Source: Kalymmatonema hyalinum WJT4-NPBG1 (lineage in GTDB: Bacteria; Cyanobacteriota; Cyanobacteriia; Cyanobacteriales; Nostocaceae). Taken from it: a stretch of 37,284 nucleotides of DNA. A program made the position numbers and the translations under genes. The stretch spans positions 1 to 37,284 of the forward strand of contig JAHHIB010000086.1 in assembly GCA_019359075.1 (NCBI GenBank), in the 5' to 3' direction. Under the pieces are notes generated by a model that was not told the origin of the DNA, made no database searches, and was given only the letters and a program-made list of their open reading frames with translations. Each line of letters begins with the position of its first letter. Positions within the stretch are counted from its first letter, which is position 1. This document shows, in pieces, positions 1-37,284 of this stretch.

Positions 1-150
1 TCCCGGATATGTTACAGGCTGGTTAAAACCAGCCGCGTCGTCTTTCATCCCCGGTCTAAAGCACGCTTGGACGGCGCGAGCGCCTGTTCCTCCGGGGCTT
101 TCAGACTCCCGTTAAGTTTCTGGTAAAGTATAGGAGTACAATATCTTGCG
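1..150. other. Structured sequence at window edge, possible end of a mobile element
   Basis: This stretch has no convincing coding frame. It contains a perfect 8-bp hairpin with an AA loop at 17-34 (GGCTGGTT/AACCAGCC) and a longer-range pairing of CCCCGG near 51-56 with CCGGGG near 93-98. The wording around the second pair resembles the structured 3' end of IS200/IS605-type tnpB elements in cyanobacteria, but no tnpB sequence lies inside the window. The identity is inference only. Confidence 0.25.
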
Positions 151-198
151 CCCCTCTCAACCCAAATTTATAAGCTAGAGATCTGAACAAGCTTATCT

Positions 199-798
199 AT
201 GACTTCGACTATTCCCCATAAAACTCGCAAATTTCCAACTCAAGCAATAGGAGCCAAGATTTTTCACTGGATTAACATAATTAGTTTGTTTATTATGCTC
301 ACCAGTGGATTGCAAATTTACAACGCCAATCCTGTTTTTGGTGGACGAGCAGGTTTGCACATTCCCCCTATATTTACTTTAGGAGGTTGGCTCGCTGGAG
401 GTAGACACTGGCATTTTGCTGCTATGTGGCTATTTTCGCTTAATCTTTTGTGGTATGGAATTTATATTTTAATCAGTCGGCGCTGGCGACATCGATTTGT
501 AGGTGTCAATGACGTTAAAGCATTGCAAAAAAGTAGAAATCCCAAACGCCTGATTTATGCTTGGCACCGCATTGTCTATACAGCCATTATTCCTATTTTG
601 CTGCTGGCTATATTCACAGGTATAGGAATGTACAAACCTGCTCAATTTCCTTGGATTGTGGATATGTTTGGCAGCTGGCAAGCACTGCGAATCGTTCACT
701 TTTCTTCAGTACCAATGGTTATTTTCTTTGTAGCGATTCACTTTTTATTAGGTCGTAAGACTGGAGGTGAGGAGTTAACTGAATCTATGTTTTGGTAA
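199..798 (+). CDS. Cytochrome b561-type membrane subunit paired with a molybdoenzyme
   Basis: A 199-residue integral membrane protein with about four hydrophobic helices and histidines placed for b-heme ligation (AKIFHW near residue 22, GRHWHF near 68, WHRIVY near 122, RIVHF and AIHF near 165-180). This is the pattern of the cytochrome b/b6 and Ni-Fe hydrogenase b-subunit family. It ends 49 bp before a Tat-exported molybdopterin oxidoreductase on the same strand, which suggests a two-gene unit in which this protein passes electrons from the quinone pool to the periplasmic enzyme, as MsrQ does for MsrP. It is not an MsrQ sequence homologue as far as can be judged by eye. No strong Shine-Dalgarno sequence precedes the ATG. 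Confidence 0.8.
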   Translation: MTSTIPHKTRKFPTQAIGAKIFHWINIISLFIMLTSGLQIYNANPVFGGRAGLHIPPIFTLGGWLAGGRHWHFAAMWLFSLNLLWYGIYILISRRWRHRFVGVNDVKALQKSRNPKRLIYAWHRIVYTAIIPILLLAIFTGIGMYKPAQFPWIVDMFGSWQALRIVHFSSVPMVIFFVAIHFLLGRKTGGEELTESMFW

Positions 799-847
799 AC
801 GAACGGTAGAAGAAAAGTGGGGCAGTGGAAATACAATAACTAATACT

Positions 848-1570
848 ATGAATTTAATTCGTGTCAATCGTCCTGAATTATCACGCCGTCAGTTTCTAAA
901 AGTTTCTGGACTCTCTAGCATGAGTGTTCTTCTTGGTGGATGTGGTACACCAATATTTGAAGATGTTGTGGGCAAACTTTCTGAACCACTCAATCAGAAG
1001 GTTGAAGCTTTCATATTTAAGCCACAAAAGCCGGTGCCAGAATTCTCTCCCAGTGAGATTGAACCAGAAGGTTTGTTAATTAATAGCTTCAGATATACTC
1101 CAATTATTGACCCGGCAAAGTATCGTTTAATTATTGACGGTGAGGTAAATAATCCTCTGAGCTTAAGTTTAGCAGAAATTCAATCTTTGCCCCTAACGTC
1201 CATGATAATTCGCCACGTTTGTGTGGAAGGTTGGGCGGCAATTGTACAATGGGGAGGCGTTCGTCTACAAGAAATCGTTGCTCTTGCCCAGCCTAAAGCA
1301 AATATCCGATATGTTTACTTCAAATCGGCGGATGGTTACTATTCAAGCTGGGATATTGCTTCAAGTTTGCATCCCCAAACTTTATTAGTTTATCAGAAAA
1401 ACGGTGAACCTTTGCCAGTAGAAAATGGTGCGCCCTTGCGTTTAGCTTCTCCCGTTAAGCTTGGATATAAGCAAAGTAAGTGGGTCACTCAAATTACCCT
1501 TGTGAGTCAATTGTCCCCTTTGAGAGGCTATTGGGAAGACCAAGGTTATGAATGGTTTGCAGGACTTTAA
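848..1570 (+). CDS. Molybdopterin-dependent oxidoreductase (sulfite oxidase/MsrP fold), Tat-exported
   Basis: A 240-residue protein of the oxidoreductase molybdopterin-binding family. The N-terminus has a twin-arginine motif (SRRQFLK, residues 12-18) followed by a hydrophobic stretch ending in LLGGC with Cys32, which fits a lipobox, so it may be a Tat-exported lipoprotein. Cys125 in RHVCVEGW is at the position of the molybdenum-ligating cysteine of the sulfite oxidase superfamily. The adjacent cytochrome b gene is the likely electron donor. The substrate cannot be read from sequence. Methionine sulfoxide repair (MsrP-like) is one possibility and other S- or N-oxides are equally open. Confidence 0.85.
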   Translation: MNLIRVNRPELSRRQFLKVSGLSSMSVLLGGCGTPIFEDVVGKLSEPLNQKVEAFIFKPQKPVPEFSPSEIEPEGLLINSFRYTPIIDPAKYRLIIDGEVNNPLSLSLAEIQSLPLTSMIIRHVCVEGWAAIVQWGGVRLQEIVALAQPKANIRYVYFKSADGYYSSWDIASSLHPQTLLVYQKNGEPLPVENGAPLRLASPVKLGYKQSKWVTQITLVSQLSPLRGYWEDQGYEWFAGL

Positions 1571-1640
1571 AAATTAAAAATTAAATTTTTATTCATATTT
1601 TAAAAGATATTTTATTGATTTGTTTATTTATTTAGTAAAT

Positions 1641-3083
1641 ATGAACTTTTTTGATAAGTTAAATCAGGCAATTTCACAAAATGAAACTTTACTATTTGTA
1701 GGGTTAGACCCCAATCCAGAAATGATACCCGCCCGCTACAAATCTCAAGATATCATTTCTGGGTTGGGGGATTGGTTACAATTTATGATTTCTGAAACAG
1801 CCGATAAAGTCTGTGCCTATAAGCCTACACTTGGATTTTATGAAGCTTTAGGTGCTCCAGGCATAGAATTGCTGCAACGAACTCTAGCAGCTATCCCCGC
1901 CCAGATTCCAATTATTTTAGACGCCAAACATAGTGATTTAAACACAAGTACTATCTTTGCTCAGACTGTGTTTACAGAATGGAATGTAGACGCTATAACT
2001 TTGACCGCCTATATAGGACAAGACCTTGTAGCCCCTTTTTTGGTTTACCCAGATAAGGCTGTTTTTATTTTGTGCTGTACTTCTAATCCTACTGCTGTCA
2101 CTTTACAGCAATATCCTTCGACTGAGGCACCTCTTTATTTACAAGTTGTCAAGGAATCAAAAAATTGGGGAACTCCAGAACAACTGGGTTTAGAAGTGGG
2201 AACGACGAATCCTGATATTTTGGCTCGTATTCGTGCAGTTTCTCCCGAACGAATTATTATGGCTCGTAGCATCTGGGCAGAGGGTAACAACCTTTCCAAA
2301 ATTTTAGCAGCTGGTCTGAATGCTAACGGTGATGGTCTGCTGATTCCTGTTCCTCAAGATATGTTGACACAGGAAGATTTGTCTGATCAAGTTCAGTCTT
2401 TGCAAGCAGAAGTTAATCAAGCAAAAAATGAAATTACCTATGATGCTTCTAGTTGTTCTGTATGGTTCCCAGATGTTTGTTTATTAGAACAACACCCTCT
2501 ACAAGATTTGATTCTGCAACTTTATGATATTAGTTGCATTATGTTTGGTAACTATGTCCAAGCATCAGGAGCCACATTTCCTTATTATGTCGATTTACGA
2601 AAAATCATTTCTAATCCGCAAGTTTTTAATCAAGTTCTCAATGCCTATCAGGAGATTTTGAAAAGCTTGCAATTTGATAGAGTCGCAGGTATTCCCTACG
2701 GATCTTTACCTACTGCAACTGGTTTAGCCTTACGTCTCAATTGTCCAATGATTTTCCCTCGTAAAGAAGTGAAGGCACATGGAACTCGAAGGTTAATTGA
2801 GGGTGAGTTTTCTCCTGGAGAGACGGTTGTGGTAGTTGATGATATTCTCATCAGTGGTAAAAGTGTAATGGAAGGAGCAGGAAAGTTAAAATCTGTGGGA
2901 TTAAATGTCAATGACATCGTGGTTTTTATCGACCATGAACAAGGGGTAAAAAATCGGTTACAAGAAAATGGTTATCGGGGTCATTCTGTTTTAACGATGT
3001 CGGAAATCACGGAAACCCTGTATCAAGCCGGACGAATTAATGAGGAGCAATTTTCTGCTTTGAGTGAACAATCAAATGTGTAG
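1641..3083 (+). CDS. pyrF-pyrE: Bifunctional orotidine-5'-phosphate decarboxylase / orotate phosphoribosyltransferase
   Basis: A 480-residue fusion covering the last two steps of de novo UMP synthesis. The N-terminal half is the OMP decarboxylase: LDAKHSDL at residues 93-100 is the catalytic DxKxxD signature (Asp94, Lys96, Asp99). The C-terminal half, from about residue 270, is orotate phosphoribosyltransferase with the PRPP-binding motif VVVVDDILISGKS near 395-407. The decarboxylase-first order is the opposite of animal UMP synthase and is the usual cyanobacterial arrangement. The frame also opens with a TTG at 1620, but the ATG at 1641 gives the normal N-terminus (MNFFDKL) and is preferred. 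No obvious operon partner. Confidence 0.93.
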   Translation: MNFFDKLNQAISQNETLLFVGLDPNPEMIPARYKSQDIISGLGDWLQFMISETADKVCAYKPTLGFYEALGAPGIELLQRTLAAIPAQIPIILDAKHSDLNTSTIFAQTVFTEWNVDAITLTAYIGQDLVAPFLVYPDKAVFILCCTSNPTAVTLQQYPSTEAPLYLQVVKESKNWGTPEQLGLEVGTTNPDILARIRAVSPERIIMARSIWAEGNNLSKILAAGLNANGDGLLIPVPQDMLTQEDLSDQVQSLQAEVNQAKNEITYDASSCSVWFPDVCLLEQHPLQDLILQLYDISCIMFGNYVQASGATFPYYVDLRKIISNPQVFNQVLNAYQEILKSLQFDRVAGIPYGSLPTATGLALRLNCPMIFPRKEVKAHGTRRLIEGEFSPGETVVVVDDILISGKSVMEGAGKLKSVGLNVNDIVVFIDHEQGVKNRLQENGYRGHSVLTMSEITETLYQAGRINEEQFSALSEQSNV

Positions 3084-3218
3084 TACGATGTTTTGTCTGT
3101 AGTAATTAAGCAGTCCTGTCTTACTCCCCCTCTCTTGTTCTCCCCTGCGGTGGATGTTGGTGATACGCTCTTTCTATAGGGTCTAATGTAGTGTTGCCTA
3201 CTATAGGAGGTTATACTC

Positions 3219-3446
3219 ATGTATTTTTTCATGCAAGCAGCAGCGCAAGCAGCTAAAGAACCATACCAATTTCCTTGGGCTTTCACAGCTGTGTATGTGA
3301 TTGGCTTTCTTGCTGCTGTCACCATCGGCTCAATTGCTTGGTACAACTCTAAGCGCCCCGCAGGTTGGGAAGACAAAGAGCGTCCTGACTTTGTGCCTAA
3401 AGTTGATAAAGATCCAACTCCAGGGTTGGGTGAGCCGAAGTCCTAG
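3219..3446 (+). CDS. psb35: Probable photosystem II assembly protein Psb35
   Basis: A 75-residue protein with one membrane helix (about residues 22-41) followed by a charged, proline-rich tail containing WYNSKRPAGWEDK. This layout and wording match my recollection of the cyanobacterial Ssl2148/Psb35 family, reported to associate with the CP47 assembly module of photosystem II. The start is well supported by a strong ribosome binding site: AGGAGG lies about 8 bases before the ATG. It stands alone between pyrF-pyrE and the convergent terB. The family name is from memory and should be confirmed by alignment. The coding status is secure. Confidence 0.65.
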   Translation: MYFFMQAAAQAAKEPYQFPWAFTAVYVIGFLAAVTIGSIAWYNSKRPAGWEDKERPDFVPKVDKDPTPGLGEPKS

Positions 3447-3546
3447 ATAGTACTGAGTTGTGAGTGTTCAAGAGCTAGTATCATACGTTCTGATTTTTTT
3501 ATTTTGATAACAAAAAATAATTTACAGAAAGACAAGTACTTACTCA

Positions 3547-3616
3547 GGATTCATTGCTCACAACTCAGGACTCTGTTGGATTCATTGCTCAGAACTGAAA
3601 GAACCCTCAGTTCTGA
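3547..3616. repeat. Short direct repeat and hairpin at the 3' end of terB
   Basis: GGATTCATTGCTCA occurs twice, at 3547-3560 and 3578-3591. A perfect 10-bp inverted repeat, TCAGAACTGA at 3589-3598 and TCAGTTCTGA at 3607-3616, overlaps the terB stop codon. It could fold as a 3' hairpin on the terB transcript but has no following U-run, so it is not called a terminator. Confidence 0.5.
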
Positions 3617-4029
3617 ACCTCAACCCAACGACGGTAAAGCTTTTGAATTTGTTTGAGAATGGCGTTAGACCCAGGTTGGGTTGAATCATTTTTGTCTGAT
3701 AATTGTTGTAATTTCGTCAGGAGTCTTGCTTCTTCTGTTGCCACTTCCCCATCACTGTAAATCAAGCCACTGATCGCTTCAATCAGGTTTTGGTAATCTG
3801 CTGCGCTGGGACTCGCGCCTAAATATTCCTTCACCCACTCGTCAAACTGTTCTGGCTGCACAGCAACCAATTCATGCAGCAAAGGCTGAATTTCCGGCTC
3901 GGTAGCCACACCCTTTTCCTGAGCTATTTTGCGAAGATATTCTCTCTCTTCTGGCTGAATTCTGCCATCAATCCAAGCTGCTCCAATCAGGATTTTAACC
4001 AAATTTGTCACACTCGAATTATTAACCAT
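3607..4029 (-). CDS. TerB-like (tellurite resistance TerB fold) protein
   Basis: A 140-residue soluble helical protein. The segment ILIGAAWIDGRIQPEEREYLRKIA and the later ISGLIYSDGEVATEEA carry the two DG-x-(I/V)-x-x-E-E motifs of the TerB-like fold, which bind divalent metal in the founding member. In cyanobacteria such stand-alone proteins are common and their role is unknown, so the tellurite name says nothing about substrate here. It lies 109 bp downstream of rsmB on the same strand, with AT-rich GAATTAGGAATTGGGAATT repeats between, so co-transcription is possible but unproven. Confidence 0.75.
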   Translation of the reverse strand: MVNNSSVTNLVKILIGAAWIDGRIQPEEREYLRKIAQEKGVATEPEIQPLLHELVAVQPEQFDEWVKEYLGASPSAADYQNLIEAISGLIYSDGEVATEEARLLTKLQQLSDKNDSTQPGSNAILKQIQKLYRRWVEVQN

Positions 4030-4138
4030 GTGTTTTTCCTCAAGGAATTAGGAATTGGGAATTGTTCTTCTTCCCTATTGTCCCTATTACCCATTCCTCC
4101 TTCACTGAAAAATATTACATTTTAAATAGTACTTACCC

Positions 4139-5557
4139 TTAATTCTTGGTTTTTCTTAAGCGCACCAAAAAAAAGCCATCCATGTCCTGTCGGTGCGGCA
4201 AGACTTTCATCCAGCCTTGTGGAGTCGAATACGCACCAGCAGGGGAATCTACACTAGGAGGCTCAATTTCCCAATTTGGATGTTCAGCCAGAAATGACGA
4301 AACCACATCTTCATTCTCTTTTGGATGCAGCGTACAGGTGGAATAAACAAGGACACCATTTTGCTTGACAAAAGTCGATGAATGTGTTATTAATTGTTTT
4401 TGAAGGAGCGCGAGTTCTTCCACAGTTTCTGGTGTCTGTCGCCAACGAGCATCAGCATGGCGGTGTAAAGTCCCCAAACCAGAGCATGGAGCATCCAGCA
4501 GTACGCGGTGAGCAGTGTTTTCAAACTGCGGCATATTACGGCTGTCACCAGTAGAAATTTCAATCGATTGTAACTTCAGCCGTTGAGCATTTTTTTGAAG
4601 TTTTACGAGGCGCGAGGGAGTGCGATGGCGCAGAGCGCCCGCTTCGCGATCGCAAGCAAAAATCTTCCCTTCATCCCTCATCAACTCTGCAATGTGAGTT
4701 GTTTTACCCCCTGGTGCAGCACAAGCATCAATCACCACCTCACCTGGTTGCGGGTCGAGTAAATGACTGACCAACTGGGCGCTACTATCTTGTACAGTCC
4801 ACCAACCCTCGTTATAACCAGGCAGATTTTGAATAGGACCAGCATTACTCATCAATCGTAAAGCTTGTGGTAGGTGGGGAACACGTTGAAACGAAACACC
4901 CGCAGATGTCAACGCCGCCTCAACTTCTTCTAGAGAGGTGCGAAGGGGGTTTACTCGCAGGTCAATTGTAGGAGTTTTGTTCATCCATAAGCAAAGTTGT
5001 TCTGTTTGTGCCAAACCGAATTGTTCCACCCAAACTTGAATAATCCAGTCAGGAAAGCTGTATAAAATACCCAAGCGTTCTATGGGATCAGAAAATTCAA
5101 CAGACAAGAAAGAAGATAGAAAACTTTCTTCATTCTTGATTGTTCCATCTTCTTTCTTTTCTAAACGAACATATTGCCGCAATAAACCATTGACAAAACC
5201 TGTGAGTCCAGAAAAGCCATTCTCTCTGGCGAGTTGGACGGTAGTATTTACAGCAGCACTTTCAGGAATTCGTTCCTGATACTGTAGTTGGTACAAGCCC
5301 AAATGCAGAATGGTGCGGAGGTCTTTTGGCTGTTGGTGAGATTTCTTTTTACCTAATTGGTCGATCAAGGCGTCAAGGGTACGCTGTCTTCTGGTGCAGC
5401 CATAAACTAATTCTGTGACAAGGCGGCGATCGCTATCAGCTAGATTTGCTTTTTGCAGCACTCTATCTAGGGCAATGTCAGCATAAGCCCCCTTGTGAAC
5501 GTCTCGCAAGGCAATAAAAGCTAGTTGACGAGGGGATGTAAACAATTCAAAATTCAA
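4139..5557 (-). CDS. rsmB: 16S rRNA (cytosine-967-C5)-methyltransferase RsmB
   Basis: A 472-residue protein with an N-terminal NusB-like RNA-binding domain (about residues 8-130) and a C-terminal Rossmann methyltransferase. DACAAPGGKTTHIAEL (277-292) binds S-adenosylmethionine. DAPCSG with Cys358 and STCT with Cys408 are the two cysteines of m5C methyltransferases. Oddities: the only usable starts are TTG codons (5557 or 5545) inside an AATTTTG repeat, with a stop codon immediately upstream. Eight residues (305-312) appear inserted by a 24-bp palindromic repeat at a HIP1 site. A second insert with inverted repeats lies near residues 134-152. Neither breaks the frame. Confidence 0.92.
   Translation of the reverse strand: MNFELFTSPRQLAFIALRDVHKGAYADIALDRVLQKANLADSDRRLVTELVYGCTRRQRTLDALIDQLGKKKSHQQPKDLRTILHLGLYQLQYQERIPESAAVNTTVQLARENGFSGLTGFVNGLLRQYVRLEKKEDGTIKNEESFLSSFLSVEFSDPIERLGILYSFPDWIIQVWVEQFGLAQTEQLCLWMNKTPTIDLRVNPLRTSLEEVEAALTSAGVSFQRVPHLPQALRLMSNAGPIQNLPGYNEGWWTVQDSSAQLVSHLLDPQPGEVVIDACAAPGGKTTHIAELMRDEGKIFACDREAGALRHRTPSRLVKLQKNAQRLKLQSIEISTGDSRNMPQFENTAHRVLLDAPCSGLGTLHRHADARWRQTPETVEELALLQKQLITHSSTFVKQNGVLVYSTCTLHPKENEDVVSSFLAEHPNWEIEPPSVDSPAGAYSTPQGWMKVLPHRQDMDGFFLVRLRKTKN
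4622..4645. repeat. 24-bp palindromic repeat inserted in frame in rsmB
   Basis: The segment adds the residues EAGALRHR between ACDR and TPSR, where most RsmB sequences I recall read ACDR-TPSR directly. It starts at a HIP1 octamer (GCGATCGC at 4646-4653) and ends with a near copy of the same site, GCGATGGC, as a small mobile repeat inserted at HIP1 would do. The match to family consensus is from memory. Confidence 0.5.
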
Positions 5558-5565
5558 AATTTAAA
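5541..5565. repeat. Heptanucleotide (AATTTTG) repeat overlapping the rsmB start
   Basis: Read on the minus strand the segment is AATTTTG repeated about three times. This is the short tandem heptamer repeat common between genes of heterocystous cyanobacteria. Here it supplies both the stop codon just upstream and the TTG start codons of rsmB. Confidence 0.6.
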
Positions 5566-5732
5566 ATATGCCCTACGGGCACGCACTTTACAAAATTGGA
5601 CAAGCCAATGGTAACAAGTGTCTTGGCGGTCTTGCTTGTACAAATGAAACGCATTCCTGCGATGAGGTGCGTTTACGTAACCGTAACGCACCCTGGTTTC
5701 ATGAAAATCAGCTTTAAGTTACTTTACAAGTT

Positions 5733-7184
5733 TTAACTCAAGTACACAGTGTCAACTTGAACCAGTTCAAACTCACAAGCCCTAGAAGCAGGTTCTACGC
5801 TGAATGGCGCAAAAGTTACTAAAGGTAAAAATGTGGGGTTTTGCAATAGTTCTTTTGCTAACAAGAATCCAGCGATTGTCCAAGTTTGATATTTTCTGGC
5901 TTGTTTGCCCATCAGTCGCCCTTTCTTACCGTCGTAATACTCTGGCCATTCGTCTAGATGCAAGCGTGCTTCTGCAATTTCAACAGCCTTATGTCCAAGC
6001 TCTATTCTATTGGTTTTCACAGCTGCTGCTGACAACAACCATAATAAGACTGGCCAACTTCCACCATTGTGATACGACCAAGGTCTATTTTTCGGGTCAC
6101 ATCCAGTGACAATTCTGTACTCGTCGTTTTCCAAAGCTGGGAAACAAAGTTTCATGGGCATATCTCCCACCAAGTCATCCCATCTCTCTTCGATGAGATT
6201 CATAATTGCTTGTGATTGCTCTTCACTCGTCAGATCTGAAACAACAGCCACTAAGTTTCCTAAAGAAAAGAAGCGAGTATCTAGCTGTGAAGGTCCAACA
6301 TTACCAACGAGAAAACCACCTTTTCTTGGCAGCCATTTGTCCAATTCATAATAGGGCAGCGAATCTGCATATATATTGAAGGGATTCGCTGCTGCTTTGC
6401 CATACTCTTCACTCTTAAAGCGATAGATCTTGTTTAAGCGATGAAGATCCATCCAATAATACTGGCGAATATGAGTCCGTAGAAGCGGCAAGCGATTATC
6501 GATAGCTGTAACAATATCTTCGTTACCCTGACAAATCAGCAGTTCTCTAGCAGCACGCAATGCAGCAAAAAATAGAGCTTGAATTTCCAAGGGATGTCCA
6601 TAGATACCCATACGACGGTCAATCATACAAGCGCCGTCTGGAACCAAGATCGTTGGATACATATCAAACCGAGTTGCCAAACACAGTTCCATAATCAATC
6701 TGATACCGTGTTGGAATTGAGGTTGATAAGCCAGAGAGAAATCTTTAGTAGCAACTACATAAGCACGCAATAAAATAACCCACCACAAGCAGGAATCAAC
6801 AGGTGTGACTCGCGCAATAGCGTGTTCACCAAAATCTGCTTCTAGATATTCTTCCTCACCGTCGTCACAGACAACTTTAAAGCTAGCTGGCATTAAACCT
6901 CGGCCCGGCTTATAAGCATCTAATTGCCTTTCTTTCGGCTGTAACTTTAAGGTTTCTTCTAAAAAGTTGCGGACAATATCCGTTCTACCTTTCATTAGAA
7001 AAATAAGAGCAGAAGATACAAAATCCCGAACAAAACACTGATCGTAATTCAGCGCCTCTACGGTTGCATCATAAGCAGCTATTGTCCCTACAGGACGACC
7101 TTTATAATAGAGAATCGACTTTTCTAGCGCTGTCCACGCTTCTTGTTCTATACTTTCACTCGATGCCAAGTCATCTAATTGCAT
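5733..7184 (-). CDS. Alkaline/neutral invertase, glycoside hydrolase family 100
   Basis: A 483-residue soluble enzyme that hydrolyses sucrose to glucose and fructose, the usual route of sucrose breakdown in filamentous cyanobacteria and their heterocysts. GH100 hallmarks run through the length: [10 protein letters not shown] near residue 46, [16 protein letters not shown] with the probable catalytic Asp130, [13 protein letters not shown] near residue 366, and [12 protein letters not shown] followed by [14 protein letters not shown] near 422-450. Length matches Anabaena InvA/InvB. No signal peptide. An AGGAG lies about 13 bases before the ATG. The upstream 1.7 kb lacks a clear gene, so it is probably transcribed alone. 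Confidence 0.92.
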
Positions 7185-8953
7185 TGTAGGGAAAACTCCT
7201 TTTCTCTAGTCAATTGTGGTTTTGTTGTAGATGCACCAATAATGAAGTTATTGCTGCTATTCTCATCATAACAATGCTGATTAATTGAATAGCAAATACG
7301 AACCGCTACACGATAAGTACAGCAACAACGGCTCTAGCTGCTCATTTTTCGCGGCTTAATTGATAGTTATTTTCTTTCAATTAATTATCTCTTTGTAAAT
7401 GAAAGCCGTTGTTTTTTTACTTCAAACAGTCGCATAAACCTATTTTTTCATGATATGTTGCTCTGTTTGAAATCCAAGAACCTTGGTTTTACCAAACAAA
7501 TACATATCTCAGCTACTATGTAATGTTTGCATAATTTTGATGTTTTTATTAAGTAGTTATACTTAAATTCAAGAGAGATAATTTGGACTATGAATGAAAT
7601 GAATGGAATAATTTGACCACGCCCATATGATAAGAATCTATAACAATTTTTCACAAGATGCAATATGATTTTTAAACTTTCTTTTTCACTGCTTAAGAAA
7701 GGCTATTTATTTTACCTCAATTTCCCTTGAATGACGAAATTGTAACAGGTAAAACAGATAAAATAAAGCGTGCAAAAGTACAGGCAGAATACAGGTTTCC
7801 CGCCCTGTATTAAAGAAAAAATCATAAGCAACACAGGTGAAGATAAAGTAACTTTTGAAACAGTAAAAAAAATTGTAACTTGTCTTGAAAAAAGTAACAA
7901 AGCTGTATAATTTGGTAGTTTAGCTAAAGCGAAATCTACTTTTTCTTTAACAGCATTCGGCACCGATTCGCCAAGTACTCCATCGTTTACTGAATCCTTA
8001 CCAAAAACAGACTTAAAGACAACAAAGCAATAGCAGTTAGCTGTGTGCCAAAATGCAGCAGCTAAGAGTGTAAGGTATTGAACAAGTGTTAACACCCGTA
8101 AAAGTAGACCCTAGGAACAGACGCATACCGCTTTTCTAGGATGACGGCATAACCTTTGGGTACTTCCTCTACAGGAGAATTTTATTCTATTACACTGATT
8201 CAATGGAAAATGTGATTTAAAAGTCTACCTTGAAATCTAGCACTGTGCAGCCTAACCTGCTCTGTGAGAGTGACCGAGACTCATTTTATCTCGAATCACA
8301 TTCTGTACAAATCATTACAGTGGATGAGAAAGTTTGTAACCTACTGCACAAAATTCATTATTAGAGGCACCCTTATAAGTACTGATTAAGAATTCTTTAT
8401 GATTTTTTGCATGAGCCTTAACTAAAATCACCATAAGAAACAGTATCGATATATACAGAATACCCTAAGATAAATATTTTTGTTCAGTAAGAATCCGTAA
8501 ATTATTTGAAACTTATTGTAAAGCTTGTGTAAAGTTGTACGTTGAATTTTTTGCTCATCATTTAGGTAGATTCACTTTCGTATATTTATCTTCTTTTTTA
8601 GTAATTAAGTATAAATAAGCATCGCAAAACACGTTTTGCCAGTGATAACTAATGTATTTGCAATATTTAACGCTTAAAAACTGCATATTTATCAGTTTTC
8701 AAGTGAAAAACTAGAGAGGAACCAGTTTTTGTGGGAAAAGTAAGAAAGTTAATTTAGATACAGTTGATTTTTGTCGAATAAGTAAAAAAATAACTTTTCT
8801 TTTCTATAAGTATTTTTAAGTATAAACACTAGTTCGTCAACTAAATTTTTATGTATAACTTTAATTAATAAACCATCTACCGTACTTTCAACAGTTCAGG
8901 GCAGGTCGATTTGTCAAATTTGCAAAAAGATTGCACAGGAACAGGAAAAATTC
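7185..8953. other. Long AT-rich region without a supported gene
   Basis: Open frames here (for example 7448-7663 and 7712-8095 on the minus strand) have biased hydrophobic composition, no recognisable motif and no good ribosome binding site. The 7712-8095 frame (127 codons, GTG start) has two hydrophobic stretches and could be a decayed small membrane protein. The only structured signal seen is the regulatory element at 8485-8534. Regulatory RNA cannot be excluded. Confidence 0.5.
8485..8534 (-). promoter_or_regulatory. Orphan copy of the 11-bp-spaced CTTTA element
   Basis: On the minus strand CTTTACACAAG is followed exactly 11 bp later by CTTTACAATAA, then GTTTCAAATAA, and the element ends in GATTCTTACTG. 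The same layout occurs upstream of the glycine-zipper/PspA-like genes. Here the nearest leftward frame starts 389 bp away at 8095. This is the best-preserved direct repeat of the set. Confidence 0.5.
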
Positions 8954-10039
8954 ATGTTAAAAACCTCTCCAACTGTGAAAACTGCCTCAGTTGAACAACT
9001 GCTTAACCTTTGGTCACAGCGCTTCATACTTAACTTGTCTTCCCTATCCTCAGGAAATCTGTCGGCTGACAGTTCTTTGCAGGAAGCGGCTTCACCAGAA
9101 GGCAAAGCTTTTACCGCTGCTAAGTTGAAGGATAACGTGCTAGATGTCAACTGCCAAATGGCATGGATTCAAACAAAAGCCCTTTATGGATATATACCTA
9201 ATGTCTTAGATTTAAACGAGGCGAGGTTAATCACTCAATTTGCCTTCCGGGTTTATAGGAAGCTCTTAGAAATTTACCAACAGCAGTCCCTGGAAAACAA
9301 CTTACTGACACTCGCAGTTGAGGAGAATGTTTCTGTGTTGGGGATAAGAGCAGTTGAAGAGTTAGCATCCGCCTTGGAACCAATATTAATGGTATTTCAA
9401 GAGCAGCACTTAGCATCCAAGGACTGGCGTGCCCTTGGTTTTATGACTACGCAGTTAAACTTCAGCAATAAGTTAATTCTCAAGAAGCTGACACCTCCTG
9501 AGAAAGTACTGCTGACTCCCTACTTAAAATTTGTCGAAGAGCAAATTGCTATGCCTTGGCATCGAGTTTGCGCTGCTGCTGCCAAGCATGAGTTAGGTTC
9601 GCCGATGTTAACGCTTGTACAGCAAATGTTACCTGTTTGTGAGGACATTGCTCAAAGCGTTTACCGCCGGCTTGTGGAATTATTGCCCAATCATCGTAGC
9701 CGTAGGGGAGGCTTGAGCGATCCGGAGGTTACATATTCATGTCTTCGTGACTTGAATATGTTCCAAGCTTATATATGGCTGTGTTTGTTAGAGCAGAGTA
9801 TGACTCCATTGGAGACAGAACTACTTCCTTTATGCCAGATGGTTGTACAGGGTGTGGAAATTCCGTGGGAAATGACAGAAAAATGGTGCCAAGTGTTGGG
9901 GGATGAGATGATGAACTGTGTTAACCCAGAACAACAGGATCTATTGCTGCCTTACATTGAAGGAATGCAGCAGCTATTCTTTAAGGAACGCGCCCGCTTG
10001 GGTTTCAGCAAAGAAACCGTTGAAAGAGTTGAAGTGTAA
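8954..10039 (+). CDS. Conserved-looking cyanobacterial protein of unknown function
   Basis: A 361-residue protein, predicted mostly helical and soluble, with no signal peptide or membrane helix and no motif I recognise. It is leucine- and glutamate-rich with regular amphipathic segments (for example about residues 75-190), suggesting an all-alpha scaffold. The ATG is preceded by GGAACAGGAAA, a fair ribosome binding site. It is convergent with the WD40/J-domain gene, the two stop codons being 14 bp apart. I cannot assign a function. Proximity alone does not place it in the PspA-like cluster. Confidence 0.75.
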   Translation: MLKTSPTVKTASVEQLLNLWSQRFILNLSSLSSGNLSADSSLQEAASPEGKAFTAAKLKDNVLDVNCQMAWIQTKALYGYIPNVLDLNEARLITQFAFRVYRKLLEIYQQQSLENNLLTLAVEENVSVLGIRAVEELASALEPILMVFQEQHLASKDWRALGFMTTQLNFSNKLILKKLTPPEKVLLTPYLKFVEEQIAMPWHRVCAAAAKHELGSPMLTLVQQMLPVCEDIAQSVYRRLVELLPNHRSRRGGLSDPEVTYSCLRDLNMFQAYIWLCLLEQSMTPLETELLPLCQMVVQGVEIPWEMTEKWCQVLGDEMMNCVNPEQQDLLLPYIEGMQQLFFKERARLGFSKETVERVEV

Positions 10040-10053
10040 GGTGTGCTATTGGA

Positions 10054-11862
10054 TTAACTGTTCAATTTGTGGCGGTATTCTTTATAAGCTCGGTTAATTG
10101 CTTGCATCATGGCTTTTGCACTGGCAGAACTGTTGATATCAGGGTGATACTGCCTTGCTAATCTTAGGTAAGCACGTTTTACATCCTTTGGAGAAGCAGC
10201 CTTTTCTATGCCCAAGACTTCCCACCATTTCTCAGATGGCATAGACTCAGGTATGAGTTCATCATTACTACCAAGCATTTGACGCCAAACCTTGATGATG
10301 CCGCCTTTACCCCCGCTCACGAGTGTTTTTCCATCACAAGTGAAGGCAATGGGACTGCACCCAGCAAGGGTTTGTAGCAGTTTTCCTGTCCGTAAATCCC
10401 AAATATTGATGATGCCGTCTGTGCTGCTACTGGCGAGGGTTTGTTTATCGGGGTTGATGGCAAGGGACACAACTGCTGCTGAATGTCCAGTGAGAGTATC
10501 GAGCAATTCGCCAGTGCCGAGATTCCACAGTTTGATTGTGGTGTCTGTACTACCACTGATTACAGTTTGACCGTCTGGGCTGATGACAACTGTATTAACT
10601 GCTTTTAAATGTCCATTAAGAATACGGGGCTGTCCCCAAGTTTTTAAATCCCAAAGTCTGACAGTTTTATCAGCACTACCACTGGCAAGGATTTTTCCAT
10701 TGGGACTGAAAGCAACAGACAAAACGGCGTCAGAATGTCCATTTAAGGTACGTTTTAATTCTCCTGTGTAACGTCCCCAAAGTCTAATAGTCTTATCGCC
10801 ACTACCACTTGCAAGAATTGTCCCATCCGGGCTAAAGGCAACTGAGTAAACAAAGCCAGTATGACTGTAGGAAGAGTTTAAATAAAAGAATGTACAGAGA
10901 AATTTTTTTGTATCCAGATGCCAACTGCTGATTTTGCGAGCGACACCGCCACTGGCAAGTATTCTACTATCAGGGCTAATAGCAACAGATAAAATCGCCT
11001 CTTCTTGCCCAGCAAAGGTGTACAGCCATTTTCCAGTTTTTAAGTTCCATAGACGAGTTGTTCTGTCATTGCTTCCACTAGCCAGAGTTTGATTATCGGG
11101 GCTGATGGCGATCGCATTCACTGCGGCTGTGTGTCCGCAAAGAGTCTGTACACATCTCCAAGCTTCGGGTGATGTTGGTTGGACGGATACCACTTCTGCT
11201 TCAATATTAGGAGTAGAGGTTTCAGTTTTTGTCTTGAATTCACCCTTGAGCGCTTGTAACTCATCCTCAACTTCCAAAGCTGCAAATTTTTGGTTGAGGT
11301 CTTCACCAGATAAAAATGCCTCTAACTCCATCACTGCTTCGTAATAGGCATCCATCTGCAAGACTTTTTCTTCCATCCGGTCAAAAACCTGTGCTGGAGT
11401 TTCCACACTTCCAGACTCGTCTAGTAGCTTGGCAATACCATAGGCGGCGAGTCCAACCACACCACCAATTACTGCCATAGGTACTGTACCAATACCAACA
11501 GCTAAACCTATTTTGGGTGCAACTAATCCCATACCGCCGATAACACCAGAAACACTAGCACCGCCTATTGCGCCAACTCCCATTGCACCAAAAGCAGCAG
11601 CATCTCCCTGTGCTATTGCCTTGAAAGCACCATAAGCCGCTGCACCAACTACAGCGCCAGCACCAACTACAGCGCCAGCACCAACTACAGGAGCCGTCCC
11701 AATCCCAACTCCTCCAAATCCTCCCACTAATCCTATCCCGCCTATGGTTGCGGAAACACCAGCGCCCGCTACGCTTCCCCCAGCAATAAAGGCTGCGCCT
11801 GTTGTGGAGTTTTGTCCCACTTGTTGTCGTCCCCTGTAGTTTAACTTACCTAACCTACTCAC
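10054..11862 (-). CDS. Glycine-zipper / Vipp1-tail / WD40 / J-domain fusion protein
   Basis: A 602-residue multidomain protein. Residues 22-148 are two glycine-zipper units joined by AQGDAA, probably membrane-inserting. Residues 155-207 match the last helices of PspA/Vipp1: [14 protein letters not shown], then [17 protein letters not shown], as in the 15456-16571 protein. Residues 236-530 form seven WD40 blades, each with a SPDxxxLASG and (L/I)W core. The seventh lacks its first strand. Residues 544-602 are a J domain with His573-Pro574-Asp575. Inferred role: anchored adaptor that senses a partner through the propeller and recruits Hsp70 to PspA/Vipp1-type assemblies. A GAGAVV duplication at residues 61-72 reflects an 18-bp tandem repeat. 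Last gene of the leftward cluster. Confidence 0.88.
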
Positions 11863-11911
11863 ACCCCATCAGTCACAAAGGGGGTAGTAAACCCGGATTC
11901 GGTATTACTGC

Positions 11912-12196
11912 CTAGATACCTGCTTTCTTAGCTGCATAAAAAGCTACTTCAGCGCTTTTGTCAATAAAATCAAATTCAGGCTTAGAACCATGAAAAGGTT
12001 TAATACCAAGTACTTCTACTTTGTATTTTTGTTCAAGTTTGAGACCTTCTGGTATGCAGGTAAAACCTATCTCTGAAGCATCAACATTCTTGATCCAGAA
12101 TTCGTTACAAAAAATTGCAGGTCTGTCATAGAAAGCTACTTTTAATTTGCCAGATTCGCTGCTGATATAGAATTTAATCTCCTGTACGTAAGCCAT
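11912..12196 (-). CDS. Small protein of unknown function in the PspA-like cluster
   Basis: A 94-residue soluble protein of alternating beta strands (KFYISSESGKLKVAFYD, GFTCIPEGLKLEQKYKVEVLGI) ending in a short alanine-rich helix. It has no signal peptide or membrane helix. It lies 49 bp upstream of the WD40/J-domain gene on the same strand and 89 bp downstream of the NTF2-like gene, so it is probably in one transcription unit with them. No family was recognised. Coding status rests on sensible amino acid composition and compact spacing. Confidence 0.6.
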   Translation of the reverse strand: MAYVQEIKFYISSESGKLKVAFYDRPAIFCNEFWIKNVDASEIGFTCIPEGLKLEQKYKVEVLGIKPFHGSKPEFDFIDKSAEVAFYAAKKAGI

Positions 12197-12285
12197 GTTT
12201 TCGCTTATCCAATTTGTTGTATTACTAGGTTTACAGTCTTAAAAAATCTTTAGTAATTTGACTAGTTTTTTAGCTTTTATTAAAT

Positions 12286-12744
12286 TTATTCCATATTGGT
12301 AATAGAGAATAAACCAGAATTTGTATTTCTTTCTATAAGCATAGATATTCGACTGTTATTCCCAAATAATTGGGATGCTAAATTAATTCCTAAAAAGTGA
12401 AGATTCAGGGTAGCTCTAAGTACAAGGTAAACTTCATTTTCACCTCTTATTTCTGGTGCTTTACATACGTCAATTTCTAGAGAAGGGTATACAACTGATG
12501 GTATTTTTTGAAAAACTTCCTGAAACCAGGACAGTATCTGTTTTTTATTCTGGTTTACAAAAGACTTACTATAATAATTATCAGATATTAAGTTCTGAAT
12601 TCTTTGTACATCTTTTGAGTCAATGGATTTTTTGAAATCCCTAAAAAATAGCAAAATGTCTCCTTGTAAACCATAAGGATTCCATCTAGTTTCATGTGGT
12701 TCACGAAATAAAGAAATTCCTGCTTGAAAAACTTCAAATAACAT
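12286..12744 (-). CDS. Protein of unknown function, possibly NTF2-like fold
   Basis: A 152-residue protein. The first 55 residues carry a helix with ETRWNPYG and FFRDFKKSIDSKDVQRIQNLIS. The rest alternates strands and helices ending in a strand-rich C-terminus. The pattern of an opening helix followed by a small alpha+beta cone is like SnoaL/NTF2 proteins, but this is a guess from secondary structure. It follows the HNH gene after 17 bp. A truncated copy of its first ~85 codons is at 14806-15078, the product of a tandem duplication. Confidence 0.6.
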   Translation of the reverse strand: MLFEVFQAGISLFREPHETRWNPYGLQGDILLFFRDFKKSIDSKDVQRIQNLISDNYYSKSFVNQNKKQILSWFQEVFQKIPSVVYPSLEIDVCKAPEIRGENEVYLVLRATLNLHFLGINLASQLFGNNSRISMLIERNTNSGLFSITNME

Positions 12745-12761
12745 AATAATTCCACTCAGCC

Positions 12762-13139
12762 TTATTTTTTCAAAAAACGCGCTCCCTTACCCCGATTGCA
12801 ATCTATACACAGTGTTTGCAAGTTGCTAATGTCGTTACTGCCACCTTTGGAGAATGGCACTATGTGGTCAACTTCTAGCTCGATTTGCCGCGCGCTGATG
12901 CCACAAAAAACGCATTTGTAACCGTCTGTGTGTAAAACTGAAACACGAACTGATTTGCGAATGTGGCGGGAGCGTTTACTACTATCTTGCTTTGCTTTAA
13001 ATTGGGGTTTGGTCGCAGCAGGTTTTTTAGTCTTTGGTTTTTTTGGTGTATCAGCTTTTAGACTATTAGCCTGATGAATCAAATCCCGAATGACACCACG
13101 CACCAGTTTTTGCAGTGGGTTGGAAGGCTGTTTTGTCAT
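12762..13139 (-). CDS. HNH endonuclease domain protein
   Basis: A 125-residue protein. After a lysine-rich N-terminal 65 residues comes a compact HNH fold: YKCVFCG (first zinc CxxC), [13 protein letters not shown] with the catalytic His in the DH pair, [10 protein letters not shown] with the HNH asparagine, and CIDCNRGKG (second CxxC). The start codon overlaps the stop of the glycine-zipper gene by one base (TAATG), so translation is probably coupled. The basic tail suggests nucleic acid binding. Whether it is a nuclease acting on DNA or RNA, or a relic of a mobile intron, is not visible. A half copy persists at 15096-15248. Confidence 0.85.
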
Positions 13140-13540
13140 TACTTGTTAAAGAGCCTGTTCAACCCATAAGCTGCTAGTCCAACAACTGCACCAGCTGCTA
13201 CAACCGGAGCAGCTCCGATAGCCACAGCAGTTCCTCCTAGTGCTAAACCCATACCACCAACTACAGCCGCAACCCCTGCACCTGCTGCTGCTCCGCCTGC
13301 CACTGCACCTATAGCTGTCGCGTCTCCCTCTTCTATTGCCTTCTTAGCTCCGTAAGCGGCTGTACCCACAACCGCACCAGCAGCAGCAACCGGAGCCATC
13401 CCAATTGCCACGCCCCCGAAACCTCCAACTAATCCCATGCCGCCAACAACTGCGGATACACCCGCACCCGCTACGGTTCCTCCAGTGACTAATGCTGCAC
13501 CTTCTACTTTATCTTTCAGTTCTTCGTCTTGTAGTGTCAC
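13139..13540 (-). CDS. Glycine-zipper two-unit membrane protein
   Basis: A 133-residue protein that is almost entirely a duplicated glycine/alanine-rich module. Each ~57-residue unit reads roughly [18 protein letters not shown] then AIGxAPVxAAGAVVGxAAYG, and the units are joined by EEGDAT. The same module occurs in the WD40/J protein and in the PspA-like protein at 15456-16571. Glycine zippers pack membrane helices tightly, so membrane insertion is likely. The start codon is GTG. A conserved CTTTA element lies 61 bp upstream, and the HNH gene overlaps its stop by one base. Confidence 0.8.
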
Positions 13541-13601
13541 TATTTTGTCTTTTAATTTCAGAAATATTACATATACATTAAACGAGAGAACTGTTGTTGC
13601 T

Positions 13602-13651
13602 CAGTAAGAATAAATGAAATTTTTCTTAGTTCTCTTAAAGCTTGTTTAAAG
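13602..13651 (-). promoter_or_regulatory. 11-bp-spaced CTTTA element upstream of the glycine-zipper gene
   Basis: On the minus strand CTTTAAACAAG is followed 11 bp later by CTTTAAGAGAA, and the element ends TTCATTTATTCTTACTG. It lies 61 bp before the GTG start. Direct repeats with an 11-bp period are typical of OmpR/PhoB-family response regulators. The regulator is not identified. Confidence 0.55.
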
Positions 13652-13669
13652 GTGTAATATAAAGTAGTC

Positions 13670-14656
13670 TTACATTTGATCGAGTTGCTGTCGCAGTGTT
13701 TCTAGTTCTGCATCCACTACCGCACTTGAGCCAGATAGTGTTGTTTGTTGAGCAACTGCTAGTTCTGAATTTTGTGGTATGGCAGATTGAGATAGCATTT
13801 TTTGTACATTTTCTAGAGCAATCAAGTTTTGTCTGAGTAGAGTGAGTACTGTTTCCTGCTGCTGAATTTGAGTTTTGAGAACAACCGCAATTTTACTTTG
13901 AACTGTTTTATCAACTATGGCTTGTAAGGCTAGATTATCATCGTTGTTTTGCAGAGCTATCTGAGCTTTTTTGTTCCAGTCTTGAGCTGCTTCTTTAGCC
14001 TGGTCATAATTTTTTTGGATTTGTTCTTTACTGGTAAAAGTACTATCCACAGCCTTTTCCGTCTCTAAGATAGCCGTCTCTAAAATTGCGGTGCAGTCTT
14101 TTATTGCTGGGGAGCCATCTTTGAGTGTAAGTGGTGGAAACATCTGCTCTTTGAGTCGCTTCAATTCTTCGTCAATATCTTCAAAGTTGACCGTAATCAA
14201 TTCAAAATTTTGATTATAACCATTTGGTTGTGAAATAGCTTCTGCTGGAGCTTCAGTGTCCAAAAGTTTCTTTTCCACGTGTTCAAAAGCACTCGTAGTG
14301 CTACTGGGATTAAACTTTCTAGGCAAAACCTTATTTTCTGCTTCAGAAACCTTACTCTCCCAAGAAGTTAGGTTGTGCTTCAGGGTATCTACTTGGGTTG
14401 CTTGCTGCTTTACAAGGCTTCTCAGCCTATTGGCTATTGCTTCGTGGCGTTCCTTGTTGAATTGTGCTTGACGAGCTAAATCCTGATGACCTTCTTTTAG
14501 AGCAAGTTGATACTGTCTTTCCCAGCTATCCGCTTCAGCTTGAGCCTGATCGTAATCTCTTTGAGCAATTAGTTGGGCTGCGATCGCATGTGCAGTAGCT
14601 GTACGTAATTTCCCTAAAGCATAGTCTGACGAGTTAGTGGCGTCGTATTGTCCCAT
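13670..14656 (-). CDS. Tandem PspA/Vipp1-like coiled-coil protein without membrane helix
   Basis: A 328-residue, mostly coiled-coil protein. Residues 15-172 follow the PspA/Vipp1 plan: helical hairpin with AQAEADSWERQYQLALKEG and DLARQAQFNKERHEAIANRL, then SAFEHVEKKLLD and EDIDEELKRLKEQM, matching the last helices. Residues 190-290 repeat the hairpin (YDQAKEAAQDWNKKAQIALQN, DNLALQAI), and the protein ends in a second LETLRQQLDQM helix. The N-terminal amphipathic helix and the PEKLL motif of Vipp1 are missing. It may cap or co-assemble with the glycine-zipper PspA-like protein encoded upstream. Confidence 0.8.
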   Translation of the reverse strand: MGQYDATNSSDYALGKLRTATAHAIAAQLIAQRDYDQAQAEADSWERQYQLALKEGHQDLARQAQFNKERHEAIANRLRSLVKQQATQVDTLKHNLTSWESKVSEAENKVLPRKFNPSSTTSAFEHVEKKLLDTEAPAEAISQPNGYNQNFELITVNFEDIDEELKRLKEQMFPPLTLKDGSPAIKDCTAILETAILETEKAVDSTFTSKEQIQKNYDQAKEAAQDWNKKAQIALQNNDDNLALQAIVDKTVQSKIAVVLKTQIQQQETVLTLLRQNLIALENVQKMLSQSAIPQNSELAVAQQTTLSGSSAVVDAELETLRQQLDQM

Positions 14657-14714
14657 AAGTTTGTTTGAGTTAGCTGATTAAGCAAAGCATAAACCAGTAA
14701 TCTTTTACCGTCTC

Positions 14715-14762
14715 GTAACAATCAATGAAATCTTGCTTAATGGTTCTAAAGTTTGTGTAAAG
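14715..14762 (-). promoter_or_regulatory. 11-bp-spaced CTTTA element upstream of the tandem PspA-like gene
   Basis: On the minus strand CTTTACACAAA is followed 11 bp later by CTTTAGAACCA, and the element ends TTCATTGATTGTTAC. It lies 58 bp before the ATG at 14656. It is a duplicate of the element at 16657-16704. Confidence 0.55.
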
Positions 14763-14805
14763 TAAAGCCTTGAGATATCTTATGTTATTAGTTAATAAAC
14801 TGCTC

Positions 14806-15078
14806 TTAATATGACCTCGCGTATACAACCGATGGCATTTTTTGAAAAACTTCCTGAAACCAGGATAGTAGCTGTTTTTTATTTTGCCTCACATAAGACT
14901 TACTGTAATACTTATCAGATATTAAGTTCTGAATTCTTTGTACATCTTTCGAGTCAATTGATTTTTTGAAATCCCTAAAAAATAGCAAAATGTCTCCTTG
15001 TAAACCATAAGGATTCCATCTAGTTTCGTGTAGTTCACTAAATAAGCAAATTCCTGCTTGAACAATATCAAATAACAT
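14806..15078 (-). pseudogene. Truncated copy of the NTF2-like gene
   Basis: The frame encodes about 85 residues nearly identical to the N-terminus of the 12286-12744 product (ETRWNPYGLQGDILLFFRDF shared), then a few residues of unrelated sequence read through the duplication junction at 14820/14821. It keeps the ATG but lacks the C-terminal ~65 residues, so it is most likely non-functional. Confidence 0.8.
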
Positions 15079-15095
15079 AATAATTTTACTCAGTA

Positions 15096-15248
15096 TTATT
15101 TTTTCAAAAAACGCGCTCCCTTACCACGATTGCAATCTATACACAGTGTTTGCAAGTTGCTAATATCGTTACTGCCACCTTTGGAGAATGGCACTATGTG
15201 GTCAACTTCTAGCTCGATATCTTTCAGTTCTTCGTCTTGTAGTGTCAC
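15096..15248 (-). CDS. Deletion-born 50-residue chimera: glycine-zipper start fused to half an HNH domain
   Basis: A deletion joins codon 10 of the copied glycine-zipper gene ([13 protein letters not shown] start at 15248) in frame to the last 40 codons of the HNH gene ([15 protein letters not shown] onward), ending at the original HNH stop. The HNH histidines, asparagine and second CxxC remain. The first CxxC and the basic N-terminus are lost. The conserved CTTTA element is 61 bp upstream, so it could be expressed. Activity is doubtful and it may simply be a relic. Confidence 0.45.
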
Positions 15249-15309
15249 TATTTTTTCTTTTAATTCCAGAAATATTACATATACATTAAACGAGAGAACT
15301 CTTGTTGCT

Positions 15310-15359
15310 CAGTAAGAATAAATGAAATTTTCCTTAGTTCTCTTAAAGCTTGTTTAAAG
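15310..15359 (-). promoter_or_regulatory. 11-bp-spaced CTTTA element upstream of the HNH chimera
   Basis: This is a near-identical copy of the element at 13602-13651, including CTTTAAACAAG and CTTTAAGAGAA with an 11-bp period. It was carried by the tandem duplication and keeps its 61-bp distance to the GTG start at 15248. Confidence 0.5.
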
Positions 15360-15455
15360 GTATACGCTACGCTCTTCGGTAGCTTTTTAAAACGTTTTGG
15401 ATGAGAAGTGTATAAGTTACATTTCATCCAATTGTTTTCGCAGCGCTGCGAACTC

Positions 15456-16571
15456 TTAATCAACGACTTGCTCAGATGTGGAGCTAGATGGTTGCTCACA
15501 AGGTTGTGCTTGTTGTGCCGATGTGGGAAGTCCCAGTGCCATTTGCTCTTTCAAAGCTGCCAATTGATCATCAATGTCGCCACTAGATTCCAAAGCGGCG
15601 AATTGGCTTTCTAAATTGGCACTAGCCAATTCTGCTACCGATTGAGTGTGGGCTTCTTGCAGCAAGACTTTTTCTTCCATTCGCTCGAAGGCAGCTAAGG
15701 CACTGCTACTACCCAGCCGCCCAACAGTGCTTTGCAGGTGCGCTTCGGCTTTGGCAGCAGCTATCCGCGCCTTGAGCATTACCTTTTTCGCCTTTGCTTC
15801 AGAAACCTTAGTTTCAAAAGTGAATAGCTTACTCTGGAGGCTATCCACTAGAGCGGTTTGCTCATCCAAGTTAACTTTGAGGGTATTAGCATTCTCAGCA
15901 AAAATCTTCTTTCGCTCCAGCGCTTGCTGTGCCAGATTATCATCGCCCTTTTGCACAGCCAACAAAGCGCGGCGTTGCCACTTGTTCTCTTCAGCTTGGG
16001 CTTGTTCGTAGTGTTGCAGAGTGCGTTTTTTAGCCGCTATCACTGGGACTACAGCCTGACGAAACTTGAGCAAGTCTTCCTGCATATCCTCAACAGCCAA
16101 GTCTAGCAGCTTTTCTGGGTCAGTTCCTTGTTGGAGTAGTTGATTCAAAGCAGCTATACCAAGCCCAGCGACAGAGCCAGCAGCTGCCATAGAAGCCATG
16201 CCAACACCAAAAGCTGTTCCCCCTACGGCTACTCCTACACCGCCAATCGCAGCAGAAACACCAGCACCTGCTGCTGCTCCAATTGCTGCTGCGCCAGCAG
16301 ACGAAGCATCCCCCTCTACTACTGCTCTGATAGCCTCATACAAACCAAGACCAGTTAAGGCACCAGCAGCAGTCAAGGGAACAGCACCAACGCTAAAACC
16401 AGCACCTTTTGCCAGTATTCCTATTTTGCCAATAGAAGCACCAGCTATGCCTCCTATCGCCGCAAACGCTGTAGCAGTAGCATCTTTATATTTATCTGTG
16501 TCAATTTCACGATTAATATGGTTTAGTTCAGCCTTAACCATTTGGCTAATGCGGTGAAACAGTTGTTCCAT
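15456..16571 (-). CDS. PspA/Vipp1-family protein with an inserted glycine-zipper membrane module
   Basis: A 371-residue member of the PspA/IM30/Vipp1 (ESCRT-III) family with an unusual insertion. Residues 1-25 are the amphipathic helix (MEQLFHRISQMVKAEL). Residues 31-147 are two glycine-zipper units joined by VEGDAS. The family body resumes at TDPEKLLDLAVEDMQ (150-164), with the hairpin at 165-275 (AQAEENKWQRRALLAVQKGD) and the last helices ALAAFERMEEKVLLQ (291-305) and DIDDQLAALKEQM (332-344). In ordinary Vipp1 the first helix leads directly into AEDPEK. The insertion should anchor the protein in the membrane rather than leave it peripheral. AAAGGAAA precedes the ATG. It shares a 181-bp promoter region with divergent bciB. 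Confidence 0.88.
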   Translation of the reverse strand: MEQLFHRISQMVKAELNHINREIDTDKYKDATATAFAAIGGIAGASIGKIGILAKGAGFSVGAVPLTAAGALTGLGLYEAIRAVVEGDASSAGAAAIGAAAGAGVSAAIGGVGVAVGGTAFGVGMASMAAAGSVAGLGIAALNQLLQQGTDPEKLLDLAVEDMQEDLLKFRQAVVPVIAAKKRTLQHYEQAQAEENKWQRRALLAVQKGDDNLAQQALERKKIFAENANTLKVNLDEQTALVDSLQSKLFTFETKVSEAKAKKVMLKARIAAAKAEAHLQSTVGRLGSSSALAAFERMEEKVLLQEAHTQSVAELASANLESQFAALESSGDIDDQLAALKEQMALGLPTSAQQAQPCEQPSSSTSEQVVD

Positions 16572-16656
16572 AGCTCTATATTTCCTTTAGCCTGTCAAGC
16601 TTTTAAACAGCAATTTGTACCACCGCTAGTTTAGGCTAGTGAACTGTTACAGCTTC

Positions 16657-16704
16657 GTAAGAATCAATGAACACTTGCTTAATACTTCTAAAGTTTGTGT
16701 AAAG
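16657..16704 (-). promoter_or_regulatory. 11-bp-spaced CTTTA element between the PspA-like gene and bciB
   Basis: On the minus strand CTTTACACAAA is followed 11 bp later by CTTTAGAAGTA, and the element ends TTCATTGATTCTTACG. It lies 85 bp before the PspA-like ATG and 48 bp before the divergent bciB ATG, so it could act on either gene. Confidence 0.55.
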
Positions 16705-16752
16705 TAAAGCTTTGGAATGTCTTATGTTCTTAGTTAATAAACTGCCCTTAAT

Positions 16753-17946
16753 ATGACCTCGCTGTCTCCTCACAACAAAGCCAAAGCCCTCAAGCCCAGC
16801 AGCCGTCGCCCTGCAAAAGAACTCTGTAGCGAGTGCGGGCTTTGCGATACATACTATATTCACTATGTCAAGGAAGCCTGCGCTTTTATTAATCAGCAGA
16901 TAGGTGAATTGGAAGAACAAACCCACACGCGATCGCGCAATTTAGACAACCCTGATGAAGTATATTTTGGTGTTCATCAAGACATGATGGCGGCGCAGAA
17001 AAAGCAGCCTATCCCTGGTGCCCAATGGACGGGCATTGTGAGCACCATTGCTATTGAAATGCTCAATCGCGGTATTGTTGAAGGTGTAGTTTGCGTACAA
17101 AACACCAAAGAAGACCGCTTTGGTCCCATGCCCGTCATCGCTCGAACCCCAGAAGAAATACTGGCAGCTAAAGTAAACAAACCAACGCTCTCGCCTAACC
17201 TTTCGGTGTTGGAACAGGTGGAAAAATCGGGGCTAAAGCGGCTGTTGGTGATTGGTGTTGGTTGTCAAATTCAGGCATTACGAGCTGTTGAAAAACAACT
17301 TGGCTTAGAAAAGCTGTATGTTTTGGGAACGCCTTGTGTAGATAATGTTAACCGCGCTGGACTCCAAAAATTCCTAGAAACGACCAGCAAATCGCCTGAT
17401 ACAGTCGTGCATTACGAATTCATGCAGGATTTTCGCGTTCACTTCAAACACGAGGATGGATCAAGCGAAACCGTACCTTTCTTTGGACTGAAGACTAACC
17501 AACTTAAAGATGTGTTTGCCCCCTCGTGCATGAGTTGCTTTGATTATGTCAATTCTTTGGCGGATTTAGTCGTTGGTTATATGGGCGCACCTTTTGGCTG
17601 GCAGTGGATTGTGGTTAGAAATGAACAAGGCAAGGAAATGTTGGACTTGGTGAATGACCAAATAGAAACTCAGCCAGTCATGTCGAAGGGCGATCGCAAA
17701 GCAGCAGTGCAACAAAGTATACCCGCCTACGACAAAGGTGTCACCCTTCCGATGTGGGCAGCGAAACTTATGGGTGTGGTTATCGAAAAAATTGGTCCTA
17801 AAGGTTTAGAATACGCTCGGTTCTCGATTGATTCCCACTTCACCCGTAATTACTTATATGTAAAGCGGAATCATCCAGAGAAATTAGAAGCGCACGTTCC
17901 AGAATTTGCCAAGCGCATTGTTGGACAGTATAAATTGCCAGAATAA
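16753..17946 (+). CDS. bciB: Ferredoxin-type 3,8-divinyl (proto)chlorophyllide 8-vinyl reductase
   Basis: A 397-residue flavin and iron-sulfur enzyme of the FrhB (F420 hydrogenase beta) superfamily that reduces the 8-vinyl group in chlorophyll synthesis. LCSECGLCDTYY gives Cys25, Cys28 and Cys31 of a [4Fe-4S] site. GVGCQIQALRA and LGTPCVDNVNRAGLQKFL are conserved in BciB and its plant relative HCAR. APSCMSCFDYVN near residue 256 adds a CxxC. Length and motifs fit cyanobacterial BciB (Slr1923 type). It diverges from the PspA-like gene. Its first 10 bases were copied to 14811-14820 by the tandem duplication. Confidence 0.9.
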   Translation: MTSLSPHNKAKALKPSSRRPAKELCSECGLCDTYYIHYVKEACAFINQQIGELEEQTHTRSRNLDNPDEVYFGVHQDMMAAQKKQPIPGAQWTGIVSTIAIEMLNRGIVEGVVCVQNTKEDRFGPMPVIARTPEEILAAKVNKPTLSPNLSVLEQVEKSGLKRLLVIGVGCQIQALRAVEKQLGLEKLYVLGTPCVDNVNRAGLQKFLETTSKSPDTVVHYEFMQDFRVHFKHEDGSSETVPFFGLKTNQLKDVFAPSCMSCFDYVNSLADLVVGYMGAPFGWQWIVVRNEQGKEMLDLVNDQIETQPVMSKGDRKAAVQQSIPAYDKGVTLPMWAAKLMGVVIEKIGPKGLEYARFSIDSHFTRNYLYVKRNHPEKLEAHVPEFAKRIVGQYKLPE

Positions 17947-18412
17947 TAGTTATAATTATTCTCATTTAAAACCAATACGCATTTGGTTTAAGTAGGGTGG
18001 GCAATGCCTACCCTAATTTATTAAAATGCTTCAAAAAAATATAATTGTATAAGTTATATAGGCAATTTTTAACATTTTACTTTCGTCTTATATGCACTGC
18101 CTACACACTCTTCGAGTTATTTCAATTAAAGAAATATAAGTTTATATTTATATTTTAAAAGTACCTCTTAAAGCATAATTAACACTGAGATTAACTAAGC
18201 TTAACTTTGTAAGTATATTCTCTTCATGGATTAGTTAAGTGCGTAAGTGTGAAAATAGAAAATTTTTGTGCAAAAACTTGAGAAATATGTACTTGGTGTA
18301 AACCATATTAAACAGTCTGCTTAGGCATGGAAACGCTACAGATATTTCTTAATTTTGGTCTAGGTATTGCACAAAATCTACTTATCTTTAGATACAAATA
18401 AATCAGGAGACT
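17947..18412. other. Intergenic region between bciB and the PhoX-family gene
   Basis: A hairpin at 17993-18015 (TAGGGT-G-GGC / GCC-T-ACCCTA, AAT loop) sits 47 bp after the bciB stop. It is a repeat common in cyanobacteria and may end the bciB transcript, although no long U-run follows. Three TTAAC half-sites at 18179, 18191 and 18201 lie about 210 bp before the next ATG. Nothing else was recognised. Confidence 0.5.
18179..18205 (+). promoter_or_regulatory. Possible Pho box upstream of the PhoX-family gene
   Basis: TTAAC occurs at 18179, 18191 and 18201, spacings of 12 and 10 bp. Cyanobacterial SphR/PhoB boxes are described as TTAACC-like repeats with an 11-bp period, and the downstream gene is phosphatase-like. 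The uneven spacing and high AT content make this tentative. Confidence 0.3.
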
Positions 18413-19774
18413 ATGACTTTTTCACGAAGACGTTTTTTTGCTCTTGCAGGCACGACTGCTGCAACTCTTGTTGTTGGAGATGCTTTGAAGGGTCTTTATG
18501 CGAGAGCGCAAGGGACAGCGATAACAACTGATGCATATGGTCCTCTCATCCCCGACCCCAATGGCTTGTTAGATTTACCACGCGGATTTCAATATCGAGC
18601 ATTTTCCCGCACACGCGATTTAATGAGTGATGGCAACTCTGTGCCTGGTGGTCATGATGGGATGGCTACTTTTGCTGGACCAAATCGCACCGTTATCTTA
18701 GTTCGCAATCACGAACTTAGCCCAAACTCAACAACAGAAGTTATCGGCAATAGGTACGACGAGTTTTGTAAGGGTGGCACAACGACATTAATCGTTGGTC
18801 CAGATCGCAAACTCATTAGAGATTATGCTTCCCTAGCAGGAACCTATCGTAATTGCGCTGGTGGTCCAACTCCCTGGGGATCATGGATTAGTTGTGAAGA
18901 AAACACCTCTACTCCTGAGACGACTCCTGAGACGATAGAACAGCCAGCAAATTCTGGTATCTTCGTACCCAATCCGAACAAAGTTTCCAAGCGCCACGGT
19001 TATAATTTTGAAGTTCCTGCACTTCGTAGACCTAAAAACGGTACTGTTGACCCTGTACCTTTGGTAGAAATGGGTCGGTTTAACCACGAAGCTGTCGCCA
19101 TAGACCCCAGAACAGGAATTGTCTATGAGACAGAAGACCGGGGAGATAGCCTTTTTTATCGCTTCATTCCTAACAAACCAGGTAATTTGCAAGCAGGTGG
19201 TATCCTTGAGGCTCTCAAAATTAAGAATATGCCTCAAGTCAATACCAAAGAAAATTTCCCTGTAGGTCAACGCATGGAGGCTGAGTGGGTTCGCATTGAA
19301 GATTACGATCCTGCTGAAGACACAGTGCGTAAAGAAGGTATTGAGAAAGGAGCCGCACAATTTGCTCGCGGCGAGGGAATCTGGTATGGCAATGGAGAGT
19401 TTTACTTCTGTGCTACAAGTGGCGGTGCTAGCAGTTTAGGTCAGGTTTGGCGCTATATTCCTGGCAAAAATGCTAAACAAGGTGGCACCATCGAACTCTT
19501 TGTTGAGCCAAACGATAAAAGCATACTAGATATGCCCGATAACATAGTCGTAGCTCCCTTTGGGGACCTTATCCTTTGTGAAGATGGCAGCGACGAGCAG
19601 TTCGTTGTTGGGGTGACTCCTAAAGGGGAACTCTACCAATTTGCTCGTAACGCCATTAATACGAGTGAGTTCGCCGGTGCTTGCTTCTCTCCAGATGGTC
19701 AAACTTTATTCGTGAATATCCAAACCCCCGGAATCACTTTTGCTATTTGGGGACCTTGGGATCGGCATTCCTAG
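18413..19774 (+). CDS. PhoX/DUF839-family protein, Tat-exported
   Basis: A 453-residue protein beginning with a twin-arginine signal (SRRRFFALAGTTAATLVV, residues 3-20) and a probable cleavage after ARAQG. The mature part has beta-propeller sequences of the PhoX (DUF839) family: LPRGFQYRAFSRT, VRNHEL, GGPTPWGSWISCEEN near residue 152, FNHEAVAIDPRTGIVYETEDRGDSLFYRF near 223-250, and FSPDGQTLFVNIQTPG at the end. PhoX enzymes are Ca/Fe-dependent phosphatases. This is a short form, so phosphatase activity is likely but not certain. It acts outside the plasma membrane. Single gene with AGGAG before the ATG. Confidence 0.85.
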   Translation: MTFSRRRFFALAGTTAATLVVGDALKGLYARAQGTAITTDAYGPLIPDPNGLLDLPRGFQYRAFSRTRDLMSDGNSVPGGHDGMATFAGPNRTVILVRNHELSPNSTTEVIGNRYDEFCKGGTTTLIVGPDRKLIRDYASLAGTYRNCAGGPTPWGSWISCEENTSTPETTPETIEQPANSGIFVPNPNKVSKRHGYNFEVPALRRPKNGTVDPVPLVEMGRFNHEAVAIDPRTGIVYETEDRGDSLFYRFIPNKPGNLQAGGILEALKIKNMPQVNTKENFPVGQRMEAEWVRIEDYDPAEDTVRKEGIEKGAAQFARGEGIWYGNGEFYFCATSGGASSLGQVWRYIPGKNAKQGGTIELFVEPNDKSILDMPDNIVVAPFGDLILCEDGSDEQFVVGVTPKGELYQFARNAINTSEFAGACFSPDGQTLFVNIQTPGITFAIWGPWDRHS

Positions 19775-20007
19775 GACTAGCTTTGTGTCGTGATCGGACG
19801 CTCTCGTTGCCAAGAAATTTTGAGCCGCGGGAGCTTTTTTGCATAAATTGTAGAATCAATCAAACCTGATCTGGAATGCCGTCATTACGATTTGTATCTA
19901 TAACTGTTTTTATCTGGCTAAAATACAACGCTACCCAATGGAACATTGGACTGTTGGGGGAGACTCGTTGTGTATTAATCTCTGCCAAAGATTAAAATTT
20001 AACAGTT

Positions 20008-21669
20008 ATGGCAGCATTGAAAGCTTCTCCTCAAGTCAATTTCCCAAGCTTTTTTCGCAATCTTGATCCCATATCTAAATTCATCTTTATCTGCTTAGGG
20101 TTTGCCAGCGTAAGCTTAGTTGCACTAACCACTTGGAGGGTTGTTGGTTATTTGACAGCACCTCACTTGACTCTTGCAGCAGGGGATCCGGAAGGAGAAA
20201 GCTATATTATCAGCGAAGCGATTCAAAAGGTTGTTGAACGCAGGTCGAATATTAACATTACAGTCATACCTACTGGGGGTACAGCAGACAGCCTGAAAAA
20301 ATTGGAAGAAGGTAGTGTAGAGTTAGCAGCAGCTCAAGCAGACGTTGCTTCTGAGCAAATGGATGTATCAGCTTATAACGAGGAATCATCAAAGCCAGAA
20401 GGATCACACGCTTCAGTCAGAACCGTAGCTGTCTTGTATAAAGATTTGTTCCAGTTAGTTGTGAGAGACCCTAAAATTAAGCAATTCTCTCAACTCAGGG
20501 GTAAGACAGTTGCTTTACCTATTAAGGGCGGGCAATATAAGTCTTTTGAAAAAGTAGCACGGCATTACGGTTTACTTAAAGAAGACAAAAACACACTAGA
20601 TATTAAAGTTACAGGTTTAAATCAGAGTCAAGACTACGACGATAAGCAAGCCGAAGAAGATTTTAAATTTCAAAGAGCAGATGCTTTGTTTCGTGTCCGC
20701 GCTATAGGTAACCAAGGTATTTCTACACTTGTTAAAGAGTACGGTGGAAGATTGGTGCCTATTCAACAGGCGAAAGCAATGAAAATTCAACATCCTGCTT
20801 TTGAAAGCACTGAAATTCCTCAAGGAGCATACAAAGGCAATGTCGCCGTACCTGACGAAGACTTACCAACAGTCGCAGTTTCAAGAATTTTAGTAGCAAG
20901 AGATACAGTAGATAAAAGTATTATCCAAGAAATAACTCGCGTCATATTTGAGCATCGTCAAGAAATAGCCAATGCCATTTCTCAAAAGCATTCTGAGGTT
21001 AAACCTTTGATTGCTAGTATCGACCGTCCAAGCGATACAGGTGGTAGTATCCCTCCGATTCATCCAGGTGCAGTTGCTTTTTATGAACGAGATAAACCCT
21101 CTTTTGTGCAAGAAAATTCCGACTTTTTAGCTTTAATTTTAACAGTTATCCTACTAGCATTTTCCTGGATTCGGCAACTGAAGCTTTGGATGGAAAGTAG
21201 TAGAAAGAATGAGGCTGATGAATATATTGCTAGAGCTATTAATTTAATGAACGCCAGTCAAGGCAATCTTGAAGATAGGCAAAAGCAACTCGATGATGTT
21301 TTTAGAAAAGCCGCCGATTCTCTCATTTATGAGAAAATTTCCCAGGAGTCATTCCGAACTTTTAACGAAGCTTACAAAACGACTCGGGAAGCGATTGAGC
21401 GTGAAGGACAACTCGCTCAGCAACAAATAGAACACAAGCAAAGAGAAGTTTCTGCAACCTATATCAAGGCTGTTGTTGAACTGCTGCGCGATAGCAAACA
21501 AAGTAAGGATTTACTTCAACAAAAAATAGATAAAATTCTTAAAGAAGTCGCCGAAAAACTGATTTTAGAAGAAATTTCTCAAGAATCATTCCGAACTTTT
21601 ATTGAAGCTTACAAAACCACAAGAGATGCTATTGAACGCCAACCCCCATTTGGGGGAATTCAAAATTAA
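20008..21669 (+). CDS. Membrane-anchored TAXI-family (TRAP-type) solute-binding protein
   Basis: A 553-residue protein. TM1 spans about residues 27-50. A TAXI periplasmic binding domain follows (about 54-345): LTLAAGDPEGESYIISEAI, VIPTGGTADSLKKLEEG and ELAAAQADVA are family signatures. TM2 spans about 370-388, and a cytoplasmic coiled coil contains two near copies of ISQESFRTFxEAYKTTRxAIER. No TRAP permease gene is adjacent, so it may be a sensor or scaffold instead of a transporter subunit. The last residues (QPPFGGIQN) come from a CCCCCATTTGGGGG hairpin and an AATTCAAAAT repeat, suggesting the original C-terminus was replaced by intergenic repeat sequence. Confidence 0.85.
   Translation: MAALKASPQVNFPSFFRNLDPISKFIFICLGFASVSLVALTTWRVVGYLTAPHLTLAAGDPEGESYIISEAIQKVVERRSNINITVIPTGGTADSLKKLEEGSVELAAAQADVASEQMDVSAYNEESSKPEGSHASVRTVAVLYKDLFQLVVRDPKIKQFSQLRGKTVALPIKGGQYKSFEKVARHYGLLKEDKNTLDIKVTGLNQSQDYDDKQAEEDFKFQRADALFRVRAIGNQGISTLVKEYGGRLVPIQQAKAMKIQHPAFESTEIPQGAYKGNVAVPDEDLPTVAVSRILVARDTVDKSIIQEITRVIFEHRQEIANAISQKHSEVKPLIASIDRPSDTGGSIPPIHPGAVAFYERDKPSFVQENSDFLALILTVILLAFSWIRQLKLWMESSRKNEADEYIARAINLMNASQGNLEDRQKQLDDVFRKAADSLIYEKISQESFRTFNEAYKTTREAIEREGQLAQQQIEHKQREVSATYIKAVVELLRDSKQSKDLLQQKIDKILKEVAEKLILEEISQESFRTFIEAYKTTRDAIERQPPFGGIQN
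21643..21656. repeat. CCCCCA/TGGGGG hairpin overlapping the end of the TAXI gene
   Basis: A 6-bp perfect GC-rich inverted repeat lies inside the last codons and is followed by AATTCAAAATTAAAAATTC repeats. It could act as a 3' hairpin. It resembles dispersed intergenic repeats of Nostocales. Confidence 0.45.
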
Positions 21670-21728
21670 AAATTCAAAATAAAAAAATATAATTTTGAAT
21701 TCTGAATGCGTCAATTGGAGCGAAGCGA

Positions 21729-22958
21729 CTAGGCTGGTCCCACAGCTTCTATTGCTGCTTGCAAGGCGATCGCTACATGAGTCCAATGCGTTCCACCTTG
21801 GCAATAAACGACGTAAGGTTCGCGTAAAGGACCATCGGCTGAAAATTCGGAGGTGCTCCCCTCAATAAAAGTCCCGCCAGCCATCACGACCTTACTTTCA
21901 TAACCTGGCATTTCATCGGGTATGGGGTCAAGGTAGGAACCGATGGGTGAATGCTGTTGAATTGCCCGACAAAAAGCAATGAGTTTTTGAGCAGAACCCA
22001 GTTTAATTGCCTGAATGACATCCCGACGGGGGAGCAACGGTGCTGGATTGACTGGATAACCCAGTTTGTCAAATACATAACCAGTAAGGTGAGTCCCCTT
22101 CATCGCCTCTCCTACCATTTGGGGCGCCAGAAACAGCCCTTGGAAGAGCAGGCGATTTTGGTCAAAAGTGGCACCTCCATAACTGCCAATTCCTGGCGCG
22201 GTGAGGCGACAAGCAGCGGCTTCTACCAAGTCAGCGCGACCGGCGACATAACCACCAGCAGTGACAATCGTACCACCAGGGTTTTTAATCAATGACCCAG
22301 CGATTAAATCAGCGCCAACGTGAGTCGGTTCCTGAGTTTCAATAAATTCGCCGTAGCAGTTATCGACAAAGCAGATAGTGTTGGGGTTTTGCTGTTTGAC
22401 CAAGTGGATAATTTTTTCAATTTCCGCTATAGATAGGCTAGGACGCCAAAAATAGCCACATGAACGCTGAATGAGTACTAAACGAGTTTTTTCCTCCACC
22501 GCATGGCTTAAAGCTTGCCAATTTATGGTTCCTTCTGGAGTAAGATCTAATTGTCGGTAATGAATGTCAAACTCAGTTAATGAGCCTTGACCTTGACCTC
22601 GTAATCCAATAACTTCTTCAAGGGTATCGTAGGGTGCGCCTACCACCGCTAGCATTTCATCACCAGGACGGAGAACACCAAATAAAGCACAAGCGATCGC
22701 GTGGGTTCCGGAAACAAACTGTACTCGTACAGCTGCCGCCTCAGCGCCCACCACCTCCGCAAAAAGTTTATCTAAAGTCTCTCGCCCTAAGTCGTCGTGT
22801 CCGTATCCTGAAACACCTGTAAAATGGTGTGCGCCGACTCTTTGATGGCGAAAGGCATTTAATACTCGTTGAACATTTTGCTTGACCTGAGCGTCAATTC
22901 CAGAAAAAATCTGTAACAGTGCCTGTTCTGCTTCATGCATCTGCTCCAAGCTGTCCAT
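21729..22958 (-). CDS. PLP-dependent lyase, methionine gamma-lyase / aluminium-resistance family
   Basis: A 409-residue fold-type I PLP enzyme of the family annotated as cystathionine beta-lyase involved in aluminium resistance (YnbB type). AGSLIKNPGGTIV holds the Schiff-base lysine. CFVDNCYGEF near residue 200 contains the aspartate that contacts the PLP ring. YGGATFDQNRLLFQGLFLAPQMVGEA and the C-terminal YCQGGTHWTHVAIALQ are typical. The frame opens at a GTG (22973), but the ATG at 22958 has AAGAGGAA just upstream and is preferred. The true substrate is unknown. It is divergent from desC, with an 84-bp gap. Confidence 0.85.
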   Translation of the reverse strand: MDSLEQMHEAEQALLQIFSGIDAQVKQNVQRVLNAFRHQRVGAHHFTGVSGYGHDDLGRETLDKLFAEVVGAEAAAVRVQFVSGTHAIACALFGVLRPGDEMLAVVGAPYDTLEEVIGLRGQGQGSLTEFDIHYRQLDLTPEGTINWQALSHAVEEKTRLVLIQRSCGYFWRPSLSIAEIEKIIHLVKQQNPNTICFVDNCYGEFIETQEPTHVGADLIAGSLIKNPGGTIVTAGGYVAGRADLVEAAACRLTAPGIGSYGGATFDQNRLLFQGLFLAPQMVGEAMKGTHLTGYVFDKLGYPVNPAPLLPRRDVIQAIKLGSAQKLIAFCRAIQQHSPIGSYLDPIPDEMPGYESKVVMAGGTFIEGSTSEFSADGPLREPYVVYCQGGTHWTHVAIALQAAIEAVGPA

Positions 22959-23042
22959 TAGTTCCTCTTTCACAAAAACATAAAGTTTGCGGATTTTTAA
23001 ATCGCGCGGATCAGTCTGACCAATTCCTATTCAGGTTACTGC

Positions 23043-23858
23043 ATGACAATTGCTACATCAACCAAAACCCAACTCAATTGGTTTCACATCGCATTTTTCC
23101 TTCCTTTGCACATCGGCGCTTTGTTGGCTTTCTTTCCGGCGTTCTTTAGCTGGAAAGCAGTCGGCGTATGTTTGTTGCTTTACTGGATAACTGGTGGTTT
23201 GGGTATTACCTTAGGTTTTCACCGCCTTGTCACCCACCGCAGTTTTCAAACTCCCAAGTGGCTAGAGTATTTTCTCGTTTTTTGCGGGACACTCGCTTGC
23301 CAAGGAGGACCAATCGATTGGATAGGAATGCACCGCATACACCATGTGCATTCTGATCAAGAGTTAGACCCCCATGATTCTAACCAGGGCTTTTGGTGGA
23401 GTCATATGGGTTGGATGCTTCATCATTCACCTGCTTTCGCAGAAGTTCCTCGCTTTACGAAAGACATTGCCGACGACCCAGTTTATCAGTTTTTGCAGAA
23501 GAATATGGTTTTAATCCAGGTCGCCCTGGGTGTAGTCCTGTTGTTGCTGGGTGGCTGGTCTTTTGTAGTATGGGGGATTTTTGTTCGCCTGATCTTTGTG
23601 TGGCATTGCACCTGGTTTGTCAACAGTGCTACCCATAAATTCGGTTATCGGACTTATGAATCAGACGATCGCTCTACAAACTGCTGGTGGGTGGCGTTAC
23701 TCACCTATGGTGAAGGCTGGCACAATAATCACCATGCCTTTCAGTACTCCGCTCGTCACGGGTTGAAATGGTGGGAATTCGACCTCACTTGGCTCACCAT
23801 TCAATTGCTACAAGTACTCGGTCTGGCTACGAATGTGAAGCTTGCCCCACAAAAGTAG
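23043..23858 (+). CDS. desC: Delta-9 acyl-lipid desaturase
   Basis: A 271-residue integral membrane di-iron desaturase that puts the first double bond into stearoyl chains on thylakoid lipids. The three histidine boxes are HRLVTH (60-65), HRIHH (97-101) and HNNHH (about 226-230), with four hydrophobic segments between them. Length and boxes match cyanobacterial DesC. It heads a same-strand run desC-desA-desB, but gaps of about 260 bp suggest separate promoters. Confidence 0.92.
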   Translation: MTIATSTKTQLNWFHIAFFLPLHIGALLAFFPAFFSWKAVGVCLLLYWITGGLGITLGFHRLVTHRSFQTPKWLEYFLVFCGTLACQGGPIDWIGMHRIHHVHSDQELDPHDSNQGFWWSHMGWMLHHSPAFAEVPRFTKDIADDPVYQFLQKNMVLIQVALGVVLLLLGGWSFVVWGIFVRLIFVWHCTWFVNSATHKFGYRTYESDDRSTNCWWVALLTYGEGWHNNHHAFQYSARHGLKWWEFDLTWLTIQLLQVLGLATNVKLAPQK

Positions 23859-24119
23859 TAAGCGGTTAGTAGTTAGCAATCCTTGATCTTATCCAATTTT
23901 CAATGTAAATGCCCGGAGGGCAGCTTGCCAAAGGGTATTTTGAATTGCTTACTCTCCCCCGCCGCTTCTCGACTACTGCTTAAGTATCAGCGGGGGTTTA
24001 TTGCGGGTGCGCTGGGGTGCATTAGATTGCTATAATCCAAAACGCGAATGTTACAAAACTTTGCGACAGCCACTTATTTAGTGATTTGGTAGTGAGGTTT
24101 GTTGTCTTTTCAGGTATTC
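23859..24119. other. desC-desA intergenic region
   Basis: It contains a TGCCCGGAGGGCA palindrome near 23909, a dispersed repeat type, and a CCCCCGC ... GCGGGGG pair at about 23957-23995 that could form a long terminator-like hairpin after desC. No gene was seen. Confidence 0.4.
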
Positions 24120-25172
24120 ATGACTACATCAACAATCAACAGCCAGAAGTCAGCTTATGATTTTGGCAATTCCGACCTTAAGCTAAAAGATATTATCAAA
24201 ACTCTGCCAAAAGAATGTTTTGAGCAGGATCGCCGCAAAGCTTGGACAAAAGTGCTAACCAGTGTCTTGATGGTTGGCTTGGGCTACTTCAGCCTGACAA
24301 TTGCTCCTTGGTTTCTCTTACCCTTGGCATGGATTTTTACTGGCACTGCTTTGACCGGTTTTTTTGTCATCGGGCATGATTGTGCTCATCGTTCATTTGC
24401 CAAGCGTCGTTGGGTTAACGATTTGGTGGGGCATTTCATGATGATGCCGTTGATTTACCCCTTCCATAGTTGGCGCATTCAGCACAATTATCACCACTCT
24501 CACACTAACAAGCTGGATGAAGACAACGCGTGGCATCCAATCACCACAGAACTTTTTGAAAGTTGTGGAAAAATCCCGCAGTGGGGCTTCGAGCTGTTTC
24601 TGGGCTATAAATTGTGGTGGATAGGCTCAATCGTTCATTGTGGACTTTTGCACTTTGATTGGTCTAAGTTCCGAGAAAAAGACCAATCCAGCGTGAAGTT
24701 TTCAGTAGCTGTGGTTGTGCTTTTTGCTGCGATCGCTTTCCCGATTCTCATCGCCACAACAGGGATTTGGGGATTTGTGAAATTTTGGCTACTTCCGTGG
24801 CTTGTTTACCATTTTTGGATGAGTACCTTTACCCTGGTTCACCATACCGCTCCAGACGTTCCTTTTTTGGCAGAATCTAAGTGGAACCAGGCTCTAGCTC
24901 AGCTATATGGTACGGTTCACTGCGACTACCCCCGTTGGGTAGAAATCTTTTGCCACGATATCAATGTCCACGTTCCCCATCACATTTCCACTGCCATTCC
25001 TTCTTATAATTTGCGGATGGCTTATGGCAGTATCAAAGAAAATTGGGGAGCGTATCTGCATGATGAATGTCGGTTTTCTTGGTCTTTAATCAAGCGAATT
25101 ACAGACCAGTGTCACCTGTACATAACGGATAGTGGCTATCAGTCTTTTAAAGACTATTACGCAGGGCGATAA
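24120..25172 (+). CDS. desA: Delta-12 acyl-lipid desaturase
   Basis: A 350-residue membrane di-iron desaturase converting oleoyl to linoleoyl chains on glycerolipids, using ferredoxin. Histidine boxes are HDCAH (about 86-90), HNYHH (about 122-126) and HVPHH (about 285-289). The frame opens with a TTG at 24099, but the ATG at 24120 gives the expected MTTSTIN N-terminus. A decayed fragment of a second desA copy lies at 26613-26781. Confidence 0.93.
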
Positions 25173-25431
25173 GCTAATAGCTTATAGCTCTAAAAAATAG
25201 ATTCTGGCAATTCTTAAATACAAGTATGGTTAAGGAAATTGCCAGATATGACTCTGCTGCTTTGCACTTGGACGCACTTAGGGATAGCTAAACCTAAAGT
25301 AGTGCGATGTTCCGAACGCGAGTGCGTGCCATGCAGGGCATTGGCGCGAAGCCCCGCAAAGGGCGATCGCAGAGTTAGATTACCTTGCCTAAAAAACTTA
25401 ACACCCATTTCATATCCAGTCACACAATCAA
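25173..25431. other. desA-desB intergenic region
   Basis: A 10-bp perfect inverted repeat (TCTGGCAATT at 25203-25212, AATTGCCAGA at 25237-25246) may end the desA transcript. A GC-rich stretch at 25305-25372 with a HIP1 site and GCGAAGCCCCGC resembles the palindromic repeats scattered in Nostoc-type genomes. Confidence 0.4.
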
Positions 25432-26511
25432 GTGCAATCAAATACAATCGAATTAAATAATCCTCATGACCGTGAATCATCTGAGGATACAACCAAGCTG
25501 CCCTTCACGCTTCAAGATTTAAAAGCTGCAATTCCATCTGAATGCTTTCAGCCCAAAGTCGGGAAATCACTATTCTACTTTTTTCGTGACATCCTGATTA
25601 TCGGTCTGCTTTATGCAGTTGCTCATCACCTAGATTCTTGGTTTTTCTGGCCAATTTTCTGGGTCATGCAAGGAACAATGTTTTGGGCTTTGTTTGTCGT
25701 CGGACATGACTGTGGACACCAATCTTTTTCTAAGAAGAAATGGCTCAATGATTTGATTGGACATCTTTCCCACACACCGATACTTGTTCCTTATCACGGT
25801 TGGCGGATTAGCCATAGAACCCACCACAAAAATACTGGCAGCCTCGATAATGATGAAAGCTGGTATCCAGCAACAGAGTCAGAGTACAAAGGGGTGAATT
25901 GGCTGCATAATATAGGTCGAAATTACTTGTTTTTATTGGCTTATCCGGTGTATTTGTTTACGGGTTCTTCTAATAAACGAGGTTCTCACTTTTTACCTAG
26001 CAGCCGGCTTTTCAAACCCTCAGAAAAATGGGATGTCATCACCAGCACGGCACTCTGGACTTTAATGGTAGCTTTCCTGGGTTTCCTTACCTATCAATGG
26101 GGTTGGATGTGGTTCTTGAAATACTACGTTGGACCCTATCTTGTATTTGTCATTTGGCTAGACTTGGTGACCTTTTTGCACCATACTGATGCAGATATTC
26201 CTTGGTATCGTGGAGAAGATTGGACTTTCTTAAAAGGCGCTATTTCTAGCATTGACCGCGATTACGGTTTTATCAATCACATTCATCATGATATCGGTAC
26301 TCATGTTGCGCACCACATATTTCTGAACATCCCTCACTACAATTTGAAGAAGGCAACTGAGGCGATCAAACCGATTATGGGTGACTATTTCCACAAATCT
26401 GATGAACCAATTTGGACGGCATTAAGGCGTTCGTGCAATAGCTGTCATTTTGTTCCGGATACTGGAGGAAAAGTTTACTACACATCTAATAAAAAATTAG
26501 CTAAAGGCTAA
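25432..26511 (+). CDS. desB: Omega-3 (delta-15) acyl-lipid desaturase
   Basis: A 359-residue membrane desaturase that makes alpha-linolenic chains. Histidine boxes are HDCGH (about 92-96), HRTHH (about 127-131) and HVAHH (about 291-295). It is closely related to DesA but has the DesB-type YHGWRISHRTHHKNTG and HHTDADIPWY segments. The start is a GTG giving MQSNTIE. No better ATG exists upstream of the conserved region. In model strains desB is cold-induced. A 14-bp perfect-stem hairpin follows 22 bp after the stop. Confidence 0.92.
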   Translation: MQSNTIELNNPHDRESSEDTTKLPFTLQDLKAAIPSECFQPKVGKSLFYFFRDILIIGLLYAVAHHLDSWFFWPIFWVMQGTMFWALFVVGHDCGHQSFSKKKWLNDLIGHLSHTPILVPYHGWRISHRTHHKNTGSLDNDESWYPATESEYKGVNWLHNIGRNYLFLLAYPVYLFTGSSNKRGSHFLPSSRLFKPSEKWDVITSTALWTLMVAFLGFLTYQWGWMWFLKYYVGPYLVFVIWLDLVTFLHHTDADIPWYRGEDWTFLKGAISSIDRDYGFINHIHHDIGTHVAHHIFLNIPHYNLKKATEAIKPIMGDYFHKSDEPIWTALRRSCNSCHFVPDTGGKVYYTSNKKLAKG

Positions 26512-26533
26512 TATAAAATCAAGAGTGAAAGTT

Positions 26534-26568
26534 AAGAGTGAGGAGTTTTTCATCAACTCCTCACTCTT
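26534..26568 (+). terminator. Hairpin downstream of desB
   Basis: AAGAGTGAGGAGTT (26534-26547) pairs perfectly with AACTCCTCACTCTT (26555-26568) around a 7-base loop. No U-run follows, so it may protect the mRNA 3' end instead of terminating. Similar GAGTGAGGAGT repeats are dispersed in these genomes. Confidence 0.45.
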
Positions 26569-26612
26569 GACTTCATAACTTTGGTTTTTCTGCATTCAGC
26601 TTCCGCTTGATG

Positions 26613-26781
26613 ATTGCTCCTCGGTTTATCTTACCTTGAGCGTGGATTTTTACGGGTAAGGAACTGTAAATTAATTTTTCAACAAAGTTACCCATCTATT
26701 ACTGTTTGTCCATATCCTTAAGAAGTTCGTCTACAAAGTCTCTTAGTCGTTCTTACCATTTTTGGATGAGTACCTTATTCT
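26613..26781 (+). pseudogene. Decayed desA fragment
   Basis: Translation from 26613 reads IAPRFILP-stop-AWIFTGKEL-stop, against [15 protein letters not shown] in DesA. At 26752-26778 YHFWMST is identical to DesA codons near 24805-24825. The sequence between is too short for the missing segment, so the copy has lost most of its length. Two in-frame stops and missing histidine boxes make it dead. Confidence 0.75.
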
Positions 26782-26854
26782 GCAAAAGCTACTAGTACAC
26801 GATGGCGGAAATAAAGCTACCATTCAAAATAACCGAAAAGCTTGTGATGTAAGC

Positions 26855-26897
26855 TTTTTGAATTTTGAATTTTGAATTTTGAATTCCGCGAAGCGGT
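26855..26897. repeat. AATTTTG heptamer repeat with GCGAAGCGG tail
   Basis: TTTTGAATTTTGAATTTTG is a run of the 7-bp repeat found throughout heterocystous cyanobacterial genomes. It is followed by CCGCGAAGCGG, a small palindrome of the same kind seen elsewhere in this window. Confidence 0.6.
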
Positions 26898-26948
26898 ACT
26901 AGTACCCTCATAGGCACTATTGATAAAAATTTGCGTTCAATGACAAAA

Positions 26949-26976
26949 AAACCCGGTTTCTAAAGAAACCGGGTTT
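26949..26976 (-). terminator. Rho-independent terminator of desD
   Basis: A 12-bp perfect stem (AAACCCGGTTTC / GAAACCGGGTTT) with a 4-base loop is followed on the minus strand by a run of seven T including the stem end. It lies 25 bp past the desD stop codon. Confidence 0.8.
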
Positions 26977-27000
26977 CTGGTTAGATGCAGGATGCGTATT

Positions 27001-28101
27001 TTATAACGCAGTGCTTTCCTGAGGCAAAGAACCCATTAATTTCAACCAACTAAAGTTGGCAGCAAGTGCTTCTCCAAAAGTGGGATATATATTATAACTC
27101 ACGCCAAAATCTGCACAAACTTCCGCTAATATTGGAGCGATTTTCGGATAGTGAATATGACAAACATGGGGAAATAAATGATGAACAACTTGATAGTTAA
27201 GACCACCAAGATACCAATTTAAAAAGGTATTTTTTGGAGCAAAATCAACTGTTGTCTTAACTTGAAAAATTGCCCATTCATCGTCAATTTCGTTTGACTC
27301 AGGATTTGGTTGAATAAACTCTGCTGGTTTAATAACATGAGCTAGCATGAAAACATTGCAAATCATTAACCCATAGGTCATGTAAGCAATGCAAAACCCT
27401 AAAATTACCTGGATGGGAGTATATCCCACTGCAATTGGAATCAAGAGAAACAGTCCCAGCCAAACGACTTTACCCCCTAACAATATGAGCATTTCCAAAG
27501 GTTTGAGTTTAGGAATGTCATACTCATGATATTTGCGCTTAAATAAAACGAGATAGACATCAGCAGCAGACCAATAAAACGGAATGATGGTGTAGAGCAA
27601 CAAAATGAATAGGTGTTGGAATTTGTGATACCATTTATGATCCATAAATGGAGACATACGAACTAATCCATCTCCATGTATTTCTAGATCATGCCCTAAT
27701 ATATTGGTATAAGTATGATGCAGGAAATTATGGCGAAATCGCCACAAAAAGCTGGATAGACCAATGGCATCATAAGTTAAACCAAAGATATAATTTACCC
27801 ATTGGTGACTAGAATAACCACCATGATTAGCATCATGTCCTATACTAAAACCTACGCCAGCAATACCTAATCCTAGAAAAACACAGCCAAATACTTTCAT
27901 CCACATTATCGGTGGACCGAAGAGAATAAATGTCCAAGCAGAAATGACCCATGCCAAGATAATTGCAGTTTTGATGTACATTGCTAGATTATCGCGCTTC
28001 GCAATATTCTCAGATTGAAAATAAGCGTCAACTCGTTTATTCAGTTCCTTTCTAAAACCGACGTTCTTGGCAAAAGTTACTCTTGTTTGTGTCTGTGTCA
28101 T
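27001..28101 (-). CDS. desD: Delta-6 acyl-lipid (front-end) desaturase
   Basis: A 366-residue membrane desaturase with boxes HDANH (89-93), HNFLHH (124-129) and QVVHH (about 306-310). Replacement of the first His of the third box by Gln is the mark of front-end desaturases, so this inserts a double bond at carbon 6 and makes gamma-linolenic or stearidonic chains. Unlike eukaryotic relatives it has no fused cytochrome b5 domain. It converges on the desC-desA-desB run and has its own terminator. Together the four genes give the full Murata group 4 desaturation set. Confidence 0.92.
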   Translation of the reverse strand: MTQTQTRVTFAKNVGFRKELNKRVDAYFQSENIAKRDNLAMYIKTAIILAWVISAWTFILFGPPIMWMKVFGCVFLGLGIAGVGFSIGHDANHGGYSSHQWVNYIFGLTYDAIGLSSFLWRFRHNFLHHTYTNILGHDLEIHGDGLVRMSPFMDHKWYHKFQHLFILLLYTIIPFYWSAADVYLVLFKRKYHEYDIPKLKPLEMLILLGGKVVWLGLFLLIPIAVGYTPIQVILGFCIAYMTYGLMICNVFMLAHVIKPAEFIQPNPESNEIDDEWAIFQVKTTVDFAPKNTFLNWYLGGLNYQVVHHLFPHVCHIHYPKIAPILAEVCADFGVSYNIYPTFGEALAANFSWLKLMGSLPQESTAL

Positions 28102-28292
28102 AAAAACTAATCGTTCAATGAGCTATGAATTGACTTGGTGAAGTCTGTTATCTAGCAAGTATCCAAGTGGCGTTGCTCAAATACAAACACACAAGTCAAA
28201 TCAATTCATTGTTGCAGATTATACTAATTTTTAGCCAGAGAAAAATAGAAGTTTTCCAAATTCCCAATAAGGAACAAACTTTGTGCGTATGA

Positions 28293-29561
28293 TTAAAACC
28301 GTCCATTTCCCTGAACAATATGCTTGACAGTCGTCAGGCTTTCTAGGCTAATCAGTCCGCGTCGATGACCTTTTTGGTTAGACATTCCTAGAAATACTGA
28401 CTCTCCTCGCGAGGGGTTGCGGGAAAAGCGCGGGGAAGCATTGATGTAGCTAGAGGCGCTGTTCACTCCTAAGGCGAACTGTCGGCTTTCCTGGTAAGAT
28501 TCGGTGACAATGCAGTCGGCGTGGCCACTGCTGTAGCGATTAATCCAGGAAATCGCAGCCTCTAGACTATCTATTAATTTAAAAGCGACTGTCTTGGTTA
28601 AATAAGCGCTTTGCCACTCTCCATCCTTAGCAAGCTGTAACTGAGGAAAGGCTTCTACCAGTTCGGCATCTCCCTTAATTTCAAAGCCTTTTTCCTTTAA
28701 GCTATTCCACAATGTTGTTAAAGATGATGGCAAGGCTTGTCGGTGGATCAGGACTTTTTCTATTGCGTTCACCGGATCTGGTTCGCTTTGATGGCTATCT
28801 ATAATCAGCCAGCGCACCATTTCTAAACTGCCATTTGGCGACCAGTAGAGGTAACAGTTGCCTATAGCTGATTTTAGAACTGGGGAAGTGGAGTGGCGCA
28901 CTACCTGCTGTATCAAGCTTGAACGCCCGTAGGGAATGACTAAATTCAAGCATTCGTCTTGCGTCACTATGTCCCGAATCGAAGTTCCATGTTCTTCTGT
29001 TATCAGCTGTAAACAACCTGCTGGTAAACCCACTTCAGTCACCGCACTCAAGAGTGCGTTAGCGATCGCCGCGTTAGAATGACTGGCTTCAGTACTCCCT
29101 TTAAGGATCAGACTGTTGCCGGTTTTGATACATAAGCCCGCTGCGATCGCTCCCAACTCTGGAAATGCCTCATAAATAAACGCAATCACACCCAAAGGCA
29201 TTAATTGCGTGTACGTTTGAGAGTCATCTAGTTGATAGTCACCGTGTCTGACTCGCCGCAGTGGATCTGATAATTCCCCTAGCCGTTGCAAAATGTCTAC
29301 TGCCATCTCCAGCCGTTTTGGAGTCAACTTCAGCCAATCCAGAATTAAATCTGGCACTGCCATTTCCCGACTTGCTTCTAGATCCAAGGTATTTGCTTCT
29401 AAAATGTCGTCAAATGACCGTGTTATCGCCTGTGCCATTGCCAACACAGCGCGACTTCTGTCTGCTCCTTTTGTGGTTCCCAACTTGAGCGCAGCTTGAT
29501 GAGCGCGCTTAGCGCTGGCAATTGGTTCAGGGTTTACATCAAAAGCATCCACTGTGCGCAT
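28293..29561 (-). CDS. Glutamate-5-semialdehyde dehydrogenase (ProA) paralogue lacking the catalytic cysteine
   Basis: A 422-residue aldehyde dehydrogenase-fold protein that aligns with ProA end to end: MPLGVIAFIYEAFPE (121-135), GLCIKTGNSLILKGSTEA (142-159), SYINASPRFS and GLISLESLTTVKHIV near the end. The active-site motif of ProA, S-T-C-N, reads DPVN here, with Val264 in place of the nucleophilic cysteine. The IPRGG motif reads IPYGRS. It is therefore probably not a working proline enzyme, or uses different chemistry. The preferred ATG at 29561 follows the upstream gene's stop by 2 bp. Coupling to the zinc-ribbon membrane protein looks tight. Confidence 0.85.
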   Translation of the reverse strand: MRTVDAFDVNPEPIASAKRAHQAALKLGTTKGADRSRAVLAMAQAITRSFDDILEANTLDLEASREMAVPDLILDWLKLTPKRLEMAVDILQRLGELSDPLRRVRHGDYQLDDSQTYTQLMPLGVIAFIYEAFPELGAIAAGLCIKTGNSLILKGSTEASHSNAAIANALLSAVTEVGLPAGCLQLITEEHGTSIRDIVTQDECLNLVIPYGRSSLIQQVVRHSTSPVLKSAIGNCYLYWSPNGSLEMVRWLIIDSHQSEPDPVNAIEKVLIHRQALPSSLTTLWNSLKEKGFEIKGDAELVEAFPQLQLAKDGEWQSAYLTKTVAFKLIDSLEAAISWINRYSSGHADCIVTESYQESRQFALGVNSASSYINASPRFSRNPSRGESVFLGMSNQKGHRRGLISLESLTTVKHIVQGNGRF

Positions 29562-29563
29562 CG

Positions 29564-29971
29564 TTATCGTCGGTAGGTAAGCCAAACCATGAGTGCTGGC
29601 AGAATTGCCAACAGCACGGCTACCATTGCCCAAGCAATAATGCTATATCCATTTGCCAATCGTAGTGCCAATGGTAACCATATAATCACTAGCACGAAAA
29701 TAATGCCAAGCGCTACGGGCAAATAGCTTTCTCCTAACCGAGGATGGACAACCTGCCAAATATTCCCTGTCCAGCGCCAAGCTCGCTTGTAGGGATAGGT
29801 GGTCGAAAGCTGCTCCAGCACATGACCATTCTCTTCCACCACGAAGATTTGCTGACAGCGATCGCAACCAAATGCTTCTGTCAGCGTAATCGGAATTAAC
29901 CGCCCCCGACGACGACAGGGACACGGGTATTCGCTATTGAAGTCAATTTTGTCTGCTTTTTGAGGTTGCAC
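29564..29971 (-). CDS. Zinc-ribbon membrane protein of unknown function
   Basis: A 135-residue protein with a CPC pair (Cys17, Cys19) and a CDRC pair (Cys36, Cys39) that could bind zinc, then a soluble linker with RAWRWTGNIWQVVHP, and two C-terminal membrane helices (about 84-102 and 107-131). It ends 2 bp before the ProA paralogue starts, so the two are almost surely one transcript. No family was recognised. A role at the membrane with the ProA-like protein is an inference from gene order. Confidence 0.75.
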   Translation of the reverse strand: MQPQKADKIDFNSEYPCPCRRRGRLIPITLTEAFGCDRCQQIFVVEENGHVLEQLSTTYPYKRAWRWTGNIWQVVHPRLGESYLPVALGIIFVLVIIWLPLALRLANGYSIIAWAMVAVLLAILPALMVWLTYRR

Positions 29972-30404
29972 AAGCGAACTTTTAACTTGAGCGTGTTTGT
30001 CCTAAGTTAGTGAGGATAGCATCCCTTCGTCTATGTCTTTGGGGCTGGCTACCCTCCCATGACCTTCCTTTATAACATTAGTCAGTTTGGGTTGCTCATT
30101 GCCTTTGGACATATTTTTTCTAAATTGAGTGCCAAATTTGTTTTGCCACTCAAAGCTTTTGAAATTATTGTGTCATTTTAAGTTTGAAGTCTGTACTCTT
30201 AAATCAAAAAACTTTTGATTTTCAGCCTTTCTACTTCATTCTTTAGTTTCGTCACCCTGAATTAACTGTCGTGCATCTTACAAAAAATTCGTTAGCTACA
30301 CTTAAATATTATTATGAATGATGAATTCTTATTTTTGTAATTTCGTGCGGCTAATAACGTCACTTCTTTACAAAATATTTCATCACTTTTTTTATCTTTC
30401 ATAA
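29972..30404. other. AT-rich intergenic region
   Basis: No open frame, repeat or hairpin of note was seen. It must contain the promoter of the leftward zinc-ribbon/ProA-like pair, but no clear -35/-10 pair can be singled out. Confidence 0.4.
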
Positions 30405-30475
30405 GCGGGTAACGCGATTCGAACGCGCGACATTCACCTTGGCAAGGTGACGCTCTACCACTGAGCTATACCCGC
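30405..30475 (-). tRNA. trnG-GCC: tRNA-Gly (anticodon GCC)
   Basis: Read on the minus strand the 71 bases fold as a cloverleaf: acceptor GCGGGTA pairing with TACCCGC, D arm GCTC-AGTGGTA-GAGC, anticodon arm CACCTTGCCAAGGTG with anticodon GCC, and T arm GCGCGTTCGAATCGCGT. CCA is not encoded. Confidence 0.95.
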
Positions 30476-30539
30476 AATAATCAACGTATATTTACTATGT
30501 CAGATAATCCATTATTTGTCAACACTTTTTTTGTGATTT

Positions 30540-30584
30540 GTCATGAGTCCTTTGTTATTAGTTATCGGACAAAGGGCTCATGAC
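30540..30584. repeat. Long inverted repeat downstream of ribH
   Basis: GTCATGAG-T-CCTTTGT pairs with ACAAAGG-G-CTCATGAC around a short AT-rich loop. It sits 6 bp past the ribH stop. No T-run follows in the ribH direction, so it is listed as a hairpin repeat and not as a terminator. Confidence 0.55.
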
Positions 30585-30590
30585 AAATGA

Positions 30591-31151
30591 CTATTCTGCT
30601 GGCAATTCTCCTATGCTGGCACTTTTGAGCGATGCTGGCGAAAGAGAATTTCCAGAAAAGGGCTCTTGGAGGTTAGAACGCAATTGCCGCATGAGGCTAG
30701 CCATCTCCAAAGCACTCATGGCGTACTCCCAGCCAAGATTGCTTTTAATGCCTGCTCGTTCTAAGGCTTGCTGCATGGTATCTGTTGTTAAAATGCCAAA
30801 AACCACAGGCACACCTGTTTGAAAAGCAGCAGCAGCTACACCCTTGGCGACCTCAGAAGAGACGTAATCAAAATGAGGCGTTTGCCCTCGGATAACCGCT
30901 CCCAGACAAATGACCGCATCATAACGACCAGAAAGCGCTACTTGGCGAGCCACAACTGGAACTTCAAAACTGCCTGGTACCCAAATATAGTCTACTTGAG
31001 AACCGTGAGGATTGACATCAACACCGTGGCGTTTCAAGCAATCTTGACACCCCTCCAGCAGCTTGGTGGTGACGAGGTCATTGAATCGACCAATAACCAC
31101 TGCAAACCGCAAAGGTTCTGTCTGAGTAAAAGTTCCCTCGAAAACTGCCAT
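30591..31151 (-). CDS. ribH: 6,7-dimethyl-8-ribityllumazine synthase
   Basis: A 186-residue enzyme of riboflavin synthesis that condenses the ribityl uracil with 3,4-dihydroxybutanone phosphate. Conserved segments are [16 protein letters not shown] (about 18-33), [12 protein letters not shown] (about 60-71) and [17 protein letters not shown] (about 83-99), which carries the catalytic histidine. The frame is open further upstream to 31202, but the ATG at 31151 gives the usual N-terminus. The C-terminal ~25 residues are variable. It lies downstream of psbZ on the same strand, an order I recall as common in cyanobacteria. Confidence 0.93.
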
Positions 31152-31352
31152 AACTGCCTCTAAATCATCTATACTTCTTGCCAATATACATTTGTTCTTC
31201 AAAAAATATAGAAGTACAAGAATAAACAGACATAACTAAAGGGAAAAGCGGTGACGCAGAGAGGGAAAATATCCCTAAGTCTCCGTGTCGCCGCGTCTTT
31301 GGTGCTCGTGAGTTTCTATGCTATTTGCCAGCGCTATTAAACAAGCAGTCGC

Positions 31353-31541
31353 TTAGACTACGAAAAAGCTTAATGCACCGACTAAAAAAACTAAGCCAAT
31401 CCAAGCTCCTGAACCAATCCACAGCAGCCTTTTAGATTCATTCCAGTTTTGCGGAGTGGCATAGGCAACAGGAACGCCAACCACTAGGACAAAAGACAGC
31501 GCAACTAGAGCTAATAAAGCAACTTGAAATACAATTGTCAT
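31353..31541 (-). CDS. psbZ: Photosystem II protein PsbZ
   Basis: A 62-residue protein with two membrane helices joined by [17 protein letters not shown], the diagnostic PsbZ (Ycf9) loop. It stabilises peripheral antenna contacts and photosystem II dimers. The ATG at 31541, preceded by GGGAGAAGGGAAG, is the right start. The frame opens five codons earlier. Confidence 0.95.
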
Positions 31542-31556
31542 CTTCCCTTCTCCCAA

Positions 31557-31827
31557 AACAGCAAACTAGTTACTAAAGATAGAATATTGTACAGGTCAAC
31601 ACTGACAGTTTTTCCTTATTTGTTAAGCTAGCAGAAAATTGACACACTTTATTGACGTTCTCCCCAGCAATCGAATCGCGGGGAGTGTTTCTCACTCCTG
31701 GGGGAAGCAGGGGAGTGTTCATCCTTCAACGAAGTGAGCTACATAAATTGCTTTGTGGGAGACGCCATCGCCCCAACTACTGGGAATACGGAGGCACAGC
31801 ATTAAACTCACCAATGACCAATGATTA
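31557..31827. other. psbZ-cca intergenic region
   Basis: This divergent promoter region contains GGGGGAAGCAGGGGAGTG near 31700, a GGGAGCAGGGGAGC-type repeat that reappears inside the next gene. No gene was seen. Confidence 0.4.
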
Positions 31828-34599
31828 ATGACTATGGACTTAATTCTGTGCCATACAACGGCTGATTTTGACTCGTTAGGAGCAGCTGTAGGGCTGTCAC
31901 GCCTGTTACCTGGAAGCAAGATTGTGCTGAGTGGCGGTTCTCATCCACCCGTACGAGACTTTTTGGCGCTGCATCGGGATGAGTATCAGTTGATTGAACG
32001 GCGTTCGGTCAATCCCAAGGAAATTCGTTCCTTAATTGTGGTGGATACGCAACAGCGCGATCGCATAGGTAAGGCAGCCGAATGGTTAGATTTACCCCAT
32101 ATTAAAGAAATTATCATTTATGACCATCACCAAGAACAACTTGGGGATATTCCCGCGACAAAAGTACACATTTCCCCGGTTGGAGCAACAACAACTCTGA
32201 TCGTCGAGCAATTGCAAAAACAACAAATTTCCCTCACAAGTGCAGAAGCAACCGTGATGGCTTTGGGTATCCATGTAGATACTGGCTCTCTGACATTTGA
32301 CTATGCCACACCACAAGATGCCTTAGCCTTGGCTTGGTTGATGCAACAAGGGGCAAGTTTGTCAGTTGTGAGTCAGTATGTTGATCCTGGTTTGTCTCCC
32401 CAGTTGCAACAACTCTTAAAGGTAGCGCTGGAAAAACTACAAAGTCTATGCGTTGGGGGATACAAAATTGCTTGGGTGACTCTGAAAACAGATAATTTTG
32501 TGCCAGGCTTATCGAGTCTCGCTTCGCAGTTGGTAGAGTTAACAGAAATAGATGCCTTACTGCTTTTTCATGAATATCCTTTGACAGAAGGTGAATCACG
32601 CTTAATCGTGATTGGACGTTCGCAAATTCAAAGCATCAATCTTAACGAATTATTCCAACCACTGGGTGGCGGTGGACATTCCCAAGCAGCCGCGCTGAAT
32701 TTGCGAGGCGTAAACGCCCAAGAAATATTAAACCAACTCCTTGAGGGGATAAAAGCAACAATTCCCCACCCGCCTACCGCCAGAGACTTGATGTCTTCTC
32801 CTGTGCGCACCATTCGTCCAGAAACGACAATTGCCGAAGCACAGCGCACTTTGTTGCGCTACGGACACTCGGGTTTATGTGTCGTTGATGCCGAAGGGCA
32901 ACTAGTAGGTATTATTTCGCGAAGGGATTTAGATATTGCCCTGCATCACGGCTTTAGTCATGCTCCTGTCAAGGGCTACATGACAGTCAATATGAAGACA
33001 ATTACCCCAGATACCACATTGCCACAAATCGAGTCGTTGATGGTGACATACGATATCGGACGCCTACCAGTATTAGAACATGGGCAGTTGGTGGGATTCG
33101 TCACCCGTACTGATGTTTTGCGGGAATTACATCAACAGAGAGAGGGGGAGCTGTTGAGTAGGGGAGCAGGGGAACTCTTGAGCACAGCAGCAGATAATCT
33201 TAAGCGCCCCACTCTGGAGGAATTACATTCGCGGCTTGCGCCTCAGTTGTGGCAATTGTTGACTAAAGCATCACTAGAGGCAGAAAAACGCGGTTGGCAT
33301 CTTTACCTTGTTGGGGGAGCAGTACGCGACTTGTTACTCGCTGAAGAAGCAACAGGGACTTTGCTGCTCAAAGATATTGACCTAGTGGTTGATGGCTTTC
33401 ACAGATCTGCTGACGTGGGCGCGGGTGTCGAATTAGCAAAGGCACTACAGCAAATTTACCCAAGCGCACGTCTAGAAATTCATGGCGCTTTTCAAACTGC
33501 GGCTTTGCTGTGGCACAAAGATCCAGAATTAGATTCTTTGTGGGTTGATATTGCGACTGCCAGAACAGAATTTTATCCTTATCCTGCGGCAAATCCTGAA
33601 GTTGAGGCGAGTTCGATTCGTCAAGACCTGTATCGTCGAGATTTTACCATCAACGCAATGGCACTGCGGCTGACGCCTCCGCGTGCTGGTGAATTACTCG
33701 ACTTTTTTGGTGGGTTAGTGGATTTACAGGCAAAACAAATTCGAGTGTTACACGCTAACAGTTTTATCGAAGATCCCACCCGCATCTATCGTGGCGTACG
33801 CTTTGCTGTGCGACTGGGATTTCAGTTAGAGGCTCAAACAGAAGAGTATATCCGCTATGCGATCGACAGCGGCGTTTACGATCGCACTACCCGAGAAAAT
33901 AGCAAAACTCCCGCACTGCAAACTCGACTCAAGGCAGAATTGAAACATATCCTGGAAGCTGCCTATTGGAAGCCTGCTTTGCAGTTACTTGCTGATTTAG
34001 GGGCGTTACAGTGTATCCATCCCACCCTCAAGCTAGATGAGGAACTTTTACGGCAATTGCGTTTGTTAGAACGCTGTTTGCGGCGGTTTGACTCGCAGGA
34101 AACCCTCATCCACTGGCAAATGCGCTTGGAAGCTTTAATTGCCCACTTAGCACCAGAATACCGAGCGCGTGTGGCAAGAAATTTGCAATTGCCAGACGAT
34201 AGCATTGCTAGATTGAAGATAATAGCACAAGTACAAGATATTGTCAATAAAATGACCTCCACGCCCTTTGTAGAAGCACAGAGGGGAGGAGGTGTAGCGT
34301 TTGAGGATAAAATTCGTCCCAGTCAGGTGGTGCAGTTGCTGCGGCAATACGATGTGCCAATGCTGATTTTAATTGCCATGCAAAGTTCACGAGTCATTAG
34401 GCGCAAGATTTGGCAATATTTGACTATCTGGCGTAACGTGCAGCCTATTTTAAATGGCAATGATCTGCAACAAATTGGTTACAAACCAGGACCCCAGTAT
34501 CGACAAATGCTAGATGATTTACTTGCTGCTACGCTGGATAGCCTGATTTGCAACAAAACACAGGCTGAAGAGTTTTTGGCTCAACATTATCCTCGGTGA
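31828..34599 (+). CDS. DHH / CBS / tRNA nucleotidyltransferase fusion (A-adding or CCA-adding type)
   Basis: A 923-residue fusion. Residues 1-310 are a DHH phosphoesterase with TADFDSLGAAV, VVDTQQRD, YDHHQEQ and the DHHA1 motif GGGGHSQAAAL. Residues about 319-435 are two CBS domains (DLMSSPVRTI, GYMTVNMKTI). Residues about 490-620 are the poly(A) polymerase/CCA enzyme head with LVGGAVRDLLL and the DIDLVVDG metal-binding carboxylates. The rest is the tRNA-binding neck and tail with DPTRIYRGVRFAVRLGF. Cyanobacteria are known to split CC- and A-addition between two related enzymes. Which activity this one has cannot be read here. An inserted GELLSRGAGELLS (about 440-452) encodes a copied GGGGAGC repeat. 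Its 3' tail is duplicated at 36405-36540. Confidence 0.88.
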   Translation: MTMDLILCHTTADFDSLGAAVGLSRLLPGSKIVLSGGSHPPVRDFLALHRDEYQLIERRSVNPKEIRSLIVVDTQQRDRIGKAAEWLDLPHIKEIIIYDHHQEQLGDIPATKVHISPVGATTTLIVEQLQKQQISLTSAEATVMALGIHVDTGSLTFDYATPQDALALAWLMQQGASLSVVSQYVDPGLSPQLQQLLKVALEKLQSLCVGGYKIAWVTLKTDNFVPGLSSLASQLVELTEIDALLLFHEYPLTEGESRLIVIGRSQIQSINLNELFQPLGGGGHSQAAALNLRGVNAQEILNQLLEGIKATIPHPPTARDLMSSPVRTIRPETTIAEAQRTLLRYGHSGLCVVDAEGQLVGIISRRDLDIALHHGFSHAPVKGYMTVNMKTITPDTTLPQIESLMVTYDIGRLPVLEHGQLVGFVTRTDVLRELHQQREGELLSRGAGELLSTAADNLKRPTLEELHSRLAPQLWQLLTKASLEAEKRGWHLYLVGGAVRDLLLAEEATGTLLLKDIDLVVDGFHRSADVGAGVELAKALQQIYPSARLEIHGAFQTAALLWHKDPELDSLWVDIATARTEFYPYPAANPEVEASSIRQDLYRRDFTINAMALRLTPPRAGELLDFFGGLVDLQAKQIRVLHANSFIEDPTRIYRGVRFAVRLGFQLEAQTEEYIRYAIDSGVYDRTTRENSKTPALQTRLKAELKHILEAAYWKPALQLLADLGALQCIHPTLKLDEELLRQLRLLERCLRRFDSQETLIHWQMRLEALIAHLAPEYRARVARNLQLPDDSIARLKIIAQVQDIVNKMTSTPFVEAQRGGGVAFEDKIRPSQVVQLLRQYDVPMLILIAMQSSRVIRRKIWQYLTIWRNVQPILNGNDLQQIGYKPGPQYRQMLDDLLAATLDSLICNKTQAEEFLAQHYPR

Positions 34600-35794
34600 A
34601 GTCACTCCTGACGATTTAATTTTATACAGGAGACCACGAGGTGGGAACAGTCGCCAGAAAATCCGCAGCAGTGTATGTCGTGCCATCTATCAACCAAACG
34701 GCATCTTCTCCTGTTTGGGAATTGCGCCAGAAGATATCGCTCTTGCCATCGCCATTGAAGTCGGTAATGCCAGCAGCATTCCAGGCTAGGGGCACATTGG
34801 GTAGAAACTCTGCAGCCTTATAGTTGGTGCCAGTGTCATTCATCAACCAAATAGCATTTTGTCCTGTTTGGGAATTGCGCCACAAGATATCGGTTCTGCC
34901 ATCACGATCAAAATCACCGATATTAGCGTCCCAGGCTGCGGGAACATTGGTGGGGAGAAAAACCGCACCGTTCTCGGTATAGTTGGTGCCAGCCTCATTT
35001 ATCAACCAAACAGCGCTCTGTTCTGTGTTTTCATTACGCCAGAAAATATCGGTCCTGCTATCACCATTGAAATCGGCAATCTGATAGTCCCAACCTGTGA
35101 CAGGAACGGATGACAAAGGACTTGGATTGAAGTTAGCGCCATTGTTCAACCAAACAGTATTTTCTCCTGTTGACTGATTGCGCCAGAAGATATCAGCCGT
35201 GCGATCGCCATTGAAATCAGCAATGCTATAATCCCATTCTTTGGCAAGACTTGGTACAGAGGGTAGGTCAACTACGTTGGTGCCATTGACCGTCAACCAA
35301 ATCCTATTCTCTCCTGTCTCAAAATTGCGTAAGAAGATATCGCTGTTACCATCACCATCAAAATCGCCAGTACTGTAATCCCAAGTTTCGCCGGAAAGAG
35401 TTTGTTGCAGAGGAACTGCACCATCATTACGATAGGTAGTGCCATTCATTAGCCAAATAGCGTTCTCTCCTGTGTCAGAATTGTGCCAGAACAGATCGCT
35501 GTTGCCATCATTGTCGAAATCGCCAGTAGTGTAATCCCAGGCTATGGGAACAGGTGGTTGCACAAATTCCGCAGAGGTATAGTAGTTTGGTTTGGTACCA
35601 CTCATCAACCAAATACCGTTCTCACCTGTTTGAGAATTGCGCCAGAAGATATCAGCCTGGCCATCGTTATTAAAGTCACGATTAAAGTCGCGTATGATCA
35701 CCGCATCTTTGATAAGGGAATTGGGATTAGGGTTGACGCTTGTTGACATACTTTTTGTGTATAAGTAGTAACGAAAAAATCGATCATAACCCAC
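34496..35794. repeat. Tandem duplication of cca tail plus VCBS gene, copy 1
   Basis: The last ~100 bp of the nucleotidyltransferase gene, the short gap and the following VCBS-type gene are repeated from 36405 onward. LDDLLAAT and the AACATTATCCTCGGTGAAGT segment can be matched base by base across the stop codon. Confidence 0.75.
34622..35749 (-). CDS. FG-GAP/VCBS repeat protein
   Basis: A 375-residue protein built from about seven or eight repeats of ~47-50 residues, each with DFNGDGxxDIFWRN, TGENAIWLM and P-x-x-WDY elements. The aspartate-rich loop is the calcium-binding DxDxDGxxD of FG-GAP/VCBS beta-propeller blades. No signal peptide is visible, so export, if any, uses another route. The frame opens at a GTG (35794), but the ATG at 35749 (MSTSVNPNPNS) is a more natural start. 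Proteins of this kind are common at cyanobacterial cell surfaces. The function is unknown. It converges on the nucleotidyltransferase gene with a 22-bp gap. Confidence 0.82.
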   Translation of the reverse strand: MSTSVNPNPNSLIKDAVIIRDFNRDFNNDGQADIFWRNSQTGENGIWLMSGTKPNYYTSAEFVQPPVPIAWDYTTGDFDNDGNSDLFWHNSDTGENAIWLMNGTTYRNDGAVPLQQTLSGETWDYSTGDFDGDGNSDIFLRNFETGENRIWLTVNGTNVVDLPSVPSLAKEWDYSIADFNGDRTADIFWRNQSTGENTVWLNNGANFNPSPLSSVPVTGWDYQIADFNGDSRTDIFWRNENTEQSAVWLINEAGTNYTENGAVFLPTNVPAAWDANIGDFDRDGRTDILWRNSQTGQNAIWLMNDTGTNYKAAEFLPNVPLAWNAAGITDFNGDGKSDIFWRNSQTGEDAVWLIDGTTYTAADFLATVPTSWSPV

Positions 35795-36017
35795 ATCCCC
35801 ATGTGTGCAATAATCGGTTTTTACGGACTTACAAATATCTACTAGTACCGTTTCCTCGGAATTTACGCATTCAAAATTTACGCCTTATCCTCGCTGCCCC
35901 TCTTGTCTTCTTTGTCCCTTCAACAATTGATATATTTGAACGCAACTCAAAATAACCCAATACGGTTCAGTTAATGATTGTTGGTGATAGCAAAAGCGAG
36001 TACGTACCGACACACCT

Positions 36018-36045
36018 GTAGAGACGTTGCATACAACGTCTCTAC
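36018..36045. repeat. Dispersed palindromic repeat GTAGAGACGTTG
   Basis: Perfect 12-bp arms (GTAGAGACGTTG / CAACGTCTCTAC) flank a CATA loop. I recognise this as a very frequent intergenic repeat of Nostoc-type genomes. It is probably an RNA hairpin or a non-autonomous mobile repeat. Confidence 0.75.
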
Positions 36046-36404
36046 ATTATTCGTGGTGGTATATCTGATTCAAATGAGAACCGCTATAATAAGCGCATTT
36101 CACTTAAAGATAGTGCTCCCCTCTGCTAATTTGAGACAGAGGTACAGTGACAAGATGCAAACCTGTTGTTAAATTTCACTGGCTGTACTTCATCCAATTG
36201 CAAATGGCGGTATTTCCAGGCTTCAGCATAAAATTTGTGACAAATTACACCCATTAGCGTGACTTCTAACCGTGATTGTACGCCTTCAGCAAGCCGACGC
36301 AATTGAGCCATATTCAAGTTTGAGAATTCCTAAAAAATCAATCATTTAAGCTGAGAATTTAGCTTATGAACTCAGAACAAACCTCAGCTATAGACCAAAA
36401 CTGT

Positions 36405-36540
36405 AGTATCGGTAGATGCTAGATGTAGATGCTAGATGATTTACTTGCTGCTAGGTTGGATAGGATAATTTGCAACAAAACGCAGGCTAAGGAGTTTTTG
36501 GCTAAACATTATCCTCGGTGAAGTCACTCGTAATAATTTA
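36405..36540 (+). pseudogene. Duplicated 3' tail of the nucleotidyltransferase gene
   Basis: The sequence matches 34496-34620 with scattered substitutions and one small insertion. It keeps the stop codon but has no start or upstream domains, so it is a remnant of a tandem duplication whose other end is the second VCBS gene. Confidence 0.8.
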
Positions 36541-36543
36541 ATC

Positions 36544-37284
36544 CTATGCAGGAGACCATGATGTAGGGACGTTCGGCAAAACAGAGGCATTGGTTAAATT
36601 AGTGCCATCCATCAACCAGATGGCATTGTCTCCTGTTTGAATATTGTGCCAGAAGATATCGCTCTTGCCATCGCTATTGAAGTCGCTAATGCCAAGACTC
36701 CAAGCTGTGGGTACATCATTCGGGAGAGCAACTGCCTGGCTTATGTTTGTGCCATCCATCAACCAAATGGCGTTTTGTCCTGTCGTCTCATTGCGCCACA
36801 ACAGGCCTGTCTTACCATCGCCATCGAAATCAGCAATATTGGCATCCCAAGCTGTGGGTACAGCATTCGGGAGAGCAACCGCCTGGCTTATGTTTGTGCC
36901 ATCCATCAACCAAATGGCGTTTTGTCCTGTCGTCTCATTGCGCCACAACAGGTCTGTCTTACCATCGCCATCGAAATCAGCAATATTGGCATCCCAAGCT
37001 GTGGGTAGGTCATTCGGGAGAGCAACTGCCTGGCTTATGTTTGTGCCATCCATCAACCAAATGGCGTTTTGTCCTGTCGTCTCATTGCGCCACAACAGGT
37101 CTGTCTTACCATCGCCATCGAAATCAGCAATATTGGCATCCCAAACTGTGGGTACAGCATTCGGGAGAGCAACTGCCTGGCTTATGTTTGTGCCATCCAT
37201 CAACCAAATGGCGTTTTGTCCTGTCGTCTCATTGCGCCACAACAGGTCTGTCTTACCATCGCCATCGAAATCAGCAATATTGGC
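36544..37284 (-). CDS. FG-GAP/VCBS repeat protein, 5' end outside the window
   Basis: The frame is open to the right edge, so at least 246 residues are visible and the N-terminus is missing. The C-terminal two repeats resemble those of the 34622-35749 protein (SDIFWHN, VPTSWSP ending). Upstream are repeats of exactly 49 residues that are almost identical to each other (WRNETTGQNAIWLMDGTNIS, then DANIADFDGDGKTDLL). These homogeneous units point to recent expansion by slippage or recombination. Each carries the calcium-loop DFDGDGKTD. Function unknown, possibly a surface or adhesive propeller. Confidence 0.82.
   Translation of the reverse strand, partial: ANIADFDGDGKTDLLWRNETTGQNAIWLMDGTNISQAVALPNAVPTVWDANIADFDGDGKTDLLWRNETTGQNAIWLMDGTNISQAVALPNDLPTAWDANIADFDGDGKTDLLWRNETTGQNAIWLMDGTNISQAVALPNAVPTAWDANIADFDGDGKTGLLWRNETTGQNAIWLMDGTNISQAVALPNDVPTAWSLGISDFNSDGKSDIFWHNIQTGDNAIWLMDGTNLTNASVLPNVPTSWSPA
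36717..37284. repeat. 147-bp near-identical tandem repeats
   Basis: The marker CATTCGGGAGAGCAAC recurs at 36717, 36864, 37011 and 37158, an exact 147-bp period. Differences between units are few (AGCATTC or GGTCATTC variants, GCCTGTC or GTCTGTC). The array continues past the window edge. Confidence 0.9.

Follow-up and report, generated by a model that had tools for sequence, protein, structure and literature searches.

Pieces of Vipp1, apparently joined to a chaperone-recruiting domain, in a variable gene cluster of filamentous cyanobacteria

To our knowledge, the disassembly of the ESCRT-III-like coats of Vipp1 and PspA in bacteria is poorly understood. The accessible portion of one study reports that HSP70, CDJ2, and CGE1 both assemble and disassemble VIPP1 and that HSP70 can be replaced by Escherichia coli DnaK (PMC6882379). 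How PspA homologues regulate assembly when no AAA ATPase is associated with them is stated to be unknown in the available text of PMC11237479. The locus described here lies on the minus strand (positions 10054-16571) of a 37,284-nt stretch of DNA from Kalymmatonema hyalinum WJT4-NPBG1, henceforth the window, and belongs to a variable cluster of filamentous cyanobacteria that appears to reuse pieces of Vipp1, joined to a domain predicted to recruit chaperones. Its order is A-B-C-D-E-F-I; all the parts named in an initial annotation are present and, as claimed there, on a single strand, with dN/dS values of 0.07-0.41 across all seven genes. The usual divergent neighbor is a bciB/HCAR-type gene (16753-17946, plus strand; PF04432/PF04422), whose nearest solved chain is the 7-hydroxymethyl chlorophyll a reductase 5dqr (1.6e-139) and which none of the NCBIfam models searched matched at or above its own cut-off. 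The gene content suggests a machine that guards or repairs the cell membrane, with a nuclease alongside that is probably membrane attached. Our best reading, still a tentative one with a probability of about 0.42, is that of a fluid membrane-surface module centered on gene A, in which shared tags would gather a Vipp1 polymer, Hsp70, and a nuclease at one site.

Gene A (10054-11862, minus strand) encodes a protein of 602 aa that combines a glycine-rich (GZ) module with a Vipp1 C-terminal segment, a WD40 propeller, and a J domain. Its family is conserved, with an A ORF in 75 of 79 named loci, GZ, WD40, and J within a single ORF in 61 of these 75, and dN/dS of 0.27-0.41 against four relatives. 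The propeller (residues 232-531, 10270-11169, minus strand; PF00400 in seven stretches, 7.7e-72) has a block-mean pLDDT above 80 in most blocks, and the predicted model is unreliable across the GZ module and the tail. The J domain (10057-10233, minus strand; DnaJ models over residues 546-594) retains an intact HPD (H573-P574-D575), invariant across 23 sequences; it is the only part of A that matches classical DnaJ, with scores far under the cut-offs and no match over the whole length. The Vipp1/PspA C-terminal segment (63 residues, 152-214; 11221-11409, minus strand) is a shared part absent from the initial annotation. Its best matches to Vipp1/PspA have E values of 1e-14 to 1e-12, and a profile built from the segment in A proteins recovers 58 PspA/Vipp1 ORFs and 24 A proteins, with no unrelated match among 984 targets (E<1e-3). 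Judged by these matches, the tail of A is a genuine Vipp1/PspA segment.

The GZ module of A (11413-11808, minus strand) contains uncharged stretches of 68, 29, and 27 residues, and its pLDDT in the AlphaFold model is below 50. A module common to A, E, and I had been claimed before, and this claim is upheld: the alignments among the three lie 12.5 to 23.8 s.d. above those of 500 shuffles, and 148-nt DNA repeats with 72% and 66% identity connect them. At the sequence level, the modules are homologous beyond composition and are no composition artifact. The term "glycine zipper" survives as a label only, with no Pfam match for E at E<=1 and a G-x3-G spacing not clearly above that of shuffles (reached by 1155, 395, and 78 of 2000 shuffles for A, E, and I, respectively).

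Two further genes are related to Vipp1. Gene I (15456-16571, minus strand) encodes a start region, the glycine-rich module, and then a Vipp1 hairpin and tail. It contains the PspA/IM30/Vipp1 helical domain (PF04012, 1.2e-41 over residues 137-343) and has Vipp1 6zvr as its nearest solved chain (4e-63, versus 1e-21 for the best chain named "Chloroplast membrane-associated 30 kD protein"); by these comparisons, I is a Vipp1 derivative. It begins MEQLFHRISQMVKAE, an amphipathic start whose level is reached by 5 of 1000 shuffles, and the short GZ-PspA protein of locus L131 begins MGLGDRISRIIRANLND; the available text of PMC13051332 gives an MGLFDRxxRV-type motif for the N-terminal helix alpha0 of PspA/Vipp1. 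The window version of I ends 13 residues short of that of Scytonema sp. NIES-4073. Gene F (13670-14656, minus strand; PF04012 6.9e-23, in three stretches) encodes two Vipp1-type hairpins in one protein, with each half matching Vipp1; the full PspA/IM30/Vipp1 helix set was not found in it, the best stretch beginning at profile position 38 and the tail being degenerate. Across the family, the Vipp1 tail is detected in nine long GZ-Vipp1 forms (E<1e-3), and none is found at this threshold in F and the short GZ-PspA proteins, the majority of which are linked to A (window F scores 0.32, and one F reaches 0.002). The I proteins of the window and of NIES-4073, which have the tail and share a locus with A, are exceptions to this complementarity.

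Gene E (13139-13540, minus strand) encodes the glycine-rich module alone (133 aa; dN/dS 0.07-0.28), and its stop is overlapped by 1 nt by the start of D (12762-13139, minus strand), which combines an amphipathic N-terminal anchor with an HNH nuclease domain (PF01844, 5.4e-15) and is probably held at the membrane by this anchor. The same type of anchor is seen in 26 distinct proteins, joined to HNH in 19 and to a PD-(D/E)XK-like domain in 7, so that they display the constant N-terminus and variable catalytic C-terminus that mark polymorphic toxins. All seven PD-(D/E)XK-like proteins that carry the anchor, the query among them, are encoded directly 3' of a GZ gene, as are none of eight relatives without the anchor. 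D is matched from the anchor onward in 7 of 100 genomes (window included), each with a GZ ORF or match within ~150 nt upstream. Furthermore, in eight loci (L111, L112, L128, L131, L133, L137, L141, and L153) the nuclease gene shares 1-10 nt with the GZ or GZ-PspA gene that precedes it; two of these preceding genes are GZ-PspA fusions, so that the nuclease is coupled directly to PspA-like parts in such cases. On this genomic evidence, the HNH gene, far from being a bystander, is one of two coupled genes forming a unit in which the nuclease domain is exchangeable. This arrangement hints at a role directed at DNA, which the initial annotation did not include.

Among the PADLOC models of known anti-phage systems, none was matched over its full length by any cluster protein. 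D is matched mainly through its HNH part, by DpdF, PtuB, ZorE, and others (1.1e-8 at best, among the best 25 of 45 matches); A matches HEAT-ARM_XIII at 2.8e-23, but the best stretch is WD40 residues 337-498; F and I score 0.0099 and 0.037; and B, C, and E have no matches. B (11912-12196, minus strand; 94 aa, dN/dS 0.18-0.31) is uncharacterized, with no match in a Pfam search, and is labeled in three named loci. C (12286-12744, minus strand; 152 aa) probably adopts an NTF2-like fold, as its low-confidence model (pLDDT 61) finds mostly NTF2/cystatin-like chains as top PDB matches (best E 1e-4, TM ~0.5); one genome of the 100, besides NIES-4073, has a 31% relative.

The shared upstream element from which co-regulation had been argued does exist. 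A bciB-side region that includes the first 10 nt of the bciB-type gene is present in two copies (86%), U1 between I and the bciB-type gene (16638-16762, minus strand) and U2 at 14696-14820 (minus strand). Beyond U2 lie remnants of the E start, the D 3' part, and the C 5' part (14821-15364, minus strand), represented by a 90-aa ORF (14806-15078) and a block at 15099-15364. The nearest relative of U1 is in NIES-4073 (120/123), and that of U2 is in genome G001 (116/125). The window therefore looks like two haplotypes of the locus in tandem, which would explain both the shared element and the presence of both alternative contents, and the element loses its standing as independent evidence of co-regulation. 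The loci of NIES-4073 and G001 are broken, indicating that the system is dispensable there.

In relatives, the bciB/HCAR-type gene is divergent from A in every one of the 43 loci that have it in view upstream, and the slot between the two holds alternatives, namely, F, an I-type glycine-rich Vipp1, or the E-D unit. F, GZ-PspA, and/or HNH genes are in view in 34 of the 75 A loci, and of the 19 F ORFs, 15 lie directly next to A; a survey of genome neighborhoods, which the initial annotation had proposed, thus finds the genes linked rather than scattered. Its idea of one system of co-acting products fares worse, as there is no fixed set: F occurs together with GZ-PspA or HNH contents in none of the 75 loci, unlike the window, where F, I, and E-D are all present; 41 of 75 loci (22 of the 43 with bciB in view) have no partner in view, so A needs none nearby; and both the GZ-nuclease pair and full-length GZ-Vipp1 are also found apart from A. 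Of the proposed membrane remodeling, what stands is that a single locus combines a J domain with both a segment and a paralogue of Vipp1, which points to membrane-polymer handling, and what falls is the support drawn from the upstream element and a fixed system.

In the module centered on A, the glycine-rich modules would insert into the membrane or self-associate there, marking one site at which I and F would form or modify a Vipp1/ESCRT-III-like coat. A would dock on this coat via its own Vipp1 segment, which is missing from most PspA-like partners linked to A, and would recruit DnaK through its J domain for coat turnover, as HSP70-CDJ2 does on VIPP1 in Chlamydomonas. At this membrane, the attached nuclease would act on nearby DNA, most plausibly that entering via a breached envelope. 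Our boldest reading, a doubtful one, is that the whole forms an envelope-breach response, in which the GZ-paired, membrane-anchored, exchangeable nuclease would cut entering DNA, GZ-tagged Vipp1-derived proteins would seal the site, and A would recruit Hsp70 for dismantling the coat. We regard with equal doubt the notion that two shared address tags gather polymer, nuclease, and chaperone for such a response, undescribed so far.

A role in membrane or thylakoid stress only is somewhat doubtful. Here A with I or F would be a lineage-specific Vipp1 and co-chaperone set, coexpressed with bciB for thylakoid maintenance, and the GZ-nuclease pair an unrelated passenger of the slot. The constancy of the divergent bciB/HCAR-type gene favors it, as does the commonest partner being F without the pair (18 of 75 loci). 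GZ-Vipp1 is also divergent from such a gene in G097, where the two are adjacent, and in G226, where a GZ ORF and three small ORFs lie between them (both genomes belong to other families). A passenger, however, is hard to reconcile with the overlapping and fused genes noted above or with locus L153, where the GZ-PspA-HNH order is retained on the opposite side of A.

The variability of the slot, including the exclusion of the other contents by F, could also reflect a hotspot beside bciB, where F, GZ-PspA, GZ with nuclease, and toxin-antitoxin genes were acquired independently and modules spread from gene to gene without joint function. Some loci carry slot genes that we take to be HicA/HicB-like (toxin-antitoxin-like), PIN-domain, and alpha/beta-hydrolase-like, so part of the observed linkage may come from a hotspot. 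Against NIES-4073, the five cluster genes examined have dS values of 0.06-0.15 versus 0.27 for bciB, as if the cluster had moved, although dn361 on the opposite flank likewise has a low value (0.13) and bciB may be the odd one. We nevertheless consider a hotspot improbable: all 38 F, GZ-PspA, and HNH ORFs are on A's strand and 36 are upstream, beyond random order in an informal comparison of related loci; A and I have both the Vipp1 tail and GZ in common; and the GZ-HNH-A linkage recurs in Limnofasciculus (L179) of the order Coleofasciculales. Far less probable still is a polymorphic effector set of E-D-C, with D as the nuclease and C as its immunity protein. An unvarying anchor that precedes either of two nuclease domains would suit it, as would the position of C, with its low-confidence NTF2-like prediction, directly behind D, but C is labeled in just 3 of 14 HNH loci (L111, L128, and L137), and its NIES-4073 copy has an internal stop.

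If the module centered on A is real, a bacterial J protein with its own Vipp1 piece would give a direct genetic handle on coat disassembly. GZ with an anchored nuclease of exchangeable catalytic domain would represent a compact two-gene unit, possibly a defense against incoming DNA, and membrane repair would be tied to DNA defense by the repeated occurrence of nuclease and Vipp1 parts in the same locus.

Compared to Vipp1/IM30 (ESCRT-III-like, PF04012), I shares the hairpin and tail, F has two hairpins, and A has the C-terminal segment only; I differs in the glycine-rich module between start region and hairpin, F in its truncated beginning and second hairpin, and A in being a J/WD40 protein without a hairpin. 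With the HSP70B-CDJ2-CGE1 system of Chlamydomonas, A would have in common the link between a J protein and a Vipp1 polymer, as reported for CDJ2 in the accessible portion of PMC6882379, whereas A joins J domain and Vipp1 segment in one chain, along with WD40 and the glycine-rich module. The PSP system survey (Ravi et al. 2024, PMC11237479) likewise presents, in its available text, PspA-family proteins with chaperone-like neighbors; DnaJ, WD40, zipper, and HNH have zero occurrences in the available main text. A cyanobacterial WD40 survey includes DnaJ-domain proteins among the products of WD40-gene neighbors, and PspA and glycine have zero occurrences in its available text (PMC5587647). The anti-phage nuclease SNIPE, as portrayed in the available part of PMC13190303, is also membrane held, joining a conserved nuclease to varied N-terminal membrane-targeting regions, and differs in having GIY-YIG and DUF4041 in one protein, neither of which is among the matches listed for D (the best 25 of 50 in one case). 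In the unit described here, it is the N-terminus that is constant and the nuclease that varies, between HNH and PD-(D/E)XK-like, and the glycine-rich partner is a protein of its own.

Along the minus strand, from 16571 to 10054, the cluster runs I (glycine-rich module GZ fused to Vipp1), a block of gene remnants, F (two Vipp1-type hairpins), E (glycine-rich only), D (an N-terminal anchor and an HNH nuclease), the small proteins C and B, and A, which joins GZ and a C-terminal Vipp1 segment (the "tail") to WD40 and J domains. The assembly holding it amounts to 8.4 Mb, and the closest named relatives at the locus are Scytonema sp. NIES-4073, S. tolypothrichoides VB-61278, and Nostocales cyanobacterium HT-58-2. 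C probably has an NTF2-like fold, judging from its model; I, F, E, C, and B have no PHROGs match at E<=0.01. In E, A, and I, GZ consists of long uncharged stretches (Gly+Ala 44-62%), and alignment scores between the three exceed those of composition-matched shuffles by 12.5 to 23.8 s.d., which rules out a composition effect; E itself is a two-fold repeat (z 14.2). At the level of sequence, the shared parts are thus homologous, in line with the initial annotation, which had noted one module common to several cluster proteins; its "glycine zipper" in the strict G-x3-G sense was not upheld by a spacing test. A small second glycine-rich ORF (about 75-95 aa) lies beside several GZ genes or GZ and nuclease pairs (L213 5716-6379, L206 2074-2304, L190 7208-7432, L183, and L135) and may be a third component. 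In genome G041 (L196 7020-9049), the gene following a GZ ORF with a single repeat encodes a TPR protein with its own hydrophobic N-terminal stretch.

The window's A aligns over its full length with proteins from 22 relatives' loci, with the HPD motif, R162-M163-E164 of the Vipp1 segment, and many glycines unchanged throughout; by this alignment A is a conserved family. A profile of its segment, built from A proteins, matched 58 PspA/Vipp1 ORFs and 24 A proteins (mostly its own source sequences) and nothing outside these groups among 984 targets at E<1e-3; by these matches, the C-terminal Vipp1 segment is present in A. AlphaFold models of A are good for the WD40 propeller, fair for the J domain, and bad for GZ and tail, neither of which is usable. 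Membership of A in the classical DnaJ group was considered and not upheld. A second WD40-J gene stands beside A at two loci (L216 3807-6797 and L179 2054-5537), which suggests duplication of A in some genomes. A search of one genome per species (84,980 species) with two glycine-rich patterns gave 79 named A loci from the best 80 of 87 relatives, all cyanobacterial by title. Four have no usable A ORF; the other 75, many on short contigs, form the set surveyed here. Several loci are of one genome entered under two handles (e.g., NIES-4073 as L039 and L133). A profile of GZ plus tail found matches in 32 of 292 genomes drawn from the phylum, some through other GZ proteins.

The usual neighbor of A is a bciB/HCAR-type gene, which we take to be BciB and whose product has 7-hydroxymethyl chlorophyll a reductase as its nearest solved structure; it is in view upstream of A at 43 of the 75 loci and divergent in every one of the 43. 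At least one of F, GZ-PspA, and an HNH gene is in view at 34 of the 75 loci, amounting to 19 F ORFs (18 loci; the split gene of L157 is counted twice), 5 GZ-PspA ORFs, and 14 HNH genes (leaving out an HNH-like ORF of L155 without the anchor). All 38 lie on the strand of A and 36 upstream of it, so the linkage between GZ and PspA-type genes that had been predicted holds in relatives. F never occurs with HNH or GZ-PspA at the 75 loci; ancestry may account for part of the F/HNH exclusion, since most loci with F come from Nostoc and Calothrix types. None of the three is in view at 41 loci, including 22 of the 43 with bciB in view. Several genomes also carry full-length GZ-Vipp1 at sites apart from A: in G097 and G226 it is divergent from bciB, in G226 with other ORFs between them. 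In G019 (L040 8906-19266) it lies 140 bp before a 3024-aa tape-measure-type gene (PHROG 2335, 5.6e-25) in a prophage-like region, and in G077 (L199 6786-9139) a gene with a weak NucS match (E 1.4e-4, below cut-off) begins 35 bp after it. This G077 locus, which has GIY-YIG genes upstream, presents another PspA-like/nuclease pairing. The module is real, conserved yet fluid. On the other flank of A, a 361-aa protein (8954-10039, plus strand) that weakly matches a phycobilisome domain (PF00502, 2e-7) is encoded by a gene retained near the locus in several relatives.

The composition of the window itself is most simply explained by two haplotypes in tandem. NIES-4073 has the order bciB-I-E-D-C-B-A, with I, C, and A broken, and the G001 locus, which carries a deletion, passes from bciB and the first third of F directly to the end of A. 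The I side of the window resembles NIES-4073 and continues into remnants of E, D, and C; a second upstream element and F, matching G001, then precede E-D-C-B-A again. Hence the window would hold both alternative contents of the interval between A and bciB. The initial annotation had read the shared upstream element as a sign that the products act together. Its copies prove to be the bciB-side region present twice, each nearest a different relative: the first (16638-16762) is identical at 120/123 positions to NIES-4073 and 111/125 to G001, the second (14696-14820) at 116/125 to G001 and 105/123 to NIES-4073, and the regulon reading was dropped. Recombination is weakly suggested by the dS to NIES-4073, which is 0.06-0.15 for five cluster genes and 0.27 for bciB, since the 361-aa gene on the other flank is also low (0.13). 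In the compared pairs, dN/dS is 0.07-0.41 across all seven cluster genes, against 0.04 for bciB. Nevertheless, decay of the locus is common, with no single ORF containing GZ, WD40, and J at 14 of the 75 loci, some at contig ends; the module seems useful yet dispensable. In NIES-4073, a natural A-disrupted strain, an interruption of about 1.2 kb that bears transposase-like ORFs, presumably IS630-like by eye, splits A at about 10264-11468 of L039, and one of about 460 bp splits I at about 6638-7104.

D and its relatives share a strongly amphipathic N-terminus (19 residues in the window's D), a degree of amphipathicity reached by 0 to 13 of 1000 shuffles for each of 15 HNH proteins. The start of D overlaps the stop of E by 1 nt, and such nuclease/GZ overlaps of 1-10 nt recur in eight named loci. 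In several genomes, the same N-terminus precedes another domain with the pattern GRIDILT...IEVK...GQ, by eye presumably PD-(D/E)XK-like, which has no Pfam match and one weak NCBIfam match (NucS, E 0.0065, below cut-off). The 26 distinct anchor proteins comprise 19 of the HNH and 7 of this second type, and GZ was flagged as the upstream neighbor of 21. The other five are L121 (at a contig end), L183 and L135 (whose 85-aa neighbor is called GZ only at a looser cut-off), L191 (where a chance ORF was picked and a separate search lists GZ), and L150, with no GZ upstream; the L206 row of the anchor alignment has a misplaced cut, but its protein was recovered all the same. Most of these loci were fetched via GZ, a bias from which searches with the nucleases themselves are free. 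With D, 79 of 100 genomes matched, seven (the window included) from the anchor on, and all seven have GZ, as an ORF or a match, no more than about 150 nt upstream; apart from the window's D remnant, HNH matches without the anchor are all more than 10 kb from any GZ site (two lists compared by reading). The second nuclease matched in 16 of 283 genomes, following GZ by 2-33 bp in 7 of 7 with the anchor (a single family, including the query, itself picked beside GZ), with GZ in 0 of 8 without it (3-kb loci; a 41-residue remnant with a stop, L242, is left out). Viral contigs yielded six weak HNH relatives.

The Vipp1-like half shows a complementary pattern. At E<1e-3, the tail is found in no F or short GZ-PspA protein, most of them A-linked (best F 0.002), and nine long GZ-Vipp1 forms carry it (1e-5 to 6e-15). 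This comparison leaves out L130 (broken A, no GZ-PspA) and includes F fragments and three rows with no A in view (L046, L049, and L105); I of the window and of NIES-4073 are exceptions, having the tail and sharing the locus with A. The presence of the tail in A and its absence from F and short GZ-PspA suggest that A might supply the segment in trans to tail-less partners. In the available part of PMC6882379, VIPP1 is assembled and disassembled by HSP70/CDJ2/CGE1, and E. coli DnaK can replace HSP70. As far as that account goes, A has the features expected of a CDJ2-type J protein plus a docking segment, and would be a J protein docking on a Vipp1-type polymer through its own Vipp1 segment. The predicted membrane link of the cluster is well supported by sequence, and common action of its products is likely.

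All catalytic parts of the cluster are of known kinds. The main text of a PSP survey (PMC11237479) lacks the terms DnaJ, WD40, zipper, and HNH, and the available part of an account of conflict systems (PMC7159879) has DnaJ only in another context, the FNIII proteins of GAP1-N2 systems. Our literature search, with most subscription papers outside its reach, returned no description of PspA/Vipp1 combined with GZ, DnaJ/WD40, and HNH; the A fusion, GZ-Vipp1, and the pair of GZ with an exchangeable anchored nuclease thus appear undescribed in the literature searched. Membership in known PADLOC systems was considered and not upheld, nor was that of D in SNIPE. As described in the accessible part of its report (PMC13190303), SNIPE nonetheless offers an analogy for a predicted membrane-held nuclease acting on entering DNA. 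From this analogy and the predicted membrane anchor we infer that the cluster's nuclease may act likewise, and its nuclease half makes DNA-entry defense a serious possibility.
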